The translations under genes were made by a program, and so were the position numbers. The notes beneath the pieces were generated by a model. That model was given only the letters and a program-made list of their open reading frames with translations, did no database searches and was not told where the DNA came from. Shown piece by piece: positions 1 to 64,000 of a stretch of DNA of 64,000 nucleotides (position 1 is the first letter of the stretch; every line of letters begins with the position of its first letter). Location of the stretch: assembly GCF_963667775.1 (NCBI RefSeq), contig NZ_OY764015.1, forward strand, positions 1,836,001 through 1,900,000, in the 5' to 3' direction. This DNA comes from an uncultured Trichococcus sp. Lineage in GTDB: Bacteria; Bacillota; Bacilli; Lactobacillales; Aerococcaceae.

Positions 1-116
1 ATCAAAGCTGTGATTTCCTTTTTATGGAAATCAAGCGAAATGCCCTTCAACGCTTCGTTTTTTCCGTAATATAAATGTACATCACGCGTTTCAATAATGG
101 GTTTTGTGCTGTTCAC
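1..116 (-). CDS. pstB: PstB-like phosphate ABC transporter ATPase, second copy (partial)
   Basis: Only the first 38 codons are inside the window; the gene runs off the left edge. The N-terminus ([19 protein letters not shown], then a segment ending KKEITALI) is the usual start of a PstB ATPase just before the Walker A loop. The start is a GTG at 114-116, supported by an AGGAGG at 125-130 with 8 bases between; that ribosome site overlaps the stop codon of the upstream pstB at 129-131, so the two ATPase genes are translationally close. Two consecutive ATPase genes in one pst operon is a known arrangement in Lactobacillales (pstB1-pstB2). Function is inferred from these few residues and the context. 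Confidence 0.82.
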
Positions 117-128
117 GTTGCTTTCCTC

Positions 129-935
129 CTAGCCGAAATGCCCAGAAACATAATCTTCCGTCTGTTGTATCTTCGGACGGGTAAAGATTTTTCTGGTCTC
201 ATCATATTCAATGACATTGCCCAAATAGAAGAACGCTGTATAGTCACTGATCCGGGATGCTTGTTGCATATTGTGCGTAACAATGATGATCGTATACTTT
301 TCCTTCAACTCCAGCAGTGTTTCTTCGACTTGGGAAGTCGATATCGGGTCCAACGCGCTGGCCGGTTCATCCAAAAGCAGAATATCCGGCTTCAATGCGA
401 TTGCCCTTGCGATGCAGAGACGTTGCTGTTGACCACCGGAAAGCGCCAAGGCGCTCTTATTCAACTGATCCTTCACCTGGTCCCAAAGGGCAGCTTGTTT
501 CAGGCTGGTTTCGACGATTTCGTCCAATGTCGCTTTGTCCTTCAGGCCATGCCTTTTCAGAGCAAAAGCGATGTTCTCATAAATCGATTTGCTGAAAGGA
601 TTCGGTCTTTGGAATACCATCCCGATATTTTTTCGCATCTCGAACACATCAACTTCAGGCACGTTCACATCGATGCCTTGGTAAATGATTTCCCCTGTAA
701 CTTTTGCTCCGGGAACCGTGTCGTTCATCCGGTTCAGCGAACGAAGATAAGTGGATTTCCCGCACCCGCTCGGTCCGATCAGCGAGGTGATTTTATTCTT
801 TTCAAATTCCATGGTCACGCCTTTGATTGCTTCAAAATCGCCATAATGAACATGCAGATCATTTGTTTTAAGGGCAACTTCAGCCTCTGGACGCATCTGG
901 ATGATATTCGTTGCCAGTGTCTTTTCATTTCCCAT
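129..935 (-). CDS. pstB: Phosphate ABC transporter ATP-binding protein PstB
   Basis: This is the cytoplasmic ATPase that powers high-affinity phosphate import through PstC/PstA. Visible motifs are Walker A (GPSGCGKST), the signature LSGGQQQR, Walker B with [11 protein letters not shown], and the switch histidine in VTHNMQQ. The protein ends in YVSGHFG, typical of PstB. I place the start at the ATG at 933-935, because an AAGGAGG at 944-950 sits 8 bases upstream; a TTG six codons earlier would put the ribosome site inside the gene. The length of 268 residues fits the family. It is the fourth gene of the second pst operon, and a further pstB follows immediately. Confidence 0.95.
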
Positions 936-968
936 CAAGGGTCCCTCCTTCAAGTCAAGTTTCCGGTT

Positions 969-1859
969 CTATGCTGAAGTAGCCTTTTTCTGCAATCTTC
1001 TGCCCAAACTTCTTGCAGCCAGATTGAAGATAAGGACAGCCAACACCAGCACTGCTGAGGCACCAGCTGATACTTCGGCTCCATCCGGTTTCACGCCTTC
1101 ACTATTGATCTTCCAGATGTGCACAGCCAATGTTTCGGCAGGTCGGAAAATATTTAAAGGACTTGTGATGGATTGCGGATTCCAGTTCGTGAAATCCAAT
1201 GCCGGCGCGCTCTGCCCGGCTGTGTAGATCAAGGCGGCAGCTTCACCAAAAATACGGCCCGCAGCCAAAATCATCCCGGTCAAAATACCCGGCAAAGCAG
1301 CCGGCAGAATGATCAGCGTCACTGTCTCCCAGCGGGAAAGGCCCAACGCCAATCCTGCTTCACGCTGGGAAGACGGAATCGCCCGCAAAGAATCTTCGAT
1401 TGTGCGCGTCAAAAGCGGCAGATTGAAGATGGTCAGGGACAAGGCTCCCGAAAGGATCGAGAAGCCAAAACCATACTGGATGACGAAAATCAGGAATCCG
1501 AAAAGACCTACGACAACGGACGGTAAAGAACTCAAAACTTCGATAGCTGTACGGATGATATCAGTGAACCAATTTTGCGGTGCATATTCCGAAAGGTAAA
1601 TCGCCGCTCCCAGCGCTAGTGGCGTACTGATCAGCAAGGTCAGCACCAACAGGTAGAAGGAGTTGAATAATTGCACTCCGATTCCGCCGCCTATCTGGAA
1701 GGATTTTGCCGGTGCCGTCAAAAATTCCCATGAAAACTGGGGCAGTCCGCGCCATAAGATAAAGAGCAGCAGACTTGCCAAAATCAGGATGATCGTTCCG
1801 GAAAACAGATAGATCAGGCCGACCATAAATTTGTCTACTTTTTTGGGATTCATGTTCAT
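969..1859 (-). CDS. pstA: Phosphate ABC transporter permease PstA
   Basis: Membrane subunit of the phosphate importer. The 296-residue protein starts with a hydrophobic helix (LIYLFSGTIILILASLLLF) and has about six membrane segments. The ABC permease EAA-like loop is visible around SQREAGLALGLSRWETV, followed by LPAALPGILTG. It is more like PstA than PstC because it lacks the long N-terminal region and has the YLSEYAP motif of the PstA/PstC family near residue 90. The gene overlaps the end of pstC by 4 bases, which implies coupled translation. The second residue pair MNMN offers an alternative start two codons later; the difference is trivial. Confidence 0.93.
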   Translation of the reverse strand: MNMNPKKVDKFMVGLIYLFSGTIILILASLLLFILWRGLPQFSWEFLTAPAKSFQIGGGIGVQLFNSFYLLVLTLLISTPLALGAAIYLSEYAPQNWFTDIIRTAIEVLSSLPSVVVGLFGFLIFVIQYGFGFSILSGALSLTIFNLPLLTRTIEDSLRAIPSSQREAGLALGLSRWETVTLIILPAALPGILTGMILAAGRIFGEAAALIYTAGQSAPALDFTNWNPQSITSPLNIFRPAETLAVHIWKINSEGVKPDGAEVSAGASAVLVLAVLIFNLAARSLGRRLQKKATSA

Positions 1860-2779
1860 TTTTTAACGGCTCCTTTCTTACCGATGTAACGTGTCAAAAT
1901 ATTGAAGAATAGAGCCATCAACAGGAGGATGGTCGCCAATGACCAGAGGACATTGTTTTCCAAGGTTCCCATCACGGTGTTCCCCATACTCATCGTCAAA
2001 ATACTTGTCAATGTCGAAGCCGGCGTCACCAGGCTATTCGGCATCAAGGTAGCATTTCCGATGACCATCTGAACCGCCAAGGCTTCCCCGAATGCACGCG
2101 CCATCCCGAAGACGACTGCGGTCAGGAGCCCCGGTGTCGCCGCCCGCAAAACCACCTTATAGATGGTCTGCCAACGCGTTCCCCCCATAGCGAGTGAAGC
2201 TTCCCGGTAATGACGTGGAACAGCGTTCAAAGCATCCACCGACATGCTGGTCACGGTCGGCAAAATCATGACGAACAGGACCAAGGTGGAAGAAAGAATA
2301 CCGAATCCGGTACCTCCGAACAAAGATCGGACAAATGGCACAACGACCGTCAAGCCGATGAAGCCGTATACGACAGACGGGATACCGACAAGCAGTTCGA
2401 TGACCGGCTGCAGGATTTTTTTCCCGGATTTTGGTGAAATTTCTGTCATGAACAAAGCGGCAGCTACGGCAAACGGAGTCGCCAAGGCTGCGGAAATCAA
2501 AGTGACCAAAAATGAACCTGCAATCATCGGCAAGGCTCCGACCAGTGGTGTACCGTCATCAGCGACGGTACCGGGGTTCCAGATGCTTTTAGTCAAAAAA
2601 TCCCCCAATGATACGCCATCCGTAACAAAAGTGGAAATCCCTTTGCTGGTGACAAAATATAGTATGGACAGCACGATGAAGACGATGACTGTCGTGCTGA
2701 TCAGACTGATGGTGCGTCCAAATGATTCCAATCTGCGTTTACTTGACTTTTTCATTAAGTTTCCTGGTGTCATTTCCAA
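1856..2779 (-). CDS. pstC: Phosphate ABC transporter permease PstC
   Basis: Membrane subunit that pairs with PstA. It shows the cytoplasmic N-terminus rich in Lys/Arg, several membrane helices and the permease loop REASLAMGGTRWQT followed by AATPGLLTAV. The reading frame is open further upstream, but the likely start is a TTG at 2777-2779, seven bases behind an AGGAGG at 2786-2791; an ATG two codons later (2771-2773) is the alternative. Either choice gives about 306-308 residues, normal for PstC. The start codon remains the uncertain part. It sits between the binding protein gene and pstA in the second pst operon. Confidence 0.92.
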   Translation of the reverse strand: MEMTPGNLMKKSSKRRLESFGRTISLISTTVIVFIVLSILYFVTSKGISTFVTDGVSLGDFLTKSIWNPGTVADDGTPLVGALPMIAGSFLVTLISAALATPFAVAAALFMTEISPKSGKKILQPVIELLVGIPSVVYGFIGLTVVVPFVRSLFGGTGFGILSSTLVLFVMILPTVTSMSVDALNAVPRHYREASLAMGGTRWQTIYKVVLRAATPGLLTAVVFGMARAFGEALAVQMVIGNATLMPNSLVTPASTLTSILTMSMGNTVMGTLENNVLWSLATILLLMALFFNILTRYIGKKGAVKK

Positions 2780-2871
2780 GAGAAACCCTCCTCTTAAACT
2801 TTGAGCCGCAATGAAAAGCGTCCTCTCCAAAAGGCGGCAGCTTTTCACCACAAACATATTTCGATTGCTTG

Positions 2872-3732
2872 CTATTCGACCGGTGTGACATTCCCTTCAA
2901 GGTCCCTGTATACCTTCATATCAGCGGAAGGAATGTATCCCAGCGCTTCGATCAGATTTCCTTGGACATCCTCAGATAGCATGTAATCCAGGAATTCTTT
3001 CGTCAACCCCGTTGGTTCGCCATTCGTATACATATGCTCATATGCCCAGATGATCCATGCGTTAGTTGTAACGTTCTCAGGCGTCGGCTTCACGCCATCA
3101 ATGGAAAGTGCCTCGACATCTTCATTGATGTACGAGAACGATACATAGCTTATGGTTCCAGGTGTTGAAGCAACAATCTGACGGACGGTTCCGTTGGATT
3201 CCTGCTCTTGGGTGATGATGCTTTCTTCTCCGGCCAGAACCCATTTATCGAATGTTGCTCGGGTTCCGCTGCCCTTCGCACGGTTCAATACGACGATAGG
3301 CAGATCCTTGCCACCCAATTCGGACCAATTGCTGTATTTTCCGGTAAAGATGCCGCGCAACTCTTCCATGGAAATGTCGCTTACACCGACGCCTGGCGTC
3401 ACGATCGGCGTAATCCCGACGATGGCGACACGATGGTCCACAAGTTTGCTGGCATCGATGCCTTCCCGCTCTTCGGCAAAAATGTCCGAATTGCCGATGT
3501 CGACAGCACCCGCGGCAATCTGGCTCAAACCTGTTCCGGTACCGCCGCCTTGGACGTTGATAAATTTCCCGATATTTTCCGAACTGAATTGTTCCCCTGC
3601 GGCCTCCACTAACGGTTGCAGCGCAGAAGATCCGACTGCTGTGATCGATTCCTCCTCGACTACAGGACCGCAGGCGGACAGCGAGAAAACGGCGGCAAGA
3701 CTGACTATGGCTGAAACATATCTTAGTTTCAT
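2872..3732 (-). CDS. pstS: Phosphate-binding lipoprotein PstS (second pst operon)
   Basis: Extracytoplasmic phosphate receptor anchored as a lipoprotein. A signal peptide (MKLRYVSAIVSLAAVFSLSAC) ends with a lipobox LSAC, so Cys21 would carry the lipid. Phosphate-binding loops of the PstS type are visible: AVGSSALQPL near residue 34, GGGTGTGLSQI near residue 68 and AKGSGTRATFDKW in the middle. The start is set by this signal peptide; the open frame extends 36 codons further upstream but that extension is not signal-like and runs through the probable PhoP box. It is about 31% shorter in linker than its paralogue at 7540-8505, lacking the Thr/Ser-rich spacer after the cysteine. Confidence 0.9.
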   Translation of the reverse strand: MKLRYVSAIVSLAAVFSLSACGPVVEEESITAVGSSALQPLVEAAGEQFSSENIGKFINVQGGGTGTGLSQIAAGAVDIGNSDIFAEEREGIDASKLVDHRVAIVGITPIVTPGVGVSDISMEELRGIFTGKYSNWSELGGKDLPIVVLNRAKGSGTRATFDKWVLAGEESIITQEQESNGTVRQIVASTPGTISYVSFSYINEDVEALSIDGVKPTPENVTTNAWIIWAYEHMYTNGEPTGLTKEFLDYMLSEDVQGNLIEALGYIPSADMKVYRDLEGNVTPVE

Positions 3733-3793
3733 TGTTTTGTTTACCTCCCATGTATTTAAGCTGAACACATACTTATCCATCGTAACGAATGTT

Positions 3794-3832
3794 TGTAAAT
3801 GTTTCGTATCTCTTTTGTAAATTTTATGTAAA
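3794..3832 (-). promoter_or_regulatory. Probable PhoP box upstream of second pst operon
   Basis: On the minus strand TTTACA occurs at 3794-3799, 3816-3821 and 3827-3832, so the copies are 22 and 11 bases apart, with a degenerate copy at the intervening position 3805-3810. Known PhoP sites in Bacillus are TT(A/C/T)A(C/T)A repeats at about 11-bp spacing on the coding strand. The array lies 62-100 bases upstream of the pstS start, a suitable place for activation. Function is inferred. Confidence 0.65.
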
Positions 3833-4023
3833 TCCACCATTTATTTTATTGATGGAACATTGTAACGTTGATTTTACGTTATTTTTCTGTAAACTTACTC
3901 CATGATTATCCATATTATAACAAATCGGCGGAACGCTTGTCTTACATATCGTCCAGAAATATATATTACATTTTCATGAGTGTTTTCAATCAGCCCCTTT
4001 TGGCCGTTGTTACTGAAAAGTAC

Positions 4024-4084
4024 AAAAAAAGCCAGGAAGGTGCCGCGCAATCGGTTCCGATTGCACGTTCTTCCTGGCTTTTAT
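4024..4084. terminator. Terminator after phoU (works on both strands)
   Basis: A long hairpin has arms GCCAGGAA (4031-4038) and TTCCTGGC (4071-4078), plus an inner stem GCAATCGG/CCGATTGC. A-run on the left and T-rich run on the right make it a rho-independent terminator in either direction. It ends the first pst operon 27 bases after phoU. Confidence 0.88.
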
Positions 4085-4110
4085 TTTCTCATCCCGCATC
4101 CATAAATCTG

Positions 4111-4785
4111 TCAATCTTCAAACTTGTTGTTTGTGTTCAATTCGATGATTTTCCCTGTACCCAAATAGATGATCCATTCACAGATATTCGTTACGTAATC
4201 GCCGATTCGTTCCAGATAACCGGCTACCATGATGTAATCGGTCGCCCCCAAAACAAGTTCCGGATCCAGCTTCATCTCTTCGATGGCGCGTCCGTAGATA
4301 TGTTCGGCATCTTGATCGACCATTTTGTCGCTCAGGGCAACTTCTTTAGCTTTTTCAATGTCCGTTTTGATGTAGGCGGCAAGTACTTCCTCCACCATGA
4401 CTTTAACTTTTTCTGATTGCCCGGCTATCGCTGTTTCGATATCGGAATTGCGCTTGTTGCCTTTAACGCGGATGGTCGACTTCGCAATACTCACAGCGTG
4501 GTCTGCCATACGCTCCAAATCCGCGCATGCCTTCATGATGGTGACGATTCTGCGGAGGTTGCCGGTGACCGGTTGATGCAACGCAATCAATTCAAAGCAT
4601 CTTTTCTCGATTTCCGCTTCTCTCTGGTTGATGGCGACATCGTGCGCAATCACTTCTGCAGCAAGCTCTTTATCATGATTCACAAAACCTTTAACAGATA
4701 TGTAGATTGCTTCGTTCACCATTTTTCCCATTTCAGAGAAAAGTACGTGCAAATCCTGCAATTCTTCTTCAAAAATTTTTCTCAT
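4111..4785 (-). CDS. phoU: Phosphate transport system regulator PhoU
   Basis: PhoU links the Pst transporter to the PhoR sensor and keeps phosphate uptake in check. The 224-residue protein consists of two repeats of a three-helix bundle. Typical PhoU signatures are visible: RRIVTIMKACADLERMADHA in the first half and a related YIMVAGYLERIGDYVTNICEW in the second, with the E(R)xxD metal-binding pattern in both. It is the last gene of the first pst operon and is followed by a strong terminator. An AT-rich gap of 66 bases separates it from pstB. Confidence 0.96.
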   Translation of the reverse strand: MRKIFEEELQDLHVLFSEMGKMVNEAIYISVKGFVNHDKELAAEVIAHDVAINQREAEIEKRCFELIALHQPVTGNLRRIVTIMKACADLERMADHAVSIAKSTIRVKGNKRNSDIETAIAGQSEKVKVMVEEVLAAYIKTDIEKAKEVALSDKMVDQDAEHIYGRAIEEMKLDPELVLGATDYIMVAGYLERIGDYVTNICEWIIYLGTGKIIELNTNNKFED

Positions 4786-4851
4786 CTTTTCGCCCCCTGT
4801 TACATGTCATTATGCATCACAGTGCATCTCTTATCCCATTATAGCCCAGTC

Positions 4852-5634
4852 TTAGCCGAATTTGCCAGAGATATAATCATCTGTGCGCTTGTCGTTCGGA
4901 TTGGAGTAAATGATTTCTGTCTTATCATATTCTACCACTTCTCCATTTAAAAAGAAGGCCGTTTGGTCCGAAATCCGGGCTGCCTGTTGCATATTATGCG
5001 TCACGATGATGATGCTGTAATCTTTTTTCAAAGTTTGGACAAGCTCTTCTACCTTGGATGTCGAAATCGGATCCAACGCCGAAGTCGGTTCATCCATCAG
5101 GAGCACTTCCGGCTCAACCGCAAGACTTCTGGCGATGCACAAGCGTTGTTGTTGCCCACCGGATAACCCGAAAGCATTTTCTTTCAGACGGTCTTTTACT
5201 TCATCCCAAAGAGCTGCACCCTTCAAACTTTTTTCAACAATCTCGTCCAAAATGGTTTTATCTTTGATGCCATGGATTTTAGGCCCGTAAGCGATATTTT
5301 CGTAGATCGATTTTGGGAAAGGATTCGGTTTTTGGAAGACCATCCCTACATCCGTGCGCAGTTGTTCCACTTTGTACTTCGGGTCAAAAATGTTCTGTCC
5401 GTCGTAACTGATCGATCCCGTCATTTTCACGCTTGGAACCAATTCAACCATCCGGTTCAAGGTTTTGATGAACGTAGACTTTCCGCAACCTGATGGCCCG
5501 ATGATTGCCGTTATTTCCTTTGTTGGGATTTCAAGTTGGATGTCCTTTAGAGCGTGTGTATTTCCGTACCATAAGTTGAAATCTTTCACACTGTAGATCA
5601 TTTTTTTATCTTGTAAGCTCACTTCTGGGTTCAA
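4852..5634 (-). CDS. pstB: Phosphate ABC transporter ATP-binding protein PstB (first operon)
   Basis: ATPase of the first phosphate importer. Walker A (GPSGCGKST), signature LSGGQQQR, Walker [12 protein letters not shown] and VTHNMQQA are present in order, and the protein ends DDYISGKFG. The start is a TTG at 5632-5634 behind an AGGAGG 8 bases away; the first ATG is eleven codons further in and has no ribosome site. Length is 260 residues. It differs clearly from the ATPase at 129-935 in sequence, so the two operons are not recent duplicates. Confidence 0.95.
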
Positions 5635-5651
5635 ATGAGTAACCTCCTAAT

Positions 5652-6524
5652 TTAATAACGCTTCGAAAACTTGTTGCGGATGTAGATCGCCAATGAGTTC
5701 ATGATGACCAACATAAGCATCAGGACAATACTTCCTGCTGCAGCTACTGCTTGGAATTCTTCCTGTGGACGTCCTGCCCAGTTGAAGATTTGGATCGGCA
5801 TTGCCGTGAAACCTGACCAGATGTTTTCCGGGATATAGGCGATGAAGGTCATCGCTCCGATCATCAACAGCGGTGCAGTTTCCCCAACCGCCCTGGAAAG
5901 GGACAATATCGAACCGGTCAGGATGCCGGGCACTGCTGCCGGAAGCACGACTGTCCGGATTGTCTGCCATTTCGTGGCGCCCATCGCATAAGAAGCTTCG
6001 TACTGTTCCTTTGGGATAGCACGAATGGCCTCTTGGCTGGAAACAACGATTACCGGCAAAATCATCAAGCTCATCGTAAATCCTCCCGCCAGGACACTCC
6101 GGCCCATTTCCAATAAGCGGACGAAGACAGTCAGTCCCAAGAGTCCGAAGACGATCGAAGGTACGCCGGAAAGGTTAGAAATGTTCAACTCGATGAAGTG
6201 GGTAAATTTGTTATCGGGAGCATACTCCTCCAGATAAATCGCCGTTCCGACGCCTAAAACCAACGATAACGGAGCGGTGATGGCCATGATCCACATGGTC
6301 CCGTAGATGGCAGCCTTGATGCCGGCATCTTCCGGTCTTCTTGAGGCATAGTTGGTCAAGAACTCCCAATCAAGATAACCGGCTCCTTGCGAGACGATCC
6401 GGATGACCAGGACAGCCAATGTAACGATACCAAAAAAGGTGGCCAGAAAAAAAAGTCCCTTGAATAGGTTGTTCAGCATCAATCGATTATTGATCCGTTT
6501 ATTGTTCTTCTCTACTAATTTCAT
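5652..6524 (-). CDS. pstA: Phosphate ABC transporter permease PstA (first operon)
   Basis: Membrane subunit of the first phosphate importer, about 290 residues with six predicted helices. The permease loop reads EQYEASYAMGATKWQTI and is followed by LPAAVPGILTG. YLEEYAPDN near residue 100 matches the YLxEYA motif of these permeases. I choose the ATG at 6522-6524 with GGAGG 7 bases upstream; it shares bases with the stop codon of pstC (TGATG), so translation is coupled. A TTG one codon earlier is the only alternative. Confidence 0.94.
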   Translation of the reverse strand: MKLVEKNNKRINNRLMLNNLFKGLFFLATFFGIVTLAVLVIRIVSQGAGYLDWEFLTNYASRRPEDAGIKAAIYGTMWIMAITAPLSLVLGVGTAIYLEEYAPDNKFTHFIELNISNLSGVPSIVFGLLGLTVFVRLLEMGRSVLAGGFTMSLMILPVIVVSSQEAIRAIPKEQYEASYAMGATKWQTIRTVVLPAAVPGILTGSILSLSRAVGETAPLLMIGAMTFIAYIPENIWSGFTAMPIQIFNWAGRPQEEFQAVAAAGSIVLMLMLVIMNSLAIYIRNKFSKRY

Positions 6525-7453
6525 CAATATTCCTCCCTAAAACGACGCGACACATAATTCGCCAACAGGTTCATCAATAGGGTAAAGAGGAACAAGGTCA
6601 TCCCTACCGCGTAGATGCTGTAGTAAATCGTTGAACCATATGTGGCATCGCCCATGCTGACCTGAACGATGTAGGAAGTCATTGTCTGGATGGATTCCGT
6701 TACATCAAGCGTAAATTTAGGGGTGGATCCTGCGGCTGTTGAAACGATCATCGTTTCGCCCACCGCACGCGAGATTCCCAACACAATCGATGAGATGATC
6801 CCCGACAAGGATCCTGGCAAAATGACTTTCAGCGCCACTTCCAAACGGGTAGCCCCTAAAGCCAAAGCCCCTTCACGCATCGCGTTCGGCACCGCGCCCA
6901 TCGCTTCTTCCGATAAGGACGTGATTTGCGGGATGATCATGATCCCCACGACAATACCCGGGCTAAGCGCGTTGAATATCGGCAAATTCGGGATAAATGT
7001 CTGCAGCAAAGGCGTAACGAACGTCAAGGCGAACAGCCCGTACACTACCGTAGGAACACCGGCCAAAACCTCCAGAACAGGCTTAACGATTTTCCTCGTC
7101 CGTTCGGTTGCATATTCGCTCAAGTAGATGGCGGAGCCCAGACCGAGCGGTACGGCAACGAGCATCGCAACGCCGGCTATTAAGAATGTTCCACTCAATA
7201 GCGGCAAAATCCCAAAACTGGGATCATTTTTGAAGAAAGGATACCACTCTTTGCCTGTCAGGAACTCCAGAATCGGGACAGCACTGAAAAACGTAATCGT
7301 TTCTTTCGCCAGCGTGAACACAATTCCGAATGTCGTCAGTATCGAAACGATCGCACAGACCAGAAAAAAAAGCGGCATTGCCTTTTCTGTAAAGCGCAAA
7401 GATTTTTGTCGTGAACTTTTTTCATTCATCAAGTCTTTGACAGATTTGGACAT
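6524..7453 (-). CDS. pstC: Phosphate ABC transporter permease PstC (first operon)
   Basis: PstC permease of 309 residues. It has a charged cytoplasmic N-terminus of about 25 residues, six membrane segments, YLSEYATERTR after the second segment and the permease loop MREGALALGATRLEVALKV with LPGSLSGIIS behind it. A GAGGAG lies 6 bases in front of the ATG. It follows pstS after 86 bases that hold no clear terminator, so the five genes pstS-pstC-pstA-pstB-phoU probably form one transcript. Confidence 0.94.
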   Translation of the reverse strand: MSKSVKDLMNEKSSRQKSLRFTEKAMPLFFLVCAIVSILTTFGIVFTLAKETITFFSAVPILEFLTGKEWYPFFKNDPSFGILPLLSGTFLIAGVAMLVAVPLGLGSAIYLSEYATERTRKIVKPVLEVLAGVPTVVYGLFALTFVTPLLQTFIPNLPIFNALSPGIVVGIMIIPQITSLSEEAMGAVPNAMREGALALGATRLEVALKVILPGSLSGIISSIVLGISRAVGETMIVSTAAGSTPKFTLDVTESIQTMTSYIVQVSMGDATYGSTIYYSIYAVGMTLFLFTLLMNLLANYVSRRFREEY

Positions 7454-7539
7454 ATTGATTCTCCTCTAATAAAGATGAGATGCAAGGAAAGCAAAACGCC
7501 CGCTTTCCTTACATCCCTTAGTCATTTGTTTAGTTTTGT

Positions 7540-8505
7540 TTATTTCAAGCCTTCCAATGTTGTCAAAGCTTCTTCGTACGTTTCAGCCGGTAGTGCTACA
7601 TAGCCGACTTCAGCTGCCATTTCGGCTGCCATTTCCAACGTGTATTTTGTGAATTCATAGACACTCTCGTTTTTCAATGCCTCGTTCTTCACGTAGATGA
7701 ACAATGGGCGGGAAAGCGGCTCATACGATCCATCTTGAACGGTCACATCGTTAGGTGTTACTGCAACGCCCTCACCGTTTACGATCGGAACAGCTTTTAC
7801 GATATCACTGTTTTCCAGGAAGTATGCATAACCGAAGTAGCCGATAGCATTTGCGGATCCGGAAACACCTTGCACCAAGACATTGTCATCTTCGGATAAG
7901 GAAGCTGCTTTGTTGATTTGTTCGCCGTCCAAGATTACTTCATCAAAGTAATCGTACGTTCCTGAGTCGGTACCCGGGCTGAACAACTCAATTTTTTCTT
8001 CCGGCCAACCTTCACGGACATCCGCCCATGTTTCTACGCCGGTCCCTTCTGTCCAGATCATTGCCAATTCTTCGATAGTCAACTGATCCACCCAATCGTT
8101 ATCTCCGTTCACAACTACTGTCAAACCGTCCAAGGCAAGTTGGAACTCTGTATATTCAATGCCGGCTTCTTCCAACAATGCGATTTCTTCTTCTTTGATC
8201 GGACGTGAAGCATTACTGATGTCTGTTTCGCCTGCGATGAATTTCTCAAATCCGCCACCCGTACCGGATACACCGATAGTCGCTTTTACGTCCGGATTAG
8301 CGATTGAAAATTCTTCCGCTACACCCTCCATGATCGGGAATACGGTAGAAGATCCATCGACTAAAACTGTGCCGCTTCCGGTTGCAGTCGTGCTTCCCGT
8401 TTCTGCACCGCTCTCTGCAGTTGTGCCGTCTCCGTTGCCACAAGCCGCCAAGGTAGCGCCGATAGTTAAAGCCATTGCGAATTTAGATAATTTGCCAAAG
8501 TTCAT
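7540..8505 (-). CDS. pstS: Phosphate-binding lipoprotein PstS (first operon)
   Basis: Extracytoplasmic phosphate receptor of 321 residues. The signal peptide ends in LAAC, so Cys22 is the lipid site; a Gly/Thr/Ser-rich spacer of about 25 residues follows. Binding-loop motifs are DGSSTVFPIMEGVA, SGTGGGFEKF, NASRPIKEEE and FSPGTDSGTYDYF, all typical of the family. The ATG at 8503-8505 has an AAGGA 9 bases upstream. It heads the first pst operon and is preceded by PhoP-like repeats and a likely -10 box (TATAAG, 8560-8565). Confidence 0.95.
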   Translation of the reverse strand: MNFGKLSKFAMALTIGATLAACGNGDGTTAESGAETGSTTATGSGTVLVDGSSTVFPIMEGVAEEFSIANPDVKATIGVSGTGGGFEKFIAGETDISNASRPIKEEEIALLEEAGIEYTEFQLALDGLTVVVNGDNDWVDQLTIEELAMIWTEGTGVETWADVREGWPEEKIELFSPGTDSGTYDYFDEVILDGEQINKAASLSEDDNVLVQGVSGSANAIGYFGYAYFLENSDIVKAVPIVNGEGVAVTPNDVTVQDGSYEPLSRPLFIYVKNEALKNESVYEFTKYTLEMAAEMAAEVGYVALPAETYEEALTTLEGLK

Positions 8506-8559
8506 TTTTTACCATCCTTTATGTTGAGGTTATTTGAACGTCATTGCCTGTTCACATCT

Positions 8560-8646
8560 CTTATACTAACGTTCGTTTGTTAATTTCCTTGCGGTTTCAT
8601 GTAAAGTTTTCGTTGAGTTATCCTTTTTTTGTAAACTTTTTGTAAA
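8560..8646 (-). promoter_or_regulatory. Probable PhoP-activated promoter of first pst operon
   Basis: Minus-strand TTTACA lies at 8641-8646, 8630-8635 and 8600-8605, and TTAACA at 8578-8583; the first two are 11 bases apart and the last two 22. A -10-like TATAAG is at 8560-8565, 12 bases downstream of the nearest repeat, with no good -35 box, as expected for a promoter that needs an activator. The PhoP assignment rests on similarity to the Bacillus PhoP consensus and on the neighbouring phoP-phoR genes. Confidence 0.68.
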
Positions 8647-8665
8647 CGGGTCTTCCGAATAAAAG

Positions 8666-8706
8666 GAAAAAAGCCCTACAGACGCGTTTTTCGCCTGTAA
8701 AGCTTG
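8666..8706 (-). terminator. Terminator after phoR
   Basis: On the minus strand an imperfect hairpin with TACAGGCG and CGCGTCTGTA arms is followed by GGGCTTTTTT. It lies about 20 bases downstream of the phoR stop and before the pstS promoter, so phoPR and pst are separate transcripts. Confidence 0.7.
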
Positions 8707-8725
8707 TGTATTTGAATTCATTCTC

Positions 8726-10486
8726 TTATATGGGCAGCGTTACCGTGAATGTAGTCCCTTTCCCCTGTTGGCTCGCCACAGTAACCGTTCCGTTCATGTT
8801 TTCAACCAAGTACTTCACGATCGATAATCCTAACCCAGTGCCTCCGGAGTTGCGGCTCCGGGCTCTGTCGACGCGATAAAAACGCTCGAAAACTCTTCCC
8901 AGATCGGCTTCCGGTATCCCGATTCCGTTATCGGCAACGTGCAGATGGACTTGATCCGCCGTCCGCTCGACAGTGACCGTAATATGCCCTCCGGCTTGCG
9001 TATAGACGACGGCATTGTTGATCAGATTGGCCAGTATTTGCTTCAAACGGTTCGGATCTGTTTGTAAGGTGACGAAGTCATTCTCCACTAATTCAAGCGT
9101 CATGTTCTTCTCTTTCACTTTCTGATCGACCAACTGGAATGTCGCCAGCACCGCTTCGGAAATATTCACTTCCTGAAGAGCAAGCGGGACTTGCCGCTGT
9201 TCCAACTTCGATAGTTCCAATATATCATTAACCAAAAGATCCAAACGGGTACTTTCAGCAAGGATGATTTCCAAAAATTGTTTCAGGATGACGGGATCTT
9301 CCATCGCACCGTCCAACAATGTTTCTGCGAACCCTTTTAAGGCTGTGACGGGCGTCCGCAGTTCATGGGAGGCATTGGCGACAAAGTCGGTACGGACTTT
9401 CTCCAGTCGCCGGATTTCGCTTATATCGTAGAGCAGGACGATCAGGTTCATTTCACCTGGTTTCTTGCTTGTGATCGGGACGATATTGACATCGACGACC
9501 CTGTCTTTTGGATAGTAAAAATAGATTTCGTCATTCTGCGGTTCTCTGTACGTGTAAGCTCGCTCGATCATATGGCTGAGCCCATAACTGCTGACTGCCT
9601 CAACATAGGATTGGCCGATCAATGATTCTTCGCTTTCGCTCAATATTTCCTGCATGACGGCATTGACCATTGTGATTTCCTTATTTTCATCCAAAAGCAT
9701 CACTCCGATGACCAGATGATTGATCAAGCCGGTAAGCCGTTCATCATTTTGCTTGATTTCATTCATTTGATTATCCAAGCTCTCGGCAAGTTCATTGATG
9801 GTTTCGCCCAATTTTTGGAAATCGCCAAAGCCTTTGCCTTTATAACGCGCATCATACTGATGATCGGACAGTTTTTTTGCGACATCCATCACGGCATCAA
9901 TCGGTCTACCGATGCGCTTCGTCAAAGCATAGGTGAGTATGAACGCTACAACTAAAGCCAATAGGATAAACACATAAAGCGACTGTTCAATGCGTTGGCT
10001 GATCGTCAAGGCACTCAGCGGTCTGGATAGCCGGATAACGGCAACGATGGCGCCTGCCTCATCGTAGATGGGTACAGCTACATAATACAGTTCTTGATTG
10101 GTGCTTTCGCTCTTCCGTTGCCCCGTTCCATAGGGCGCTCCGGAAATAACTTCCTGGATTTCTTCCCGTCGCAGATGATTTTCCAGACTGGCCGTAGTGA
10201 TCTGCGAATCATACAGCACGACCCCATCAGTATCGACCAAAGTGATCCTGTCTTCCGTAAAAGCGTCAATTTTATCCAGTTCTTCTTCAATAAAAATCCA
10301 ATCATTGCCATCCGTACTGTTTTGGAGCAGTGTGCCCACTATCTGGGTCTGTTCAACAAGCAGCTCGCTGTGCAGGCTCCGCGTGTAATTCCCCAGCACC
10401 GTCTCCAGGAATATCCCGAACGCCACACTGAAAAGTGCGAAGATCAACCCAAAAGTGGCAAGCATCCGCAATTGGAGTTGCTTCAT
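8726..10486 (-). CDS. phoR: Phosphate sensor histidine kinase PhoR
   Basis: Membrane kinase that senses phosphate state and phosphorylates PhoP. Order of parts in 586 residues: membrane helix at about 9-30, extracytoplasmic sensor 31-165, second helix 168-190, HAMP about 190-245, PAS about 250-355, then the kinase core. The phosphorylated residue is His374 in ASHELRTP. The ATP-binding half shows NLINNAVVYT (N box), DNGIGIP (G1), FERFYRVDRAR (F box) and GGTGLGLSIV (G2). Its start overlaps phoP by 4 bases. The kinase could be called WalK-like on domain layout, but the WalR partner lacks and the adjacency to two pst operons favours PhoR. Confidence 0.93.
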   Translation of the reverse strand: MKQLQLRMLATFGLIFALFSVAFGIFLETVLGNYTRSLHSELLVEQTQIVGTLLQNSTDGNDWIFIEEELDKIDAFTEDRITLVDTDGVVLYDSQITTASLENHLRREEIQEVISGAPYGTGQRKSESTNQELYYVAVPIYDEAGAIVAVIRLSRPLSALTISQRIEQSLYVFILLALVVAFILTYALTKRIGRPIDAVMDVAKKLSDHQYDARYKGKGFGDFQKLGETINELAESLDNQMNEIKQNDERLTGLINHLVIGVMLLDENKEITMVNAVMQEILSESEESLIGQSYVEAVSSYGLSHMIERAYTYREPQNDEIYFYYPKDRVVDVNIVPITSKKPGEMNLIVLLYDISEIRRLEKVRTDFVANASHELRTPVTALKGFAETLLDGAMEDPVILKQFLEIILAESTRLDLLVNDILELSKLEQRQVPLALQEVNISEAVLATFQLVDQKVKEKNMTLELVENDFVTLQTDPNRLKQILANLINNAVVYTQAGGHITVTVERTADQVHLHVADNGIGIPEADLGRVFERFYRVDRARSRNSGGTGLGLSIVKYLVENMNGTVTVASQQGKGTTFTVTLPI

Positions 10487-11214
10487 GTCTTGGCTACCTC
10501 GAATTTATACCCGAAGCCCCGGACCGTACGGATGTATTGCGGATTTTTGGTGTCTTTTTCGATTTTTTCGCGGAGATGGCTGATGTGCACATCGACAATA
10601 CGGGTTTCTCCCGCATAATCAAAATTCCAGATGGCGTTCAACAGCTGTTCCCGGCTCAGGATACGATTGGCGCGCTTCGCCATGTAAAGCAGCAATTCAA
10701 ATTCTTTCGGGGTCACTTCAATCAGTTCTCCCGCTACATGAACCTCATACAGCTGCGGGAAAATGGTGATTTCGCCCACTTCGATTTTTTCGGTTTCGTC
10801 CTCCATCGCTTCCTGTTGGGCAGGCACAACCGGTTCAGCCGGAACAGCCTTGTTTGTCCGTCTCAGGATAGCTTTCATCCTGGCCAACACTTCGCGCGGG
10901 CTGAATGGCTTCGTCATATAGTCATCCGCCCCCAATTCAAGGCCGATGATTTTTTCCAATTCATCATCCTTCGCTGTCAGAATCATGATTGGTGTATCAA
11001 ATTTCTCCTGTCTCAGACGTTTGCAGATGTCCATTCCGTCCATCGACGGCAGCATCAGGTCCAAAATGATGAAGTCAAAAGGATTCGAGATGGCCAAACG
11101 GTAGCCTTCCGCTCCGTCGGTGGCAGTTGTCACCTCATAGCCGTCTTTTTCCAAGTTGAAAGCCAACAATGTAACGATAGATGGTTCATCATCCACTAGC
11201 AAAACCTTTTTCAT
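10483..11214 (-). CDS. phoP: Response regulator PhoP (OmpR family)
   Basis: DNA-binding partner of PhoR. The receiver domain spans residues 1-118 with acidic pair Asp8/Asp9, phosphoacceptor Asp52 in ILDLMLP and the conserved Lys in LTAKDDE. The winged-helix domain (about 150-240) shows TPKEFELLLYMAKR and RTVRGFGYKF. Between them is a longer than usual acidic linker of about 30 residues (around PAEPVVPAQQEAMEDETEK), which pushes the total to 243. Its ATG has GGAGG 7 bases upstream. It should bind the TTTACA repeats in front of the pst genes and perhaps other targets in the window. Confidence 0.93.
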   Translation of the reverse strand: MKKVLLVDDEPSIVTLLAFNLEKDGYEVTTATDGAEGYRLAISNPFDFIILDLMLPSMDGMDICKRLRQEKFDTPIMILTAKDDELEKIIGLELGADDYMTKPFSPREVLARMKAILRRTNKAVPAEPVVPAQQEAMEDETEKIEVGEITIFPQLYEVHVAGELIEVTPKEFELLLYMAKRANRILSREQLLNAIWNFDYAGETRIVDVHISHLREKIEKDTKNPQYIRTVRGFGYKFEVAKT

Positions 11215-11325
11215 GTTTCCTCCTCTGACCGATTGGGGTCCGGGATGGAGAATGCCATCCCCTGTATTTTACGAGTATCCATATTCTGAGAGCCTCAGCA
11301 TAATGAACGACTCTCTTTCTGTTTT

Positions 11326-11354
11326 AGCATACTAGAAATGTTAAAAAACGGCAA
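11326..11354 (-). promoter_or_regulatory. Candidate phoP promoter
   Basis: A -35 TTGCCG (11349-11354) and -10 TATGCT (11326-11331) are separated by 17 bases and lie about 110 bases upstream of phoP. Each box matches the consensus at four of six positions. In the remainder of the 356-base gap between phoP and ftsX I see only the ftsX terminator. Confidence 0.45.
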
Positions 11355-11511
11355 TTCAGATTTCAGCTGACGGTATGGGATATCCATCCGGGGGGATTCT
11401 ATAAAATCGTGCTGCATAAACATTGTATCCGCTTAACGAACGATTTCTGCGTACAAAAATAATCAGCGCATCTTGCCGGTTTCTTATGCTGCAGCCGCCC
11501 GCTTGCACAAC

Positions 11512-11554
11512 AAAAAAGATCCCAGCCATACGCAATGTAAGACTGGAATCTTTC
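11512..11554 (-). terminator. Terminator after ftsX
   Basis: Minus-strand hairpin with arms AAAGATTCCAGTC and GGCTGGGATCTTT followed by TTTTTTG, 17 bases past the ftsX stop. It ends the ftsEX transcript ahead of phoP. Confidence 0.85.
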
Positions 11555-11570
11555 GATGGGTAGTAAAATA

Positions 11571-12458
11571 TTAAACTTTCAGGAAGCGGCGCATCGAGAA
11601 TACGGACCCGAATGCTCCGATAAAGATACCGATGCCCACCATCAAAAGACTGATGTAGATAAGGAATGGGTTCGGAGTCAAAAGACCGAAGTTTGTGCCG
11701 GCCAAGTAGTCCCCGCTCACATCAAAGATGAAGCGGTAAAGGAACACGAGGAAAGTCATGGGAATCAATGCCCCTATCAATCCGATGATGGCTCCTTCGA
11801 TCAGGAACGGCCATCTGATGAAACTGTTTTTCGCGCCCACCAAACGCATAATTTCGATTTCCGTGCTGCGGGAGAAGATGGTGATGCGGATTGTATTGGA
11901 AATCAGGAATACGGCAACCAACAGTAAGCCGATGATGATGACGAGTCCGATTGTACGGATTGTCGCTATCGTTTCGAACAATTTATCCGCTGTGGCACCG
12001 CCGTATTCGACTTGAGCGACATACTGCATAGCGGATGCAGCTTCAGCTACCGCTTTCGTCTGCTCCGGAGCCGTCGTATTCAAGACATAGGCATCATACA
12101 ATGGGTTGGCATCCCCACCGAAAAGATCGAACTCATCACCGTAGCTGCCGATGATTTTATCCAATTCTTCGTCCCGGCTTGAGAAACTGATGGATTCCAC
12201 ATTAGCGATGTTCTCCAGTTCCGTCTTCAACGCTTCCTGGGCAGCCGGATCAGCCGCCAAATCGATGTAGACTTTTACGCTCACATCATTTTCTACGTCG
12301 GAAGCCAATTTGTTCACGTTCAAGAGAATTCCGGTGAAGGAACCCACAAGCAGCAACGTCAGTGCCACTGCACTGATCGAAGCTATCGACATCCAGCCAT
12401 TACGGAACAGGCTTTTGAACGCATCTCTTATGTGTCTCATAAATGTTCTAAATTTCAT
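11571..12458 (-). CDS. ftsX: Cell division protein FtsX
   Basis: Membrane half of the FtsEX complex, an ABC-like device that activates cell-wall hydrolases at division. The 295-residue protein has a cytoplasmic N-terminus (KFRTFMRHIRDAFKSLFRNG), one helix, an extracytoplasmic domain at about 50-155 and three further helices, the classic FtsX topology. The start is the ATG at 12456-12458: AAGGAG is 9 bases away, whereas the ATG two codons earlier is only 3 bases from it. The gene overlaps the end of ftsE by 11 bases. Confidence 0.94.
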   Translation of the reverse strand: MKFRTFMRHIRDAFKSLFRNGWMSIASISAVALTLLLVGSFTGILLNVNKLASDVENDVSVKVYIDLAADPAAQEALKTELENIANVESISFSSRDEELDKIIGSYGDEFDLFGGDANPLYDAYVLNTTAPEQTKAVAEAASAMQYVAQVEYGGATADKLFETIATIRTIGLVIIIGLLLVAVFLISNTIRITIFSRSTEIEIMRLVGAKNSFIRWPFLIEGAIIGLIGALIPMTFLVFLYRFIFDVSGDYLAGTNFGLLTPNPFLIYISLLMVGIGIFIGAFGSVFSMRRFLKV

Positions 12459-13134
12459 ATCCATATTCTCCTTCTTGTTGATCTCGGACAATACGGCCAT
12501 TCTCTATTGCTAATACACGATGTTTGATGTCATTGACGATTTGGCTGTTATGGGTTGCCATCAGAATCGTCGTTCCCTGGTTGTTGATTTCTTCCAGAAT
12601 GCGCATGATCTCCATCGACGTATCCGGATCCAAGTTACCTGTCGGCTCATCAGCGATCAGGACGCCGGGCATATTCGCAATCGCACGCGCAATCGCGATC
12701 CGCTGCTGTTCCCCGCCGGAAAGTTCATTCGGAAACATCCGCACTTTATGCTTCAGCCCTACCAAATCAAGCACTTCCAATACGCGCTTCTGGATGACTT
12801 TGGGACTTTTTTCGACTACTTCCATCGCATAAGCGATATTTTCGTATACGGTCAGTTTAGGTAATAGTTTAAAATCCTGGAAGACCACACCCACAAAACG
12901 ACGCAGCAATGGAACTTCTTTTTCCTTCATGGTCGTTAGATTATATTTACCTACTTGAACAGTTCCTGAGGTTGGTTTTACTTCGCGATACATCATTTTG
13001 ATGAAGGTTGATTTGCCGGCTCCACTGGGACCCACAATATACACAAATTCGCCTTGATCGATTTTCACGCTCAGATTATTGACCGCCGTAATGCCGTTGT
13101 TGTACTTCTTAGAGACATTCAGCATTTCAATCAT
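12448..13134 (-). CDS. ftsE: Cell division ATP-binding protein FtsE
   Basis: ATPase partner of FtsX, 228 residues, the family's usual length. Motifs: Walker A GPSGAGKST, signature LSGGEQQR, Walker B VLIADEPTGNLD and ATHNSQIV. The open frame continues upstream for 42 codons, but the true start is the ATG at 13132-13134, preceded by AGGTGAT, and starting with IEMLNVSKKYNNGI as in other FtsE proteins. A perfect 13-bp inverted repeat lies in the leader 27 bases upstream of the start. Confidence 0.95.
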   Translation of the reverse strand: MIEMLNVSKKYNNGITAVNNLSVKIDQGEFVYIVGPSGAGKSTFIKMMYREVKPTSGTVQVGKYNLTTMKEKEVPLLRRFVGVVFQDFKLLPKLTVYENIAYAMEVVEKSPKVIQKRVLEVLDLVGLKHKVRMFPNELSGGEQQRIAIARAIANMPGVLIADEPTGNLDPDTSMEIMRILEEINNQGTTILMATHNSQIVNDIKHRVLAIENGRIVRDQQEGEYGYEI

Positions 13135-13160
13135 TTTATCACCTGTCTTTTCTTTTTTTC

Positions 13161-13193
13161 CTTGCAGCCTCTGAATACTCCAGAGGCTGCAAG
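13161..13193. other. Perfect 13-bp inverted repeat in ftsE leader
   Basis: CTTGCAGCCTCTG (13161-13173) and its exact complement (13181-13193) enclose a 7-base loop. In the direction of ftsE transcription it is followed by an A-rich run, not T, so it is not an ordinary terminator for that strand. A TATAAT box on the same strand (about 13204-13209) lies just upstream, so the hairpin would be at the very 5' end of the ftsEX mRNA. Role unknown; mRNA protection is one possibility. Confidence 0.6.
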
Positions 13194-13336
13194 AATGCTT
13201 CCCTATTATAGCACGTTGGGCAACTATGTCTGTTTTAGTTTCTTTACAAGTATGTGTCAATAGTTTCTCAGAGATTCAGCTGAATTCTCATTTATGCCTG
13301 CTCAAGCAAGGTCTTTTTTTCATTTCGTTGCGGCTC

Positions 13337-14453
13337 TTAGAGTTCTTCCTGATCCATCGTCATTTTCAGATAAGCATCGATGAAGGCATCCAGATCCCCA
13401 TCCATGACGGCCTGTACGTTACCCGTTTCGTAGTTGCTTCGATGATCCTTGACCATCGAGTAAGGATGGAACACGTAGGACCGGATCTGGGAACCCCAAC
13501 CGATTTCTTTTTGCTCTCCGCGGATGGCTGCCAGCTCTTTTTCGCGCTCTTCCTCTTGCAGTTGATACAATTTTGCCTTCAGCATCCCCATAGCGGTATC
13601 CCTATTCTGGAATTGGGAACGTTGCGCCTGACTCGCCACAACAACGCCGGTCGGGATGTGCGTAATCCGGATGGCTGAGGATGTTTTGTTGATGTGCTGT
13701 CCGCCCGCTCCACTGGCGCGGTAGGTGTCCACACGGATGTCATCCGGATTCACTTCTATCTCCGTATCGTCCGCAGCGATCTCCGGCATCACGTCAATCG
13801 AGCAAAAAGAGGTATGTCTTCTTCCGGCAGAGTCGAACGGAGAGATACGGACCAAACGGTGCACGCCCCTTTCCGAACGCAGGTATCCATAGGCATTCAT
13901 CCCTTTGATCAGGATCGTTACGCTTTTGATGCCTGCTTCATCCCCGCTTTGATAATCCAATGTCTCCACTTCAAAGCCTTTTTTATCAGCCCAACGCGTA
14001 TACATGCGGAAAAGCATGCTCCCCCAATCCTGGGATTCCGTTCCGCCGGCACCTGGATGGATTTCCAAAATGGCGTTGGACTTGTCGTGCGGTCCGTTCA
14101 ACAGCATCGTCAATTCATATTTTTCCAGCGCTTCGGTAAATTCTGTCGTTTTTTCGTTCAATTCTTCCAGGTAATCCGGATCTTCTTCCTCTTTCACCAT
14201 TTCATACAGGACTTCAAGGTCTTCATACTGCGCTTCCAGACTCTTGAATGTATTGTAGACTGCTTTCAGTTGGTTCGATTGATTGATGACTTCCTGCGCC
14301 GCTTCGGCATTGTTCCAGAACTCAGGATCCAACATGCGATCGTCGAATTCCGCGATATCCGTTTCCAGGGCATCTAAGTCAAAGAGACCTCCTGAAGCTT
14401 GAGATTTTTGTTTCTGAACTTTCCAATATTGCTTTTATTTCGCTTAATTCCAT
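13337..14453 (-). CDS. prfB: Peptide chain release factor 2 with programmed +1 frameshift
   Basis: RF2 ends translation at UGA and UAA. The gene needs a +1 frameshift: a 24-codon first frame starts at the ATG at 14451-14453 (AGGAGG 7 bases upstream) and runs into an in-frame TGA at 14379-14381. The rest continues in the next frame from 14380 to 13337 (347 residues), so the full product is about 371 residues. The second part has the stop-recognition tripeptide SPF (RISPFDSAG) and the catalytic GGQ ([12 protein letters not shown]). Reading only the second frame would miss the N-terminus. The order secA-prfB-ftsE is common in Firmicutes. Confidence 0.97.
14378..14393 (-). promoter_or_regulatory. 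prfB programmed +1 frameshift site
   Basis: On the minus strand an internal Shine-Dalgarno AGGAGG (14388-14393), a 3-base spacer, the slip codon CTT (14382-14384), TGA and C (14378) stand in the spacing found in nearly all bacterial prfB genes. RF2 shortage makes the ribosome slip from CTT into the +1 frame, so RF2 controls its own level. The Shine-Dalgarno here is AGGAGG where E. coli has AGGGGG. Confidence 0.97.
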
Positions 14454-14486
14454 TTGATTTCCTCCTAGATTCGACAAAAGAAGGAT

Positions 14487-14527
14487 GGGTCGGGACAAAA
14501 ACAAGCTACTGTTTTTTATCCCGACCC
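14487..14527. terminator. Possible terminator between secA and prfB
   Basis: A 9-bp perfect stem GGGTCGGGA/TCCCGACCC (14487-14495 and 14519-14527) with a 23-base loop lies downstream of secA. The following minus-strand sequence is only weakly T-rich, so termination may be partial. Confidence 0.5.
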
Positions 14528-14605
14528 TCCCCGATTGGCGCTGTATCCGATTAGTGTGTGACTCGATTTTTCTGATTGAAATGCGACTTGCTGATGCGCT
14601 ACCGG

Positions 14606-17155
<2,550 letters not shown>

Positions 17156-17395
17156 TCTATATCTCCTCTTGCTGTCTGATTTCATTCCAGCAATCATTTT
17201 CACTGGGTATGCATTCGTGTATATGTCGTTTGTTGCTGCTGCAAAAATAATTCTTATATCTCTACTATTCTATCATTACTTTTAATTAATGTGAACTACT
17301 CACCACCAACAAAAGCTTGCATTGGTTGCCGATTGATGGTTTTGCGTTAAGAGAAGGACAGGTAAGATAATATGACCCCACCGGCCTAAAAGTTC

Positions 17396-17436
17396 AAAAA
17401 AAGTCCCCCGCCGTTTCTGGGCGGGGGACGTTGTTT
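17396..17436 (-). terminator. Terminator after hpf
   Basis: A perfect 10-bp GC stem GTCCCCCGCC/GGCGGGGGAC (17403-17412 and 17420-17429) is followed on the minus strand by seven T. It lies 5-6 bases after the hpf stop codon. Confidence 0.92.
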
Positions 17437-17441
17437 TCGGA

Positions 17442-17999
17442 TTAGTCAGTTTCGATCAGACCGAATTTGCCGTCTTTTCGGCGGTATACGATACTTGTAC
17501 CGTTTGTTTCAGCATCTTCGAAGATAAAGAAGTTGTGTCCAAGCATATTCATCTGCAATACAGCTTCTTCACTGTCCATCGGTTTGAGGGAAAGACGTTT
17601 AGTGCGGACGATTTCAAGCGGATTCTCATCGTCTTCCATTTTTTCTTCGATCAGATTCGGCTCGTTACCGATATCAAATCCTCTCTCTCTGGATTTGCGG
17701 TGAATCTTCGTCTTGTACTTACGGACTTGGCGTTCAAGTTTGTCCACGACCAAATCGATGCTTCCGTATAGATCACTGGAAGTCTCCTCGGCTCTTAAAA
17801 CCAGGAAAGGTAGCGGAACCGTAACTTCCACCTTAGCAGATTTTTCGGCTGGGAATGGATATACTTTCAAGTTGACATGCGCTGTTGTTTCAGGCACGTT
17901 CCCAAAGTATTTTTCCAGTCTGCCTAATTTTTTCTCGGCATAGCTGCGGATCGGTTCTGTAACCTCAATATTTTCTCCTCGGACATTATACTTAAACAT
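17442..17999 (-). CDS. hpf: Ribosome hibernation promoting factor, long form
   Basis: Binds the ribosome decoding centre in stationary phase and, in the long form, joins two 70S ribosomes into inactive 100S dimers. The N-terminal S30AE domain (about 1-105) starts FKYNVRGENIEVTEPIRSYAEKKL. A charged linker follows, then a C-terminal dimerization domain (about 125-185) with LKPMDSEEAVLQMNMLGHNFFIF and YRRKDGKFGLIE. The 185-residue length marks the long form. The ATG at 17997-17999 has AAGGAGAG six bases upstream; the open frame further upstream is not part of the protein. Confidence 0.95.
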   Translation of the reverse strand: MFKYNVRGENIEVTEPIRSYAEKKLGRLEKYFGNVPETTAHVNLKVYPFPAEKSAKVEVTVPLPFLVLRAEETSSDLYGSIDLVVDKLERQVRKYKTKIHRKSRERGFDIGNEPNLIEEKMEDDENPLEIVRTKRLSLKPMDSEEAVLQMNMLGHNFFIFEDAETNGTSIVYRRKDGKFGLIETD

Positions 18000-18125
18000 A
18001 GCACTCTCTCCTTTCGTCTGACGCATCGTCAGATAAAGACAACCCTCACCTATGGACCACTCATAGGGGGTTTCTTTAACTTCATTATAATGTAAGCGCC
18101 TTAACATTTCAATGTTTATGATTGA

Positions 18126-18815
18126 TTATCTTGCGATAGTGACGGAGTGAATCGATCGGAATCCTTGCTTGTACAGGAGAGCTTTCGCGTGATAGAGCGT
18201 TCTTCCGGTTGTGTAGACGTCATCAAACAAAATAATTTCCTGCTGAGCATATTTTTCGTACCCGACCAACAACGAAAATGGTTGCGTCGTCAGAAGCCGT
18301 TGCTGTCTGTTTTTTTCCGATTGTTTTTCTCCGTCATGCTGATTTCCCAGTAATTGCACGCAGCGGATCCCTGCTTGTTTCAGCATCTCTTCGCATTGGT
18401 TGAAGCCCCGTTCCTCGTAGCTGGCATTTGATATTGGCAGCGGGAGGAACAATGCTTTGGGATACGCTCTTTGGAAAGCGCGCAGATCATCCGTGAAGGC
18501 AGCGGCAAGACGGTAATCGCCTTGGAATTTGTAGCGCTGCAGCCAGTCCTTTACGACACCCGTATAAGCATAGCAGGCTTGATGAGCAACCGTCAGCTCC
18601 GGATAACGACTGCTCCACCTGCGGCAATCCTCGCACAATCTCTGGGAGTCTTGCGGCCGCATGCATCCCGGGCAACAAGTTTGGCCGGCCAAACGCGGCA
18701 ACTTCTCCTCGCAAGCTCGACAAACTGTTCCACAGTGCTTTTTCCCGAAACCGAAAAGTTCCTGCAGAGTCAAAATTTCGCGGATCTCATTTTGGCAAAA
18801 CAGACACTGACCCAT
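18126..18815 (-). CDS. comFC: ComF family protein (ComFC), phosphoribosyltransferase-like
   Basis: Late competence protein needed for efficient DNA uptake in transformable Firmicutes; the precise activity is not settled. The N-terminus carries a zinc-ribbon: CLFCQNE, CGTVCRAC and CCPGC then CEDC. The C-terminal half is a phosphoribosyltransferase fold with the PRPP loop IILFDDVYTTGRTL. It is 229 residues and overlaps the end of comFA by 29 bases. The pair is usually induced together. Confidence 0.92.
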   Translation of the reverse strand: MGQCLFCQNEIREILTLQELFGFGKKHCGTVCRACEEKLPRLAGQTCCPGCMRPQDSQRLCEDCRRWSSRYPELTVAHQACYAYTGVVKDWLQRYKFQGDYRLAAAFTDDLRAFQRAYPKALFLPLPISNASYEERGFNQCEEMLKQAGIRCVQLLGNQHDGEKQSEKNRQQRLLTTQPFSLLVGYEKYAQQEIILFDDVYTTGRTLYHAKALLYKQGFRSIHSVTIAR

Positions 18816-20157
18816 TCAGCAGCCCCTTTCTTCCCGCCTGCCGGTTCATCGAGCGGATCTGCCGGACCGCTCCCTGGATGGCTTTTGTTTCACCTTCATG
18901 GGCAAAACAGACCCAACCTGTCGGAAAATCTTTGTGCCTGCCTACCCTGCCGGCTATCTGCACAAGCGACGCTTCCGTGAAGACCCGATCCTCCGCGCCA
19001 AGCACGATGACATCGATGTCCCTGAATGTTACGCCGCGCTCCAATATGGTAGTCGTCATCAGAAAATCATATTCCTCCGCACGCATCCTTTTTACTTTCT
19101 CTTCGCGATCAGGATCGCTCGCCGAAACGCAGGTGAACTGCTTGTCCGGAAAAAGCTCCTTCAACCATGCATCCAACGCTTCCATCAGCTGGATATGCGG
19201 CAAAAAAAGCAAAAAACGCCGTTGCTGTTGGAACTCCCTTCGGATCAGCGCAAGGAATCGGGACCTCTTTTTGTTGTTGACGGCCTTTCGCCAATTTCCT
19301 ATCCACAGACACTCCGGTTCAGGCAACGCAAAGCCATGATAACGGGCCGGCAACACCGTAGCTGCCAATCGGCCGCGCTTGATGTCATTTTGCATCAACC
19401 TTGAAGGCGTCGCCGTCAAATAGATGAGCGCACTCGCTTTTTTCCTGGATTTTTGTGCCCCAAACTGCAGGCTCGCATCGTTATGGTAAGGGAAAGAGTC
19501 GATTTCATCAATGATCAGGAAATCGAATGCTTCCCGGAAACGCAACAACTGATGGGTCGTGGCGATGACGAGCGGCGTATAGCAGTAGCCCTCTTCACTT
19601 CCTCCGTACAGCAGGGCCAGCGAGACATCCGGAAATGCCAGTTTGATCCGGGGGGCCAGTTCCAGACATACGTCCACGCGCGGTGAGGCCAGGCAGACTC
19701 TCCCGCCTTTGCGCAAGCAGGCTGCAATCCCTTCAAAAATCATCTCGGTCTTTCCGGCACCAGCGACGGCCCAGATCAGGCGTGTCTCTTGAGCCTGGAC
19801 CGTTTCCACGATTTCTTCCGACGCACGTTGCTGTTCCGATGATAACTGACCCTTCCATTGCAGAATCGGCTCATGGTGCCGTTCGAAAGCATTGGTTTCC
19901 GGCAGATGATGGAGCACCGTGCAGCTTTTTATTTTTCCCATGTTCAGGCAACTTAAGCAATAAAAGCAATCCGTTCCGCAGGAGCACGGCGTTGCCTGCA
20001 TTTTTTTCCGGTCCTGATTCCCGCACCGATTACATGCCAGCTTCCCGTTCACATTGTCCAAACCGGGTCGTTTTTCAGCCAGAGCCAACAGCACATCTTC
20101 TACGCTGAGGCACTCGCTCCTCGTCAACTCCCTGCCGTACAATTCCTTCCCGTCCAT
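18787..20157 (-). CDS. comFA: DNA helicase-like competence protein ComFA
   Basis: Membrane-associated ATPase that helps pull single-stranded DNA into the cell during transformation. A four-cysteine zinc site is at about residues 42-75 (CNRCGNQ, CSCGTDCFYCLSC). The helicase core has Walker A GAGKTE, LIIDEIDSFP as the DEAD box, YLTATPS (motif III) and QIAGRVGRHKDFP (motif VI). Length of 456 residues matches ComFA. Intact ComFA and ComFC imply that the DNA uptake machine is at least partly kept; other com genes are outside the window. Confidence 0.95.
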   Translation of the reverse strand: MDGKELYGRELTRSECLSVEDVLLALAEKRPGLDNVNGKLACNRCGNQDRKKMQATPCSCGTDCFYCLSCLNMGKIKSCTVLHHLPETNAFERHHEPILQWKGQLSSEQQRASEEIVETVQAQETRLIWAVAGAGKTEMIFEGIAACLRKGGRVCLASPRVDVCLELAPRIKLAFPDVSLALLYGGSEEGYCYTPLVIATTHQLLRFREAFDFLIIDEIDSFPYHNDASLQFGAQKSRKKASALIYLTATPSRLMQNDIKRGRLAATVLPARYHGFALPEPECLWIGNWRKAVNNKKRSRFLALIRREFQQQRRFLLFLPHIQLMEALDAWLKELFPDKQFTCVSASDPDREEKVKRMRAEEYDFLMTTTILERGVTFRDIDVIVLGAEDRVFTEASLVQIAGRVGRHKDFPTGWVCFAHEGETKAIQGAVRQIRSMNRQAGRKGLLNGSVSVLPK

Positions 20158-20193
20158 GCCAGCCTCCCTTTCCCTTCCTCAGATAGCATACGC

Positions 20194-20238
20194 AAAAAAA
20201 GCCGCCGCTCTTCCGCTGAATTTGCGAAGAGTGGCGCC
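20194..20238 (-). terminator. Terminator after thpR
   Basis: Minus-strand hairpin with GGCGCCACTCTTC and GAAGAGCGGCGGC arms, then TTTTTTT. It separates thpR from comFA. Confidence 0.85.
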
Positions 20239-20251
20239 TTTCTGTTTCCGG

Positions 20252-20839
20252 TCATGGATTTGTTTTTTTGCTGGATGCCGGCTTGATGGTCTGATCCTTG
20301 AACGGAAAATCAGCAATCGGGCGATAAACCAGTTTCCCGTCTACCTGCACACTTTCGAACAACGTAAGCGCGGTGACCGGGATCTGTTGAGCCTGCGGCA
20401 GCGGCACTTTGCTTAGAACTTCCCACTCCTGCGACAGCACGATTCCCCTACCGAGCGTGAGGTGCGGGATAAAATCCACCTCAGCAACCAACCTGATTTC
20501 GCCCCTCGACAAAGACGCATTAAGCTGATCATACAGTCGCCGGAGCTGTATATTTTCTTTTATGCCCATCCAGATGATCCACTTGTTTTTTTTGGAAAAA
20601 TAACCCAATCCAACCGTTTCGATCTGGAAGGGCGCCTGTTTTTCGGCACAACGGGCCAGCGCAGTCTCGAGCGCATGTTGCTGATTCAAGTCCACTTCTC
20701 CAATAAAACGCATCGTCAAATGGAAGTTTTCCGGATCTGTGAATGACCCTTTCAAGCTGGCACGCTTCACTTCTTCCTGAACGGCAACCAGCTGTCCTTT
20801 AATGGCTTCAGGCAATCTGATGCCGATAAACACCCTCAT
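20252..20839 (-). CDS. thpR: RNA 2',3'-cyclic phosphodiesterase (ThpR/LigT family)
   Basis: Two-histidine phosphodiesterase that opens 2',3'-cyclic ends of RNA. The two HxT(L/M) motifs are present: HLTM near residue 43 and HLTL near residue 125. The 195-residue length is normal. The start is the ATG at 20837-20839, exactly 8 bases behind AGGAGG; the upstream ATG nine codons earlier places this site inside the gene. Cellular substrate is not known for this family in Firmicutes. Confidence 0.9.
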   Translation of the reverse strand: MRVFIGIRLPEAIKGQLVAVQEEVKRASLKGSFTDPENFHLTMRFIGEVDLNQQHALETALARCAEKQAPFQIETVGLGYFSKKNKWIIWMGIKENIQLRRLYDQLNASLSRGEIRLVAEVDFIPHLTLGRGIVLSQEWEVLSKVPLPQAQQIPVTALTLFESVQVDGKLVYRPIADFPFKDQTIKPASSKKTNP

Positions 20840-21027
20840 GACCGCGACCTCCTCAATCCGTTTCATATGCTGACAGTCAAAAAAAAATCCACGGAATCAA
20901 AACCACCCGTGTGAACGGGTGGTTTGCTCTGCGGCTGAAAGCCTTTGTTACTAACCAACCCCTAAAGGGGCTCTGAATGGTTCGCCAATTGTACTACTGC
21001 CACGGGCTAGACCTAAAGGTCTGGCTC

Positions 21028-21513
21028 TTATTTTTTCTTTTTACTCTTACGAACTTCTTCGCCTGTAAATGGATCCGTGTACTCTAATAGGCTTAATTGT
21101 TCTGCCACTATATCATCTTGAATTTGGTTGCGTATATATTCTTGAATTGCCTTCTTGTTTCTTCCGACTGTATCGACATAATATCCTGTGCACCAGAATT
21201 TGCGATTCCCATAGCGATATTTCAGGTTGGAGTGTCTATCAAATATCATGAGGCTACTTTTACCTTTTAGATAGCCGACAAACGATGAGACACTTATCTT
21301 GGGCGGTATGCTTACCAACATGTGTATATGATCCACACAAGCAGTGGCTTCGATTATTTCTACACCTTTTCTTTCGCATAACTGCCTTAGTATGACTCCT
21401 ATATCTTGTTTTATCTTTCCGTAGATTGCTTGCCTCCGGTATTTGGGCGCAAAAACTATGTGATACTTACAATTCCAAGTGGTATGTGCTAAACTATTTT
21501 TGTCTTGAGACAT
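21028..21513 (-). CDS. tnpA: IS200-family transposase TnpA (Y1 HUH)
   Basis: Single-strand DNA transposase. The HUH metal site is seen as HIHM in VDHIHMLVSIP near residue 63, and the catalytic tyrosine is probably that in QEYIRNQIQDD near residue 128. WNCKYHIVFAPKYRR is the family's N-terminal signature. It is 161 residues and has no frameshift or internal stop, so it may be active. Its ribosome site AGGAGG (21523-21528) can be hidden in a long hairpin. Confidence 0.96.
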   Translation of the reverse strand: MSQDKNSLAHTTWNCKYHIVFAPKYRRQAIYGKIKQDIGVILRQLCERKGVEIIEATACVDHIHMLVSIPPKISVSSFVGYLKGKSSLMIFDRHSNLKYRYGNRKFWCTGYYVDTVGRNKKAIQEYIRNQIQDDIVAEQLSLLEYTDPFTGEEVRKSKKKK

Positions 21514-21519
21514 ATAAAG

Positions 21520-21582
21520 AATCCTCCTAAGTCATGAATATTGGTTGGCGAACCAAATATATTCTAGCACTTAGCGAGGATT
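21520..21582 (-). promoter_or_regulatory. Hairpin that can hide the tnpA ribosome site
   Basis: On the minus strand AATCCTCGCTAAGT (about 21569-21582) is complementary to ACTTAGGAGGATT (about 21520-21532), which contains the tnpA Shine-Dalgarno. A second small hairpin TTGGTT/AACCAA (21541-21556) sits in the loop. In IS200 a similar stem-loop is known to repress transposase translation. Confidence 0.75.
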
Positions 21583-21643
21583 TTTTAATACACCGCTGGA
21601 AGCTCTCCGGAACCATGGGCCTAGCCCATGGTTTTCATTTATC

Positions 21644-21692
21644 CAAAAAAACAGGAAGGACAGAGCCCCGATGGCTCTTCCTCCCGAATGAA
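21644..21692 (-). terminator. Terminator after degV
   Basis: On the minus strand a hairpin built from GGAGGAAGAGCC and GGCTCTGTCCTTCC is followed by TTTTTTT. It lies just outside the IS200 hairpin end and could also shield tnpA from readthrough. Confidence 0.75.
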
Positions 21693-21719
21693 TGTATGAT
21701 TGCCGCAAACATTTGTTGC

Positions 21720-22586
21720 TTATATTGGATAGCTCAATTCGGTGTCTTCCGTCCAGGTCAGCCCCAGCGCACCTTCACCCAAATGCGTCCCGATGACTGG
21801 GCCGAAATAGCTCAATTCGAACCGGATGTCCGGAAACACTTGTTGAAGATGTTCCAACCAAGCTTGCCCTTTTTCGGGAATGTTACCATGGATGACGGTT
21901 GCGATAATCGGGTAATCCGCCTTTGAAGCTGCCTGACCCAAAAGTTCTTCGATCCGTCGCAACGCCCTTGCATTCGTTCTGATTTTTTCGAAAACGACTA
22001 TCTTTTTGTCCGAAAAATGCAAGACCGGTTTGATCTTCATGATGGAACCGATGACAGCCGCCCCGCCCGATAGTCTGCCGCCGCGCTGCAGGTTCATGAG
22101 ATCGTCCACCATAAAGTAAGCGCAGGAACGTTTTTTCATATGGTCCAATCGTGCAATGATCTGCTCCGGTTCGATACCTGCGGCAGCCAACCTTGCAGCC
22201 TCCAAGACAAAGCGGGCCTGCACATAGCAGCTGATTTCCGAATCGAATGGATGGATGTTGAACTCAGGATACTCCCTGCTTAAAGCCGCAGCATTCTGGT
22301 ATGTGCCGCTGATGCCGCTCGAGAGATGGATGCTGATGATCGCATCATGTTCCTTCGCCAATTCTTCATACAATTGGTGCATGGCACCCACTGCCGGTTG
22401 GGAGCTTTTCGGGAAATCCTCAGATGATTTCATCAAGTCATAGAAGTCCTCCGCAACCAAATCTATTTCTTCCTGATACGATTTTGCTCCGATATTCACG
22501 ACTAACGGCAGCATATGAATATGATGCCGCTGGCGTATTTCAGCCGTCAGATAAGCGGTACTGTCCGTAACTACTGCAATTTTCAT
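21720..22586 (-). CDS. DegV family protein (fatty-acid-binding FakB type)
   Basis: DegV proteins bind a long-chain fatty acid; several act as FakB carriers for the fatty acid kinase FakA. The 288-residue protein has the N-terminal signature KIAVVTDSTAYLT and the DegV midsection HLSSGISGTYQNA, and ends IGTHLGEGALGLTW, a conserved DegV tail. The ATG at 22584-22586 is preceded by a modest GAGGG; a TTG four codons upstream is possible. No kinase gene is adjacent, so fatty acid carriage is inferred from the family only. Confidence 0.92.
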   Translation of the reverse strand: MKIAVVTDSTAYLTAEIRQRHHIHMLPLVVNIGAKSYQEEIDLVAEDFYDLMKSSEDFPKSSQPAVGAMHQLYEELAKEHDAIISIHLSSGISGTYQNAAALSREYPEFNIHPFDSEISCYVQARFVLEAARLAAAGIEPEQIIARLDHMKKRSCAYFMVDDLMNLQRGGRLSGGAAVIGSIMKIKPVLHFSDKKIVVFEKIRTNARALRRIEELLGQAASKADYPIIATVIHGNIPEKGQAWLEHLQQVFPDIRFELSYFGPVIGTHLGEGALGLTWTEDTELSYPI

Positions 22587-22646
22587 GGGAACCCTCAAAC
22601 TTTCTGCTCGTAATTTAGCTTAGCCACTCTATATTGTCTTTTAGAA

Positions 22647-24143
22647 TTAGTCAACAAACCGCTTGTTACGCAATGCAATCGCTTCAGATGCCACTTCACT
22701 GTCCAACAGGCGGATCATTTTGCCTCTGTCGTTATATTCAGCCTCATGTCCACGCCCCAAAAGAATGACCGTATCTCCCGGATCAGCAATGGCGATGGCA
22801 TGTTGGATGGCTTCCTTGCGGTTTTCGATGTATTCATAGTTATCCTTTTCGATACCGGCGATCATCATCGCGATGATCTGTTCTTGCGGTTCTTTCCCGG
22901 TGTCATCCGTCGTCAGGACCACATAATCGGAAAGCTCCGTACCGATACGGGCCATGATCGGGCGTTTTTCATGCTCCCGTTCCCCGGCACCGCCGAAAAC
23001 GGAAATGATTTTCCCTTGAGTGAACTCGCGCACCACACTCAATACTTTTTCCATTGCATCGGGTGAATGGGCAAAATCGACATAGACGCCGATATCGGTC
23101 GCGCCGGGAACGATCTCCAGTCTGCCGGTGACACCAGCCAGTGACGTCACCGCTTTTGTTGCATCCGCCAACGGAATGCCCACAGCATAGACAGCTGCCA
23201 GCGCCGCCAACGCATTGGAGACATTATAAAGCCCCACCAGATTCGTCACAACCGGATAGCGTTCCCCATTTACGACCAGATCGAAACGAGTCTGCGTGCG
23301 GCTGTATGTGATGTCCGCTGCGAAGAAATCTGCCGTTTCATCTTTCACGCTGTAGGAAATGACTTCCGCCGCCGTAGCGATACGGTAACTGTGGATTGTT
23401 TCATCATCCGCATTCAGTACTGCTACTTTCGTCCGTCCGTTTTTGCGCCCATTCCCCAGTTGGGAGAAAAGCAGCTTTTTCGCTTCGGCATAGGCTTCCA
23501 TCGTGTGATGGAACTCCATATGCTCATGCGTTAGATTCGTCATGATGGCGACATCGAGATCAAGCCCCCATGCCCTGCCCATCTCCAAAGCGATCGAAGA
23601 CAGCTCCAGAGTGAAATATTCCGTTTCCTTCTCAATCATCAGCTGCAGGGATTTTTGCATCGTGATGCTGTCAGGCGTCGTATTTTTCGTTTTGTGCACT
23701 TCGTCGCCGATATGCATTTCGATGGTGCCCATCAATCCGGTTTTTTTGCCCATCGCCTTAAGGATGGCTTCCACCAGGTACGTTACCGTCGTCTTTCCGT
23801 TTGTCCCAGTGACGCCGATGACTTTCATCGCCTCACTCGGATAGCCATAAAAGCGATTTGCGAGCAGACTCATCGCTTTACCCGTATCGGGAACATACAC
23901 CACCGGGACAGTCGTTGCCACTTTTTGGATATCCTTATGGGCAACAATCAGGCCCGCACCATTGGCGATCGCCTTCGCTACATAGTTGTGGCCATCCACT
24001 TGCATTCCATCGATGCAGATAAACAGATCCCCCGATTGGATATCGCGGGAATCCTGACTAATTTTTCCAATATTTAAATCGGGATCCAAGCTCCCGATAA
24101 CTTTTTTCATTTTGAGTACGTCGATTAAATCTGTAGCTTTCAC
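22647..24143 (-). CDS. murE: UDP-N-acetylmuramoyl-tripeptide synthetase MurE
   Basis: Cytoplasmic ligase that adds the third amino acid of the peptidoglycan stem peptide. The N-terminal domain starts VKATDLIDVLKMKKVIG, the ATP loop is GVTGTNGKTT near residue 110, and the central and C-terminal ligase domains are complete (about 498 residues). The start is a GTG at 24141-24143 with AAGGTGAT (24149-24156) in front; upstream codons look non-native. The position where meso-diaminopimelate enzymes have DNPR reads DDTG, which argues for L-lysine or another amino acid. It is not in the usual division-wall cluster. Confidence 0.93.
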   Translation of the reverse strand: MKATDLIDVLKMKKVIGSLDPDLNIGKISQDSRDIQSGDLFICIDGMQVDGHNYVAKAIANGAGLIVAHKDIQKVATTVPVVYVPDTGKAMSLLANRFYGYPSEAMKVIGVTGTNGKTTVTYLVEAILKAMGKKTGLMGTIEMHIGDEVHKTKNTTPDSITMQKSLQLMIEKETEYFTLELSSIALEMGRAWGLDLDVAIMTNLTHEHMEFHHTMEAYAEAKKLLFSQLGNGRKNGRTKVAVLNADDETIHSYRIATAAEVISYSVKDETADFFAADITYSRTQTRFDLVVNGERYPVVTNLVGLYNVSNALAALAAVYAVGIPLADATKAVTSLAGVTGRLEIVPGATDIGVYVDFAHSPDAMEKVLSVVREFTQGKIISVFGGAGEREHEKRPIMARIGTELSDYVVLTTDDTGKEPQEQIIAMMIAGIEKDNYEYIENRKEAIQHAIAIADPGDTVILLGRGHEAEYNDRGKMIRLLDSEVASEAIALRNKRFVD

Positions 24144-24304
24144 GCAGATCACCTTTCCATCGACCCCTATGGCCGTTTGGTCTATTCCATCTAACAATAC
24201 CACAAATGGAAATGTTCGGAAAGTCCCTTTCCTTGTTCATGGCCTGTCATTCTAGCGCCCCTGTGGTAAAATGGGAAAGAATAACATATTGGAGGATAAA
24301 GGCT

Positions 24305-24976
24305 ATGCTGACAACCTATCACACTATCGCAGAAAGCGGCGTTTCCGAAATCATCATCAAGGGTTCCCGCTTCATCTGCAGCCTCAAACGTGTCCAATCC
24401 GAGGACGAGGCCAAAGCATTCATCCAAGCCGTCAAAAAAGAGCATTGGAAAGCGACGCATAACTGTTCCGCGTACCTGATCGGCGATCAGAACGAAATCC
24501 AACGCGCCCATGACGACGGCGAGCCTTCCGGAACAGCCGGTGTCCCGATGCTGGAAGTGCTCAAGAAAAATGATTTACGTTACGTCGCTGCCGTCGTCAC
24601 CCGTTACTTCGGCGGGACAAAATTGGGGGCAGGCGGATTGATCCGTGCCTATAGCCGATCGGTATCGACTGCACTGAAGGACATTGGCATCGTTGTCCGC
24701 AGCCTCCAGACTAAAGTCGGCTGCATCGTTTCCTATTCCGCATCCGGAAAATTGGAGAATTATTTGGCCCAATCGCCATACACGCTGATTGAGGCCCAAT
24801 ACACCGATCAGGTTTGTTTCTTGTGCGGCATCCCCACGGAAGACATCAACCATTTCCAGAGCACCGTTACGGATGTCATGAATGGCCGTGTCGCCTTTGA
24901 AATCGGTGAGGAGGATTACGTGGAGAGTCCGGTTTCCATCGCTCATGATGAAGCTGATGAAGAGGAAATCGAATAG
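24305..24976 (+). CDS. YigZ/IMPACT family protein
   Basis: Protein of the UPF0029/YigZ family, 223 residues. The N-terminal IMPACT domain shows KGSRFICSLKRV, KATHNCSAYLIGDQ, DDGEPSGTAGVPML and TRYFGGTKLGAGGLIRAY, which are the defining motifs. The C-terminal 70 residues form the ferredoxin-like second domain. Biochemical role is not established; a link to translation or stress regulation has been suggested for eukaryotic IMPACT. The ATG at 24305 follows GGAGG by 9 bases. It is divergent to murE. Confidence 0.93.
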   Translation: MLTTYHTIAESGVSEIIIKGSRFICSLKRVQSEDEAKAFIQAVKKEHWKATHNCSAYLIGDQNEIQRAHDDGEPSGTAGVPMLEVLKKNDLRYVAAVVTRYFGGTKLGAGGLIRAYSRSVSTALKDIGIVVRSLQTKVGCIVSYSASGKLENYLAQSPYTLIEAQYTDQVCFLCGIPTEDINHFQSTVTDVMNGRVAFEIGEEDYVESPVSIAHDEADEEEIE

Positions 24977-24982
24977 ATCCTG

Positions 24983-25047
24983 AAAAAACAAATGAACAAG
25001 CGCATGATAGCAAGTTTCGCTCTCATGGCTTGTTCATTTGTTTTTTT
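24983..25047. terminator. Bidirectional terminator between yigZ and tagO
   Basis: A 19-bp nearly perfect inverted repeat (24983-25001 and 25028-25047) with A-run and T-run tails serves both converging genes. Its right arm covers the last codons of tagO, so the tagO stop codon is inside the terminator stem. Confidence 0.9.
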
Positions 25048-26131
25048 GGTTCTTTTCCCTCAGAAGGCGATACAAGCTTTTGCGCAATTTGGAGCGGTTA
25101 CTGTCCAACAAATTGAAAGAGGCGATGAAGAGCACCACGCCGAAAATCAGACCGACTCCCAAAACGATAGTTCCCCAGAAAGAAGAAATCGGGAACAGGA
25201 TGGCAGTCAAGGAAAAGATGATCGCCAATGCATAGATTACCAAAACGGTCTGACGGTGAGTAAATCCTAACCGCAGCAACCGATGGTGCAGGTGGCTTTT
25301 ATCCTTCGCACTGATGGAACGCTTGTGCAAAGTCCGACGAAGGACGGCTGCAATCGTGTCCGTCAAGGGAACCCCTAGAATGGCCACCGGTATCAGCAAT
25401 GATACGAATGTGGCATGTTTCAGGCCATACAAGGACAGCACTGCAATCATAAAGCCTACGAATAATGATCCTGTATCCCCCAAGAAAATGGAAGCAGGAT
25501 AGAAGTTGAAAGGCAAAAACCCCAACAAACTCGCAACCAAAAGGAATATCATGACGACAGTAGCCACATCCATATAATCGGTGAAGAAGTAGCTGACGAA
25601 GCCCATCGTCGAGAGGGAGATGATCGAGGTCCCCGTCGCCAAACCGTCCAGACCGTCCATCAGATTCACCGCATTCGTGATGACCACAATCCACAGCATC
25701 ATCACCAAGTAACCCGCTTCATGGAATTCGATCGTTCCAAAATAATCCAGCGTCAGACTGTCTATTTTAATGCCCGTAAAGAAATAGAGAATATTCGCCG
25801 CGGTAAGGATACCGATCATTTTCTGCCAGGGCCTCAAATCATAAGTGTCATCGATGATACCCGTCAAGAGGATGATCAACGAGCTCAAAAACATGATGCC
25901 TGCAAACCCAGAACGGTTACTCAAAGGAACCCCAATGAAAAAGGCGCCCCAATAAGCCACGAATATGGCTACGCCTCCCATCGTCGGCATCTCATTTGCA
26001 TGCACTTTCGCTTCGGATGGCTTATCCGTCCAACGGAACCGTCTCGCTACCGCACGAAAAAGATAGGTGAACAGCATACTCGCCAGGATCGTCGCACCGA
26101 AAAGAAGCATAAAATGTATAAAGAAACTCAC
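25034..26131 (-). CDS. tagO: Undecaprenyl-phosphate GlcNAc-1-phosphate transferase (TagO/WecA)
   Basis: Integral membrane enzyme that starts wall teichoic acid or similar polymer synthesis by moving GlcNAc-1-phosphate to undecaprenyl phosphate. About ten to eleven hydrophobic helices are spread over 365 residues. The catalytic motifs of the family are visible: IIDDTYDLRPWQK (DD motif), NLMDGLDGLATG, and FLGDTGSLFVGFM, plus an HHRLLRLG histidine loop. KVHANEMPTMGGVAIF near residue 45 is also typical. The following gene on the same strand side encodes an LTA-synthase-like enzyme, which fits a cell-wall polymer role. Confidence 0.93.
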   Translation of the reverse strand: MSFFIHFMLLFGATILASMLFTYLFRAVARRFRWTDKPSEAKVHANEMPTMGGVAIFVAYWGAFFIGVPLSNRSGFAGIMFLSSLIILLTGIIDDTYDLRPWQKMIGILTAANILYFFTGIKIDSLTLDYFGTIEFHEAGYLVMMLWIVVITNAVNLMDGLDGLATGTSIISLSTMGFVSYFFTDYMDVATVVMIFLLVASLLGFLPFNFYPASIFLGDTGSLFVGFMIAVLSLYGLKHATFVSLLIPVAILGVPLTDTIAAVLRRTLHKRSISAKDKSHLHHRLLRLGFTHRQTVLVIYALAIIFSLTAILFPISSFWGTIVLGVGLIFGVVLFIASFNLLDSNRSKLRKSLYRLLREKNQKNK

Positions 26132-26230
26132 CGGACCCCTCCTTTCACCTTTATTGACTTAATCATAGGCGATTCCGGACCTACATGCAAATCAACTCTC
26201 AAATCAATCGCAAGAATCCGGCTATTTGTT

Positions 26231-28120
26231 TCAATCGTCCATTCGGAAGAACCCGTTTGCTTCCGCGTACCGGTTTCCGGTGGTCGTATCGTACTGGATC
26301 AGATCATAATCCGCCAACAGGCTTTTCGCCTGCTCGGACAGTCCTTCTCGGCTCGAAACATATTCACCGGCAGCACCATCCACATACAGCGCCTTTTCGA
26401 AAGCAGGCACCTGTTCCTGCAACGCCATCAACAGGGCTTCAAAAGCTGTGACGCGGCTGTTGCTCAGTTCCAGCACTTCCGGAAAGAAATAGATGGGGCT
26501 GGTGATCCCCAAATCTTTTTTGACTTCTTCTGTGTTGCTGTAGATGAACATAGGCGTTTCATGCATATTTTGGACCGTATTCAGCGCATAAAGTTCCTCC
26601 CCGAAAACACTGGGCCAATGATCCCCCCAGAATACGACGATGGTCGGTTCGTCCCACTGCTGGAGAGCGGCCAAAAGTTCCGCCAATGCTTGATCGCTGT
26701 ACTGAAGATCCTGCAGATAGTTCCGGACCGACTGGCTGGCTATGCCTGTTTCCTCAGCAGAAGGGATGACTGTATATTTGTCTTGGTACGGGGTATGGTT
26801 CTGCATCGTCACCAAATGGATAAAATCTTTTTCCTCGCTGGCTTTCAGAATAGCCGTTATTTCAGCGTACGCGGCTGCATCCGAAATATACGGATTGGTA
26901 TCCAACTTTCCCCTATTCGTCATCGTGTCCTCGTAGAGGAAAGAATCGAATCCCAAAGTCTCATAGTTCTCCAACCGCTTATACATGGTCGTATTGTAGG
27001 GATGGATGGCTGTGGTACGGAAGCCGGCTTCTCGCAGACGGGACACAACAGAAGGAAAATCGTCCTGTGAGGACAGGAATTGCGTATACGGCGTGGTGAT
27101 GTTCGCGGCGAATGGCTCCATCGAAAAGCCCGTCAAAGCCTCAAATTCGATATTGGCGGTTCCGCCGCCATAGCCTTGGGACAACAACTCTCCGCTGTAG
27201 CTCGTGTCCATCAAAGCTCTTGTGAACGGAATGGGATCAGTTTGCAGATCCAAGCCCACCAACTCAAGTGGGTCCGCAAAACTTTCATTCATGATATAGA
27301 TGACATTCGTTTCAGGCAAAGCTACCGTTCTATTTGTATTGATTTCGTCAGCAAGTTGCTGATAGGTTGCTTTCAACTCATCGATTTTTTCCTGCGAATA
27401 GTCCCTCGGCAGCTCCATCGGTGCGGCCGAAAGATTGTAGAGGAAGCCGGCCACAAAACCGGTGTTGTAGTAATTCATTTGTTGGCTGTACGGAATCCAA
27501 TAAGCCGTCCGGTCATAGGCTTTCTTCAGCAGGTTGCCTTCCTGCTGGAACTGGCCGGCATAGCCGAGCGCCATGCTTGTTGTTATCAGAATCAGCACGC
27601 GCGATTTCCATCCCAATTTTACGGTTTTCTTGGACTTGGCCTGACGCAAGGAATAAAGCACAAATGCCAGAAACAGCAGGAACACCAGGCTCAATGCCGC
27701 CAACGTCCGTCCGTTCAGCATCTCCAAAAGGAAGGTGGCCTCCGTCAGCATCTTCAAGTCGCTCGGATAAACGGGCTCGTTGCGCTGCAGCATCTTCTCA
27801 TAGGTCGCCATCCCGAGGATTCCTCCCGACAGCACCAGCAAGGCGTTCGCCCAGCGTATGTTCCCTACCAGCGCCCAAATCCATAGACCCAGCGTCACCA
27901 ATACGCCCGTACTGATCAAGAACTTCTCGGTATGCCAAGCAAATACAAAATTCACGACCAGTCCGGCATCCAAATCATTTTGAGTCCATTGCAGAAAGAG
28001 ATGGACAACGAATACGGTCGCCAACAAGCTGAAGCAGTGCAAGAGCAGGATATTCCCCCTGCTTTTGCACTGCAGCTTTTGCTTTTCTTTCATCATTTTA
28101 AGTCGTTTGCTTATTTTCAC
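26231..28120 (-). CDS. LTA synthase family protein (sulfatase-type phosphoglycerol transferase)
   Basis: Membrane enzyme of the LtaS/MdoB type. The first 230 residues hold about five membrane helices; the rest is an extracellular sulfatase-fold domain. Catalytic features visible are NVIYIMNESF (metal-binding Glu), GYGGGTANIEFEALTG with the likely nucleophile Thr, RTTAIHPYN and VVFWGDHWPSVFG. Substrate cannot be told: it may polymerise lipoteichoic acid or modify another glycan. It starts at a GTG at 28118-28120 with only a weak ribosome site; an ATG eight codons in is possible. It has 629 residues and lies 25 bases after nadE, so the two may be cotranscribed. Confidence 0.85.
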   Translation of the reverse strand: MKISKRLKMMKEKQKLQCKSRGNILLLHCFSLLATVFVVHLFLQWTQNDLDAGLVVNFVFAWHTEKFLISTGVLVTLGLWIWALVGNIRWANALLVLSGGILGMATYEKMLQRNEPVYPSDLKMLTEATFLLEMLNGRTLAALSLVFLLFLAFVLYSLRQAKSKKTVKLGWKSRVLILITTSMALGYAGQFQQEGNLLKKAYDRTAYWIPYSQQMNYYNTGFVAGFLYNLSAAPMELPRDYSQEKIDELKATYQQLADEINTNRTVALPETNVIYIMNESFADPLELVGLDLQTDPIPFTRALMDTSYSGELLSQGYGGGTANIEFEALTGFSMEPFAANITTPYTQFLSSQDDFPSVVSRLREAGFRTTAIHPYNTTMYKRLENYETLGFDSFLYEDTMTNRGKLDTNPYISDAAAYAEITAILKASEEKDFIHLVTMQNHTPYQDKYTVIPSAEETGIASQSVRNYLQDLQYSDQALAELLAALQQWDEPTIVVFWGDHWPSVFGEELYALNTVQNMHETPMFIYSNTEEVKKDLGITSPIYFFPEVLELSNSRVTAFEALLMALQEQVPAFEKALYVDGAAGEYVSSREGLSEQAKSLLADYDLIQYDTTTGNRYAEANGFFRMDD

Positions 28121-28145
28121 TGCAAACCCCCACTATCTGAGCAGA

Positions 28146-28979
28146 TTAGGCTTCTTTCCAAAAACTATCGTAGACTGTTATCGGCAAATGACGTTTATGT
28201 TCTGTCTTCGTGTACCAGCCTTCGATGACTTCAGCGTCCTTTTCCGGTATTTCCTTTCCTTCCAGATACGCATCGATCATCTCGTATGTCACGCCCAAAG
28301 CTACCTCGTCAGGCAAAGCGGGACGATTTTCTTCCAAGTCCGCTGTCGGTACTTTTTCATAGAGATTTTCCGGCGCACCCAATTCCTGTAATAGTTGGCG
28401 GCCTTGACGTTTATTCAAACGCCAAATCGGCAATAAGTCGGCTGCGCCGTCTCCAAATTTTGTGAAGAAACCGGTCACCGATTCTGCCGCATGGTCAGTC
28501 CCTAGAACAGCCCCGCTGCTGTCGCCCGCTATCGCGAACTGAACAATCATACGCTGACGTGCTTTGATGTTGCCTTTATTGAAGTCGGTGATGGTAAGGC
28601 CGGCTTCTTCAAGCGCATTGAGCGCAGCATCAGCCATTTCTTTGATGTTGACGACCAATTTCTGATCCGGAGAGATGAAGTCAAGTGCAGCTTGGGCATC
28701 ATGTTCGTCAAATTGAATACCGTACGGAAGGCGCACAGCAATGAACTGGTAACTGTTGTCACCAGTCTCGTCGCGCATTTCCTGGATCGCCAACTGGGCT
28801 AATCGCCCCGTCAAAGTGGAGTCTTGGCCTCCGCTGATGCCTAAAACGAAAGACTTCAAAAATGGGTGTGCCGCCAAATAATCTTTCATGAAATCGATGC
28901 TGATGCGGATTTCCTCTTTTGGATCGATTACCGGTTTCACTCTTAATGCGGCAATAATTTCTTTTTGTAATGGACGCAT
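28146..28979 (-). CDS. nadE: NH3-dependent NAD synthetase
   Basis: Converts nicotinate adenine dinucleotide to NAD with ATP and ammonia. The PP-loop is [13 protein letters not shown] near residue 45, and the 277-residue length shows it is the form without a glutaminase domain. [19 protein letters not shown] is a further family signature. It follows pncB by 30 bases on the same strand, so the two salvage genes form an operon. Confidence 0.97.
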
Positions 28980-29009
28980 ACCTATTCCCCCTTAGTTTGA
29001 TCCGATCGG

Positions 29010-30494
29010 TTATTTAGTGCTTTCCAATAATGCGGCTTCTTCCTTGATCTGCTTCTTGATGGTTTTGATGGTAGCCATCTTATGATCGTACGTCTTCTGT
29101 GACAAGTCGACCGGATAGTCTTCCGGATTCAGGATACGTTTGTATTCATCCCACAAGCCGCTCATCTGCGCTTCCGAGAATGCTTTTACTTCTTGGAGCG
29201 ACGGCAATTCATATACGAGTTTACCTTCTACGATGATATCCTGCAGAATAGGGCGCGCTTCAAAGTCGGTGATGGTTTTGTTGATGTAAGTGAAGACCGG
29301 ATGGAACATATACAGTTCCGATTCTTGATCAGGTTGTTCTTCCCAAAGCGCAATGTAGTCTCCTTCCGACTTACCGTCGCGCTTGCGGGTGATCCGCCAT
29401 ACTTGTTTCTTGCCCGGTGTGGAGACTTTTTCGGCATTGCTGGATATTTTCATCGTATCCACCATTTGGCCGTTCTCATCCGCGATCGAGACTAATTTAT
29501 AGACCGCTCCAAGCGCAGGTTGGTCATAAGCGGTGATCAGTTTGGTGCCGACACCCCAGACATCTATTTTTGCGCCTTGCATCTTCAGGTTCAAGATTGT
29601 CAGTTCATCCAGGTCGTTCGATGCGTATATTTTTGCATCGGTAAAGCCTGCCTCATCCAATTGTTGGCGGACTTTTTTTGAAATGTAGGCCATGTCTCCG
29701 CTGTCTAGGCGCACGCCGAGGAAATTGATCTTATCGCCCATTTCCTTCGCCACTTTGATGGCATTTGGCACGCCTGATTTCAACGTATCGTAGGTATCCA
29801 CAAGGAAGACACAATCCTTGTGGGAATGCGCATAAGCCATGAAGGCATCATAATCATTGCGGTAGACCTGCACCATCGAATGCGCATGGGTACCTGAGGC
29901 GGGAATACCGAACATTTTAGCAGCCCGGACATTGCTCGTTGCATTGAAGCCGGCGATATAGGCTGCACGGGTGCCCCAAATGGCGGCATCCATTTCTTGC
30001 GCTCTTCTGGAACCAAACTCCATCAATGGCTCATCGTTACAGACATAGCGCAGTCGGGCGGCTTTTGTCGCTATCAGCGTCTGGAAATTTACGATATTCA
30101 ATAAAGCTGTTTCGATCAATTGGCATTCCGCTAATGGACCTTCCACCTGGACGATCGGTTCATTCGCGAATACAAGATCACCCTCCAAGGCGGAACGGAT
30201 CGTGCCCGAGAAGCGGAAATTTTTCAGATACTCCAAAAAACCTTCCTCGTAACCGACATGTTCACGCAAATAGGCGATGTCGGTGTCCGTAAAGCGCAGG
30301 TTCTGAAGGTAGGATACGAAGCGTTCAAGCCCCGCATAGACTGCATAGCCATTATTGAAAGGATATTTCCGGAAGTACAGTTCAAAAATTGCATGTTTTT
30401 CGGTAATGCCTTCATCCCAATAAGTCTTCATCATGTTAATTTGGTACAAATCAGTATGCAAAGCTAAACTATCATCGTTATAATCAAAACTCAT
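29010..30494 (-). CDS. pncB: Nicotinate phosphoribosyltransferase
   Basis: Joins nicotinate to phosphoribosyl pyrophosphate, the entry step of NAD salvage. Family motifs are DDSLALHTDLYQINM at the N-terminus, FGSRRAQEMDAAIWGTRAAYIAG and GVRLDSGDM (substrate-binding site), and GVGTKLITAYDQPALG. The protein has about 494 residues, typical of the long Gram-positive form. Start: ATG at 30492-30494; a GTG three codons earlier is equally open and neither has a strong ribosome site. It precedes nadE. Confidence 0.95.
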   Translation of the reverse strand: MSFDYNDDSLALHTDLYQINMMKTYWDEGITEKHAIFELYFRKYPFNNGYAVYAGLERFVSYLQNLRFTDTDIAYLREHVGYEEGFLEYLKNFRFSGTIRSALEGDLVFANEPIVQVEGPLAECQLIETALLNIVNFQTLIATKAARLRYVCNDEPLMEFGSRRAQEMDAAIWGTRAAYIAGFNATSNVRAAKMFGIPASGTHAHSMVQVYRNDYDAFMAYAHSHKDCVFLVDTYDTLKSGVPNAIKVAKEMGDKINFLGVRLDSGDMAYISKKVRQQLDEAGFTDAKIYASNDLDELTILNLKMQGAKIDVWGVGTKLITAYDQPALGAVYKLVSIADENGQMVDTMKISSNAEKVSTPGKKQVWRITRKRDGKSEGDYIALWEEQPDQESELYMFHPVFTYINKTITDFEARPILQDIIVEGKLVYELPSLQEVKAFSEAQMSGLWDEYKRILNPEDYPVDLSQKTYDHKMATIKTIKKQIKEEAALLESTK

Positions 30495-30683
30495 CCAACT
30501 CACTCATTTCATCTTTGATCGTACGCCTCCGCATTCTGTCACGGTACCGCAGAAGGAAGTGCTCTATTTACCTATTGTAACGCAATTCCCTTTACATTTC
30601 CGCTTTTTTGTCCAAAATCCATCAGATTGATTATAGTGATCGGCCCGCATTCCGGCAAATACAACTGGCATTTCTGCGTAAAC

Positions 30684-30730
30684 AAAAAACCATCCTGGCG
30701 GGCGAAAAAACGCCCGCCAGGATGGTTTTG
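30684..30730 (-). terminator. Strong terminator downstream of the sugar transferase gene
   Basis: ACCATCCTGGCGGGCG and its exact complement enclose a six-A loop; on the minus strand TTTTTTG follows. It lies nearly 290 bases after the stop of the gene at 31015, so a long 3' untranslated region or a separate small RNA may lie between. Confidence 0.88.
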
Positions 30731-30734
30731 ATGC

Positions 30735-31014
30735 AATATTAAAACTTTGCTATCCCAAATGATGGCTAGCGGTCCAAGCCTGCCTCTCGGAAAGGATAAA
30801 GGAACCCCTTGTCTCTGCGAGCCAAGGATACTATTCGACTAACCTGCTGACGCAGGAAGTCTCTCAGCATATTGCGCTCTACGATGCTCAGTTGCATGGG
30901 ACTCTTAGGGATTCATCCCTTAGAGTCCCAGTACAAGGTGACCGTAGGGAACGTTGCGTGGCACGATTTCCTAAATTTCTTTCGAGGCAATGCATGCTTG
31001 TACCGCTTTTCTGT
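30735..31014 (-). other. Unassigned 280-base intergenic stretch with structured sequence
   Basis: No gene is convincing here; both strands have short open frames only. It contains an inverted repeat GGGACTCTTAGGGAT/ATCCCTTAGAGTCCC (30898-30929, one mismatch), a small stem CCTGC/GCAGG (30843-30856) and, near its left end, the motif GCTAGCCATCATTTGGGAT that recurs at 45309-45326. It ends at the terminator 30684-30730. A structured small RNA or a decayed element are both possible. Confidence 0.35.
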
Positions 31015-32409
31015 TTAATAAATGACTCTGATACCGCGTGCTTCAATTTCTTGCTCGGACAAGATTGCCCGTTCGCTTTCATCGACTCCGCGGGAGGATA
31101 CTTTATCGAACAAAATTTTGACGGTCTGCAGCATGATCTTCAGATCCAGTATCAAGGAATACTTCTTGATGTAGATCAGATCGAAGTTCAGCTTGCTGTT
31201 GAAATCGGAAGCGTATTTCCCATAAACTTGCGCATATCCGGTAATTCCGGCACGTACGTTGTGGCGCAGATAATAATGCGGGTTCAGTTCCTTGAATTGA
31301 TCCACGAAGAAGGGACGCTCCGGACGGGGACCGACCAAAGACATATCGCCCAGCAACACATTGAACAACTGCGGCAGCTCATCGATGCGCAGGGAGCGCA
31401 GATATTTGCCGACTTTCGTTACGCGCACATCATTGCTTGTTGCCAAAACCGGGCCTGACTCTTTCTCGGCGGTCACACCCATGCTGCGGAACTTCAGAAT
31501 TTCGAATTCTTTGCCATCTTTGGTGATGCGTGTCTGCTTGTAGAACACGGGACCCTCTGAGCTTCTCTTCACCAAGATGGCCGTAACGGCCATGATCGGC
31601 GAGGTGATGACGATGCCGATGAGCGCAACCGTGATATCGATGATCCGTTTCATCAGACCATCTTCTGCCGAGATACGGAATGGCGAAACTTCGATGATGC
31701 TCTCATCCTCGATATTCATCATATTCGGATTGACCATGATCAGGTTCTCAAAACTGGTATTCAGGAACATTTTTTTCTCTCTGCTCGTCAACAGATCATA
31801 TATCTTCAGTTTTTCGGATTCTTCGATCTGACTCGCTAAGTAGACGATGTCGATTTCTTCCAGATGCCGCAGGATATTTTCGTAATAATCCGACAGCACG
31901 ACATGCGTCACCACATGGCGGATGCTTTTTGTATTGGTGAAGTTATCGACTGCCGCAAATACTTCCTTTTCCATCCCGACGATCATGACCCGTTTGCTTC
32001 CGCTCATGCGTTGGTACATTTTGAACACCATGACGCGGAACAGGAACAGCACGATTGTTCCCACAAAAAAGTTGATCAGAATGACTGACCGCGGGAATGC
32101 CAACCAGCGCCCGGCAAAAGTCAGCGCCATAATGATCAACGAAAGGACAAACTGCCCGATGACCGTGATGAACAAGAAGTCACTGATCGATTTGTTATAA
32201 AAGATATACGTACCGAACAGGATATTGACGATGATGAAGATCACCGAGACGTAGGCAATGCTTCCCTGAAAGGCATCGAAGTTTACCCATGGTATATTGG
32301 TTCCGAATTTTAAATAAAAAGATAGCAGCAATGATCCGATGAACAACAGCATATCGATGATGCCGATGATAATTTTGCGGGCTTTATTCCATTCACCTGT
32401 TTGATTCAC
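31015..32409 (-). CDS. Polyprenyl glycosylphosphotransferase (exopolysaccharide sugar transferase)
   Basis: Starts capsule or exopolysaccharide units by moving a sugar-1-phosphate to undecaprenyl phosphate. The N-terminal part has four to five membrane helices, then a nucleotide-binding-like domain (VMIVGMEKEVFAAV), another helix and the C-terminal bacterial sugar transferase domain with KFRSM, LRIDELPQLFNVLLGDMS and VGPRPERP. The start is the GTG at 32407-32409 behind AAGGAGGAGGAG; the open frame upstream has no support. With 464 residues it is of the WbaP/CpsE type. No other capsule genes are near, so the polymer is unknown. Confidence 0.9.
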   Translation of the reverse strand: MNQTGEWNKARKIIIGIIDMLLFIGSLLLSFYLKFGTNIPWVNFDAFQGSIAYVSVIFIIVNILFGTYIFYNKSISDFLFITVIGQFVLSLIIMALTFAGRWLAFPRSVILINFFVGTIVLFLFRVMVFKMYQRMSGSKRVMIVGMEKEVFAAVDNFTNTKSIRHVVTHVVLSDYYENILRHLEEIDIVYLASQIEESEKLKIYDLLTSREKKMFLNTSFENLIMVNPNMMNIEDESIIEVSPFRISAEDGLMKRIIDITVALIGIVITSPIMAVTAILVKRSSEGPVFYKQTRITKDGKEFEILKFRSMGVTAEKESGPVLATSNDVRVTKVGKYLRSLRIDELPQLFNVLLGDMSLVGPRPERPFFVDQFKELNPHYYLRHNVRAGITGYAQVYGKYASDFNSKLNFDLIYIKKYSLILDLKIMLQTVKILFDKVSSRGVDESERAILSEQEIEARGIRVIY

Positions 32410-32554
32410 GCTTAATCTCCTCCTCCTTAGACTTGCTTGATATGAATGCATTCATTTTATCATAGTTTATTCTTTTGCGATATGAAAGTTTGGTCAAGCA
32501 ATTCCCCTCCATTCGCCTGTGAGCGTATGATTAAGGGGGGATTATCAAACAGCT

Positions 32555-32601
32555 GAAAAAGAACGTCCCCATCAGCTTCTATTGCCTGATGAGGACGTTC
32601 C
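32555..32601 (-). terminator. Terminator after argG
   Basis: GAACGTCC (32561-32568) pairs with GGACGTTC (32593-32600), extended inward by CATCAG/CTGATG; minus-strand TTTTTC follows. It lies 40 bases past argG. Confidence 0.87.
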
Positions 32602-32640
32602 GGAGCGGATCAGCTGTCGACAAACACTAATACCGGTTGT

Positions 32641-33900
32641 TTATTTTAATAGGTCTTTCAATTCTTCATGTGTCGCTTGCCCTTCAGCTTGCTCTTTCAT
32701 GACGCGGATCGATGTAGGCAATCCGAACAGACGGATAAAGCCGGCTGCGTCGGTATGGTTGTATACATCGTCGCTTTCGAAGGTCGCAAAGCTTTCGCTG
32801 TACAACGATTTCGCGCTGACTACGCCAGCATCGGTGATGTTGCCTTTATAAAGTTTCATTTTTACGAAGCCTTCAACATTCTGTTGGGTTTCGTCCACAA
32901 ACGCGCCCAACGCTTTGCGCAATGGCGTGTACCACAAGCCGTTGTAAACAAGCTCCGCATATTTGTTGGCCAGCAATTGTTTGTATTGGTAAGTATCTTT
33001 GTCCAAGCAAAGTTGTTCCAGTTTGTCATGGGCATGGTACAGCACAGTTCCGGCTGGCGTTTCATAAACGCCTCTTGATTTCATGCCTACCAAGCGGTTC
33101 TCCACGATATCGATGATGCCGACGCCGTTCGCGCCTGCAATCACGTTCAATTTTTCGATCATGGTGATGCCATCCATTGCTTCACCGTTCAGGCTGACAG
33201 GGATGCCTTTTTTGAATTCCAACGTGACATAGGTCGCTTCGTCCGGAGCTTTCTCAGGCGTGACGCACATCTCCAGGATCTTATCGTAGTCAGGCTCGTT
33301 GGCTGTCATTTCCAGATCAAGGCCCTCATGGGACAGATGCCACAAGTTTTTATCTTTTGAGTAGTTTGTTTCCAACGTAATCGGAAGCGGCACGTTATGT
33401 GCAGCAGCATACGCAAATTCATCTTCTCTGGAAGTCAGTTCCCATTCTCTCCAAGGGGCGATGATCGTGATGTTCGGATCGAATTCTCTGATGCCGACTT
33501 CAAAACGGACTTGGTCGTTCCCTTTCCCTGTTGCACCGTGAACGATTGCATCAGCATTTTCCAAGTGCGCGATCTCTACCATTCTTTTGGCAATGATCGG
33601 ACGGGCGAAAGAAGTCCCCAATAAATATTGTCCTTCGTACTTAGCGCCTGCTTGCAATGTCGGCCAAATGAATTCTTCTACGAATTCTTTCTTCAAGTCT
33701 GCAACATACAACTTCGACGCGCCACAGTTGATCGCTTTTTCTTCCAATCGGCTGTAGTCATCACCTTGTCCTACGTCTCCTACTACGGCGATTACTTCAC
33801 AGTTGTTGTAATTCTCTTTTAGCCAAGGGATGATGACGGACGTATCCAATCCACCTGAGTAAGCCAAAACCACTTTTTTGATTGATTCCTTTGCTGCCAT
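32641..33900 (-). CDS. argG: Argininosuccinate synthase
   Basis: Joins citrulline and aspartate with ATP in arginine biosynthesis. The ATP pyrophosphatase loop [10 protein letters not shown] is at residues 13-22, and the citrulline/aspartate-binding region [14 protein letters not shown] is in place. The 419 residues are close to the usual length. The customary partner argH is not next to it, which is unusual for argG; argH may be elsewhere or absent. A GGAGG lies in front of the ATG at 33898-33900, and a promoter with an extended -10 box is upstream. Confidence 0.96.
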
Positions 33901-33985
33901 GCTTTTACCTCCTTATACAGATTTCAATATCCGTTGCTTTTATGCATGAACTGATATCTACATTTTCGTTTATTCAACAATATGC

Positions 33986-33994
33986 ATTATAGCA
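33986..33994 (-). promoter_or_regulatory. Extended -10 promoter of argG
   Basis: The minus strand reads TGC then TATAAT (33986-33991), a perfect -10 box with the TG extension, about 85 bases before argG. No good -35 is visible. I looked for ArgR and T-box signals in 33901-34080 and found none I could defend. Confidence 0.55.
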
Positions 33995-34084
33995 TATCTG
34001 CCATGAAAATCATCCCATTTTTTTACATTATTCTCATTTATCTGCCATACTGTTTTCATTATGCGCGCTATGTGTTCGGAACTG

Positions 34085-34127
34085 CAAAAAAAGAGAACAG
34101 AAAGGAGTTCCCCGTCTGTTCTCTCAA
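34085..34127 (-). terminator. Terminator after fruA
   Basis: Minus-strand stem AGAGAACAGA/TCTGTTCTCT (34092-34101 and 34115-34124) with a GC-rich loop, followed by eight T. It closes the fructose operon 14 bases after fruA. Confidence 0.9.
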
Positions 34128-34140
34128 TGGATGTTTCAAT

Positions 34141-36042
34141 TTATTTTGCGACTGCTTGTGTCTTATCTTGTTTCCAAAAACCTAACATCAATGCTGAAAC
34201 GGCTGTACCGATCAACAATGCCAGCAAGAACATCAACGGGCGGTTAGCCAATGTGATCACGAACAAGCCACCATGTGGTGCAGGGATCGAAACGGCCCAT
34301 AGCTGCGTCAAACCACCCGCAATCGCTGAACCAACGATGGATGAACCGATAACGCGCATCGGATCTGCTGCAGCGAACGGAATCGCACCTTCAGTGATGA
34401 AGGATAGACCCAACAGGATGTTGGAAAGTCCGGATTTTTGTTCGATATCCGTAAATTTGTTTTTGAAAAGCAAGGTTGCGATACCGATAGCCAATGGAGG
34501 AATCATCCCGCCGGCCATTACAGCCGCCATCAAGCTGCCATCCTGAGTGTCTGTGAAGACACCGATCGAGAAGGCATAGGCTGCTTTGTTGAATGGGCCA
34601 CCCATGTCGATTGCCATCATGCCGCCAAGAACAGCACCCAACAGCACGGCATTACCGGTACCCAAGTTTTCCAGGAAGGTGATCATAGCTGTATTGATTG
34701 TGGAGAAAACAGGACCTACCAAGAAATACATCAACAAGCCAGTGATCAATAGACCGAACACAGGGTACAAGAGAATTGTCTTCATGCCATCCAATGTGCG
34801 CGGCAAACCTTTAAAGGCTTTCTTCAGATAGACCATGATGTAACCGGCCATGAAACCAGCAATCAGACCACCCAAGAAACCAGCATTTGCTTGCACAGCC
34901 AAGTAACCGCCTGCCATACCCGGAAGCAATCCCGGACGATCCGCGATACTCTGTGCGATGTAACCGGCCAAAATCGGAATCAGGAAGCTGAATGCCGCTC
35001 CACCGATTGCCATGAAGGAGATGAACAACTCACTGTCAGCACCGAATGACGTTTCGAACAGGAAGGAAATCGCAATCAGGATACCGCCGCCGACAACAAA
35101 CGGCAACATGTGTGAAATACCGTTCATCAAGTCTTTGTAGACTTTTCCGATGATGGATTGTTTTTCGTCGCTTTCGCTGGCTGAGAAGGTATCGCCTTCA
35201 ACATTCAGGATCGGCGCTTCTTGACGCATTGCTTTTGTGATCAGTTCTTCAGCTTTGTTGATGCCATCGCTTACCGGTCTTTGCAAAACGTGCTTGCCGT
35301 TGAATCGCGCCATTTCAACTTTTTTGTCAGCTGCCACGATGACGCCATCGGCACGGCGAATTTCGTCTGCAGTCAATGGGTTCTTGACGCCGTCCGAGCC
35401 GTTCGTTTCTACGCGGATATCGACGCCCATTTTTTCAGCCATTTGCTTCAATGAATCTTCGGCCATATACGTGTGGGCGATCCCTGTAGGGCAAGCCGTT
35501 ACTGCAATGACGAAAGGTCTCTTGGTTTCGGTTGCCGCTACTGGAGCTGCCTTCGCTGCTGCTTCGGCTTGCTCTTTGGCTTCACGTTCAGCTTCTGCAG
35601 CTGCAATCAAAGTCTGCACTTCTTCTGGAGTCTGAGCTTTTTTCAATGATGCAGTGAAGTCAGGATTGATGAGTAGACGGGATAATGACGCCAAAACTTC
35701 CAAGTGAACATTATTTGCGCCTTCCGGAGCTGCGATCATGAAGAACAGATTTGCAGGTTGACCATCCAATGAAGCATAGTCGACACCGGCTGCACTTTTT
35801 GCAAAAACGACAGCTGGCTTGATGACCGCTTTGTTTTTGGCATGCGGCATTGCGATTCCGTCGCCCAAACCAGTTGAAGTTTGTGATTCGCGCTTCATGA
35901 TGCCTTCTTTGTAAACCGCAACGTCATTGATGATGCCGTTAGCGGAAAGACTAGCGATCATTTCATCGATGACGCCCTCTTTGGTCGTTCCTTGCAAATC
36001 CATAATCATCAATTCTTTTAGTAAGATATCATTGATTTTCAT
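34141..36042 (-). CDS. fruA: PTS fructose transporter, fused IIA-IIB-IIC
   Basis: Imports fructose and phosphorylates it to fructose-1-phosphate. The 633 residues contain, in order, EIIA (about 1-145, phosphohistidine in GIAMPHAKN), an Ala/Glu-rich linker (145-170), EIIB (about 172-270, phosphocysteine in TACPTGIAHTYM), and the membrane EIIC domain (about 295-620) with many hydrophobic helices. This A-B-C order is the FruA type of Gram-positive bacteria. It follows fruK after 18 bases and ends in a terminator. Confidence 0.95.
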   Translation of the reverse strand: MKINDILLKELMIMDLQGTTKEGVIDEMIASLSANGIINDVAVYKEGIMKRESQTSTGLGDGIAMPHAKNKAVIKPAVVFAKSAAGVDYASLDGQPANLFFMIAAPEGANNVHLEVLASLSRLLINPDFTASLKKAQTPEEVQTLIAAAEAEREAKEQAEAAAKAAPVAATETKRPFVIAVTACPTGIAHTYMAEDSLKQMAEKMGVDIRVETNGSDGVKNPLTADEIRRADGVIVAADKKVEMARFNGKHVLQRPVSDGINKAEELITKAMRQEAPILNVEGDTFSASESDEKQSIIGKVYKDLMNGISHMLPFVVGGGILIAISFLFETSFGADSELFISFMAIGGAAFSFLIPILAGYIAQSIADRPGLLPGMAGGYLAVQANAGFLGGLIAGFMAGYIMVYLKKAFKGLPRTLDGMKTILLYPVFGLLITGLLMYFLVGPVFSTINTAMITFLENLGTGNAVLLGAVLGGMMAIDMGGPFNKAAYAFSIGVFTDTQDGSLMAAVMAGGMIPPLAIGIATLLFKNKFTDIEQKSGLSNILLGLSFITEGAIPFAAADPMRVIGSSIVGSAIAGGLTQLWAVSIPAPHGGLFVITLANRPLMFLLALLIGTAVSALMLGFWKQDKTQAVAK

Positions 36043-36060
36043 ATTAATAAGTTCTCCTCC

Positions 36061-36975
36061 CTATAGCTGACTGATAGTGACTTGTTTGACTAGAGCATCA
36101 ATTTCTTCACGTTTGGCTAAATCGTCGGCAAAAGCGGTCGCGCTTCCGCAAGCGATACTGACTTTGAATGATTCCAACGGGTCGTGCGTCTTCGTGTATG
36201 TCCCGACAAAACCGGCGATCATTGAATCTCCGGATCCGACTGAATTTTTAAGTATCCCTTTCGGTACAGTCCCATGGTAAACACCTTCCGGAGTGAAAAG
36301 GATTGCTCCTTTGGCAGCCATCGAGATGATCGCGTACTGCGCTCCCGCTTCAAGCAGCTTCTTCCCGTACGGGAGGATATCCTCATCGGTTTCGAAAGTA
36401 GTTTCGAATAACTCAGCCAACTCGTGATGGTTTGGTTTTACCAATAACGGATGGTACGGCAAGGCATTTTTCAATTCCTCTCCGGTCGTATCGATCAGGA
36501 ACGTGATGCCTTTGTCCGTCAGTCTGCGGATGATGGTCTGATAATAATCATCCGGCAGGCTTGTAGGTTTGCTTCCTGCCAAGACTACGATGTCGTTTTC
36601 CGGGTCAAGCGTATCGAATTGTTTCAGGAATTCCTCGGCAACTGCAGGCTCGATATTCGGGCCCGGACCGTTCATTTCCGTCTCCATCCCTGACTTGATC
36701 TTGACATTGATGCGGGTCGCTTCATCCACATGCGTAAAATGTGTTTTGCTGTTTTCCGCTTCCAACCAGTCTTCGATGTATTTCCCGGTGAACCCCCCCA
36801 GGAACCCTAAAGCGGTGTTTTCCACTTCCAGTTCATTGAGGATGCGGGAAACATTGATGCCTTTGCCTCCCGGCAGTTTGAAATCCTGTTGGATACGGTT
36901 CACTTCACCCAACTGGATAGCGGGTAAATGGACGATGTAATCGATGGATGGATTTAATGTTACTGTATATATCAT
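36061..36975 (-). CDS. fruK: 1-phosphofructokinase
   Basis: Phosphorylates fructose-1-phosphate to fructose-1,6-bisphosphate, feeding glycolysis. PfkB family signatures are present: GGKGINVSRIL near residue 37 and the C-terminal NSVGSGDSMIAGFVG with the catalytic Asp. The 304 residues match FruK. Its ATG overlaps the fruR stop codon by one base (TAATG), so the two are translated together. LacC-type tagatose-6-phosphate kinases are similar, but the neighbours settle the role. Confidence 0.95.
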   Translation of the reverse strand: MIYTVTLNPSIDYIVHLPAIQLGEVNRIQQDFKLPGGKGINVSRILNELEVENTALGFLGGFTGKYIEDWLEAENSKTHFTHVDEATRINVKIKSGMETEMNGPGPNIEPAVAEEFLKQFDTLDPENDIVVLAGSKPTSLPDDYYQTIIRRLTDKGITFLIDTTGEELKNALPYHPLLVKPNHHELAELFETTFETDEDILPYGKKLLEAGAQYAIISMAAKGAILFTPEGVYHGTVPKGILKNSVGSGDSMIAGFVGTYTKTHDPLESFKVSIACGSATAFADDLAKREEIDALVKQVTISQL

Positions 36976-37724
36976 TATTCAGCCTCCCAAATAGTTGTAC
37001 TGTCTTTCAGGTTACGTTTGATTTCCGAAGGGACATTGTGGCTGATGATGCCGCAATCCTCAATATCGCAGACCTTCACAAAACTGACTTGTTTGAACTT
37101 CGAAGCATCCGCTACGACATAGCTTTGTGCGGCATTCTCGATGGCAATCCGTTTGATTGCCGCTTCTTCGGTGTCCGGCGTCGTGAAGCCGTACTGCTTA
37201 TCGATGCCGTTGATGCCGAGAAAAGCTTTGCTGAAACGGTAATTCCTCATTTGCATTTGGCTGACCGGTCCAATGACTGCTTTTGTCTCCATCTTGATTT
37301 TGCCGCCGATAAGAATCGTCTCAAGTTGCAGATCCGATAATAAACTGGCATGCGGGACGCCGTTTGTGACGATCAGGATGCTCTTGCCTTTCAGGAAGGG
37401 AATCATCTCATAGGTGGTCGATCCGGCATCCAAAAAGATGATATCTTCATCACTCACCAGTTGGGCTGCTTTTTCAGCGATGCGTTGTTTATCCTGAACG
37501 TTTTTGGATGTTTTATCTTCCATCCTGTCTTCAGCGGAAACAGTATAGTTTCTCTTTGCTCCGCCATGGACACGAATCAGGAAACCGGCCTCTTCAAGAG
37601 CGCTCAAATCCCGCCTTATCGTTGATTCGGAACTGCCCGTCTGGTCAACAAGGTCCTGCAGTTTGACGATATTGTCTTTGGCTAAAGTGTCTAGAATGAT
37701 TTTATGCCGCTCTTCTGTAAGCAC
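36975..37724 (-). CDS. fruR: DeoR-family repressor of the fructose operon
   Basis: Transcription repressor thought to respond to fructose-1-phosphate. The N-terminal winged helix (ERHKIILDTLAKDNIVKLQDLV, then SESTIRRDLSALE) and the C-terminal sugar-phosphate sensor domain with LDAGSTTYEMIPFL are both complete in 249 residues. It is the first gene of fruR-fruK-fruA and probably represses its own promoter, upstream of which two direct repeats lie. GGTGATGG precedes the ATG. Confidence 0.93.
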   Translation of the reverse strand: MLTEERHKIILDTLAKDNIVKLQDLVDQTGSSESTIRRDLSALEEAGFLIRVHGGAKRNYTVSAEDRMEDKTSKNVQDKQRIAEKAAQLVSDEDIIFLDAGSTTYEMIPFLKGKSILIVTNGVPHASLLSDLQLETILIGGKIKMETKAVIGPVSQMQMRNYRFSKAFLGINGIDKQYGFTTPDTEEAAIKRIAIENAAQSYVVADASKFKQVSFVKVCDIEDCGIISHNVPSEIKRNLKDSTTIWEAE

Positions 37725-37746
37725 TTTCCATCACCTCTCGAACAAA

Positions 37747-37775
37747 AATATACCACCAACGCGCAAATAAATCAA
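37747..37775 (-). promoter_or_regulatory. Promoter of the fruRKA operon
   Basis: TTGATT (37770-37775) and TATATT (37747-37752) are separated by 17 bases and lie 23-50 bases before fruR. This is a good vegetative promoter. Confidence 0.7.
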
Positions 37776-37784
37776 CCATTTTCC

Positions 37785-37816
37785 TTCAAAAACATCAACT
37801 TTCATTCAAAAGCATC
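37785..37816. promoter_or_regulatory. Direct repeat upstream of fruR, possible FruR operator
   Basis: TTCAAAAACATC (37785-37796) recurs as TTCAAAAGCATC (37805-37816), exactly 20 bases apart, about two helical turns, just upstream of the -35 box. Binding by FruR is a guess from location; DeoR proteins often use such repeats. Confidence 0.45.
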
Positions 37817-37891
37817 CAGACTGGGATGCACTGAACTTATTTGGATATGTTTTCATCAATAAATTGGATGATTATAGATTCATTTCGATAT

Positions 37892-37947
37892 AAAAATAAA
37901 TACGGCCGTCAATTCTGTTTGAATTGACGGCCGTACTTATTTTTTTG
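37892..37947. terminator. Bidirectional terminator between fruR upstream region and the repeat array
   Basis: A perfect 15-bp stem TACGGCCGTCAATTC with its complement (37901-37915 and 37921-37935) and a 5-base loop is flanked by A-rich and T-rich tails on both sides. It probably ends groESL transcripts after they pass through the repeat array, about 450 bases past groEL. Confidence 0.85.
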
Positions 37948-37975
37948 TTGCTGAATTTGATGCCTTGAAAATTTT

Positions 37976-38024
37976 CCGTTATCCTCTTAGTACTCGATTT
38001 CTAGAGCGGGATTCATGTTATCCT
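37976..38024. repeat. Truncated copy of the extragenic palindrome (right half only)
   Basis: The sequence CTCTTAG, then CTCGATTTCTAGAGCGGGATTCAT and TATCC matches the right half of the full copy at 38276-38395 almost base for base. No matching left half (TGAATCCC with AGAAATC) is found to its left, where the fruR-side terminator lies. It looks like a copy that lost one arm. Confidence 0.75.
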
Positions 38025-38029
38025 GTTTT

Positions 38030-38147
38030 AGTCGAACTCTGAATTGCAGAGGGTTCCGCCTAAGTTGATAACCACACACGGCCAAAAAACGTCCGCTTTG
38101 TGGTTATCCTCTTAGTGCTCACCCTCTAAACGCAATTCATCGTATCC
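38030..38147. repeat. Extragenic palindrome family, copy 1
   Basis: About 118 bases fold as one long interrupted hairpin. Outer stem: TGAATTGC (38040-38047) with GCAATTCA (38132-38139), and AGAGGGT (38048-38054) with ACCCTCT (38121-38127); AAAC (38128-38131) bulges between them on one side. Then CTAAG/CTTAG and GATAACCACA/TGTGGTTATC form the inner stem with a 22-base loop. Edges carry AGT(T/C)GAACTC on the left and TCATCGTATCC on the right, shared with the other copies. Confidence 0.85.
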
Positions 38148-38150
38148 TTT

Positions 38151-38269
38151 AGTTGAGTTCTGATTCGCAGATACCGCTCCCGTTTCGCAAACAGTTGTTG
38201 TCCACAAAAGAGGTGGACAGCAACTGTTCACTCCAACGTCCGGGTATCTAAACGCGAATCATCACATCC
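38151..38269. repeat. Extragenic palindrome family, copy 2
   Basis: Outer stem TGATTCGC (38161-38168)/GCGAATCA (38254-38261) and AGATACC (38169-38175)/GGTATCT (38243-38249), again with an AAAC bulge (38250-38253). Both arms differ from copy 1 at several positions but remain perfectly complementary. The inner stem is unrelated: AACAGTTG and TGTCCAC pair with CAACTGTT and GTGGACA (38190-38228) around a 7-base loop. The CTAAG/CTTAG block is missing. Confidence 0.85.
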
Positions 38270-38275
38270 TGTTTT

Positions 38276-38395
38276 AGTTGAACTCTGAATCCCAGAAATC
38301 TCCGCCTAAGCTGAAATACCCACCTCGACCAAAACCGGGTCGTGGTGGGTATTTCCTCTTAGTGCTCGATTTCTAGAGTGGGATTCATCGTATCC
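38276..38395. repeat. Extragenic palindrome family, copy 3 (next to groEL stop)
   Basis: Outer stem TGAATCCC (38286-38293)/GGGATTCA (38380-38387) and AGAAATC (38294-38300)/GATTTCT (38368-38374), with AGAGT as the bulge. CTAAG/CTTAG follows, then an inner stem GAAATACCCAC/GTGGGTATTTC (38313-38323 and 38345-38355) extended by TCGAC/GTCG. The right edge TCATCGTATCC ends only 3 bases before the groEL stop codon at 38399-38401. Confidence 0.88.
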
Positions 38396-38398
38396 TGA

Positions 38399-40012
<1,614 letters not shown>

Positions 40013-40040
40013 TTATCGATTCACCTCATGAATTATATTT

Positions 40041-40325
40041 TTAGTCCAGAATTGCTACGATGTCGCTTTCTTTGATCACTAAGTATTCTGTTCCCGCGTA
40101 TTTAACTTCTGTGCCTGCATATTTTTCGAAAAGGACAGTATCCCCTGCCTTAACGGTCATTTCGATGGTTACGCCGTTATCCGTCACGCGTCCCGCGCCC
40201 ACAGCAATAACGGTGCCGGTTTGGGATTTTTCTTTAGCGGATGACGGTAATACGATGCCGCCTACAGATTTTTCCTCTTCTTTGGCAACTTCTACAATAA
40301 CACGGTTTCCTAATGGTTTTAACAA
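40041..40325 (-). CDS. groES: Co-chaperonin GroES
   Basis: Small lid subunit of the chaperonin, 94 residues. It begins [27 protein letters not shown], which includes the mobile loop, and holds the YAGTEVKY segment near the C-terminus. GGAGG lies 8 bases upstream of the ATG. It is the first gene of the groESL operon, directly behind CIRCE. Confidence 0.98.
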
Positions 40326-40352
40326 GATGATCCCTCCAAAAATAAGTTCATT

Positions 40353-40379
40353 TTAGCACTCATCAACTTAGAGTGCTAA
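40353..40379. promoter_or_regulatory. CIRCE operator (HrcA site)
   Basis: TTAGCACTC (40353-40361), nine bases, GAGTGCTAA (40371-40379): a perfect match to the consensus inverted repeat bound by the heat-shock repressor HrcA. It lies between the groES start and its promoter, so groESL is HrcA-controlled. hrcA itself is outside the window. Confidence 0.98.
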
Positions 40380-40390
40380 GTTACATTTCT

Positions 40391-40419
40391 ATATTAATCA
40401 ATCTCCAATTAATTTGCAA
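40391..40419 (-). promoter_or_regulatory. groESL promoter
   Basis: TTGCAA (40414-40419), 17 bases, TAATAT (40391-40396) on the minus strand, located just upstream of CIRCE. This is the expected vegetative promoter layout of HrcA-regulated operons. Confidence 0.75.
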
Positions 40420-40462
40420 GAGGGAAGCCGATTTTTTCTGATTCTATTTTTTTGCGCTACTA

Positions 40463-40471
40463 TGCTATACT
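40463..40471 (+). promoter_or_regulatory. Extended -10 promoter for the CPBP protease gene
   Basis: TGC followed by TATACT (40466-40471) lies 46 bases upstream of the start at 40517. The -35 is poor. It is divergent to the groESL promoter. Confidence 0.5.
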
Positions 40472-40516
40472 GTTTATCAAGTGTAAAACGTCAGTTCTCT
40501 CAGAAAGGTACTATAT

Positions 40517-41194
40517 ATGAATAAAAAAATACGTCCCAGATTAACGTTGGCCATTCAGATCATCCTCATCTATCTCGCTTCTCAGCTTCTGCCGGTTTTC
40601 ATGCTTTTTATCATTCCGGAAGCAGATCGCATCGCGGCTGCCATGAATCTCTCGCTATTCTTCGCTTTCCTCGGAACTGCCCTTATGGTAGCATGGAATA
40701 GCAGAAAAAAATGGACACCACAAAACAGTCTTACGGATCAATCGGCTGCCCCAATCGGCAAAACGCTCGCGACCGGATTCTTCGGTTTCATCGGAGCAAT
40801 CCTGATTCAGATAATCGCAATGAATGTGGAGTATCTTGTGTTCAGGATGCCCGTCATTTCCGAAAATACGGAAGTGTTGCTGGACTTGACAAACCGCTAC
40901 CCGTTCTTTATTTTTAACATTATCATCTTTGCGCCTGTGATGGAAGAATTTGTATTCCGTAAAGCGATTGTCACACATCTGGTCGACGCAATCGGGATGG
41001 TCGGAGCTGCCACTATCAGCGCTTTGCTTTTTGCTTTTGCGCATAATGATGGGCACTATTTGGTTTACGGCTCTCTGGGACTATGGTTTTCTTTCCTTTA
41101 TTACAGGACAAGAAACATAGCCACTCCGATGATTGCGCATGCGTTGATGAATGCCATGTCCGCTTTGCCGGTCCTGTCCCAACTCATTTCGTAA
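40517..41194 (+). CDS. CPBP family intramembrane glutamic endopeptidase (YdiL-like)
   Basis: Membrane protease-like protein of 225 residues with about seven helices. The CPBP motifs are VMEEFVFRKAI (paired Glu and Arg), FAFAHNDGH and HALMNAMSALP (conserved His). Such proteins process prenylated substrates in eukaryotes; bacterial members are linked to bacteriocin immunity and cell-envelope processes, with no fixed substrate here. In Bacillus subtilis ydiL lies next to groESL in the same arrangement, so the context is conserved. Confidence 0.88.
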   Translation: MNKKIRPRLTLAIQIILIYLASQLLPVFMLFIIPEADRIAAAMNLSLFFAFLGTALMVAWNSRKKWTPQNSLTDQSAAPIGKTLATGFFGFIGAILIQIIAMNVEYLVFRMPVISENTEVLLDLTNRYPFFIFNIIIFAPVMEEFVFRKAIVTHLVDAIGMVGAATISALLFAFAHNDGHYLVYGSLGLWFSFLYYRTRNIATPMIAHALMNAMSALPVLSQLIS

Positions 41195-41235
41195 GGCACG
41201 TGAAGTCCGCTATTTAGGAAAAAGAAAGGAATAAC

Positions 41236-41442
41236 ATGACTTTAAAAAATCTATTAATTCAAGTAATCATCCGCTTCGTTTTCGCAATCCTCTTCATCTC
41301 GCTGGCAGTCGATGCCGTGAATACGGCAGGCTGGGGCTTCATGGCCTTCATCAGTGTGCTGTTCGCAACAAGCGATGTCGTGAAAGGCGTACGCATGTTC
41401 AATGCCTACCTGAAGATCAAAGACAGCATCGATAAAAACTAA
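41236..41442 (+). CDS. DUF4305 family small membrane protein (YdiK-like)
   Basis: A 68-residue protein with two hydrophobic helices (about 8-28 and 31-48), matching YdiK of Bacillus in size, composition and position between rex and ydiL. No function is known. AAAGGA stands upstream of the ATG at 41236. It ends the plus-strand pair and is followed by a terminator that also serves rex. Confidence 0.8.
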   Translation: MTLKNLLIQVIIRFVFAILFISLAVDAVNTAGWGFMAFISVLFATSDVVKGVRMFNAYLKIKDSIDKN

Positions 41443-41447
41443 GAAAA

Positions 41448-41513
41448 GCTGAACGGATTCGTTCAGCTCTGAATATGGAAAAAGAAGGATGAGGCCGCCT
41501 CATCCTTCTTTTT
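41448..41513. terminator. Convergent terminators of ydiK-like gene and rex
   Basis: A first hairpin AGCTGAAC/GTTCAGCT (41448-41468) is followed by a near-perfect palindrome AAAAAGAAGGATGAGG with its complement (41479-41513), A-rich on one side and T-rich on the other, so it works for both converging genes. Confidence 0.92.
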
Positions 41514-41544
41514 GCGTTTTCTTATCATCCGCTATCGGCTTTTT

Positions 41545-42177
41545 TCAACCGATATCATTGTCCAGGAAATAGATCAATGTCTGCAACTCATTCGTCAAGT
41601 CCACATTCTGAACCCGGACATTTTCCGGAACGGAAAGACGGATCGGGGTAAAGTTCATGATGCCGCGAACGCCCGCCTCGGTCAAACGGTTGGTGGCATC
41701 TTGCGCCACTTCTTGGGGAACAGTCAGAATGGCTACATCAATCTGTTGGATGCGTAATTGCTCCACCATATCCGACATCGGGTACACCGGTACACCGCTA
41801 AGGATTTTGCCGACAATGTCTTCATTGACATCAAATGCGGCACTGATGCGCACATTATTGCTTACATGGAAATTGTAGTTCAACAAGGCATGACCCAAAT
41901 TACCCACACCGATCAAAGCAACATTCGTCAGACGGTCCTGGTTCAGGGTTTTGCTGAAGAAATCCAACAAATACTCGACATCATAGCCATAACCTCTTTT
42001 ACCTAGTGCGCCAAAATATGAAAAATCCCTGCGGATAGTTGCACTGTCCACTTTTACTGCTTCACTCAATTCAGTGGATGAAACACGTTTTTTACCAGCG
42101 TTGTGCAAAAAGCGCAAATAGCGGTGGTAAATCGGCAACCTCCTTGCCGTGGCTTTTGGAATATCATTCGTCGACAT
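41545..42177 (-). CDS. rex: Redox-sensing transcriptional repressor Rex
   Basis: NADH/NAD ratio sensor that represses fermentation and respiratory genes when NAD is high. The N-terminal winged helix ([39 protein letters not shown]) and the C-terminal Rossmann fold with the dinucleotide loop [10 protein letters not shown] are present in 210 residues. [12 protein letters not shown] is diagnostic. The start is the ATG at 42175-42177 with GAGGAG 5 bases away; an upstream in-frame ATG is not better. Rex often controls its own promoter. Confidence 0.97.
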
Positions 42178-42288
42178 TATTTCTCCTCTTCTTTCCTCAT
42201 TCATTTCGTACCTCATATTGTTTGTGCGATTCGGACAAACTTAAAAAAAAGTATGTTCCCATACTTAAGCTCTCATTTCATACTGACT

Positions 42289-42309
42289 ATTATATCATCT
42301 GATTGTGAA
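42289..42309 (-). promoter_or_regulatory. rex promoter region with a Rex-like half-site
   Basis: A minus-strand TATAAT (42289-42294) is flanked upstream by TTGTGAA (42303-42309, plus strand), half of the Rex consensus TTGTGAANNNNTTCACAA. Further TTGTGAA or TGTGAAA segments occur at about 42340 and 42366. No full palindrome is visible. Autoregulation is an inference. Confidence 0.4.
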
Positions 42310-42527
42310 AAATCTACTAATTTGTTCGAAACTGGACTTGATTGTGAAGCCTTTTTTGAACGATATGTGAAACACAATACTAATCGTAAGCGGAGTCACC
42401 GTTATTTTTCACATGTCCAAACTCGTGAATATAGCCATAACTTTGCTTGTCCCTACCGAATCAGTACTTGCTGTGATAAAATGGAAAGGATAAATGCCAG
42501 CATTTGCTTAGAAAGAGGACACTACAC

Positions 42528-44483
42528 ATGATTTTACTGCAAGGACAAAATTTGGCGCGCCTTTTTGGGGCGACCGTCTTATTCGACAATATTCAAATTA
42601 CCGTACAAGACCATTCGCGCATTGCGCTTGTCGGCCGAAACGGAGCAGGCAAATCAACCCTGCTGAAGATTTTGGCCGGCATCGAAGCGACGGATGCCGG
42701 CTCTGTTTCCAAAAGCAAGGATGTTACGATCGGCTACTTGGATCAGCATAGCGCGGTCGATTCCTCCAACACGATTTGGCAGGAAATGTTGACCATCTTT
42801 GCCCCGCTCATCCAATTAAGTAAGGAAGCTGAGCAAGCCGCCGTCGCTTTGGGGGACCCGGACCTGCTCGAGGATGAAGAAGCCTACCAAAAAGCGCTGG
42901 AACGCTATGACCATCTTCAGCACACCTTGCATGAAAAGAACGCGTACGGCTATGAATCCGAGATCCGCTCGGTGCTGCACGGGTTCCAGTTCTACGAAGA
43001 AGATTACGATCGCCCGATTTCCCAATTATCCGGCGGCCAGAAAACAAGGCTCGCTTTGGCCAAAATCCTGCTGGAGAAGAACGATCTGCTGATTTTGGAT
43101 GAGCCTACCAACCATCTGGACATCGACACGTTGGCTTGGCTTGAAAATTATCTGATCGGTTACAACGGCTCGCTTTTGATCGTTTCCCATGACCGCTATT
43201 TCCTGGATAAAGTCGCCACTGAAGTCTATGAAATCAGCCGCCACAAAATCCAACATTACAAAGGCAACTATTCCTATTATTTGACCGAAAAAGCTGCCCG
43301 CCTGGAACAGGAATTGAAAGCATACGAGAAGCAACAGGATGAAATCTCCAAATTGGAGGATTATGTCGCCCGTAATCTGGCGCGCGCCTCCACTACCAAG
43401 ATGGCACAAAGTCGCCGCAAACGCCTTGAAAAAATGGACCGGATGGACAAGCCGAAAGGTGATGAACGGTCTGCACGCTTCTCCTTCGAGATCGCAAAAG
43501 AGAGCGGAAACGTCGTCTTGACCCTTGAAAACGGGGCTGTCGGCTATGCCGATACGATCTTGGCTGACCCGATCAATCTTGATATCCGCAAACAGCAGGC
43601 GATCGCGATTGTTGGGCCGAACGGGATCGGTAAGTCCACTTTACTGAAGTCGATCATTTCCGAGATTCCGCTTCTGAAAGGCAGCGTCCAGCTCGGCGCC
43701 AATGTGGATCTCGGTTACTATGACCAAGAATTGGGCAACCTTTCCAAAAACAAAAGCGTTCTCGCCGAAATCTGGGATCTTCATCCTACGTTGAACGAAA
43801 AAGATGTGCGCAGTATTCTGGGGAGCTTCCTGTTCTCCGGCGCAGATGTCGAGAAAACGATTCCGGCATTGAGCGGCGGCGAAAAAGCACGGCTTTCACT
43901 CTGCAAATTGGCATTGGACCAAAAGAACTTCCTAGTCCTCGATGAACCCACGAACCATTTGGACATCGACAGCAAGGAAGTGCTCGAAAATGCCTTAATC
44001 GATTATGATGGCACCCTTCTTTTCGTTTCCCACGACCGTTATTTCATCAACCGGATCGCGACGAGCATTGTCGAACTCTCCGCTGAGGGCAGCAAATTGT
44101 ATCTCGGTGACTACGATTACTATATTGAAAAGAAACAACAGGAAGCGGCTCTGGCAGCTTTGCAGCAGGCCGAAAACGCCATGGAAACAAACACTGCCGT
44201 CGAGCCTCTTTCGAAAGCCAAAGGGGATTATGTTTCCTCCAAGGAAAAGCTGAAATTGGAAAGAAAACTGGCACGGCAAGTCGAGGCTTTGGAGAATGAA
44301 TTGGCGACCGTCGAGGAGGCCATCGCTGCAATCGAACTGCAATTGACGGAACCTGAAGTCTATGGTGATCATGAAAAAGTCCAACAGTTCAACCAGCAGT
44401 TGCTCGCACTTCAGGCGCGGCAGGATGAACTGATGCAGGATTGGGAAGAACAGACAACTGCGCTGGAGGAACTGAGCGAATAG
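42528..44483 (+). CDS. ABC-F family ATPase (YdiF-like)
   Basis: Soluble twin-ATPase of the ABC-F class, 651 residues, no membrane helices. Two ABC domains each have Walker A (GRNGAGKST and GPNGIGKST), signature (LSGGQKTRLALAK and LSGGEKARLSLCK) and Walker B (LILDEPTNHLD and LVLDEPTNHLD). A charged linker of about 80 residues between them and a coiled-coil C-terminus (EKLKLERKLARQVEALENEL) resemble YdiF/Uup. ABC-F proteins act on the ribosome; some protect it from antibiotics, but this housekeeping-like member is more likely a translation factor. The open frame begins earlier, and the ATG at 42528 has AGAGGA upstream. Confidence 0.92.
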   Translation: MILLQGQNLARLFGATVLFDNIQITVQDHSRIALVGRNGAGKSTLLKILAGIEATDAGSVSKSKDVTIGYLDQHSAVDSSNTIWQEMLTIFAPLIQLSKEAEQAAVALGDPDLLEDEEAYQKALERYDHLQHTLHEKNAYGYESEIRSVLHGFQFYEEDYDRPISQLSGGQKTRLALAKILLEKNDLLILDEPTNHLDIDTLAWLENYLIGYNGSLLIVSHDRYFLDKVATEVYEISRHKIQHYKGNYSYYLTEKAARLEQELKAYEKQQDEISKLEDYVARNLARASTTKMAQSRRKRLEKMDRMDKPKGDERSARFSFEIAKESGNVVLTLENGAVGYADTILADPINLDIRKQQAIAIVGPNGIGKSTLLKSIISEIPLLKGSVQLGANVDLGYYDQELGNLSKNKSVLAEIWDLHPTLNEKDVRSILGSFLFSGADVEKTIPALSGGEKARLSLCKLALDQKNFLVLDEPTNHLDIDSKEVLENALIDYDGTLLFVSHDRYFINRIATSIVELSAEGSKLYLGDYDYYIEKKQQEAALAALQQAENAMETNTAVEPLSKAKGDYVSSKEKLKLERKLARQVEALENELATVEEAIAAIELQLTEPEVYGDHEKVQQFNQQLLALQARQDELMQDWEEQTTALEELSE

Positions 44484-44496
44484 TGAAGCCGATAAG

Positions 44497-44517
44497 CGTT
44501 TCCTGTCTTAGTTGAGC
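44497..44517. repeat. Possible relic of the extragenic palindrome edge
   Basis: TTTCCTGTCTTAGTTGAGC here resembles the unit junction ATCCTGTTTTAGTTGAAC found at 38266-38283. It lies 14 bases past the ABC-F stop codon, as the palindromes do behind other stops. No stem can be traced, so the similarity could be chance. Confidence 0.3.
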
Positions 44518-44583
44518 AATGCCGGAACTTTTGTTAAGTTGCACTGGAACAAGTACGCACAATATGAATATGGAGGTACGAAT

Positions 44584-45240
44584 ATGTTGGAAGCCGTTTT
44601 ATTTGATATGGATGGTGTCATCATCGATACGGAACCGTTCTTTTTGCGATCAGAAAGTATGTTATTGAAGGAATTTGGAGTGGACACCGAGCTGGAGTAC
44701 CATTTCCGCTATCAAGGAACGACACATGAGTATATGTGGGAAACAATGAAAAATGAATTTAATCTGGATGCCCCGGTCGGAGAATTGGTGGAGCGGGCGA
44801 ACGTCATCCGGAACCGCTTGATGGAAGAAGATGGCCTGCAGCCGATACCGGGCGTGATTCCCTTCATTGCACGTCTGCATGAAGCCGGTGTTCCTCTAGC
44901 GATCGCCTCCTCCTCTCCGTTGACGGATATCCATAAGGCTGTACAAGCATTGGACATCGAAAAATATTTCAGCTATTTTGTTTCGGGAGAGAGCGTTGCG
45001 CACTCCAAGCCCGCACCCGATATCTTCCTGGATGCCGCTGAAAACCTGAAAGCAAACCCGAAAAACTGCGTCGTCATTGAGGACTCCCGAAACGGGGTTG
45101 CATCTGCACATGCGGCCGGCTGCAAATGCATCGGTTTCCGCAATCTGGCGTTCCCGCCGCAGGATTTATCTTTGGCAACCGTCATCGTCACCGATTTCTC
45201 GGATCTCGATGCTGATTACTGCAAGGCGCTGATCGATTAA
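44584..45240 (+). CDS. HAD-superfamily hydrolase, beta-phosphoglucomutase-like
   Basis: Haloacid dehalogenase-type phosphatase or mutase of 218 residues. Motif I is FDMDGVIIDTEP (nucleophile Asp near residue 9), motif II ASSSPL, motif III Lys in AHSKPAPDIF and motif IV VIEDSRNGV. Cap type and length are those of the PGMB/YhcW group. Substrate cannot be told: sugar phosphates are common. GGAGG lies 8 bases before the ATG at 44584. It follows the ABC-F gene at 100 bases and may be cotranscribed with it. Confidence 0.88.
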   Translation: MLEAVLFDMDGVIIDTEPFFLRSESMLLKEFGVDTELEYHFRYQGTTHEYMWETMKNEFNLDAPVGELVERANVIRNRLMEEDGLQPIPGVIPFIARLHEAGVPLAIASSSPLTDIHKAVQALDIEKYFSYFVSGESVAHSKPAPDIFLDAAENLKANPKNCVVIEDSRNGVASAHAAGCKCIGFRNLAFPPQDLSLATVIVTDFSDLDADYCKALID

Positions 45241-45249
45241 AAAGCACAA

Positions 45250-45291
45250 ACGAAGAAGGGGTTGCCTCCAGGAGGCAGCCCCTTCTTCGTT
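45250..45291. terminator. Terminator after the HAD gene
   Basis: A strong stem ACGAAGAAGGGG(T)TGCC with its complement and a small loop (45250-45291). The tail is AT-rich but short, so it may act for both this gene and the converging tsaD transcript. Confidence 0.75.
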
Positions 45292-45298
45292 CATTAAT

Positions 45299-45365
45299 AT
45301 TTTATGCATCCAAAATGATGGCTAGCTTCACAGGTTAGCCCTTTGGAAATTTAGGGCCAAACGAA
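45299..45365 (-). repeat. 3' element shared with 30735-30800
   Basis: On the minus strand GCTAGCCATCATTTTGGAT, followed by an AT-rich stretch, matches the sequence at 30752-30770 (GCTAGCCATCATTTGGGAT) with one mismatch, and flanking bases also align. Both lie after a minus-strand gene and in front of a hairpin. It could be a small mobile or regulatory repeat. Confidence 0.5.
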
Positions 45366-45383
45366 CCCGTTCCGCTTTTCTTT

Positions 45384-46406
45384 TTATTCTCCCAGCACCA
45401 ATCCGGGATGTGCATTCAGATCGTATCCGGCAAAATGTTTTTGTCGGTATTCGGTGTAGGCTGCAGCCCCGATCATCGCCGCATTATCCCCGCAAAGCGA
45501 CAACGGCGGAATGACGACCTCGACTTCGGGAAGCTCCAATGCCATTTTTTCCGATAAAGCTTCACGCAAGCCTCTGTTGGCGGCGACTCCGCCAGCCAGC
45601 AGCAGCTGCTTGATGTTCTTTTCCTTGGCTGCGCGCAACGTCTTATGCACCAGAACCTCGACGACACTCGCCTGGAAACTGGCGGCCAAATCATAGGGAT
45701 TGATGTCATCGCCTTTTTGGCGCGCATTGTGGACGGTATTGATGACAGAACTTTTCAATCCGCTGAAGCTGAAATCGTAATTGTCTTCCTTGATCATAGC
45801 ACGCGGAAAATGCATCGTTTCCTTACCTTCATGAGCCATTTCATCCATTTTCTTTCCACCAGGATAAGGCAAGCCCAAAATGCGTCCGATTTTGTCGTAA
45901 GCTTCCCCCGCGGCATCATCCCGCGTTTCGCCGATGATCTCAAAAGATCCGTCCTTTTCCATATACACCAATTCCGTATGCCCTCCGCTGACGACCAGGG
46001 ACAGCAATGGGTAGCGCATCGGCGTCACCAACTGGTTCGCATAAATATGGCCGGCCATATGATTGACGGGAATGAGCGGTTTCTGATGCGCAAAAGCCAG
46101 AGCTTTCGCCGCACTGACGCCGATCAGCAAAGACCCTACCAAGCCCGGACCATGCGTTACCGCAACAGCATCAATGGCATCGAAAGTGACTTTGGCCTCA
46201 TTCAGTGCGGCTTCCACGATTTGAGTGATCTGTTCGACATGATGACGGCTCGCCACTTCCGGCACGACCCCGCCAAAGCGCATATGGCTTTTGATCTGGG
46301 AAGCGACAACATTCGAAAGGACCATATTTCCGTTTTTCACCACAGCTACACTCGTTTCATCACAACTGCTCTCAATCGCGAGTATCGTCACATCTGTTTC
46401 CGTCAT
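45384..46406 (-). CDS. tsaD: tRNA N6-adenosine threonylcarbamoyltransferase TsaD
   Basis: Transfers the threonylcarbamoyl group to adenosine 37 of tRNAs that read ANN codons. The Kae1 family signatures are [12 protein letters not shown] at the N-terminus, [24 protein letters not shown] (metal-binding His residues), VSGGHTEL and the C-terminal CGDNAAMIG. The 340 residues are typical. Its ATG shares bases with the stop of the upstream acetyltransferase gene, so the four genes tsaB-GNAT-GNAT-tsaD form one translationally linked operon. Confidence 0.97.
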
Positions 46407-46906
46407 CAGCCTTCCGCCTCCTCTTCATTTTCCGATGTCAGCGCCAATTCCATGATGTAGGCATCCTCGATCGGATTCTGGTAATACTCTTTTCTCCGGA
46501 ATATTTCCGTAAAGCCTATTTTTTTATACAGGTTATAGGCAACTTCGTTAGAGACACGGACTTCAAGCCAAAGACGCTCCATGCCCTTAGTTTGTAGCAC
46601 AGCAATCATCTCCTGCAACAATTTTGTTCCGATGCCTTTCCCTTGCTGATCAGGCGCTACCGCAAAATTATTGACCGATGCCTCATCGACAACCGCCATG
46701 CAGCAAATATAGCCAACCAATTTATTTTCTTCCATGAAGCCTGCATAAAGGGAATGTTTGTCCTTCAATTCAGATAGGAACGAGGAGGCTTTCCAACTGG
46801 AATGCCCCTCATTGGCCAGCAATGTAAGTTCGTACAAAGCCTGTGCATGTTGCTCCAACTTGCCTGCGTCCGCCTTCAGGTCGCAGATTTCAAACGTGCG
46901 TTGCAT
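46406..46906 (-). CDS. rimI: Ribosomal protein S18 alanine N-acetyltransferase (RimI)
   Basis: GNAT acetyltransferase of 166 residues. The acetyl-CoA loop appears as [15 protein letters not shown], followed by [19 protein letters not shown] and the [12 protein letters not shown] tail that RimI proteins share. The start is the ATG at 46904-46906 (AAGGAAG about 7 bases away); an ATG two codons upstream is too close to the ribosome site. RimI commonly sits between tsaB and tsaD, as here. Two GNAT genes stand in a row; this one is the better RimI match. Confidence 0.88.
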
Positions 46907-47507
46907 GAACATCTTCCTTTTCTTCCAATTGTTTTCCCGCTAAGGGCCATACCATCTCTAAAGCGTCTTCACCATCGCCGTGATAATAGTGCTGCTTGAC
47001 CCGCTCCGGCAGAAAACCCATTTTCGCGTACAAGGCCTTCGCTCTGTGGTTCGAAATCCGCACTTCCAGGCTGATGCTGGTGGCTCCTTTTTCATCCGCA
47101 AAACCTTCCAAAACCCGCAATAACAAAGTCGCCGCCCCGATCTGCTGAAATTCGGGCACAACCGCCACATTAGTGATATGGATATCTTTGCCATCCAATC
47201 TGGCACCCAAAAAAGCAATGGGCGAATGCCCTTCATACAACACGTAATACAGCGACTTGGGATTGTGCAGCATATCATTCTCCAATGCCGTCCTTCCCCA
47301 AGGGGTCGCGCCATCATAGCTCATCCGCTCGATATAGAGAATATCGGGAATATGCTGTTTCCTGCCGACGATCAATCTGACTGGCAGCTGATTACGCAGC
47401 AGATAGGTTTCCTCATCGGAGCGAACGCTCTTTGAAAGGAAGTTAGCCAGAACATCAGCCTGAATTTCCTTGCAAACGGATTTAAATCGATGAATCCACT
47501 CTTTCAA
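46890..47507 (-). CDS. GNAT family acetyltransferase beside TsaB
   Basis: Second acetyltransferase of the tsa operon, about 205 residues. The GNAT core shows VAVVPEFQQIGAATLLLRVLE and SLEVRISNHRAKALYAKMGF, with YHGDGEDALEMVWPL at the end, all RimI-like. It has an extra N-terminal region of about 50 residues not usual in RimI. The start is a TTG at 47505-47507, inside the end of tsaB, with GGAAG upstream; no better start is visible. It overlaps both neighbours. It may be a RimI paralogue with a different substrate; the target is unknown. Confidence 0.8.
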   Translation of the reverse strand: MKEWIHRFKSVCKEIQADVLANFLSKSVRSDEETYLLRNQLPVRLIVGRKQHIPDILYIERMSYDGATPWGRTALENDMLHNPKSLYYVLYEGHSPIAFLGARLDGKDIHITNVAVVPEFQQIGAATLLLRVLEGFADEKGATSISLEVRISNHRAKALYAKMGFLPERVKQHYYHGDGEDALEMVWPLAGKQLEEKEDVHATHV

Positions 47508-48216
47508 CGTAGTCTTCCCTCCGATTACTGTGATGCTTTTCTTCCCATTTTTCTTCAGCTTCCGGGTTTTTCAAATAGGCCGGCACAAAGGTGTGTGGAT
47601 CCTCCGCTATTCCGGATTCCGAAAGTGTAGCCAGAACGCTCGCCCGCGGCAAAGCCTGTGATTCTCCCGTAAACAGCGCGCGTTCCTTGAACAATTCACT
47701 GATGCGCTCGCGGTATTTGTTGACATCCTCTCCCACGAACAGATAGGTGCCCTCTTCCGCCAACAAGCGCTGGAACCACTCTTCACTGGCTGTATGTGTG
47801 TCGGCAATCCGTTCCACCAGCAAGTTGTCCTCGAACTGATAAACAGCTGTGTAACAGTTGCCCCGGCGCGCGTCAATCAAAGGCACGATTTTGTGCGCTG
47901 CCCCTTCACAATTGCCGGCGATGACCTTCAGGCTGGAAATCGGCACTAAAGGAATCGCCAATGTCCATGCCAATGTTTTCGCGATGGTCGCTCCGATCCT
48001 GACCCCTGTGTAAGATCCCGGCCCCTTAGCGACTGCGATGCGTTCCAAATCGGCAGGCTTCCATCCGGCAAGTTGCATGACATGGTCCACTGCTGGCATC
48101 AATTGGGTACTGTGCTGAAGATTTCCGTTGGTGGTGACCTCTGCGAGCAAGCGTCCATTTTCGCATACAGCCGCGCTCATGGTCTGGTTTGAGGATTCAA
48201 TGGCTAATATTTTCAT
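47482..48216 (-). CDS. tsaB: tRNA threonylcarbamoyladenosine biosynthesis protein TsaB
   Basis: Partner and scaffold of TsaD in t6A synthesis. ILAIESSNQTMSAAV at the N-terminus and AKGPGSYTGVRIG are the TsaB signatures of the ASKHA fold; 244 residues is normal. GGAGG stands 7 bases before the ATG. It opens the operon tsaB-GNAT-rimI-tsaD. A perfect TATAAT with a TG extension on the minus strand lies about 38 bases upstream (48254-48259). Confidence 0.94.
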   Translation of the reverse strand: MKILAIESSNQTMSAAVCENGRLLAEVTTNGNLQHSTQLMPAVDHVMQLAGWKPADLERIAVAKGPGSYTGVRIGATIAKTLAWTLAIPLVPISSLKVIAGNCEGAAHKIVPLIDARRGNCYTAVYQFEDNLLVERIADTHTASEEWFQRLLAEEGTYLFVGEDVNKYRERISELFKERALFTGESQALPRASVLATLSESGIAEDPHTFVPAYLKNPEAEEKWEEKHHSNRREDYVERVDSSI

Positions 48217-48253
48217 CTAGGTAGCCTCCTTTCACTAATTATTCTGCTTATCC

Positions 48254-48262
48254 ATTATAGCA
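48254..48262 (-). promoter_or_regulatory. Extended -10 promoter of the tsa operon
   Basis: Minus-strand TGCTATAAT (TATAAT at 48254-48259). The -35 region offers only a weak TTCAAC at about 15 bases spacing. It lies about 40 bases before tsaB. Confidence 0.6.
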
Positions 48263-48339
48263 TTTAATCAGAGCGTTGAACTACCCCCACCTACGCATTC
48301 GCTTAGACGAATGATGCTTCCATCCTCGAGGGCTATTGC

Positions 48340-48367
48340 TTGATTCTGATATTAGATACGTTAAAAT
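48340..48367 (+). promoter_or_regulatory. Promoter of the CsbD-like gene
   Basis: TTGATT (48340-48345), 16 bases, TAAAAT (48362-48367), 51 bases before the start at 48419. It looks like a vegetative promoter; I do not see a sigma-B-type box. Confidence 0.5.
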
Positions 48368-48418
48368 AGGTTATAGAAAGCGCTGCCAATAAGGGCGACA
48401 TCAAAAGGAGGAGACATC

Positions 48419-48652
48419 ATGGATTCAGGTATGGGCGATAAATTAAAAGGCATGAAGGACAAAGTTGTCGGCAAAATCAAAGAGGAATACGGCGACCTAG
48501 TGGATGACCCAGAAAAAGAACTCGAAGGAAAACTCCAGCAAGCACGTGGTGAAGCAGTCGAAAAAGCGGGCGACATCAAAGAAGACATCAGCGAAAAAGT
48601 CGATGAGTTAGCCGACAAGGCAAATGATAAAATCGATGAGTGGAAAAAATAA
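48419..48652 (+). CDS. CsbD family stress-response protein
   Basis: A 77-residue highly charged protein without membrane segments, rich in Lys, Glu and Asp, with the CsbD pattern GDKLKGMKDKVVGKIKEEYGDL at the N-terminus and repeated heptad-like helices. CsbD proteins are made under general stress in many bacteria, but their molecular role is unclear. AAGGAGGAG stands 6 bases before the ATG. A terminator follows directly. Confidence 0.85.
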   Translation: MDSGMGDKLKGMKDKVVGKIKEEYGDLVDDPEKELEGKLQQARGEAVEKAGDIKEDISEKVDELADKANDKIDEWKK

Positions 48653-48671
48653 GACTCATTTTTGATGTGAA

Positions 48672-48727
48672 AAGAAGCCGTCCCAGCAAGCCATAAAGGG
48701 TTGTTGGGCGGCTTCTTCTTTTTTTAA
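48672..48727. terminator. Terminator after the CsbD-like gene
   Basis: The stem GAAGCCG(T)CC with GG(G)CGGCTTC is followed on the plus strand by TTCTTTTTTT. It may also act on the converging regulator gene transcript from the right. Confidence 0.85.
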
Positions 48728-48746
48728 GACACTGTCTTTAACAAAA

Positions 48747-49739
<993 letters not shown>

Positions 49740-49766
49740 TCACCTCCATGGTTCTTCTATGCATTT

Positions 49767-51269
49767 TCATTCTTGATTTTCAAACGTGCTCAAAAAGCGA
49801 TCGAAGGCAGCTTGTCCTTCAGGTGTTTGCTTATACACCCCAGCATCCTCGATCACGCGCAGGAATTTTTCACCGACTGCCTCATGGATCATTTCCATGA
49901 TGGATTCTGCTTCGAAAGGTCCTTGCTGCTTCAGTTCTGCGGCCCACTCCCGATGGCAAGATGCCACAGCAGCGGTTTTTCCCAGCAGATAATCGGCTAC
50001 TTCACCGAGTTCCGTATCCAATCGCGGTGGCAGGATGGCCAGGCCTAGCACTTCGATCAAACCGATATTTTCTTTTTTGATGTGCTGCACATCAGGATGC
50101 GGATGGAAGATGCCGTCAGGGAATGCTTCGGTTGTCCGGTTATTCCGCAACACCACATCCAACTCGTAGGCTTCTTCGACACGCCGCGCAATGAGCGTCA
50201 CCGCGTTATGGCGCATGCCTGTCGTTTCTGATAAGATATCTGCTTGTGGATCGCTGTAGTTTTGCCATGCTTCCATGATGGCGCCTGCTGCTGCGGCGAC
50301 CTCATTCCGATACTCTGAACGGAGACGAATGACCGAGAGCGGCCAAAAGAGTATTTCCGCTTCGACTTCCGGAAAATCGTCCAACGTCAAGTTCCGGAGA
50401 ATTTTGGCAGTTTCCATCGGAAAATGGTGGCGCCCGCCTTGGTAATGTTCATGGCTAAGGATGGAACCCCCGACTATCGGCAAACCCGCGTTGGAACCGA
50501 TGAAATAATGCGGGAAGACCGTCACGATCTCCAACAGGTTCGCAATCGTATCTTCCGTGACGTTCATGGGCACATGCTCTTCGGAAAGGATGATGCAGTG
50601 CTCGTTGTAGTAGGAATAAGGCGAATACTGAAAGCCCCAATTTTCCCCAAACAAAGGCAGACGCACAATCCGATGGTTGCTTCTTGCAGCCGCATCGGCT
50701 CTCCCTCTGTATCCTTCATTTTCCATACAGATCGGGCAAACAGGATAGTTGCCGCCTTCCGTTTCACGGGCAGCTTCCATCTGTTGGCGCGTTTTCTCAG
50801 GTTTGGAAAGGTTTATCGTGATCTCAATCTTACCGTACTTGGAATCGATCGAAAATCGTTTATTTTTTGCGATTTTCCTAGTCTTGATATAGTCATTATC
50901 CTGGCTCAAACGATAGAACTCATCGGTTGCCCGCATCGGCGCTTCTTCATAATGCATCCAGAAACGCTTATTCACTTCCGAAGGCAAAGGAGTGACCAGT
51001 TCCATGACTTGCGCTTCCAAGATTTCGATTTCTTCGGGAACATCAGCAATCAGATGTTTTTTAATCGCGTAGGCGATCATCCGATCCAATGAGTCCAGTA
51101 ACTCGGGCAAAGGAATGGAAGGTATTTTTTGAACATCATAAGCGTCTATCCTTAACAGCCCCAATAGTTGGTTGATGGCGTATCGCTCATCCAAGCTATG
51201 GATGCGATGGGCCGCAATGCCTTTACTGACAAAATCCCGTATGACTTGATCGATGCTGCTATCTTGCAA
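49767..51269 (-). CDS. galT: Galactose-1-phosphate uridylyltransferase (GalT class 2)
   Basis: Exchanges UDP-glucose and galactose-1-phosphate in the Leloir pathway. The 500-residue size and sequence (PVCPICMENEGYRGR, LSHEHYQGGRHHFPM) match the long class 2 enzyme of Gram-positive bacteria rather than the 350-residue class 1. The start is a TTG at 51267-51269 with GAGGGG four to five bases away; no ATG is near. galK and galE are not adjacent, so galactose use depends on genes elsewhere. It lies 33 bases from the LacI-type regulator gene. Confidence 0.93.
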   Translation of the reverse strand: MQDSSIDQVIRDFVSKGIAAHRIHSLDERYAINQLLGLLRIDAYDVQKIPSIPLPELLDSLDRMIAYAIKKHLIADVPEEIEILEAQVMELVTPLPSEVNKRFWMHYEEAPMRATDEFYRLSQDNDYIKTRKIAKNKRFSIDSKYGKIEITINLSKPEKTRQQMEAARETEGGNYPVCPICMENEGYRGRADAAARSNHRIVRLPLFGENWGFQYSPYSYYNEHCIILSEEHVPMNVTEDTIANLLEIVTVFPHYFIGSNAGLPIVGGSILSHEHYQGGRHHFPMETAKILRNLTLDDFPEVEAEILFWPLSVIRLRSEYRNEVAAAAGAIMEAWQNYSDPQADILSETTGMRHNAVTLIARRVEEAYELDVVLRNNRTTEAFPDGIFHPHPDVQHIKKENIGLIEVLGLAILPPRLDTELGEVADYLLGKTAAVASCHREWAAELKQQGPFEAESIMEMIHEAVGEKFLRVIEDAGVYKQTPEGQAAFDRFLSTFENQE

Positions 51270-51471
51270 ATTTACCCCTCATTCCTCTGTTGTTGTAGGT
51301 TTAATTATAGCATATGCGCTCCGGTAAATTTTACTGCTATCTTAACTTTTTATTTACCGATTCCTCTACGCTTACTATTTGACAGCATGATTTCCTCGTG
51401 TTATCATTACTTCGAATTCGAGACATTATGATTACTGAACCCAAAATCAATCAAAAGGAGCGTCTTTAATA

Positions 51472-52404
51472 ATGAAGAAAACCGCAGGAATCCATCATAT
51501 CACAGCCATCGTGGGTCACCCGCAAGAGAACGTCGATTTTTATGCCGGCGTGCTCGGAATGCGCATGATCAAACAGACCGTCAACTTCGACGATCCGGAA
51601 ACGTATCATCTTTACTTCGGCAACGCGGACGGCGATCCCGGGACCGTCATCACCTTCTTCCCGTGGGCCAATTCCCGCCAAGGCAGCATCGGCGATGGAC
51701 AGGTCGGCATCACCGCTTATGCAGTTCCCGCTGGATCACTGTCATTCTGGGAAAAACGCCTGTCCGATTACAACGTTCCGTTCGATAAATCGACCCGTTT
51801 CGGGGAAACGTATCTGGACTTTGATGATCCCCATGGTCTGCATCTGGAATTGGTGGAACGTGCCGACGGAAAATGTAATCCCTATTCCTTCAACGGTGTC
51901 CCTTCAGAACACGCGATCAAAGGCTTTGCGGGAGTTGTCCTGTTGACGGGAGCGCCCGAGGACACTTCGGCTGTCGTCGAAAAGGTAATGGGCTTGGAAT
52001 GCATCGGGCAGGAAGATGATCTGATGCGTTTCCGTTCCGAAGCTGCTCTCGGCAATACCGTCGACATCAAAATGACCTCCGTCGGCGCCGGTGTCATGGG
52101 TGTCGGAACCGTCCATCATATCGCATGGCGCGCCAAAGATGAAGCCGATCATCTCGATTGGCTGAAGCATGTCACCGCCCTTGGACAGCAGGCCACTCCT
52201 GTCCGGGACCGCAATTATTTTAAAGCCCTTTACTTCAGGGAAAAAGGCGGCATCCTTTTCGAAATCGCTTCGGACTCGCCGGGATTCGCCATCGATGAGC
52301 CCCGCGAAACAATGGGCCAAAAATTGATGCTGCCGCCGCAGTACGAAGACAGACGTGAGGCCTTGACGGCAGGGCTCATCCCGTTCGAAGTCCGCAACGT
52401 ATAA
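51472..52404 (+). CDS. Ring-cleaving dioxygenase, MhqO/MhqA-like (VOC family)
   Basis: Non-haem iron extradiol dioxygenase-like protein of 310 residues, made of two VOC domains. N-terminal GIHHITAIVGHPQENVDFYAGVLGMR and the second-domain start GVGTVHHIAWRAK each hold conserved metal-ligand His residues; a Glu ligand is likely in the segment GGILFEIASDSPGF. In Bacillus such enzymes (MhqA, MhqO) remove quinones and hydroquinones. It has a good ribosome site (AAGGAG, 8 bases). The following gene is an MhqD-like esterase, the same pairing as in the Bacillus mhq genes. Confidence 0.88.
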   Translation: MKKTAGIHHITAIVGHPQENVDFYAGVLGMRMIKQTVNFDDPETYHLYFGNADGDPGTVITFFPWANSRQGSIGDGQVGITAYAVPAGSLSFWEKRLSDYNVPFDKSTRFGETYLDFDDPHGLHLELVERADGKCNPYSFNGVPSEHAIKGFAGVVLLTGAPEDTSAVVEKVMGLECIGQEDDLMRFRSEAALGNTVDIKMTSVGAGVMGVGTVHHIAWRAKDEADHLDWLKHVTALGQQATPVRDRNYFKALYFREKGGILFEIASDSPGFAIDEPRETMGQKLMLPPQYEDRREALTAGLIPFEVRNV

Positions 52405-52423
52405 ACAGAGAGGATTGATATTG

Positions 52424-53032
52424 ATGAATCATCAACATATTTTCAAACAAGGGAATCCGGAAAAGCCTTTGTTGCTGTTATTGCATGGCACAGGCGGAAC
52501 CGAACACGATCTATTCTTCCTCGGAGAGGCGATCGATCCGGACGCTTCTCTGCTGGGCGTGCGCGGAAACGTGACCGAATCCGGCATGAACCGCTATTTC
52601 CGCCGTTTGGCAGAAGGCGTATTCGACGAAAATGACCTGGAATACCGCACAAAAGAATTGATTGCGTTCCTGGATGACGCATCCAAGGAGTACGGCTTTG
52701 CCCGGAACAACATCGTAGCGATCGGATACTCAAATGGTGCAAATATCGCCGGGAGTATGATATACTCTTTCAAAGATGCGGTCAAAGGGGCCATCCTTCA
52801 TCATCCGATGGTGCCGTTCCGCAATCGTCAATTGCCTGATCTGCATTCCCTTCCTGTCTTTATCGGTGCGGGCACAAATGATCCGCTTTGCGCACCGGAA
52901 GAAAGCACGGAATTGATGGCGACACTAGAAGGAGCCGGCAGTGATGTATCCATTTATTGGGGAAATGCTGGACACTCACTGACGAATGAAGAGGTTGTTG
53001 CAGCGAAAGCTTGGTACAACAAACACTTCTGA
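52424..53032 (+). CDS. Alpha/beta hydrolase, MhqD-like carboxylesterase
   Basis: Serine hydrolase of about 202 residues. Visible motifs: LLLLHGTGGTEHD (oxyanion loop), nucleophile Ser in GYSNGANIA, Asp in GAGTNDPLCAP and the final His in NAGHSLTNEE. Family and partner suggest breakdown of quinone or catechol-related products, as for MhqD in Bacillus; this is inferred. Start: ATG at 52424 with GAGAGGA about 9 bases away; TTG starts nine bases earlier are less likely. It follows the dioxygenase gene after 19 bases. Confidence 0.87.
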   Translation: MNHQHIFKQGNPEKPLLLLLHGTGGTEHDLFFLGEAIDPDASLLGVRGNVTESGMNRYFRRLAEGVFDENDLEYRTKELIAFLDDASKEYGFARNNIVAIGYSNGANIAGSMIYSFKDAVKGAILHHPMVPFRNRQLPDLHSLPVFIGAGTNDPLCAPEESTELMATLEGAGSDVSIYWGNAGHSLTNEEVVAAKAWYNKHF

Positions 53033-53063
53033 TATCTCCTTCCACATGAGAGGAGAAACATAA

Positions 53064-53360
53064 ATGGAAAAATTATTGAACAGAATCAATGAATTGGCCC
53101 GCAAAGCCAAAACGGCGGATGGTCTGACCGAAACCGAAAAAATCGAGCAGCAGCAACTGCGTCAAACTTACATCAAATCGTTCCGCAGTTCTTTTGATGA
53201 AATTCTTTTGAATTCAAAAGTTGTCGATCCCAAAGGAAATGACATTACACCTAAGAAATTGGTGGAAGCCCAAAAAGATAAACGCCGGACTGATGTGAAA
53301 AACATTTTAGGCGGGAAAAACGTCGTGCACCTGCACCCAGAGGATGCCGATAAAAAGTAA
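53064..53360 (+). CDS. DUF896 family protein (YnzC-like)
   Basis: A 98-residue helical protein typical of the DUF896/UPF0291 family: LLNRINELARKAKTADGLTE, EKIEQQQLRQTYIKSFR, with a charged C-terminal tail longer than usual. Some Bacillus members are SOS-linked, but no function is established. AGGAGAAACATAA precedes the ATG. It stands at the end of the mhq-like pair, likely in the same transcript, and a strong terminator follows. Confidence 0.88.
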   Translation: MEKLLNRINELARKAKTADGLTETEKIEQQQLRQTYIKSFRSSFDEILLNSKVVDPKGNDITPKKLVEAQKDKRRTDVKNILGGKNVVHLHPEDADKK

Positions 53361-53373
53361 AGCCGAAAAGACA

Positions 53374-53417
53374 AACAGGACCCACTCTCGCGTTGATGGA
53401 GTGGGTCCTGTTTTTTG
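53374..53417 (+). terminator. Terminator after the DUF896 gene
   Basis: Stem AACAGGACCCACTC with its exact complement (53374-53387 and 53399-53412) followed by six T. The palindrome relics start directly behind it. Confidence 0.93.
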
Positions 53418-53418
53418 G

Positions 53419-53462
53419 TGCGGGATTCATCGTATCCTTTTGTAAACGCGAATCATCACGCT
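53419..53462. repeat. Relic half copies of the extragenic palindrome
   Basis: GCGGGATTCATCGTATCC (53421-53438) equals the right edge of copies 0 and 3, and GTAAACGCGAATCATCAC (53442-53459) equals the right edge of copy 2. Their left arms are missing. Two different right edges in a row suggest that several copies once stood here. Confidence 0.75.
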
Positions 53463-53465
53463 CTA

Positions 53466-53585
53466 AGTTGAACTCTGAATTGCAGAACGGACGTCCACTT
53501 CACACCCAAGTATTAAATCTGAAAAACACAGATTTTATCCTTGGGTGCTCCAGTGATTCCGTTCTAAACGCAATTCATCGTATCC
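53466..53585. repeat. Extragenic palindrome family, copy 4 (next to proS stop)
   Basis: Outer stem TGAATTGC (53476-53483)/GCAATTCA (53570-53577) and AGAACGGA (53484-53491)/TCCGTTCT (53558-53565), with the AAAC bulge at 53566-53569. The inner stem CACCCAAG, then AAATCTG, pairs with CAGATTT and CTTGGGTG. Edges AGTTGAACTC and TCATCGTATCC are as in copies 1-3. The right edge touches the proS stop codon (53587-53589). Confidence 0.88.
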
Positions 53586-53586
53586 T

Positions 53587-55026
53587 TTAATATGCTCTTG
53601 CTAACCAGACTGTGTGTTTGGCTGGTTTACCGGATACGATGCAGGTTGTTTTTTCGACTGGTGGATTGAAAGGCATGTTGCGGGTCGTGAAACCAGTTTC
53701 TTCCTTGATTTTCGCTTCCGTTTCAAGCTCGCCGTCCCATCCTGCCAATACGAAACCAGGCACTTCGCCAGCTGCTCGCTTGGATTCGATATGGGCTTTC
53801 AGTTCATCCAATGTATCGATGTTCGTGTATTCATTGGCTTTGCGGTTTTCGCGGGCTGTTTCCAAGAGACGGACTTGCATGTCATCCAATGCTTTCGGCA
53901 CGAAGTCCATGATCTCATCCAAGGATACCGCCACTTTGTCGGAAAGGTCACGCATTTTCACCATGACTTGGTTGTTTTCCATATCGCGTGGCCCGAATTC
54001 GATGCGCATCGGCACGCCCTTCAGTTCCCACTCGTTGAATTTGAAGCCAGGTGAGTTATCGCTGTCGTCCAAGAGAACGCGGATACCGGCAGCCTTCAAA
54101 TCCTTTTGCAATACTTCCAGACGTTCCACGATTTCAGGTTTCTTCTTCCATGGGCCAACCGGCATCAAGACAACTTGCTTTGCTGCGACCTTAGGAGGCA
54201 AAACCAATCCTTGGTCATCGCCATGAACCATGATCAGCGCACCGATCAAACGTGTGGAGACGCCCCAAGAAGTAGTATGCGCATAAACGTGCTCGTTATC
54301 GCGGTTCAAGTATTTGATGTCGAATGCTTCCGCGAATTTCGTGCCCATATAGTGGGAAGTCCCGGCCTGAACCGCTTTTCCGTCTTTCATCATCGCTTCT
54401 ACGGAGTAGGTATCCACCGCACCTGCGAAACGTTCTGAAGGCGTTTTTTGCCCTTCGTAGACAGGCACTGCCAACAAGCCTTCGATGACTTCTTTGTAGA
54501 CTTGCAGCATGCGCATGGTGCGACGACGCGCATCTTCTTCATCGGCATGGGCAGTATGTCCTTCTTGCCAAAGGAACTCGGAAGTGCGCAAGAACGGCAA
54601 GGTTTTCTTTTCCCAACGGAACACGTTCGCCCATTGGTTGATTTCCATCGGCAGATCGCGGTAAGAATTGATCCAGTCACCGAAAGCCGTACCGATCATC
54701 GTTTCCGACGTCGGACGCAATGCCAAGCGTTCTTCCAATTTTTCGCCTGCAGCTTCCGTTACCCATGGCAATTCCGGGCTGAAGCCTTCGATATGGTCTT
54801 TTTCTTTTGTGAAGAATGATTCCGGGATCAGCATCGGGAAGTAAGCGTTACGGATGCCTTCCTCTTTGAAACGTGCGTTGAATTCTTCCTGGATATGTTC
54901 CCAAATTTCATAGCCGTCCGGTTTGAAGATCATGCAGCCGCGTACAGGTGAATAATCCATCAGATCAGCTTGTTTGATGGTTTGGATATACCATGCCGAA
55001 AAATCTTCTTTTTGTAAAGTACTCAT
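53587..55026 (-). CDS. proS: Prolyl-tRNA synthetase, archaeal/eukaryote-like type
   Basis: Attaches proline to its tRNA. The 479-residue length, the start QKEDFSAWYIQTIKQADLMDYSPVRG and the absence of the bacterial insertion domain mark the eukaryote-like class of ProS. Class II motif 2 is seen in FRWEKKTLPFLRTSEF, and the motif 3 region holds HGDDQGLVLPPKVA. The ATG at 55024-55026 follows AGGAGG by 6-7 bases; the frame is open further upstream, through a T-box leader, so that extension is not translated. The bacterial-type proS common in Lactobacillales is not in the window. Confidence 0.95.
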   Translation of the reverse strand: MSTLQKEDFSAWYIQTIKQADLMDYSPVRGCMIFKPDGYEIWEHIQEEFNARFKEEGIRNAYFPMLIPESFFTKEKDHIEGFSPELPWVTEAAGEKLEERLALRPTSETMIGTAFGDWINSYRDLPMEINQWANVFRWEKKTLPFLRTSEFLWQEGHTAHADEEDARRRTMRMLQVYKEVIEGLLAVPVYEGQKTPSERFAGAVDTYSVEAMMKDGKAVQAGTSHYMGTKFAEAFDIKYLNRDNEHVYAHTTSWGVSTRLIGALIMVHGDDQGLVLPPKVAAKQVVLMPVGPWKKKPEIVERLEVLQKDLKAAGIRVLLDDSDNSPGFKFNEWELKGVPMRIEFGPRDMENNQVMVKMRDLSDKVAVSLDEIMDFVPKALDDMQVRLLETARENRKANEYTNIDTLDELKAHIESKRAAGEVPGFVLAGWDGELETEAKIKEETGFTTRNMPFNPPVEKTTCIVSGKPAKHTVWLARAY

Positions 55027-55047
55027 GTTTTTCCTCCTGATTTTTAA

Positions 55048-55310
55048 TTTTTTTATTTGATTGCAAAAAAATAAGCATAATCCATCCTTAACAAGGACGA
55101 AATATACTTTCTTGATGTATTTCCGCGGTACCACCTTCATTGGCCTTCATTATTTGCGAAAGCCCAACTCAACATCTGGTAACGGCAGAAAACCGGCCAT
55201 ATTTCTATGGCATACTGTCAGGTAGGTTCAACGGATCAGTGGGGGTCCCTCTTCCAGCCTAGGAAAGACTCTCTTTACCCATCATCCATTTACTGTTCCT
55301 TACATTCAAT
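55048..55310 (-). promoter_or_regulatory. proS: T-box riboswitch leader of proS
   Basis: The T-box core AAGGTGGTACCGCGG (55123-55137 on the minus strand) sits in the leader, and a terminator stem (TCGTCCTT/AAGGATGG, then TTATTTTTTT) follows it. Upstream GATGATGGG...AGAGAG and a possible specifier loop GAACCTACC offer the proline codon CCU. Uncharged tRNA-Pro would favour the antiterminator and switch on proS. Exact helices were not folded. Confidence 0.93.
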
Positions 55311-55361
55311 CACTAATTATTGTATGAGAAAAGCTCCGAAATAGCAATGCTTTTTTACGGT

Positions 55362-55925
55362 TCAGACTTCCCTCGCTTGTTGGAAATATTCTTCCTTCAA
55401 AATTCCATAATAAGCCATGTCGCAGCTGCGCCCTTTGAAGACTTTGTGTCTGCGCAATATCCCTTCCGATTGCATCCCGATCCGCTTCATCACTTCGCCC
55501 GAAGCCGGGTTCAGGATATCATGCATCGCAAAGACTTTTTCCAGTTCCAAAACTTCAAAAGCCAGCGCTGTGATGAGCTTTCCCGCTTCCGTCATATAGC
55601 CGTTCCCGCAGTACCCCTTGTTTAAGGTGTAGCCGATTTCCGCGATACGGTCAGTCGGATTCGGACGGATATCGATCGTTCCGATCATCTTTTTGGTGTC
55701 TTTCAATACAATTGCATACTTTCCTGCCGGCGCCGCCAGAAAGTAATTCGCGATGGCCTCTTCCGTCATCGCCCGATCACGATGCGTTTCGAAGACAAAC
55801 CGGGTCGTTTCCTCATCGGAAGCATACTCGAACATATCCGGAGCATCCGCCATCCCGACTGGACGCAGCAAAATCCGTTCACCTTCCAGGGTGCTGTGCT
55901 TCATCAATTCCAAGGTTATATCCAT
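55362..55925 (-). CDS. GNAT family acetyltransferase (RimJ/RimL-like)
   Basis: Acetyltransferase of 187 residues. The RimJ/RimL pattern is visible: GERILLRPVGMADAPDMFEYASDE, IGYTLNKGYCGNGYMTEAGKLIT (acetyl-CoA loop region), NPASGEVMKRIGMQSEGILRRH. Substrate is unknown; this group often modifies ribosomal protein N-termini or small molecules. Start: ATG at 55923-55925 with AGGAGG 8 bases away. It is a monocistronic-looking gene between proS leader and fumC. Confidence 0.88.
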   Translation of the reverse strand: MDITLELMKHSTLEGERILLRPVGMADAPDMFEYASDEETTRFVFETHRDRAMTEEAIANYFLAAPAGKYAIVLKDTKKMIGTIDIRPNPTDRIAEIGYTLNKGYCGNGYMTEAGKLITALAFEVLELEKVFAMHDILNPASGEVMKRIGMQSEGILRRHKVFKGRSCDMAYYGILKEEYFQQAREV

Positions 55926-55971
55926 ATTTAGGGCCTCCTGTGTTTGATCTGTTTCAAAACAATAGACAACA

Positions 55972-56010
55972 AAGGCGGATCGACCGGATTTGCCAGTCGA
56001 TCCGCACTTC
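55972..56010 (-). terminator. Hairpin after fumC
   Basis: GCGGATCGAC and its complement (about 55974-55986 and 55996-56008) close a 10-base loop. The tail on the minus strand is only moderately T-rich (TTTGTTGT), so termination may be incomplete and read into the acetyltransferase gene. Confidence 0.6.
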
Positions 56011-56021
56011 ATCGGAAAATA

Positions 56022-57383
56022 TTATACCATCTTCATCGGATCGACGTACTGATCGAACTCTTCAGCAGTGACATGCCCCATCGCGACAGCCGCCTCTTTC
56101 AAGGAAGTGCCGTCCACGAAAGCCTTCTGGGCGATTTTGGCTGCTTTCTCATAGCCAATGTACGGGTTCAATGCAGTCACCAGCATCAAGGAATTGGTCA
56201 GGTTATGGTTGATTTTGTCTTGTTCCGCCTTGATTCCGCTCGCACAGTTTTCGTCAAAGCTGATCAGCGCATCCGCTAGCAGGCGGACAGATTGCATGAA
56301 ACTGTTGACGATAAGCGGCATATAAGTGTTCAGCTGGAAAGACCCTTGCGAAGCCGCAAACCCGATGGCGCTATCGTTGCCCATCACTTGGATGCAGGCC
56401 ATCGTTACCGCTTCGGATTGCGTCGGATTGACTTTTCCGGGCATGATCGAACTTCCCGGCTCATTCATCGGAATGCTGATTTCGCCGATGCCGCTTCTCG
56501 GACCACTCGCCAACCAACGGACATCATTGGCGATTTTGTAGAAATTGGCCGCCAATGCTTTGATTGCCCCGTGCGTGTGCACGAAAGCATCCTTGCTGGT
56601 CAGCGCATGGAATTTATTCTCTGCTCCGACGAATGCCTCGCCCGTGCGCTCCGCAACCTTTTCGATCGTTTTTTGGATGAAAACCGGATCGGCATTCAGC
56701 CCAGTTCCGACCGCTGTCCCGCCTAAGGCCACTTGCCGCATGTATTTCAAGGAATCCTCGATCATGGACTTGGTTTCCTCCAGCATGACGCGCCATGCGC
56801 TGATTTCCTGGCCTAATGTCAATGGCGTCGCATCCTGCAGATGGGTACGGCCCAATTTGACGATCGCTGCATTTTCCTGCTCCAAACGGGTCAGCGTGCC
56901 GATCAACTGCTCAATCGCCGGATACAGTTTGTTTTTTATGTAGAGTACGCCGGCGATGTGCATGGCTGCCGGGAATGTGTCATTTGAGCTCTGGCCCTTG
57001 TTCACGTGGTCGTTGGGATGGATACCGCCGTCAACAAGTTGGTTGCCCCGGTTCGCCAGCACTTCGTTCACGTTCATATTGGATTGCGTGCCGCTTCCGG
57101 TCTGCCATACGGACAACGGAAATTGATCGTCCCACTTGCCTTCAAGCACTTCATCAGCCGCCAGCAGGATGCCTTTTGTAACGGTCTCATCCAACAAGCC
57201 GACTTCATGGTTTGATGCCGCGGCAGCCCGCTTGATTTCGACCAATGCATAGATGACTTCCATCGGAATTTTTTCGATTCCGATCTTGAAGTTTTCCAGA
57301 CTGCGTTGCGTCTGTGCACCCCATAATTTATCCGCTGCTACTTTTACTTCCCCTAATGAGTCATGTTCAATCCGATATTCCAT
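56022..57383 (-). CDS. fumC: Fumarate hydratase class II
   Basis: Interconverts fumarate and malate. The fumarase/aspartase signature GSSIMPGKVNPTQ (catalytic flexible loop) is in place, along with GSGTQSNMNVNEVLANR and GRTHLQDATPLTLGQE. The 453-residue length is usual for FumC. It lies 51 bases after the malic-type enzyme gene on the same strand; malate released by one can be used by the other. In lactic acid bacteria fumarase is often part of citrate or malate metabolism rather than a full Krebs cycle. Confidence 0.96.
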   Translation of the reverse strand: MEYRIEHDSLGEVKVAADKLWGAQTQRSLENFKIGIEKIPMEVIYALVEIKRAAAASNHEVGLLDETVTKGILLAADEVLEGKWDDQFPLSVWQTGSGTQSNMNVNEVLANRGNQLVDGGIHPNDHVNKGQSSNDTFPAAMHIAGVLYIKNKLYPAIEQLIGTLTRLEQENAAIVKLGRTHLQDATPLTLGQEISAWRVMLEETKSMIEDSLKYMRQVALGGTAVGTGLNADPVFIQKTIEKVAERTGEAFVGAENKFHALTSKDAFVHTHGAIKALAANFYKIANDVRWLASGPRSGIGEISIPMNEPGSSIMPGKVNPTQSEAVTMACIQVMGNDSAIGFAASQGSFQLNTYMPLIVNSFMQSVRLLADALISFDENCASGIKAEQDKINHNLTNSLMLVTALNPYIGYEKAAKIAQKAFVDGTSLKEAAVAMGHVTAEEFDQYVDPMKMV

Positions 57384-57434
57384 TCATCCCGTTCCTTCCT
57401 GTCGGTTCTTCCGTTTTTGGACGTGTTTTTTGTC

Positions 57435-59066
57435 CTAATATTCCGCTTTCCAGATGGCGGCTTCGACAGCTGCCATCGGGTCCGTTATTTCAATACCATT
57501 TACGCCGTCTTCGATGGCTGCTTGGATGACGGCTGCCGCAACCAATTTCGAGGCTTCGCGCAACTGGGAAACCGGCGGCAAAATTGCTGCTCCCGCTTCC
57601 TCCAGGTTCTGCAGGGAAGTGATGCCATGCGCGGCAGCAGACAGCATTCTGTCTGTCACTGTCTTGGCTTTTGCGATGACGATCCCGAAACCTAAACCTG
57701 GGTACAATAAGGCATTATTCGCTTGACCGATTTTATAATTCACGCCATTGTATGCGATCGGATCGGATGGGCTGCCGGTAACGACCAGCGCTCTCCCCTC
57801 GGACCAAGCGATGACATCCGAAGCCTTCGCTTCGCATAATCTGGTCGGATTCGAGATCGGCATGATGGCCGGACGTTCATTGTATGCTGCCATCTTTTCG
57901 ATGACCGCTTGCGTAAAGGCACCGGTTTGGCCTGATGTACCGATCAATACAGTCGGTTTGACCGCATCGATGATTTCAGCCAAATCGGTCAGTGGTGCAG
58001 AAAATTCAGCCGCAGCGCGCGCATATTTTTGCTGGCCTGGCGTCAGGTCCGCCATGTCATCAGTGACCAGACCGTAGCGGTCGACCATGTAGAACTGTTT
58101 GCGGGCTTCCTCACTGTCGGCCCCTTGCAGCAGCATCTCCATGAGGATTTGGTCGGAGACGCCGACACCGGCAGTTCCGCCACCGAAAACAAGGATTTTG
58201 TGTTCCGTGATCGGCTTATCGGTGATCCGGACCACCGAATCCATGGCAGCTGACATCATCACGCCGGTCCCTTGGATATCATCATTGAACGTACAGATTT
58301 TATCGCGGTACTGCTCCAGTATATTGGCGGCATTGTCGCGGCCGAAGTCTTCCCAGTGGAACAACACATCCGGGAACAGCGCAGACGCCTCTTCAACGAA
58401 CCTTTCGATGAATGGGTAATACGCCTCTCCTGTCACGCGTTTGTGCTTGTTGCCGAGATAGAACGGATCCTCCAACAGCGCTTCGTTGTTTGTGCCCGCA
58501 TCGATCACAATCGGCAACACCTGTTGCGGATTCAATCCCGAAGCGACGGTGTAGACGGCCAGTTTCCCGATCGAAATCGCGATGCCCTGGATGCCCCAAT
58601 CGCCGATGCCCAGCACCCCTTCGCCATCCGTGATGACCATCATTTTGATTTCTTCATCCATACCTTTGCTGCCGTTCAGCAAAGCGGTGCGGATAGCTTC
58701 CGGACGGTTCACATCCAAGTAGACCGCATCCTGAGGAATTTGGTAATCCCGCGAATAATTCATGACTGTATCGGCGATGGTCGGCGTATAGATGACCGGC
58801 AACAACTCCGTAACGTGTTTCCCGATGACATGGTAAAAAAGTACGCGATTCTGGGCGTAGATATTCATCAGATGCTTCTGTTTGGAATAGGCATCTGTCA
58901 GTTGGCCCAGTTGCGCATAGACAATCTCTCCCTGTTCTTCCAGTGTACGGACTGCGGTCGGCAAGAGACCTTCCAATCCCAATGTTGCCCGTTCTTCCAA
59001 AGTGAATGCAGTTCCTTTATTCAAAAATGGCTGACTCAATAATTCTTTTCCGTTAGTTTTCGACAC
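57435..59066 (-). CDS. Malate-decarboxylating enzyme (NAD malic or malolactic enzyme)
   Basis: Oxidative decarboxylation of malate to pyruvate, or direct conversion to lactate if it is the malolactic enzyme; the sequence alone does not decide. Shared motifs are PFLNKGTAFTLEERATLGLEGLLP, VITDGEGVLGIGDWGIQG, DAGTNNEALLEDPFYLG, FNDDIQGTGV (metal site) and FGGGTAGVG (NAD loop). The start is the GTG at 59064-59066 with CAGGAG 9 bases away, which gives 543 residues; an upstream ATG lacks a ribosome site. It opens an operon with fumC. No adjacent malate transporter is seen. Confidence 0.88.
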   Translation of the reverse strand: MSKTNGKELLSQPFLNKGTAFTLEERATLGLEGLLPTAVRTLEEQGEIVYAQLGQLTDAYSKQKHLMNIYAQNRVLFYHVIGKHVTELLPVIYTPTIADTVMNYSRDYQIPQDAVYLDVNRPEAIRTALLNGSKGMDEEIKMMVITDGEGVLGIGDWGIQGIAISIGKLAVYTVASGLNPQQVLPIVIDAGTNNEALLEDPFYLGNKHKRVTGEAYYPFIERFVEEASALFPDVLFHWEDFGRDNAANILEQYRDKICTFNDDIQGTGVMMSAAMDSVVRITDKPITEHKILVFGGGTAGVGVSDQILMEMLLQGADSEEARKQFYMVDRYGLVTDDMADLTPGQQKYARAAAEFSAPLTDLAEIIDAVKPTVLIGTSGQTGAFTQAVIEKMAAYNERPAIMPISNPTRLCEAKASDVIAWSEGRALVVTGSPSDPIAYNGVNYKIGQANNALLYPGLGFGIVIAKAKTVTDRMLSAAAHGITSLQNLEEAGAAILPPVSQLREASKLVAAAVIQAAIEDGVNGIEITDPMAAVEAAIWKAEY

Positions 59067-59141
59067 GTTGACACACTCCTGCTCCATCATTTGTATGTAT
59101 TTTCAAATCTAGGCTTTCCGCGCTATTTCTGCCTGCTAACG

Positions 59142-59693
59142 CTAATCTGCCCAAGGTATTTCAATCGTGAGATGCTCATGCAGATCCTTTTGGTAGTCCA
59201 GATCGGCTCTACGCTTTTGACGTCTTTCTTCATATCCGCTGTTGATGAATTTTTCCTCCACCGTTTCCGGTACGATTTTCGGAAGGCTGACTTTTTGCCC
59301 ATTTTCATCAGGAAGCGCCACAAAGGTCAGAAAGCAAGTCGCTGCCAAGTAACGTTCACCCGTCCGAAGGTTCTCCCCGGTTACTTTTGTGAAGATTTCC
59401 ATGGACGTCTTCCCTGCTCCGGATACAAATGTATCGATGCAGACCGAGTGGCCGGTCGGAAGCGGCTTAATGAAGTTCAATGTGTCCACCGATGCGGTCA
59501 CATTGGTCGTACGACCGAAACGTTCTCCAGAAATTGCCGCACAATCATCGATCATGCTCATCAGTTTGCCGCCGAACAAAGTACCGTGGTAATTTGAATC
59601 GAACGGAAAGACATGGTGTGTCTGAATCACCTTCGTCTGCCTGCAATATCTGATCTCCCGTTCTTGGTTCGCTTCCGTCATATCCGCCTTCAT
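59142..59693 (-). CDS. Acyl-CoA thioesterase (hotdog fold, YkhA/BFIT-like)
   Basis: Hydrolyses acyl-CoA esters. The hotdog signature VFPFDSNYHGTLFGGKLMSMIDDCAAISGERF is complete, including the Asp and Thr typical of the active site. The 183 residues fit a single-domain YkhA-type enzyme. The start is not well resolved: ATG at 59691-59693 is too near an AAGGA, and an ATG at 59679-59681 has no better site. It stands divergent to uspA, with a noteworthy repeat in the shared upstream region. Confidence 0.87.
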   Translation of the reverse strand: MKADMTEANQEREIRYCRQTKVIQTHHVFPFDSNYHGTLFGGKLMSMIDDCAAISGERFGRTTNVTASVDTLNFIKPLPTGHSVCIDTFVSGAGKTSMEIFTKVTGENLRTGERYLAATCFLTFVALPDENGQKVSLPKIVPETVEEKFINSGYEERRQKRRADLDYQKDLHEHLTIEIPWAD

Positions 59694-59774
59694 TCCTTTC
59701 TTTTTCGTAAACTCATTTTAGCATGCTTCATTTATTTTTAATAGTTCTGCCAACCAAACAATTCTCGTCCTTTT

Positions 59775-59802
59775 CACGTGTTTTTCACATGTTTTTCCCG
59801 TG
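59775..59802 (+). promoter_or_regulatory. Three direct repeats at 11-bp spacing upstream of uspA
   Basis: CACGTG (59775-59780), CACATG (59786-59791) and CCCGTG (59797-59802) are each preceded by TTTT or TTTTT and follow each other every 11 bases. Read as TTCACG, TTCACA and TTCCCG they resemble the PhoP box repeat TT(A/C/T)A(C/T)A on the uspA strand. Another helix-phased regulator is equally possible. Confidence 0.45.
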
Positions 59803-59887
59803 TACCCCGCTTTCCTTTCAAACAGTGTTGTTGTAAAATTAACTTAGGAAGCGTTTTCTGAATAAAATCAAAAAGGAGCGGGTAGAA

Positions 59888-60322
59888 ATGTTAGCAGAAT
59901 ACAAAAATATTTTGGTTCCCGTTGACGGTTCAGGTCAGTCAGAAGATTCGTTCAAAAAAGCTGTTGCCATTGCCAAACGCAATCACGCCGCGTTGCATCT
60001 TATCTACGTCAAGGACACAAGAAATGTTCCTCTTAGCCCTGAATATGAATCCAGATTGACGGAAGCATACAAGGACATGGAATATGAATTCCTCGATGAA
60101 ATGATGACATTCGCCCTAAATGAAGGGATTGAAGTCAAGAAGTCTGTAACCAACGGCAATCCAATGACGCTCATCGCTGAAGCATTTCCGAAAGAATACA
60201 ACATCGACCTTATTGTCATCGGAGCGACCGGCAAAGGTGCGATCACTAGGGCTTTTGTTGGATCGGTCTCTAACTATGTGGTCCGTCATGCACCGTGTGA
60301 TGTTTTGGTTGTCCGTACCTAA
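59888..60322 (+). CDS. Universal stress protein UspA family
   Basis: Small cytoplasmic stress protein of 144 residues. N-terminal YKNILVPVDGSGQSEDSFKKA and the ATP-binding pattern GATGKGAITRAFVGSVSNYV near the C-terminus are typical of the ATP-binding class. The ATG at 59888 has AAAGGAGCGG upstream. Role in stress survival is a family inference. Three phased repeats lie 86 bases upstream. Confidence 0.93.
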   Translation: MLAEYKNILVPVDGSGQSEDSFKKAVAIAKRNHAALHLIYVKDTRNVPLSPEYESRLTEAYKDMEYEFLDEMMTFALNEGIEVKKSVTNGNPMTLIAEAFPKEYNIDLIVIGATGKGAITRAFVGSVSNYVVRHAPCDVLVVRT

Positions 60323-60363
60323 AAGTAGCGCACAATTTTTGCAGCCGTACCTCAGAAAACGTA

Positions 60364-60410
60364 AGAACAGCCCTGTCCAGCTTTCGCTGCACAAGGCTGT
60401 TTCCTTTTAT
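60364..60410 (+). terminator. Terminator after uspA
   Basis: Stem GAACAGCC/GGCTGTTTC with a 22-base inner hairpin region, then TTTCCTTTT on the plus strand. It also faces the converging lipoprotein gene on the other strand. Confidence 0.75.
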
Positions 60411-60463
60411 GCACTATGCAGTTGGGAACACATTCTTGCATGTATTCGATATCCCGCAGTCGG

Positions 60464-61324
60464 CTAGATATCATTGATCGTACCGCCCGCTTCTTCCATG
60501 TCGATCCAGGCTCCATCAAAAAATTGAATGGCGTACGGCCCTTCGCTGGTGATGTCAAAATAAATCGTGTCTGTGAATGACTCTCCGGGGGCAACTGCAT
60601 TTAACCAGAAGTGGGTATAGCGTAATGGCAGGGTTTTCCCCTCGCCATCCAGCGCCGAAAAGTAGTTGGGTGCGATATAGGTAGTGATGCTACCATTATT
60701 GACATAGTGTATTTCCACTTCCAACAGTTTTTCCCCAAGCGGTTTGAGTGCCTCCAAGGCATCCATTTCCTTGATATCCATTACCGTCACCAGTTCATTT
60801 ATTCCGGAACCTTCGCTCAAAAAGTTTTGCGCTTCACCCTCATTGACTGTAAAAGCAGGCGGAGTTATCGTTGGCTTCTCATTCGGTAGAAAAGTGATGG
60901 TGACATAACTTTCAGGAGCCAAATCATCCAGTTCGATACCGGTATCCCCATAGATGACGGATGTATCCGTCGTGAAGGTAATTTCCGTTTCTACACTAGG
61001 ACCTTGATAAGGATAATCGAACTCCCACACGTTGTTCGTTTCGCGGTAGTCGACAGCCGTTCCCTCAATGATGGCCGTCACTTGATCATAACCTTCGGCC
61101 GCACCTTCTAACGCAAAATAGTTATACTTATCCCCTCGAGTGATCCCGTCCTTTACGCCGCTTGAAAAAGTGATCGTTTTAGCGGCACTTTCCTCAGCCT
61201 CGACAGCAACAGAAGATGACTTTTCGCTCACCACAGAATCCAAGGTTGAACTTTCAGTCTCATTTTGGCATGCCGCAAAGACACCGGCACAGAGAACGAA
61301 CAACAATCCTAACTTTTTTTTCAT
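60464..61324 (-). CDS. Lipoprotein of unknown function
   Basis: A 286-residue protein. The N-terminus MKKKLGLLFVLCAGVFAAC is a lipoprotein signal with a lipobox FAAC (Cys19), then a Ser/Glu-rich spacer of about 30 residues. The rest has a beta-rich look, with two halves that each contain a repeated pattern of ITFTTDTS or YVTITF strands and a C-terminal segment similar in style to DUF5067/DUF4352 domains, for example APGESFTDTIYFD. I do not recognise a family with certainty. It would be anchored on the outside of the membrane. AAGGAG stands before the ATG. Confidence 0.6.
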   Translation of the reverse strand: MKKKLGLLFVLCAGVFAACQNETESSTLDSVVSEKSSSVAVEAEESAAKTITFSSGVKDGITRGDKYNYFALEGAAEGYDQVTAIIEGTAVDYRETNNVWEFDYPYQGPSVETEITFTTDTSVIYGDTGIELDDLAPESYVTITFLPNEKPTITPPAFTVNEGEAQNFLSEGSGINELVTVMDIKEMDALEALKPLGEKLLEVEIHYVNNGSITTYIAPNYFSALDGEGKTLPLRYTHFWLNAVAPGESFTDTIYFDITSEGPYAIQFFDGAWIDMEEAGGTINDI

Positions 61325-61529
61325 AGGAATTCTCCTTCCAGCAATCAGCCCGCAATAGGTTGCTGACTTCCGATTCTTATCCTCATTTTATCAAATTAAC
61401 CTATAAAAAACGAATTCCGGACTTCCCTCAGGACATCCAGCGGAGAAATGGCTATAATGGAAACATACTTTAATCTACTCGATATTTTCCAGCAATAAAC
61501 TATCCGAAAATCAGAAAGGAGCGGTGCGG

Positions 61530-62141
61530 ATGCGAATCATTAGAGGCTTGCTGTTCACTGGCATAGCAGCGTTGTTGGTCGGATACGGAATAAACCGTAA
61601 TACTTTGAACGAAAAATTTCCGTTTCTCGAGCAAGTAGTCCAAACGGATGTGGCTGAGAAAATCCAAGTGCTGACAAGCCCGGAAGGCGTCGACCTGCTC
61701 ATAGCGCCCTTCACCCGACCTGATGAGATCGACTATACCCTAGTGGAAGATAAAATCATGGTTTTTCTGAATGAGCTTCGCTTGGAGCAAGGCTTGCTTC
61801 CCCTCGCGAAGAACGAAACGCTTAAAGCGGCAGCCGATTTCCGGGCCATCGAAACCCAGACATCGTTTTCGCACACCAGGCCGGACGGAACCGATTTCTA
61901 CACGATCATCCTGACCGATGCTTACTGGTATCCCTATCAAACTGTCGGAGAAAATCTGGCAATGGCTACGTATTTCAAGGACGAGGAAGGTATGGCCGAA
62001 TTTTTGTTCGATGGATGGGTGGACAGCGAAGGCCATTACGCCAATATGATTCATCCCGATTTCCGCGAGGTAGGTATCGGTGTCCATTATGACGGAGAAT
62101 TTCTGTATGCCGTACAACTGTTTGGGAAGCAAAATCAATAA
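61530..62141 (+). CDS. CAP-domain secreted protein (SCP-like)
   Basis: A 203-residue protein with an N-terminal membrane or signal helix (IIRGLLFTGIAALLVGYG). The CAP domain spans about 80-200: TSFSHTRPDGTDF, VGENLAMATYF, FDGWVDSEGHYANMIHPDFREVGIGVHY, containing the conserved His and Glu. Bacterial CAP proteins are secreted and their role is often unknown; some resemble the YkwD group. Start is the ATG at 61530 with AAGGAG 8 bases away; a GTG two codons earlier is possible. Confidence 0.87.
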   Translation: MRIIRGLLFTGIAALLVGYGINRNTLNEKFPFLEQVVQTDVAEKIQVLTSPEGVDLLIAPFTRPDEIDYTLVEDKIMVFLNELRLEQGLLPLAKNETLKAAADFRAIETQTSFSHTRPDGTDFYTIILTDAYWYPYQTVGENLAMATYFKDEEGMAEFLFDGWVDSEGHYANMIHPDFREVGIGVHYDGEFLYAVQLFGKQNQ

Positions 62142-62156
62142 TCGGAATCAATGCAA

Positions 62157-62196
62157 AAAAAAGCAAGCATCAGGAATATCCTGCATGCTTGCTTTT
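62157..62196. terminator. Terminator of the rRNA operon (and of the CAP gene)
   Basis: AAAAGCAAGCAT pairs with ATGCTTGCTTTT around CAGGAATATCCTGC, which forms an inner stem. On the minus strand eight T follow, the stronger direction, 8 bases past the 5S gene. The plus strand has a shorter T-run for the CAP gene. Confidence 0.88.
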
Positions 62197-62203
62197 CATT
62201 TGC

Positions 62204-62319
62204 GCGGCAACGTCCTACTCTCACAAAGGGAAACCCTTCACTACAATCGGCGCTAAGAAGCTTAACTTCTGTGTTCGAGATGGGAACAGGTGTGACCTTC
62301 TTGCCATCGTCACCGCACA
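62204..62319 (-). rRNA. rrf: 5S ribosomal RNA
   Basis: The minus strand reads as a 116-base 5S gene: TGTGCGGTGACGATGGC at the 5' end, ACACCTGTTCCCATC, GAACACAGAAGTTAAGC and the closing GTTGCCGC. The 5' and 3' ends pair (TGCGGTG with TTGCCGC-like). Exact ends are within a few bases. It follows 23S after about 90 bases, with no tRNA in between. Confidence 0.95.
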
Positions 62320-62411
62320 TTTTTAATTAGAGAACGTTGTTCTCTCAAAACTGAATCTACAAAAGTAAAGGGAAGCCGAAAACACCGCTTGAGTTTTCTT
62401 CTTTTTAAAAA

Positions 62412-64000
<1,589 letters not shown>

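Follow-up and report, generated by a model that had tools for sequence, protein, structure and literature searches.

Long hairpins with covarying stems behind groEL and other genes of Trichococcus, and their relatives in Bacilli

Introduction

REPs are dispersed palindromes that lie mostly downstream of coding regions and are thought to be mobile (PMC3733652). As described in that source, the REPs of Proteobacteria measure 20–40 bp, most of them carry a GTAG or CGTC tag, and the ends of GTAG REPs often provide the TAG stop codon of the flanking gene (PMC3733652). The hairpins reported here resemble GTAG REPs in that they are dispersed, palindromic, located downstream of genes, and able to supply a stop codon, but they are approximately 121 nt long, are untagged (the preceding base is mixed), occur in Bacilli, and have no linked Y1 transposase in the genome in which they were found.

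Efa-1 of Enterococcus faecalis has been described as a 163-nt repeat consisting of a pair of adjacent stem-loops (PMC2267715). Like Efa-1, the present hairpins are structured intergenic repeats of Lactobacillales, but they are 121 nt long and form a single long hairpin, a distinction based on description and not on sequence. The repeats bcr1–bcr18 are described as belonging to the Bacillus cereus group, where some are MITE-like, approximately half of the copies lie in transcripts, and bcr3 correlates with mRNA decay rate (PMC3446304). These are also repeats of Bacilli, and they differ from ours, by description and not by sequence, in the group for which they have been reported.

EFAR repeats are bidirectional terminators and may be the same as Efa-1. 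The attC sites of integrons have the core boxes RYYYAAC...GTTRRRY, conserve the fold over the sequence, are oriented, and lie behind stop codons, with units being exchanged. The hairpins share with attC the precedence of fold over sequence, the oriented units behind stop codons, and the presence of differing units at one site; unlike attC, they have no R boxes (by eye) and no cassettes, and no integrase was identified.

The hairpins are an unnamed family of a known kind of element. We estimate a probability of approximately 50% that they are non-autonomous mobile palindromes, similar to REPs or MITEs in their behaviour.

Results and Discussion

Array behind groEL

The window (the whole 64,000-nt stretch of DNA that was analysed) belongs to the 3.3-Mb genome of an uncultured Trichococcus sp., hereafter the source genome. 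An initial annotation had reported three full tandem hairpins and a truncated one behind groEL, and the edges obtained with a covariance model lay within 1–2 nt of its coordinates. All gene names were assigned by eye from translations, and that of groEL also follows the annotation. The features of the window are as follows.

38399..40012, minus strand: groEL host gene (ORF)
38399-38401, minus strand: groEL stop codon TAA, 2 nt ahead of the first copy in the sense direction
38274..38396, minus strand: copy 1 after the groEL stop; model R1 110.5 bits, E 3.1e-27; fold -60.9 kcal/mol
38149..38270, minus strand: copy 2; model R1 55.9 bits, E 1.5e-12; fold -54.6 kcal/mol
38028..38148, minus strand: copy 3; model R1 129.8 bits, E 2e-32; fold -55.6 kcal/mol
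37976..38024, minus strand: fourth copy, 3′-truncated, sense 5′ half only, at the distal array end (from the sequence); weak fold of -5.5 kcal/mol
37895..37941, minus strand: intrinsic-terminator-like hairpin of 20 pairs, ending in a T-rich tail and lying beyond the array when read in the groEL sense
53464..53586, minus strand: further copy of core type E; model R1 58.7 bits, E 2.5e-13
53420..53463, minus strand: two 5′-end remnants of further copies, distal to copy 53464-53586 (by eye)

The sense (gene-following) strand of the groEL array is the minus strand of the window, on which the 3′ side of the gene reads TAA, 2 nt, three tandem units of 121–123 nt, a half unit, and the terminator-like hairpin. 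Copies 1 and 3 both have core type A and the edge GATAC/GTTC, with the outer stems TGAATCCC/GGGATTCA in copy 1, which has a long inner stem, and TGAATTGC/GCAATTCA in copy 3. The middle copy differs from its two neighbours in core type (type B, ACGTTGGAG...GAAACG) and has the edge GATGT/ACTC and the outer stem TGATTCGC/GCGAATCA. The sequences quoted in the annotation were present, and its six pairs of arms were exact reverse complements at the places given. The edges that it had called conserved were also found, but they vary in matched left–right classes. The annotation had recognised the hairpin array; which strand follows the gene, the placement at stop codons, the variation among copies at fixed sites, and the wider occurrence in Bacilli were absent from it. 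The further copy of the window lies directly 3′ of the stop codon (offset 0) of a prolyl-tRNA-synthetase-like gene.

The annotation had also proposed a search for further copies, and many were found in the source genome and more in relatives. With positions 37976-38395 as the query, 41 BLAST matches were obtained in the source genome, and a covariance model (27 copies, 121 positions) gave 45 matches at E ≤ 1e-3. Twenty-five arrays, each of one to four copies, account for 44 of these; the match at 2789441 (E 2.2e-4) stands outside them, and a scan match at 2370727 was dropped as a false positive. Alignment A1 comprises 27 of the 37 scanned copies, nine type-B copies are in A2, and the truncated copy at 1788639 is in neither. 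A second, shorter repeat, GGATGCACTGTGACCG...CAAGAGCCATGAC, was observed inside or just before some copies, both on the groEL 3′ sides of L113, L109, and L119 and at two places in the source genome (near 1280174 and 3113795), and appears to be a distinct element nesting within the hairpins.

Anatomy of the hairpin

The unit is an imperfect palindrome of approximately 121 nt that forms one long interrupted hairpin and is dispersed and often tandem. It consists of nested shells that match from left to right: an edge pair, in most copies a GA/GA loop, the outer stem P1, a short 5′ bulge, P2, and the core. On the sense strand, a conserved 5′ foot (AGAG or AGGAT in most copies) is followed by a short edge helix and the GA/GA internal loop. 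P1 has 8 pairs and P2 has 7, with the short bulge between them on the 5′ side, and the cores, which are of several types (labelled A, B, C, and E), end in a U-rich loop before the 3′ foot.

The shells were compared among 184 distinct near-full copies, of which 169 and 166 entered the edge and interior comparisons, respectively. The left edge predicts the right one (GATAC-GTTC 41/46, AGCGT-ACGC 28/29, GATGT-ACTC 24/26, and AGTGT-ACAC 20/25), and P1 arms occur with several cores; for example, TGATTCGC was found 26 times with core A and 24 times with core B. Among 234 copy pairs (not independent of each other) with interiors at least 93% identical, 15 differed in P1 at two or more positions, and in 10 of these the arms were fully complementary in both copies. 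Since so few of the near-identical interiors differ in P1, this stem mostly travels with the interior. Of 198 pairs alike in interior and P1, 31 differed in both edges. The edges stay matched left to right while stems and cores are partly reshuffled. Neighbours in an array had a P1 arm in common in 2 of 45 cases compared with 7.6 expected (fraction of shuffles 0.007), and no such depletion was seen for P2 (2 vs. 3.1 expected).

Arm matching is not absolute, since P1 arms were not fully complementary in 27 of 169 copies, chimeras included (by eye). The chimeric copies at 1705055, 1705176, and 2351671 (minus strand) of the source genome have 5′ and 3′ halves of different types (by eye), so that their outer stems mismatch, which indicates recombination through the core.

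Covariation and strand polarity

Six full copies, among them the three of the window, folded with z-scores of -6.4 to -8.0 relative to dinucleotide shuffles, and a chance or low-complexity palindrome was ruled out by these scores and by the covariation shuffles described below. In the 27 type A/C copies of the source genome, 26 of 41 pairs had changes on both sides, and the alignment contained 164 double-changed cells compared with 55 ± 6 in column shuffles and 5–36 in slid controls. Thirteen of 43 pairs were changed on both sides in the type B alignment (8 distinct rows). Further pair types did not exceed the shuffles, 98 of 500 (type A/C) and 72 of 500 (type B) of which reached the observed count. 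In 28 distinct copies from other genera, 39 of 41 pairs were double-changed, with 418 cells vs. 125, and 33 distinct copies from a class-wide search gave 473 double-changed cells vs. 150, although the number of double-changed pairs in the latter was not above shuffles (38 vs. 36; 105/500). Alignments A1 and A2 were not fitted to the model; A3–A7 were, and their counts therefore lean towards it. Covariation is strong within the source genome and across families. It bears out the proposal of the annotation that paired changes preserve the fold, through selection or a copying mechanism: the signal exceeds both shuffled and slid controls, with control for phylogeny coming only from the slid alignments and from the occurrence of the family in many genera.

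Of 156 distinct Trichococcus copies, 144 folded better as the sense strand than as the antisense strand, and over all sets this held for 326 of 350 copies; the strand had been set from the genes for the Trichococcus model and was chosen by the model in the other sets. Genome G181 was an exception (sense better in 5/13). The GA/GA loop was kept in 134 of 156 Trichococcus copies. Together with the better folding of the sense strand, this suggests that one strand is the active one.

P1 and P2 of Trichococcus contained 2361 Watson–Crick, 41 G-U, and 45 A-C cells; for P1 by itself the ratio of A-C to G-U was 27:7. The outer stems are unlike ordinary RNA selection in this respect, and a DNA-level process could give such an A-C excess. 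Some inner helices showed the opposite, an excess of G-U over A-C (20:3 for P3 in Trichococcus and 48:6 for P4 in g52). The pairing data are compatible with a process that recognises one DNA strand in its folded form, with the copying of one arm onto the other, or with a mixture of these and RNA-level selection. We infer from the conservation of shape and not of sequence that a trans-acting enzyme may recognise the sense strand once it has folded, its target being most likely single-stranded DNA; the arms would be kept matched by recognition of the fold, by copying of one arm from the other, or by both.

These data also bear on a different explanation, in which the hairpin is a cis-acting RNA element of the 3′ UTR, selected in the mRNA as an exonuclease barrier or for an effect on translation termination, with mobility being secondary. 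The better folding of the sense strand and the G-U excess of some inner helices agree with it, as do links of REPs and bcr3 with mRNA stability or decay described in PMC3733652 and PMC3446304. In P1 and P2 of Trichococcus, however, G-U is as rare as A-C (41:45), and we regard this explanation as somewhat unlikely.

Placement at stop codons and terminators

Of the 25 arrays in the source genome, 20 have their start between -5 and +9 nt relative to a sense ORF's stop codon; the ORF at 2461412, which is among these, is only 75 codons long. Gene calls were plain ORFs of at least 60 codons in the source genome and at least 80 codons in the named genomes. In named Trichococcus genomes, where arrays beginning less than 330 nt from the start of their locus were skipped, 54 of 69 arrays begin within -16 to +12 nt of a sense stop codon and 61 have a codirectional 5′ neighbour, counts that are non-independent because sites are orthologous. 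The 16 nt next to the other end were free of opposite-strand stop codons in all 69 arrays. A terminator-like sense site was present within 250 nt downstream of 34 of 67 arrays and upstream of none of 69. The hairpins of Trichococcus are placed in sense orientation, flush with stop codons and ahead of terminators, and they probably lie within the 3′ UTRs of mRNAs. A role of the hairpins in the 3′ UTR is likely enough to be tested.

Long stable hairpins at gene 3′ ends could also be transcription terminators, bidirectional in the manner of EFAR. The stop codon of the other neighbour also faces the array in 28 of 69 Trichococcus arrays, and in genome G364, terminator-like sites lie inside two of ten arrays in the sense direction and inside five of ten in the antisense direction, as would be expected of terminators. 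None of the 69 Trichococcus arrays, however, contains such a site (GC hairpin and T run), and a separate terminator-like site stands behind the groEL array as behind the 34 arrays mentioned above. Terminators were rejected for Trichococcus on this basis, and the explanation is very improbable for the hairpins in general.

Outside Trichococcus, the Lactobacillaceae-like genus g73 (G354, G357, and G396) showed stop-flush arrays in 22 of 26 cases and G364 in 4 of 10. Such sense placement was low elsewhere (G237 2/46, G181 1/13, plasmids 1/5, and G338 0/1), and in G237 a sense terminator lay upstream of 10 of 46 arrays and downstream of 0 of 44. Among 18 loci of the class-wide search, three of them within the order, five were flush (to within 4 nt), and two of the five apparently lie behind one and the same gene. 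G237 and G181 rule out a general stop-codon rule, and the counts for G237, G181, and the plasmids indicate that stop-flush placement is a lineage trait and not a property of the whole family. For the RNA element considered above, the sense, stop-flush position before terminators in Trichococcus and the flush position in g73 are favourable, while the loss of this placement in G237 and G181 is not.

The 5′ end of a further unit follows 15 of 25 arrays in the source genome by a strict motif and six more by eye, and 12 of the 15 have no 3′ end within the next 170 nt. In the named genomes, such an end follows 28 of 67 arrays; the corresponding counts were 7 at a control distance and 2 ahead of the first copy.

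Turnover and empty sites at orthologous gene ends

All 12 Trichococcus groEL genes for which the 3′ side was available have model matches behind them, and the composition of the array varies. For pgpA, a full copy or a remnant was located directly at the stop codon in 11 of 12 Trichococcus genomes (by eye), and among 12 other genomes a copy was seen in G025 only. We compared the ends of 20 host genes with those in four relatives, which gave 79 of 80 gene ends (iclR was not found in G005). Model matches were present at 47 of these ends and, in 28 cases, began at exactly the nucleotide seen in the source genome; most of the remaining occupied ends were shifted by a few nucleotides and one by 98 nt. 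The other 32 ends had no model match. For an RNA element selected in cis, the occupation of all 12 groEL ends is as expected, but the 32 ends without a match are not.

Content also differed at occupied ends. The edge/stem/core label of the first copy was alike in 11 cases and unlike in 36, sometimes by a single letter. In 28 of the 47, the first copy was less than 90% identical (identities computed to two decimals) to every copy of the source genome at that site, with gene ends being identical at 59–70 of 70 positions, and in 27 of the 47 its best match in the source genome was at another gene. Occupied sites may exchange copies by recombination between dispersed copies.

Several sites were empty in relatives. 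The rlmH site is filled in the source genome and empty with the same flanks in G005, G004, G008, and G009, and no copy was seen by eye in the other 7 relatives. The junction reads AAATGAG, element, GTCATT in the source genome compared with AAATGAGGTCATT in the relatives, so that at most 3 nt (GAG) were duplicated. The site of the gene at 1569572 is filled in the source genome and in 0 of 4 relatives, with no clear target-site duplication, and that of the gene at 2461412 is empty in 3 of 4 relatives. At glpK, where a 5-nt CAAAA repeat was noticed by eye, the element supplies the TGA stop codon in the source genome and three relatives read on to a later stop. The cleanly empty sites indicate that the elements are inserted and, together with glpK, that insertion occurs in addition to change of content. 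Copies would remain at such positions since the element there provides or keeps a stop codon, leaves the gene unbroken, and would be transcribed as a harmless, possibly protective, 3′-UTR hairpin.

A further explanation for differing units at a fixed position is that the hairpins are structure-recognised, attC-like recombination sites, with a recombinase acting on the folded strand to add or exchange units at gene ends. The precedence of shape over sequence, the oriented tandem units just behind stop codons, and the frequent presence of another unit's 5′ fragment behind an array are as expected for such sites. The boxes RYYYAAC/GTTRRRY of the general consensus, however, are not at the edges (by eye), no cassette genes lie between units, and no recombinase was identified, which makes this explanation quite unlikely. 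Integron attC sites themselves were rejected by the edges, which do not fit (by eye).

Search for an enzyme or autonomous parent

The explanation as non-autonomous mobile palindromes recognised by their fold, and in Trichococcus parked behind stop codons, agrees with most of our observations. The hairpins share with MITEs that they are small, palindromic, dispersed, and polymorphic in presence. GTAG REPs have a dedicated RAYT transposase flanked by the repeats. No transposase for them was identified in the source genome, where the four Y1 transposase genes are each at least 4.9 kb from any array; one of these four, a Y1 (IS200/IS605-type) gene, is located at 21124-21480 of the window (minus strand). 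An autonomous parent with the edge AACRCGTTT was not found in the source genome, in which all 19 exact 3′ edges TCAGAACRCGTTT (one edge class) belong to known copies. There was no fixed base just 5′ of the element over 42 distinct flanks (T15 C12 A10 G5), and the 7 bases before this position were A-rich. Along with these negative results, the placement in G237, G181, and the plasmids, the G-U excess of some inner helices, the imperfect P1 arms, and the coupling of P1 to its interior speak against mobile palindromes of this kind.

Distribution and naming

Model matches were found in 15 of 41 genomes of relatives, including all 12 Trichococcus congeners, and in 37 of 395 genomes and 17 of 80 genera of the order. 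A model built on diverse copies had matches in 39 of 398 genomes and 18 of 146 genera of the class, families outside the order included. Few candidates per genome were scored in the order and class scans, so that copy numbers are lower bounds.

One 3.0-Mb Lactobacillaceae-like genome, G237, contained 103 matches (loci L239-L278). Copies in this genome lie in both orientations to their neighbours, unlike those of Trichococcus. A G237 query matched 23 plasmid records of Lacticaseibacillus, Pediococcus, and Lactiplantibacillus, and the five examined all had model matches; copies of this kind were present on plasmids of Lacticaseibacillus paracasei, Pediococcus acidilactici, and Lactiplantibacillus plantarum. 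Trichococcus-type copies had no match at E ≤ 1e-3 in plasmid and phage collections, and queries from G327 and G396 had no plasmid match. The exact core pattern was found in 71 stretches, all in Trichococcus records or in a record titled Sedimentibacter sp. SX930. This record (L172, L199, and others; MUZD contigs), with its Trichococcus-type element, is probably a misnamed Trichococcus. In another genome (G536), a copy at L416 1501-1622 lies within an rRNA operon, after the 23S rRNA, which ends at 1496, and ahead of the 5S rRNA, which starts at 1755.

A known Rfam 15 family was rejected, since no match at the gathering threshold lay over a copy in the window or in 20 and 18 further loci, and all overlaps were sub-threshold. 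The view of the annotation that no named family fits agrees with this result and with the literature searched, most subscription journals lying outside that search, in which no described or named family was found.

Significance

A bolder proposal is a system spanning the Bacilli, in which a putative enzyme would recognise the shape taken by one DNA strand and would insert units at gene ends, add to them, and exchange them, all in one orientation. We consider this unlikely; if true, it would provide genes with exchangeable 3′ UTRs and would be a chromosomal analogue of integron arrays without cassettes.

If our interpretation of the hairpins is right, the Bacilli, with food bacteria and their plasmids among them, contain a large repeat family without a name, which is united by its fold and not by its sequence, is consequently hard for a sequence search to see as one family, and in some genera decorates the 3′ ends of housekeeping genes. 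The hairpins offer a natural series of matched compensatory stem changes, and they directly raise the question of whether turnover of the 3′ UTRs in housekeeping genes can be the work of a mobile element that reads shape.
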